NCBI GenBank assembly: GCA_003513015.1
Contig: DOTA01000067.1
Location: 3,100-12,888 of the forward strand
Length of the DNA: 9,789 bases
Source: Chloroflexota bacterium
GTDB taxonomy: Bacteria > Chloroflexota > Anaerolineae > Anaerolineales > UBA11858
Direction: 5' to 3'
Below are positions 1-9,789 of the stretch, in pieces. How positions within the stretch are numbered: the stretch's first letter is position 1; each line of letters starts with the position of its first letter. A program made the translations under genes and the position numbers. Below the pieces are notes generated by a model. The model worked only from the letters and a program-made list of their open reading frames with translations. It made no database searches and had not been told where the DNA came from.

Positions 1-1517
1 TAGAGTGGGCCAACGATAACCAGACGCTTTTCTATACGATTCGGGATGAGGCCCTGCGGCCCTATAAAATGTTTCGGCATGTGCTGGGCAGCGATCCTGT
101 GGATGATGAACTGGTTTTCCACGAAGAAGATGAAACCTTTTATCTGTTTCTGAAAAAGTCGCGCAGCGGGGCTTATCTGTTGATCTTTTGCCATTCCACG
201 GTTACCTCGGAGTGGAGCATTTTGCCCGCCGATCAGCCCCAGGGTGCGTTTAAAGTTTTCGAGCCGCGCCAGCGCGGGCATGAATACAGAATTGAGCATT
301 TGGGAGAACGTTTTTTTATCGTCAGCAACGAAAACGCGCAAAACTTCAAGTTGATGGAAACCCCCTTAGAAGCCACCCAACGTCATAACTGGCGCGAAGT
401 TATCCCCCATCAAGCCAATGTGCTCATCCGGGAAATCCATCCCTTTAAAAATTATCTGGTGCTTTCTGAGCGAAAAGAGGGTCTCAAGCAGATTCGCATC
501 GCTGACCCCGATGGCCTTAGCAATGTGAAGTATGTGCCTTTCCCGGAGCCGGTTTATGATATGTATTTGGGCAAAAACCCAGAATTTGACACCAATTTGG
601 TGCGGTTCCAGTATTCATCGTTGATCACGCCCAACACAGTTGTGGATTTTCACATGGATTCGGGTCAGTGGGAACTCAAAAAACAGGATGAAATTCCCAG
701 CGGGCATGATCCCTCGCAATATGTCAGCGAGCGCCTGTTTGCAACGGCCTCCGATGGCACGCGCGTGCCCATCTCGTTGGTTTATAAAAAAGGGTTGCCG
801 AAGAATGGGCAAAACCCCACCTTGCTCTATGGCTACGGTTCTTATGGGGCCAGCATGGATGCCTATTTCAATGCGAACCGCTTTAGTTTAATCGACCGCG
901 GGTTTGTGTACGCCATCGGGCATATCCGCGGCGGTTCCGAGATGGGGCGCGCCTGGTACGAAAATGGCAAAATGTTCAAAAAGCGTAATACTTTCACCGA
1001 TTTTATCGCCTGCGGCGAGCGTTTGATCGAATTAGGCTACACCTCGAAAGAGAAATTGGCGATTATGGGACGCTCGGCGGGTGGGCTGCTGATGGGGGCC
1101 TGCCTGACCATGCGACCTGATTTATTTAAAGCGGTGATTGCGGCGGTGCCCTTTGTGGATGTCATTACCACCATGAGTGATCCTAGTATTCCGCTAACCA
1201 CCATGGAATACGATGAGTGGGGCAACCCGGAGAATGCGGAATACTTCGAATATATGAAATCTTATTCGCCCTACGATAATATTCGTGCAACGGCTTACCC
1301 TGAAATTCTGATCACCACCGGGTTGAACGATCCGCGCGTGGCTTATTGGGAACCGGCGAAATTTGCGGCGCGCTTGCGAGAAATTAAGGCCGATGACAAC
1401 CTGCTGTTACTCAAAACCAACATGGATGCCGGACATGCCGGCGCTTCTGGGCGCTACGATTACCTTAAGGAAGTGGCTTTCGAGTATGCTTTTTTACTGG
1501 ATCGCCTGAACGGGTAA
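1..1517 (+). CDS. ptrB: Oligopeptidase B (S9A serine peptidase), 5'-truncated by window edge
   Basis: Cytosolic prolyl-oligopeptidase-family enzyme that in known members cleaves short peptides after Arg or Lys. The reading frame is open from base 3, before the first ATG at 69, and the residues encoded there (EWANDNQTLFYTIRDE, then LRPYK) are typical oligopeptidase B propeller sequence. The true start is therefore outside the window, and about 200 N-terminal residues of a roughly 680-residue family are missing. Counting from the ATG at 69, residues 1-215 are the rest of the beta-propeller and 220-482 the alpha/beta hydrolase domain. The triad is visible: Ser336 in GRSAGG (bases 1074-1076), Asp421 in TTGLNDPRV and His456 in MDAGHAG. 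The RGGSEMGRAWYENGK segment (residues 287-301) matches the conserved block before the nucleophile. It ends at TAA 89 bases before a convergent gene. The family is confident; Arg/Lys preference is inferred from family membership. Confidence 0.93.
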   Translation, partial: EWANDNQTLFYTIRDEALRPYKMFRHVLGSDPVDDELVFHEEDETFYLFLKKSRSGAYLLIFCHSTVTSEWSILPADQPQGAFKVFEPRQRGHEYRIEHLGERFFIVSNENAQNFKLMETPLEATQRHNWREVIPHQANVLIREIHPFKNYLVLSERKEGLKQIRIADPDGLSNVKYVPFPEPVYDMYLGKNPEFDTNLVRFQYSSLITPNTVVDFHMDSGQWELKKQDEIPSGHDPSQYVSERLFATASDGTRVPISLVYKKGLPKNGQNPTLLYGYGSYGASMDAYFNANRFSLIDRGFVYAIGHIRGGSEMGRAWYENGKMFKKRNTFTDFIACGERLIELGYTSKEKLAIMGRSAGGLLMGACLTMRPDLFKAVIAAVPFVDVITTMSDPSIPLTTMEYDEWGNPENAEYFEYMKSYSPYDNIRATAYPEILITTGLNDPRVAYWEPAKFAARLREIKADDNLLLLKTNMDAGHAGASGRYDYLKEVAFEYAFLLDRLNG

Positions 1518-1541
1518 GAATTTGCTTCCCCAATTTATAAA

Positions 1542-1577
1542 ATCAGGCTCCTGAGAAATCCATTTCAGGAGCCTGAT
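1542..1577. terminator. Bidirectional intrinsic terminator between convergent genes
   Basis: A perfect 13-bp inverted repeat (ATCAGGCTCCTGA at 1542-1554 and TCAGGAGCCTGAT at 1565-1577) encloses a 10-base loop. It lies between the stop of the peptidase gene and the stop of the response regulator on the other strand. On the minus strand the stem is followed by TTTATAAATT, giving a modest U tract. On the plus strand the tail is poorer (CGTTACTTGG). It probably serves mainly the response regulator and blocks read-through in both directions. Confidence 0.85.
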
Positions 1578-1606
1578 CGTTACTTGGTTGGGGTGAGGCA
1601 AAGCCC

Positions 1607-2062
1607 TCAAATCGCTTGCTTTACCCTGGGGTGTTCGTTGAGCAAAAGCCAGTAGTACCCTAATTGGCGCACAACCTCTGAAAATTGCTCGAAATCAACG
1701 GGTTTGACGATATAGCTATTCACCCCCAGGCGATAGCTTTCCACCAAATCGCGGTCTTCTTTGGATGTTGTCAAAATTACAACCGGGATCCCCGCGGTAC
1801 GGGGGTTTTCCCGAATGGCTTTGAGCACTTCAAGGCCATTCACTTTAGGCATGTTGAGATCCAATAGAATCATTTTGGGCTTTAGCTCACAATCACGTTC
1901 GCTGTAATCACCCCTGCAAAACAAAAAATCCAGCGCTTCAACCCCATCATGGGCAATCTGGATATGGTTCGCCAGTTGATTACGCCGTAAGGCATACAGC
2001 GCTAATTCCACATCATCCGGGTTATCATCTACTAACAGGATGTCAATTGCTTTTGGGTACAT
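1607..2062 (-). CDS. Single-domain CheY-like response regulator, Rcp1 type
   Basis: A 151-residue stand-alone receiver domain that accepts phosphate from a histidine kinase and presumably works by protein-protein contact, since no output domain follows. Visible landmarks are the acidic pair Asp12/Asp13 in LLVDDNPDD, the phosphoacceptor Asp68 in ILLDLNMPKVNG, Thr98 in VVILTTS and Lys120 in SYIVKPVDF. The ALRRNQLANHIQIAHDGVEA stretch (residues 24-43) and the extended loop before beta3 (CRGDYSERDCELKPK) are characteristic of Rcp1-like regulators paired with phytochrome or PAS histidine kinases. No kinase is encoded in the window, so the partner lies elsewhere. Translation starts at ATG 2062, with a weak GGAAAG about ten bases upstream. 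The gene converges on the peptidase gene and is divergent from the dsbA-like gene. The family is certain; the pathway is unknown. Confidence 0.93.
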   Translation of the reverse strand: MYPKAIDILLVDDNPDDVELALYALRRNQLANHIQIAHDGVEALDFLFCRGDYSERDCELKPKMILLDLNMPKVNGLEVLKAIRENPRTAGIPVVILTTSKEDRDLVESYRLGVNSYIVKPVDFEQFSEVVRQLGYYWLLLNEHPRVKQAI

Positions 2063-2118
2063 TGCGCCAAACTTTCCGGTGCTCTCACCGCACTCACCGA
2101 GCTAAATTTATCGAAAAT

Positions 2119-2127
2119 AGTATAGCA
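2119..2127 (-). promoter_or_regulatory. Extended -10 promoter of the response regulator
   Basis: Read on the minus strand this is TGCTATACT, an extended -10 (TGn followed by TATACT, one mismatch to TATAAT). No convincing -35 box lies 17-18 bases upstream (CAGCCA or TCAGCC), which is common with extended -10 promoters. Predicted transcription would start near 2112, leaving a leader of about 50 bases before the ATG at 2062. Confidence 0.5.
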
Positions 2128-2270
2128 TAGGCTGATACCTTTGGCTGAATAAAAACGGGATCGCTCGGAGGCTTTTTCCTGTTGACTGGAGGTTAGAGCC
2201 TGGAATTTATAGGTGGCGCGTCCCATTGGGGATTGGCGTACCCCCAAAAAAATTCCACATCTCAAATTAA

Positions 2271-2299
2271 TATTCACCCTAAATTGGGCGTGATATAAT
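2271..2299 (+). promoter_or_regulatory. Extended -10 promoter abutting the dsbA-like start (leaderless)
   Basis: TGATATAAT at 2291-2299 is a perfect extended -10 box (TGn plus TATAAT at 2294-2299). Only seven bases separate it from the ATG at 2307, so transcription should begin at or beside the A of the start codon, giving a leaderless mRNA. The hexamer 17 bases upstream (TATTCA, 2271-2276) is a poor -35. No Shine-Dalgarno sequence precedes the ATG, which fits a leaderless reading. Confidence 0.7.
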
Positions 2300-2306
2300 C
2301 GCTTCC

Positions 2307-3143
2307 ATGTCCGAACAAGAACCCACCCCTCAAAATCAAGTCTCCGCTGAAAATTTACCGGATACGCTCAGAGATGATTCTCTGAACGAGATGCCAGAAG
2401 AGAATACCATCACCTTCAAGCGCGCCCATCTTTACTCCGTGCTTTTGCCCCTGGCGTTTGTTGCGGGGTTGACATTTGGGTATCTCTTTTGGGGACGCTC
2501 AGATTCCGCAGGAGCAGCGCAACCCTCTGTGGTTGTGGTTGCCGCCACCCCGGGCGCCGATCAGGAGCAGGCTGCCGTTCAGGGTGCCGAACCCACCCCG
2601 GAATTCCAGCGTTATGATGTTCCCATAGACGACGACCCGATTTTAGGGCCAGAACAAGCGGCCATCACCATCATCGAATTCAGTGATTATGAATGTCCTT
2701 ACTGCCGCAAATGGCATCAGGAAGTCTGGCCGTTATTGCAAGCGGAATATGGCGATCAAATCCGCCTGGTATACCGTGATTTCCCGCTGACCAGCATTCA
2801 TAGTAACGCCTCCCCCGCGGCAGTGGCTGCCAATTGTGCAGGCGAACAAGATAAATATTGGGAATTCAACGATAAGCTGTTTGCCATGAAACTGAACCTG
2901 GGCAAAACCACTTACCAAACCTATGCCGAGGAATTGGGCTTGGACATGCCAGCTTTCAACGAGTGCTTGGATAGTGGCCGCTATGTTGACGAAGTTGAGG
3001 CCGATTATCAATATGCCGCCAATTTGGGCATCCGTTCCACCCCCACCTTTTTTGTAAACGGCATCCCTGTGGTGGGTGCGCAGCCCTTTGATATGTTCAA
3101 AAGCCTGATCGATCAGGAATTGGCGGGCGAATTGCCCAAGTAG
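2307..3143 (+). CDS. Membrane-anchored DsbA-family thiol:disulfide oxidoreductase
   Basis: A 278-residue protein with an acidic cytoplasmic N-terminus (1-38), one signal-anchor helix (about 42-63), a Pro/Ala/Gln-rich linker (about 65-100) and an extracytoplasmic thioredoxin-fold DsbA domain (about 104-275). The active site is C130-P-Y-C133 in DYECPYCRKWH, and the cis-proline loop is T245-P246 in RSTPTFFVNG. This layout is that of DsbA/BdbD/thioredoxin_4-type proteins of Gram-positives and Chloroflexota, which oxidise or shuffle cysteines in exported proteins. Two further cysteines, C177 and C220, lie in the helical insertion and could form a second, structural disulfide as in some actinobacterial DsbA proteins (inference). 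No DsbB or VKOR partner is encoded nearby. The gene is monocistronic, with its own promoter at 2271-2299 and terminator at 3169-3206. Whether it is an oxidase or isomerase cannot be settled from sequence alone. Confidence 0.9.
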   Translation: MSEQEPTPQNQVSAENLPDTLRDDSLNEMPEENTITFKRAHLYSVLLPLAFVAGLTFGYLFWGRSDSAGAAQPSVVVVAATPGADQEQAAVQGAEPTPEFQRYDVPIDDDPILGPEQAAITIIEFSDYECPYCRKWHQEVWPLLQAEYGDQIRLVYRDFPLTSIHSNASPAAVAANCAGEQDKYWEFNDKLFAMKLNLGKTTYQTYAEELGLDMPAFNECLDSGRYVDEVEADYQYAANLGIRSTPTFFVNGIPVVGAQPFDMFKSLIDQELAGELPK

Positions 3144-3168
3144 TTTTCAAGATTGATCTGTGATTTTC

Positions 3169-3206
3169 AGACTGCCAGTCTAATTAGTACTGGCAGTCTT
3201 TTTTTT
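3169..3206 (+). terminator. Rho-independent terminator of the dsbA-like gene
   Basis: A perfect 11-bp stem (AGACTGCCAGT at 3169-3179, ACTGGCAGTCT at 3189-3199) with a nine-base loop is followed by an uninterrupted T run to 3206. It sits 25 bases after the stop codon at 3143. It isolates the dsbA-like gene from the zinc-ribbon cluster that begins 80 bases further on. Confidence 0.93.
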
Positions 3207-3224
3207 GTGCTGATTCTAGCCGGG

Positions 3225-3253
3225 TTCACTTGCCAGGGAGTTGCATGTATAAT
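3225..3253 (+). promoter_or_regulatory. Sigma-70-type promoter of the zinc-ribbon cluster (gene A)
   Basis: TTCACT (3225-3230, four of six matches to the -35 consensus) and TATAAT (3248-3253, perfect) are spaced by exactly 17 bases. The predicted start near 3260 gives a leader of about 26 bases carrying a GGAGG ribosome binding site. Unlike the promoters of the dsbA-like gene and gene B, this one makes a conventional leadered message. Confidence 0.65.
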
Positions 3254-3275
3254 GATTTGCAATCGAACTCTGGTT

Positions 3276-3280
3276 GGAGG
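3276..3280 (+). promoter_or_regulatory. Ribosome binding site that decides the gene A start
   Basis: GGAGG lies five bases before the TTG at 3286 and 17 bases before the first in-frame ATG at 3298. The spacing favours TTG 3286. A TTG at 3274 overlaps the site itself and cannot use it. Confidence 0.6.
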
Positions 3281-3285
3281 CTAAG

Positions 3286-4698
3286 TTGTACGGATCAATG
3301 GGTGATCGCAATTACGAAACGCTGGTGCGCGATGGAATTACGGCGGCCAAAAATGGTAACCGACGTTTGGCCTGGTCTTTGCTGAATCAGGCTACCCAGC
3401 TTAATTCGTTGGATGCACGTGCCTGGCTGTGGCTCACCGAAACCACTGATGATCTCAAAGAGAAAATCGAATATTTGGAAAACGCGGTGGCCGCTGATCC
3501 CAATAATGTTTCCACGGCGCGGGCCTTGGCTGTGCTCAAGGGCAAGGTAAATCCTGGTTCTGGGGTCAAAGCAAGGCCTGGTTTGACGGGGCCAAATGTG
3601 GTGGTGCAGGCCTCTCAGGAACCGGTAGTAGCCCAAACCCGACAGACTTTTTTGTGTCCGAAGTGTGGCGGTCACCTGGAGTTCAACATCCAATCCAATC
3701 TGCTGACATGCTTGTATTGCGGATACGCCCCCGATACCGCAGAAGAGCGTTCTGCTGCGGATGATGAGCGCCCTATGGGCGAGTTTTTGCCTACGGAAAG
3801 TGGTCACCGCTGGGCAGCCTCCCAGCAACAATTGAGTTGCCAGCGCTGCGGGGCAGTCAGTTTGTGGCCTCCGGAGCAGAAAGCATTGGAATGCCCTTAT
3901 TGTGCTTCCCGGCAAATGATCGCATCGGCTGAAACTGAATTGCTGATCGATCCCCAGGCCATTGCTATTATGCAAATTGAAGAAAAAGAAGCTGTGCGCC
4001 GCGTGAAAGATTGGTTCGGCCGTGGCTGGTTTGCCCCCGATGATCTTAACAATGCGGCCCAAAAACATCTTTTACACCCGGCTTATTACCCATTTTGGAC
4101 CTTTGATGGCACTTTGGAATTGCATTGGTCGTGTGAAGTCAATGACGGTAACAGCAGCCGCTACCAAAACTGGACCAACCGCAGCGGAGTGGAGTGCGAA
4201 CTGTTTAACGACGAGTTGGTGTCGGGGCTGCAGCATCTCAAAATCAAAGACCTGCGGAAATTAGGCCCCTACAATTTAATGGATGTGATCGAATTCAAAC
4301 CCGAATATCTGGCAGGCTGGCCAACCCTGACGTATGATTTGCCCCTGGCGCAAGCCTCCTTGCTAGCGCGCGAGAATGTGGTCCGCGATGTGCGCCGCAC
4401 TTTAACGGAACGCGTGCTGCCTGGGCAGCAAAAACGTAATTTGCAAACCGGCGGCCTCAATTGGAGTGATATGACCTTCAAAAATGTGCTGCTACCCCTT
4501 TGGATTGGCACCTACAACTATCAGGGTAAGGAATATAAGGTGTATGTCAACGGGCAAACGGGCAAAGTCACGGGCGAAAAACCTCGCGACCTGCTGAAAA
4601 CCATCTTGATTATCACCACGATTATTTCTTTTCTGCTGGTGGTTTTTATGTTTTTCGGGCTGGCCGGACTTCAATTTGGCTGGCTAAAGCTGCCCTGA
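3286..4698 (+). CDS. Gene A: helical-repeat plus double zinc-ribbon protein with C-terminal membrane anchor
   Basis: About 470 residues, with TTG 3286 chosen because GGAGG is correctly spaced; ATG 3298 is the alternative. Residues about 10-90 resemble tetratricopeptide helices (GITAAKNGNRRLAWSLLNQA and the AVAADPNN region). Two zinc ribbons follow: C124/C127/C142/C145 and C185/C188/C203/C206, each CxxC-x14-CxxC. A proline-aromatic block (YYPFWTFDG, P269-W271) opens a region of unknown fold. The C-terminal block has LPLWIG and VNGQTGKV (421-428), shared with genes B and C. One hydrophobic helix (about 437-465) ends the protein, so the ribbons are probably cytoplasmic and the protein tail-anchored. 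It is the first and largest of four paralogues. Automatic pipelines may label such proteins TFIIB-type zinc ribbon or primosomal N' because of the ribbons; no helicase motif is present. I do not recognise a defined function. Confidence 0.85.
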   Translation: MYGSMGDRNYETLVRDGITAAKNGNRRLAWSLLNQATQLNSLDARAWLWLTETTDDLKEKIEYLENAVAADPNNVSTARALAVLKGKVNPGSGVKARPGLTGPNVVVQASQEPVVAQTRQTFLCPKCGGHLEFNIQSNLLTCLYCGYAPDTAEERSAADDERPMGEFLPTESGHRWAASQQQLSCQRCGAVSLWPPEQKALECPYCASRQMIASAETELLIDPQAIAIMQIEEKEAVRRVKDWFGRGWFAPDDLNNAAQKHLLHPAYYPFWTFDGTLELHWSCEVNDGNSSRYQNWTNRSGVECELFNDELVSGLQHLKIKDLRKLGPYNLMDVIEFKPEYLAGWPTLTYDLPLAQASLLARENVVRDVRRTLTERVLPGQQKRNLQTGGLNWSDMTFKNVLLPLWIGTYNYQGKEYKVYVNGQTGKVTGEKPRDLLKTILIITTIISFLLVVFMFFGLAGLQFGWLKLP

Positions 4699-4723
4699 CC
4701 GGAATTAGGAACCTTGCTATAAT
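4695..4723 (+). promoter_or_regulatory. Extended -10 promoter abutting gene B (leaderless)
   Basis: CTGACC (4695-4700, four of six matches to -35) and a perfect TATAAT (4718-4723) are spaced by 17 bases, with TGC directly before the -10 making it an extended -10. The ATG of gene B is at 4730, six bases after the box, so transcription should start on the start codon itself. The -35 overlaps the stop codon of gene A. Gene B therefore probably has its own internal, leaderless promoter in addition to read-through from gene A. Confidence 0.7.
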
Positions 4724-4729
4724 ACAACC

Positions 4730-5542
4730 ATGTCTGATGTAATTTCTGCGCCTGCCAATGTTTTCCCTTGTACGCAATGTGGAGGTGAACTGCACCCGGA
4801 TGAAGGGCAGAATTTCCTGGTTTGCCCTTTTTGCGAATCGACGGTTTACATCGACAAGACCCGCGTGGTGTTTCATTGGTATCTGGCCTCCACGCTGGAC
4901 CAGCCCAAGGCCCAGGCCAATCTGGCGCGCTGGATGGGGGGCAGTGCCACCATCAAAGATTTGGATAAAAAAGCCCGTCTAGCGGGCAGTTCCTTCGAGT
5001 TTTTTCCCTTTTGGGTGTTCAAATCAAAAGATAAAAGCGACAACGAAAGCCTGTGGCTGGAACCGGCCGCCGCGATTTCGGTCAGTGAATTGAAAAACAT
5101 TACCGTTCCCGCGGGTGATTTGCGCAAATTCGATGAGTCTATCAATGCACAGGCGCACGCCCCCACCATCCCCCTGCCCACCGTGATGGAATGGCTGAAG
5201 CCCCGCCTGCCCGCAGACGCGGAAATCAGCGAAACCGCTTTGGTGCATATTCCCATCTATACTTTCAAATACACCTACAAGGGCGATAGCTACACCGCCA
5301 TCGTTGAAGGGGCCACCGGCGGCGTGTTTGCCAATATTTTCCCTGCCAAAGCCGAATCCCCTTTCCGCATCGTGGGTGGCTTGGCGGCCTTTATCTTTCT
5401 GTGCTTGGCGACCTTTCCGGTTTTGGGTGCTTTGACTGGCGGCAATGGGATTGCTATCGGCGGTGGCCTGTGTATTGGCCTTGGATTGCTGTCCGCCCCC
5501 TTCCTATTCGCCTTGGCAGTTTGGGTTGCCGCGAAGGTTTAA
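4730..5542 (+). CDS. Gene B: single zinc-ribbon membrane protein, paralogue of gene A
   Basis: 270 residues. The N-terminal zinc ribbon (C14/C17/C32/C35, CxxC-x14-CxxC, as CTQCGG and CPFCES) is followed by a helical segment (about 50-88), a proline-aromatic motif FFPFWVF (P93-W95) and a mixed region. The C-terminal block HIPIYTFKYTYKG then VEGATGGV (192-199) matches the same block in genes A and C. Two C-terminal hydrophobic segments (about 212-235 and 240-268) form a probable membrane hairpin, so the soluble part is predicted cytoplasmic. No Shine-Dalgarno sequence precedes the ATG, consistent with the -10 box six bases upstream. It starts 31 bases after gene A and ends 16 bases before gene C. 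Function is unknown; membership in one family with genes A, C and D is clear by eye. Confidence 0.88.
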   Translation: MSDVISAPANVFPCTQCGGELHPDEGQNFLVCPFCESTVYIDKTRVVFHWYLASTLDQPKAQANLARWMGGSATIKDLDKKARLAGSSFEFFPFWVFKSKDKSDNESLWLEPAAAISVSELKNITVPAGDLRKFDESINAQAHAPTIPLPTVMEWLKPRLPADAEISETALVHIPIYTFKYTYKGDSYTAIVEGATGGVFANIFPAKAESPFRIVGGLAAFIFLCLATFPVLGALTGGNGIAIGGGLCIGLGLLSAPFLFALAVWVAAKV

Positions 5543-5558
5543 ATCCGCGAATAAAACT

Positions 5559-6599
5559 ATGCCCGAAAATGACTCTCTCCACGGCCTGAACTGCCCCAAC
5601 TGCGGCGGCATGGTACCCATCCCTGAGGGGCAAACCATCGTCAAATGCCCCTTCTGCGAACAGCGTTCCTTTGTGCGCGGTGAACGCGGCTTGCGGCGTT
5701 ATCAGGTGGCCCAGCGCGTCGAGCGCGCACAGGCCCTGAGTGGGCTACACCAGTTTCTCGGCGGGCACCGCGCCATCGCCAGTGATGTTGTCAAAAGCGC
5801 CAAACTTTCCGAAATCTTCATAGCTTACCTGCCTTTCTGGGCTGTGTGGGCCAAAGTGCTCGGCTGGGTTTTTGGGGAAAAACGAGTTGGCAGCGGCGAT
5901 AACAAACGTTACGAACCGCGTGAAATCAAGATTGCCCAAGAGATGCAGTGGAATGGCGTGGCCTGTGATGTAGGCGAATTTGGCGTTGACTCCTTGCCGC
6001 TTACCACCCAGCAAATGGAACCCTTCAACCCGGAGGTGCTGCACGCCCGCGGGATGGTCTTCGAGCCGCTTGGCTCACAATCCGATGCCCAAAACACCGC
6101 CGATGCCGAATTCCAGGCCGAAGTCAAAAATCACGCCAACCTCGACCGCATCGCTCAAATTTTCACCCGACTGGCAAACCGCCGCTTCGGGCTGGTCTAC
6201 TATCCCCTGTGGGTGCTGCGCTATCTTTACAAAGGCCGCGCCTTCCAGGTTGTTGTCGATGGCTACACCGGCAAAGTGCTTTATGGCAAGGCCCCCGGCA
6301 GCAATCTTTACCGCGCCGCGGTGCTGGTGGGCGGCATGATTCTCGGCGCGTTTTTGGCAATCGATCTCTCCTCCGGCGCTTTTGCTGTGGCCTTCCAAAT
6401 GGAAGATGATGGCGTTTTTGCGCTACTGGCGATTGGTGTGGGTCTCTTCATCGCAGGGTTGGGCATCATGGTGGCCGCTTACCGCAAATTTCGCTACGGC
6501 GATATCTTCGAATACCGCGGCCACCGCCGCAAGAAAAGCAAAAACACCGGCCTGTTCAAACAATTTAGCGAAATTACCAATGCCCTGGAGTTGGACTGA
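5559..6599 (+). CDS. Gene C: zinc-ribbon membrane protein, paralogue of gene B
   Basis: 346 residues from ATG 5559. An earlier in-frame ATG at 5445 lies inside gene B and is rejected. With the 5559 start the ribbon cysteines fall at C12/C15/C30/C33, exactly the positions in gene D. After the ribbon come a basic helical region (about 40-80), YLPFWAVW (P92-W94), a longer insertion than in gene B (about 100-205), then YYPLWVLRYLYKG and VDGYTGKV (233-240). Two membrane helices (about 252-270 and 286-307) are followed by a basic tail with HRRKKSK, which fits the positive-inside rule for a cytoplasmic C-terminus. No good Shine-Dalgarno sequence precedes it; re-initiation after the gene B stop 16 bases upstream is plausible. 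Function is not recognised. Confidence 0.88.
   Translation: MPENDSLHGLNCPNCGGMVPIPEGQTIVKCPFCEQRSFVRGERGLRRYQVAQRVERAQALSGLHQFLGGHRAIASDVVKSAKLSEIFIAYLPFWAVWAKVLGWVFGEKRVGSGDNKRYEPREIKIAQEMQWNGVACDVGEFGVDSLPLTTQQMEPFNPEVLHARGMVFEPLGSQSDAQNTADAEFQAEVKNHANLDRIAQIFTRLANRRFGLVYYPLWVLRYLYKGRAFQVVVDGYTGKVLYGKAPGSNLYRAAVLVGGMILGAFLAIDLSSGAFAVAFQMEDDGVFALLAIGVGLFIAGLGIMVAAYRKFRYGDIFEYRGHRRKKSKNTGLFKQFSEITNALELD
6587..6590 (+). promoter_or_regulatory. Ribosome binding site of gene D inside gene C
   Basis: GGAG lies eight bases before the ATG at 6599, within the last codons of gene C. Together with the one-base TGATG overlap it indicates translational coupling of C and D. Confidence 0.5.
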
Positions 6600-7135
6600 T
6601 GGAAACCCCGGTTGAACTCATTCCCCTCAACTGCCTCCGTTGCGGTAGGCCCCTCCCCGCCGAAATCGAAGAAGTTGCCTGGGCTTGTGAAAATTGTGAA
6701 CAGGGGCAACAACTGGGAGATCGGGGATTGCTGCCCCTGGAGATCCACTACGCTCAGGGGATTGCCCCCTCCCAAAAGGGAAAACCCTACTGGGTTTGTG
6801 AGGGGCACCTGACCATCCAAAGGGATACCTACGGCAAGGCCAAAAGCGAAAAAGACGCCCAACAATTTTGGGGGCAGCCGCGCCAATTCATCATCCCGGC
6901 TTTTTCCTATCCCCTAGAGAAATTCACGGTCGATGGCCTGCAATGGCTGCAATACCCCCCTGCCATGCAGCCCGGCCCGCGGGCGGCCTTCGAATCTGTC
7001 ACCGTGCCCGTCGAAGATGTGCAAGTTTGGGCCGAATTCTTGGTGGTTGCCCTGGAAGCTGAGCGCAAAGACAAAATTAAAAAAGTGGATTTCACCCTGC
7101 AATTAAACAAGCCCCAATTATGGGTGTTACCCTAA
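6599..7135 (+). CDS. Gene D: soluble short zinc-ribbon paralogue
   Basis: 178 residues. The start overlaps the gene C stop by one base (TGATG). The zinc ribbon is C12/C15/C30/C33 (CLRC, CENC), the same register and x14 spacing as gene C. Two proline-aromatic motifs follow: KPYWVCEG (P63-W65), closest to the motif in gene A, and FIIPAFSYPL (97-106). Neither the VxGxTGxV block nor any membrane helix is present, so this is a short, probably cytoplasmic member. It reads as complete, with a normal stop and no frameshift, so it looks like a specialised subunit rather than a broken gene. Likely co-expressed with A to C; possibly a soluble partner or regulator of the membrane paralogues (inference). 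Function is unknown. Confidence 0.85.
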   Translation: METPVELIPLNCLRCGRPLPAEIEEVAWACENCEQGQQLGDRGLLPLEIHYAQGIAPSQKGKPYWVCEGHLTIQRDTYGKAKSEKDAQQFWGQPRQFIIPAFSYPLEKFTVDGLQWLQYPPAMQPGPRAAFESVTVPVEDVQVWAEFLVVALEAERKDKIKKVDFTLQLNKPQLWVLP

Positions 7136-7164
7136 TTACCCTGTACCCACTCATCGAATAACAA

Positions 7165-7171
7165 AGGAAGG
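7165..7171 (+). promoter_or_regulatory. Ribosome binding site of glgC
   Basis: AGGAAGG lies six bases before the ATG at 7178, the best-spaced and purine-richest ribosome binding site in the window together with that of gene A. It fixes the glgC start. I saw no clear promoter in the 42 bases between gene D and glgC, so glgC may be transcribed with the zinc-ribbon genes. Confidence 0.7.
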
Positions 7172-7177
7172 TACCTC

Positions 7178-8479
7178 ATGCAAATACTCGACAACATTCT
7201 CGGCATCATCATGGGCGGCGGTCGCGGCTCCCGCCTTTATCCATTGACGCGTGACCGTGCCAAACCGGCGGTTCCCATTGCCGGAAAATACCGCCTGATC
7301 GATATTCCCATCAGCAACTGCATCAACTCGGGCATTCATCACATCGCCGTGCTGACGCAGTTTAATTCGGTTTCGCTGCACCGGCATATTACCCAAACCT
7401 ATAATTTCGATGCCTTCCACCGGGGCTGGGTGCAACTTTGGGCCGCTGAACAAACCATCGGCAGCGAATCGTGGTACCAGGGCACCGCTGATGCTGTACG
7501 CAAGCAGCTTTTTGAAATCAGATCGGCCCGTGCCGATTATGTGCTGATTTTGGCGGGTGATCACCTCTACCAGATGGATTACGAAGATATGGCGCGCTTT
7601 CACTGGGATAATGGCGCTGACATCACCGTGGCTGTGCAGCCCGCCTCCACTGAAGATGCCTCCCGCTTTGGTATTCTGAAACGCTCCGATGAAGGGCTGA
7701 TCACCGATTTCGTGGAAAAACCCAAAGATCCCAAGGTACTCAAAAAATTTATCAGCCGCGACGATCCGGAACGGCCTTACCTCGCCTCGATGGGTAATTA
7801 TTTCTTCAAAACCGATGTTTTGTTGGATTTATTAAATAGCACCACCGACGACGATTTTGGGGGCGAGGTGATCCCCAAGGCGATTCACACCCACAAAGTT
7901 TGCGGCTTTGATTTTGACGGCTATTGGGAAGATATTGGAACTATCCGCTCGTTTTACGAGGTCAACCTGAAACTGGCCAGCCCTGATTCGCCTTTTAATT
8001 TTAATGATCCCACCAAACGGATTTACACCCGGGCGCGTTTCTTGCCCAGCACCAAAGTAGATGGCGCAACCCTCGAAGATGTGATGATTTCGGAAGGCTG
8101 CCTGATCGGTAAAGCCGAAATTGAGAACGCCGTTATCGGGCTGCGTTCACAAATTGGCGATGGAGCGGTGATCCGCAACACGGTTTTGATGGGCGCCGAT
8201 TATTATGATAATCCCGATGATTTAGCCAAAGGCCAGGGTATCCCTCTGGGCATCGGGAAGAACAGCGTGATCGATGGTGCTCTGATCGATAAAAATGCCC
8301 GCATCGGAGAAGGTGTGGTCATCAAGCCCTTCCCGCCGGATGTGGAAATTGATCACGATGATTGGGTGGTGCGTGATGGCATTGTGGTGATCCCCAAGCG
8401 AGCGGTTATCCATCCAGGCACGGTAATTGCCCCAGATAAGGCTGTGAGTGATGTGCCCAGCAGCGGAGTAGCTCAGTAG
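7178..8479 (+). CDS. glgC: Glucose-1-phosphate adenylyltransferase (ADP-glucose pyrophosphorylase)
   Basis: 433 residues, full length for the family. It converts ATP and glucose 1-phosphate to ADP-glucose and pyrophosphate, the committed and usually allosterically controlled step of bacterial glycogen synthesis in the cytosol. The N-terminal nucleotidyltransferase domain shows GGGRGSRLYPLT (13-24) with Lys29 in RAKPAVP, WYQGTADAVRK (99-109), LAGDHLY with Asp128, the sugar-phosphate site VEKP (179-182) and GYWEDIGT (248-255). The C-terminal left-handed beta-helix spans about 295-420. The block RIYTRARFLPSTK then GLRSQIGDGA and MGADYY is of the cyanobacterial/plant type rather than the enterobacterial type, which suggests 3-phosphoglycerate-like rather than fructose-1,6-bisphosphate control, though effectors cannot be read off safely. 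No glgA, glgB or glgP lies in the window. Confidence 0.97.
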   Translation: MQILDNILGIIMGGGRGSRLYPLTRDRAKPAVPIAGKYRLIDIPISNCINSGIHHIAVLTQFNSVSLHRHITQTYNFDAFHRGWVQLWAAEQTIGSESWYQGTADAVRKQLFEIRSARADYVLILAGDHLYQMDYEDMARFHWDNGADITVAVQPASTEDASRFGILKRSDEGLITDFVEKPKDPKVLKKFISRDDPERPYLASMGNYFFKTDVLLDLLNSTTDDDFGGEVIPKAIHTHKVCGFDFDGYWEDIGTIRSFYEVNLKLASPDSPFNFNDPTKRIYTRARFLPSTKVDGATLEDVMISEGCLIGKAEIENAVIGLRSQIGDGAVIRNTVLMGADYYDNPDDLAKGQGIPLGIGKNSVIDGALIDKNARIGEGVVIKPFPPDVEIDHDDWVVRDGIVVIPKRAVIHPGTVIAPDKAVSDVPSSGVAQ

Positions 8480-8509
8480 CTGAACTGGAACGATTGAGCT
8501 TTACTCGTG

Positions 8510-8589
8510 AAACCTCCCGAAGGTTGAAAATTTGATCAGGAGATAGGCTGGAAGTTTGCTGTCTTTCTGGCAAAACCTTCGGGAGGTTT
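8510..8589 (+). terminator. 80-base hairpin with 16-bp perfect arms after glgC
   Basis: AAACCTCCCGAAGGTT (8510-8525) and AACCTTCGGGAGGTTT (8574-8589) are perfect reverse complements separated by 48 bases. The 3' arm ends in TTTT then AAAA, a short U tract, so it can act as the glgC terminator. Each arm is also partly self-complementary (AACCT with AGGTT around five bases), so it can form two small hairpins instead of one long one. The long loop is unusual for a simple terminator; a small repeat element is possible. The 138 bases between glgC and the next gene hold nothing else I can name. Confidence 0.6.
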
Positions 8590-8617
8590 TAAAATTGCAG
8601 CAAGTTTTGATGAGTCT

Positions 8618-9739
8618 GTGAAAAAATTCTACATATCCCACTCAAAGAGTATTTGGCTTGGCTTGTCGCTTGTCATCAGCATGCCTTTACTCTTTGGGAA
8701 TGCTTTCCAGCATTCTGTACCAATGGGATATGCAGGATTATTTACGCAGATGTCTAAACAAATTGCAGCAGGAAATTTTTTGCTTCCTTTGTACTCGCCC
8801 CATTATGGTCCGGGGGGTATCCCCTTTGCTTACCCACCTTTGGGCTTATATCTTTTTTCGGTTTTCATCAAACTTACGGGGAAATATTATATTTACCTCA
8901 TTTGGATGCCGCCGATCTACACGCTCATTTCACTGATCCCTTTATACTATTTATCTTACGAATTATTTAAATCCCCTTATGCTGGCGCTTTCACCGTTGT
9001 GATTGCTGCTACATCCTCGGATCTTTATATTGCCCACGCCTGGGCCGCCGGAATTGCGCGCGCCCCCGCTTTTATTTTTGCGCTTTTTTCCATTTATTTT
9101 TTTCACCGGCACTTTAACTCACCATCGAAGAACAATATTGTCTTAACAGGCCTATTCTTTGGTTTGGCGCTCCTTTCACATCTGGCTTACGGGCTATTTT
9201 GTTTTGTATGGATTGTATGTTGGACCTTGTTAAAGCCCTCTCTTAGAAGAATTATTGACTCAACTATTTCGATTTGTTTAGGTTTATTGATTGCCTTGAT
9301 TTGGATTATTCCCATCTCTTCTCGCTTTGGGGGAGCTATCTTTCTCAACGCCTTTAATTCTCACAGTAGTGGAGATTCAGCCTCCTTCCTTGCAACAGGT
9401 CTTAGTGCTTGGGGTAGATTAATTGTGCAAAACACGTTACCGATCCGTTCAAATCTTTTAATGATGGTTCTGATCGGTATCGGCGCTTTCTTTCTGATTA
9501 AGAAAAAAGAATTCACCTTATTGTTGTTTTATTTGCTCGTTATTTTATTTTTCCCGGAAAATGCCAGGTTTGTTTTCCTGATTGGAAGCTTGATCGCTGG
9601 ATTTGGTTTGTCAACCGTGATGGAGCAACTGCTTGAAATTTTTCCAAAAGAGAAAGACCTATTAGCCCAATCACTTAGCATAGGGTTAGTTTTATTTATC
9701 ATTGGGTTTCTCTGGTACAACGGTTATTTAAGCTGCGAC
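8618..9739 (+). CDS. Polytopic membrane protein, GT-C glycosyltransferase-like, 3' end lost
   Basis: Reading from GTG 8618, about 370 residues are trustworthy. There are roughly ten hydrophobic segments, beginning at about residues 12-30 and followed by a long loop with the proline-aromatic motif IPFAYPPLGLYL (68-79). This layout recalls GT-C membrane glycosyltransferases and the related family often annotated as 6-pyruvoyl-tetrahydropterin synthase-related membrane proteins, which use lipid-linked sugars. The acidic residue usual in the first extracytoplasmic loop of GT-C enzymes is not obvious here (QHSVPMGYAG), so activity is uncertain. The frame stays open to TGA at 9764-9766, but the codons from 9740 derive from an inverted copy of the gene and are not native. 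The real gene probably continues past the contig end. Base composition is visibly more AT-rich than upstream genes. The start is weakly supported: no clear Shine-Dalgarno sequence. Confidence 0.7.
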
Positions 9740-9789
9740 AACCGTTGTACCAGAGAAACCCAATGATAAATAAAACTAACCCTATGCTA
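9676..9789. repeat. Perfect 50-bp inverted repeat ending at the window edge
   Basis: Bases 9740-9789 are the exact reverse complement of 9676-9725, with a 14-base spacer (ATTTAAGCTGCGAC). The left arm is ordinary coding sequence of the membrane protein, encoding a hydrophobic helix. The right arm runs in perfect register to the last base of the window. No U tract or partner gene suggests a terminator. It most resembles a fold-back chimera at a contig end; a genuine palindrome is the alternative. Confidence 0.95.

Follow-up and report, generated by a model that had tools for sequence, protein, structure and literature searches.

A zinc-ribbon gene trio of Anaerolineales, found behind SPFH genes in other phyla, as a candidate membrane anchor

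The four genes and their zinc ribbons

The window, by which we mean the whole stretch of 9,789 nucleotides analyzed here (contig DOTA01000067.1 of a Chloroflexota bacterium of the order Anaerolineales), contains four genes, A to D (Table 1), in the company of genes for an S9 peptidase, an opposite-strand response regulator, a dsbA-like protein, a glgC-like protein and a PMT_2 protein. Gene A is read from a TTG with GGAGG ahead of it, an ATG at 3298 being the alternative in this sequence reading, and the start of gene D overlaps the stop of gene C (6599). The dsbA-like gene, named as a neighbor of the cluster in the initial annotation, is cut off from A by a terminator-like hairpin followed by T8; the hairpin was read in the sequence, its loop exceeding the limit of the generic scan, which hence does not list it. 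In another genome (G018, L068:7807-12013) two genes, for an EcoRV-like endonuclease and a D12 methyltransferase, separate A from the dsbA-like gene.

Table 1. Positions of genes and features in the window.
Feature	Position	Strand	Remarks
Terminator-like hairpin of upstream dsbA-like gene	3170-3206	+	10-bp perfect stem, 9-nt loop, T8
Gene A	3286-4698	+	TPR-like N-terminal helical repeat, two zinc ribbons, YdjG-type domain, one C-terminal hydrophobic helix
A ribbon 1	3655-3720	+	CxxC-x14-CxxC; Cys invariant in alignment A4, 10 rows
A ribbon 2	3838-3903	+	CxxC-x14-CxxC; Cys invariant in alignment A4, 10 rows
Extended -10 box TGCTATAAT, predicted	4715-4723	+	6 nt before ATG of B; exact TATAAT ahead of B at 35/50 Chloroflexota loci
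Gene B	4730-5542	+	one ribbon, YdjG-type (possibly YpeB-like) domain, C-terminal membrane hairpin
B ribbon	4769-4834	+	Cys invariant in alignment A6, 50 rows
B membrane hairpin, predicted	5354-5536	+	helices 209-236 and 240-269 in B model
Gene C	5559-6599	+	one ribbon, YdjG-type domain with insertion, C-terminal hydrophobic helices
C ribbon	5592-5657	+	Cys invariant in alignment A7, 33 rows
Gene D	6599-7135	+	soluble, one ribbon and unrelated alpha/beta domain
D ribbon	6632-6697	+	Cys invariant in alignment A5, 53 rows

All five ribbons have the spacing C-x2-C-x14-C-x2-C, as had been noted from the sequence before, and their cysteines (120/123/138/141 and 181/184/199/202 in A, numbered from 3298; 14/17/32/35 in B; 12/15/30/33 in both C and D) are invariant in the four alignments. 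The further features claimed for three of the proteins are likewise there: in A, B and C the ribbon is followed by a P-aromatic motif and a [Y/F]xhhVxGxTGxV block (A YKVYVNGQTGKV, B YTAIVEGATGGV, C FQVVVDGYTGKV) and by a predicted C-terminal membrane segment, which in B is taken from the structure model and in A and C from the hydrophobic C-termini of the sequences. Positions of about 12-84 of the A profile match TPR chains, and the model of D has a pLDDT of 94. Conserved residues are found beyond the ribbons also in the membrane-proximal domain.

A, B and C are related beyond the ribbon

Comparison of full profiles with hhalign gave probabilities of 99.3% for B with C, 99.1% for B with A, 99.6% for C with A and 85-88% for D with each of the three. 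After removal of the ribbons B-C, B-A and C-A still matched at 98.5%, 96.7% and 99.2%, a likeness that is more than chance, whereas D without its ribbon gave 1-22% and no sign of a relationship with the three. By these comparisons the paralogy of A, B and C covers the post-ribbon domain, and D has only the ribbon in common with them; of the four paralogous genes initially proposed three thus stand.

In a phylogenetic tree each of the groups A, B and C is set off from the other rows by a single branch (support 100/99, 100/99 and 99/99, respectively), and within both B and C the rows from Acidobacteriota and from Ignavibacteriota/Chlorobiota form clades. The tree comprises 118 of the 174 gathered rows, the Chloroflexota B and C rows from L085-L127 having been thinned to one in three and all rows with X or with <150 residues dropped; its A group also includes the paralogues A2 and B2 (see below) and plasmid relatives, and the program cautions that branches on the A side are long. 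The strong support of these branches indicates that the A/B/C duplication is old rather than local; a recent tandem duplication is not supported.

A2 and B2, a further pair of ribbon proteins belonging to this family, are encoded at L005 (G000:C188, 1758-4198) between genes that by eye resemble prs and queA; downstream of the pair follow genes for two proteins of 231 and 199 aa, the former with a hydrophobic stretch at its C-terminus.

B, C and D form a conserved unit, apart from A

A scan of named genomes yielded 69 loci, 50 from Chloroflexota, 18 from Ignavibacteriota/Chlorobiota/Acidobacteriota and one from a record labeled Elusimicrobia (L122). B, C and D follow each other in this order and on one strand in 58 of the 69; the triad is present, for instance, in Anaerolinea thermolimosa IMO-1 (L107). 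Eight of the remaining 11 break off inside the module or shortly behind it, and one (L109) escaped the scoring rule on account of overlong frames; the real exceptions are L085, the D of which is on another contig of apparently the same genome (G141), and L125, which has B alone. Within the order Anaerolineales 20 of 23 loci have the three genes in order, 22 of the 23 being apparently the same contigs as named loci, so that the two sets are not independent. Gene A (best profile A4, >150 bits) lies beside B-C-D at none of the 69 named loci, nor at the one further locus of the order set. Hence, the conserved order expected for A-B-C-D holds for its B-C-D part and fails for A.

Among 201 genomes of the order B has a full-length match in 24 (37 at E ≤ 0.001, the rest being partial matches to relatives), all 24 of which also carry D. 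Strong matches to D occur in 26 genomes (32 at E ≤ 0.001), the two beyond the B set being G038, whose C reaches the edge of its contig, and G066, where a B-like frame of 40% identity is all that stands for B. A is found at E ≤ 1e-150 in 33 of the 201, including 12 of the 24 B-bearing genomes, and adjoins a fused glycyl-tRNA synthetase gene at seven of 11 A loci examined (Pfam was run on one). B-C-D is therefore a conserved three-gene unit, and A a relative that is encoded apart elsewhere; the notion of one four-gene system is not supported, since A is absent beside the triad at these loci and A and B occur independently. In five cases A and B matches lie on contigs of equal size (267602, 20177, 3370, 188909 and 500843), from which it follows that close relatives probably keep the A-B order. 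The triad is patchy: of 21 genomes of its own family only that of the window has B, and a survey of 400 genomes of the phylum revealed B in four (E ≤ 1e-20). Gene transfer is possible.

Some Anaerolineae have a gene with a phosphoribosyltransferase domain divergently upstream of B (e.g., L058:9497-10069) and a THUMP-like methyltransferase beyond it, each at 11 loci. The record titled Elusimicrobia (L122) has at a contig end a Chloroflexota-like B with 50% identity to that of the window, which suggests either mis-binning or transfer.

A predicted promoter in front of B

The exact hexamer TATAAT stands 4-10 nt ahead of B, counted from an in-frame start codon (ATG or GTG), at 35 of 50 Chloroflexota loci and at none of 17 others, the start codons in this count having been picked by rule and some of them being wrong. 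With five of six positions matching, it was found ahead of B at 39 of 67 loci (4.2 in shuffled sequences), ahead of C at seven of 59 (4.1) and ahead of D at one of 56 (2.1). The pattern TGCTATAAT-N5-8-ATG has seven sites in the 3.7-Mb genome versus two for the reversed pattern. A generic promoter scan of 2900-7400 gave three sites versus 2.9 in shuffles, one of the three being the TGCTATAAT box. The conservation of the box predicts that B-C-D likely has its own promoter and a leaderless transcript, independent of A, and fits transcription of B from an upstream promoter in the other phyla.

SPFH genes precede B in other phyla

Across all domains of life SPFH proteins assemble into membrane cages. 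The initial annotation had named them as possible recurring partners, which proved correct outside the phylum of the window: an SPFH gene lies upstream of B on the same strand at 17 of the 18 Ignavibacteriota/Chlorobiota/Acidobacteriota loci (12 of 12 in Ignavibacteriota/Chlorobiota and five of six in Acidobacteriota), the one without it being L152, where the sequence ends 290 bases upstream of B. At L149 the gap between SPFH and B is about 0.8 kb. No SPFH gene precedes B at any of the 50 Chloroflexota loci (a few with <2 kb upstream), and none lies beside B in L122 or in the window. In a Thermoanaerobaculia MAG (L147:7897-9771) SPFH and B are in one open frame with a linker that looks out of frame, possibly a frameshift or error.

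The SPFH gene belongs to PF13421 (Pfam), with a C-terminal zinc ribbon in L150 and a SHOCT domain in L133. The genome of the window has one strong PF13421 gene, which is located on contig C383, not beside B-C-D, and is preceded at a distance of 36 bases by a gene for a 175-aa helical protein. A gene of this kind is found ahead of SPFH at 25 of the 30 best-scoring loci of the order; a homologue (43-62 bits) stands before SPFH at four Acidobacteriota loci (L147, L150, L151 and L153), the run continues into B-C-D at three loci, and the gene was not found at the Ignavibacteriota/Chlorobiota loci or at L149. The parts that form one operon in Acidobacteriota are thus present but dispersed in the genome of the window, where they would work in trans. 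The SPFH protein of the window's genome (L156:3829-4893) has a C-terminal helix-turn-helix domain (PF12728), as has that of Comamonas.

Gene A and the YdjG-type proteins

Residues 107-429 of A match proteins named "TFIIB-type zinc ribbon" with 24.6-30.8% identity (E 1e-16 to 6e-43), to whose family A belongs; it differs from the "TFIIB-type zinc ribbon-containing proteins" in its extra N-terminal TPR-like repeat. A also aligns, along both ribbons and both P-aromatic motifs, with SPFH-adjacent proteins of five plasmids. Its family lies directly behind SPFH at all five plasmid loci read (of 12), in one of them (Enterococcus) together with a TPM gene. For the Enterococcus member 3466 relatives were found among 6771 candidates scored, and the named ones among the 120 matches listed are Enterococcus or a Tetragenococcus candidate; B has 1133 relatives among 4861 candidates.

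The pspA-ydjGHI operon of Bacillus subtilis encodes YdjG, with two zinc ribbons, a following domain and a transmembrane segment, besides the SPFH protein YdjI and the TPM protein YdjH (PMC11237479). A has the architecture reported for YdjG, a match by description, and its family shares with YdjG the SPFH neighbor in five plasmids, once also with TPM. The earlier statement that no characterized pathway exists for such genes was therefore too strong. B and C differ from YdjG in having one ribbon each, and the triad in combining two such proteins with D. Since B, C and D each have one ribbon, whereas A has the two on the N-terminal side that are typical of YdjG, B-C-D is better filed as a relative of the YdjG-type SPFH partners than as a member.

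Also counted among the closest known systems are the C-terminal domain of YpeB (PDB 5boi) and YpmB (2gu3). In the SPFH families described in "Evolution of prokaryotic SPFH proteins" (PMC2636767) the SPFH gene likewise has a conserved membrane partner gene, but the partner is NfeD; the words "zinc" and "YdjI" are absent from the main text. The plain label of a PSP system is disfavored, since in the genome of the window (82.8% complete) no PspA/IM30 (PF04012) is above the cut-off (best 17.3 versus 33.9 bits).

Proposed function and alternatives

Because the same trio lies directly behind a flotillin-family gene in other phyla, we slightly favor the proposal that B-C-D is the membrane-anchor module of an SPFH (flotillin-like) scaffold, beside its relative A; by analogy it is best read as a three-subunit variant of the YdjG/YdjI theme. 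B and C would be anchored in the inner membrane through their C-terminal helices, their ribbons and the domains behind these lying in the cytoplasm; D would be soluble. The ribbons would bind zinc, mediate protein contacts and keep the soluble SPFH oligomer, together with D, attached to the membrane, much as YdjG/YdjH recruit YdjI in B. subtilis, for which the membrane targeting of an SPFH protein without membrane segment has been studied. In the window's genome the SPFH protein encoded on the other contig would act with B-C-D in trans. The assembly may respond to or repair envelope stress.

Three other readings were weighed. That A-B-C-D make up a single four-subunit complex, as their adjacency on one strand and the probably kept A-B order on the equal-sized contigs would allow, is quite improbable given the absence of A beside the triad at the named loci, the independent occurrence of A and B among the 201 genomes and the predicted promoter box of B inside the A-B gap; the idea of subunits of one membrane-attached complex is retained here for B-C-D. 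Very improbable appears a membrane-tethered transcription regulator with nucleic-acid-binding ribbons of the TFIIB type. The ribbons do match those of TFIIB and of RNA polymerase subunits weakly, DNA binding by the YdjG ribbon is suggested by Popp et al. (2022; PMC9239133) and the SPFH protein of the window's genome carries the helix-turn-helix domain mentioned above; but every A-D ribbon match is below the Pfam and NCBIfam cut-offs (20.9 bits for A and 11.8 for B versus 29 with PF08271), A-D have no other DNA-binding domain and conservation extends to the membrane-proximal domain.

The remaining reading, which we consider unlikely, is a Chloroflexota lipid-remodeling complex, in which the membrane ribbons recruit or regulate a phospholipase-D (PLD)-like protein encoded behind D. 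All 22 members of this protein have two HKD motifs, the genes of 16 start ≤65 nt after the end of D, one lies ≤4 kb from D at 15 of the 32 Chloroflexota loci whose sequence extends far enough, and an HKD hydrolase has been reported in some band-7/PspA operons (Ravi et al., 2024). Against it stand the other 17 loci, where there is none ≤4 kb from D, the window, where glgC follows D instead, the restriction of all 22 members to Chloroflexota loci and the appearance, by eye, of an exported PLD protein and of cytoplasmic ribbons. An example of the PLD-like gene, whose product is probably exported, is L053:10535-11629, with 21 other loci. At 11 of the 32 Chloroflexota loci a HerA/FtsK-like ATPase of about 830 aa is encoded downstream of B-C-D (e.g., L058:3204-5708); its C-terminus, as read in the L049 frame, contains the residues W-V-P-Y-Y, which recall the P-aromatic motif shared by A, B and C.

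Returning to the SPFH anchor, we tentatively extend the proposal as follows. SPFH-B-C-D, headed in Acidobacteriota by the helical protein, may be an undescribed PspA-independent scaffold, in which three different ribbons dock the SPFH cage; in Anaerolineae the operon would have been broken, leaving B-C-D with its own leaderless promoter and often coupled to the PLD-like protein. The ribbon trio co-inherited behind SPFH in further phyla provides named anchor candidates, and the link to SPFH suggests a function for a large family that is often labeled TFIIB-like in databases.
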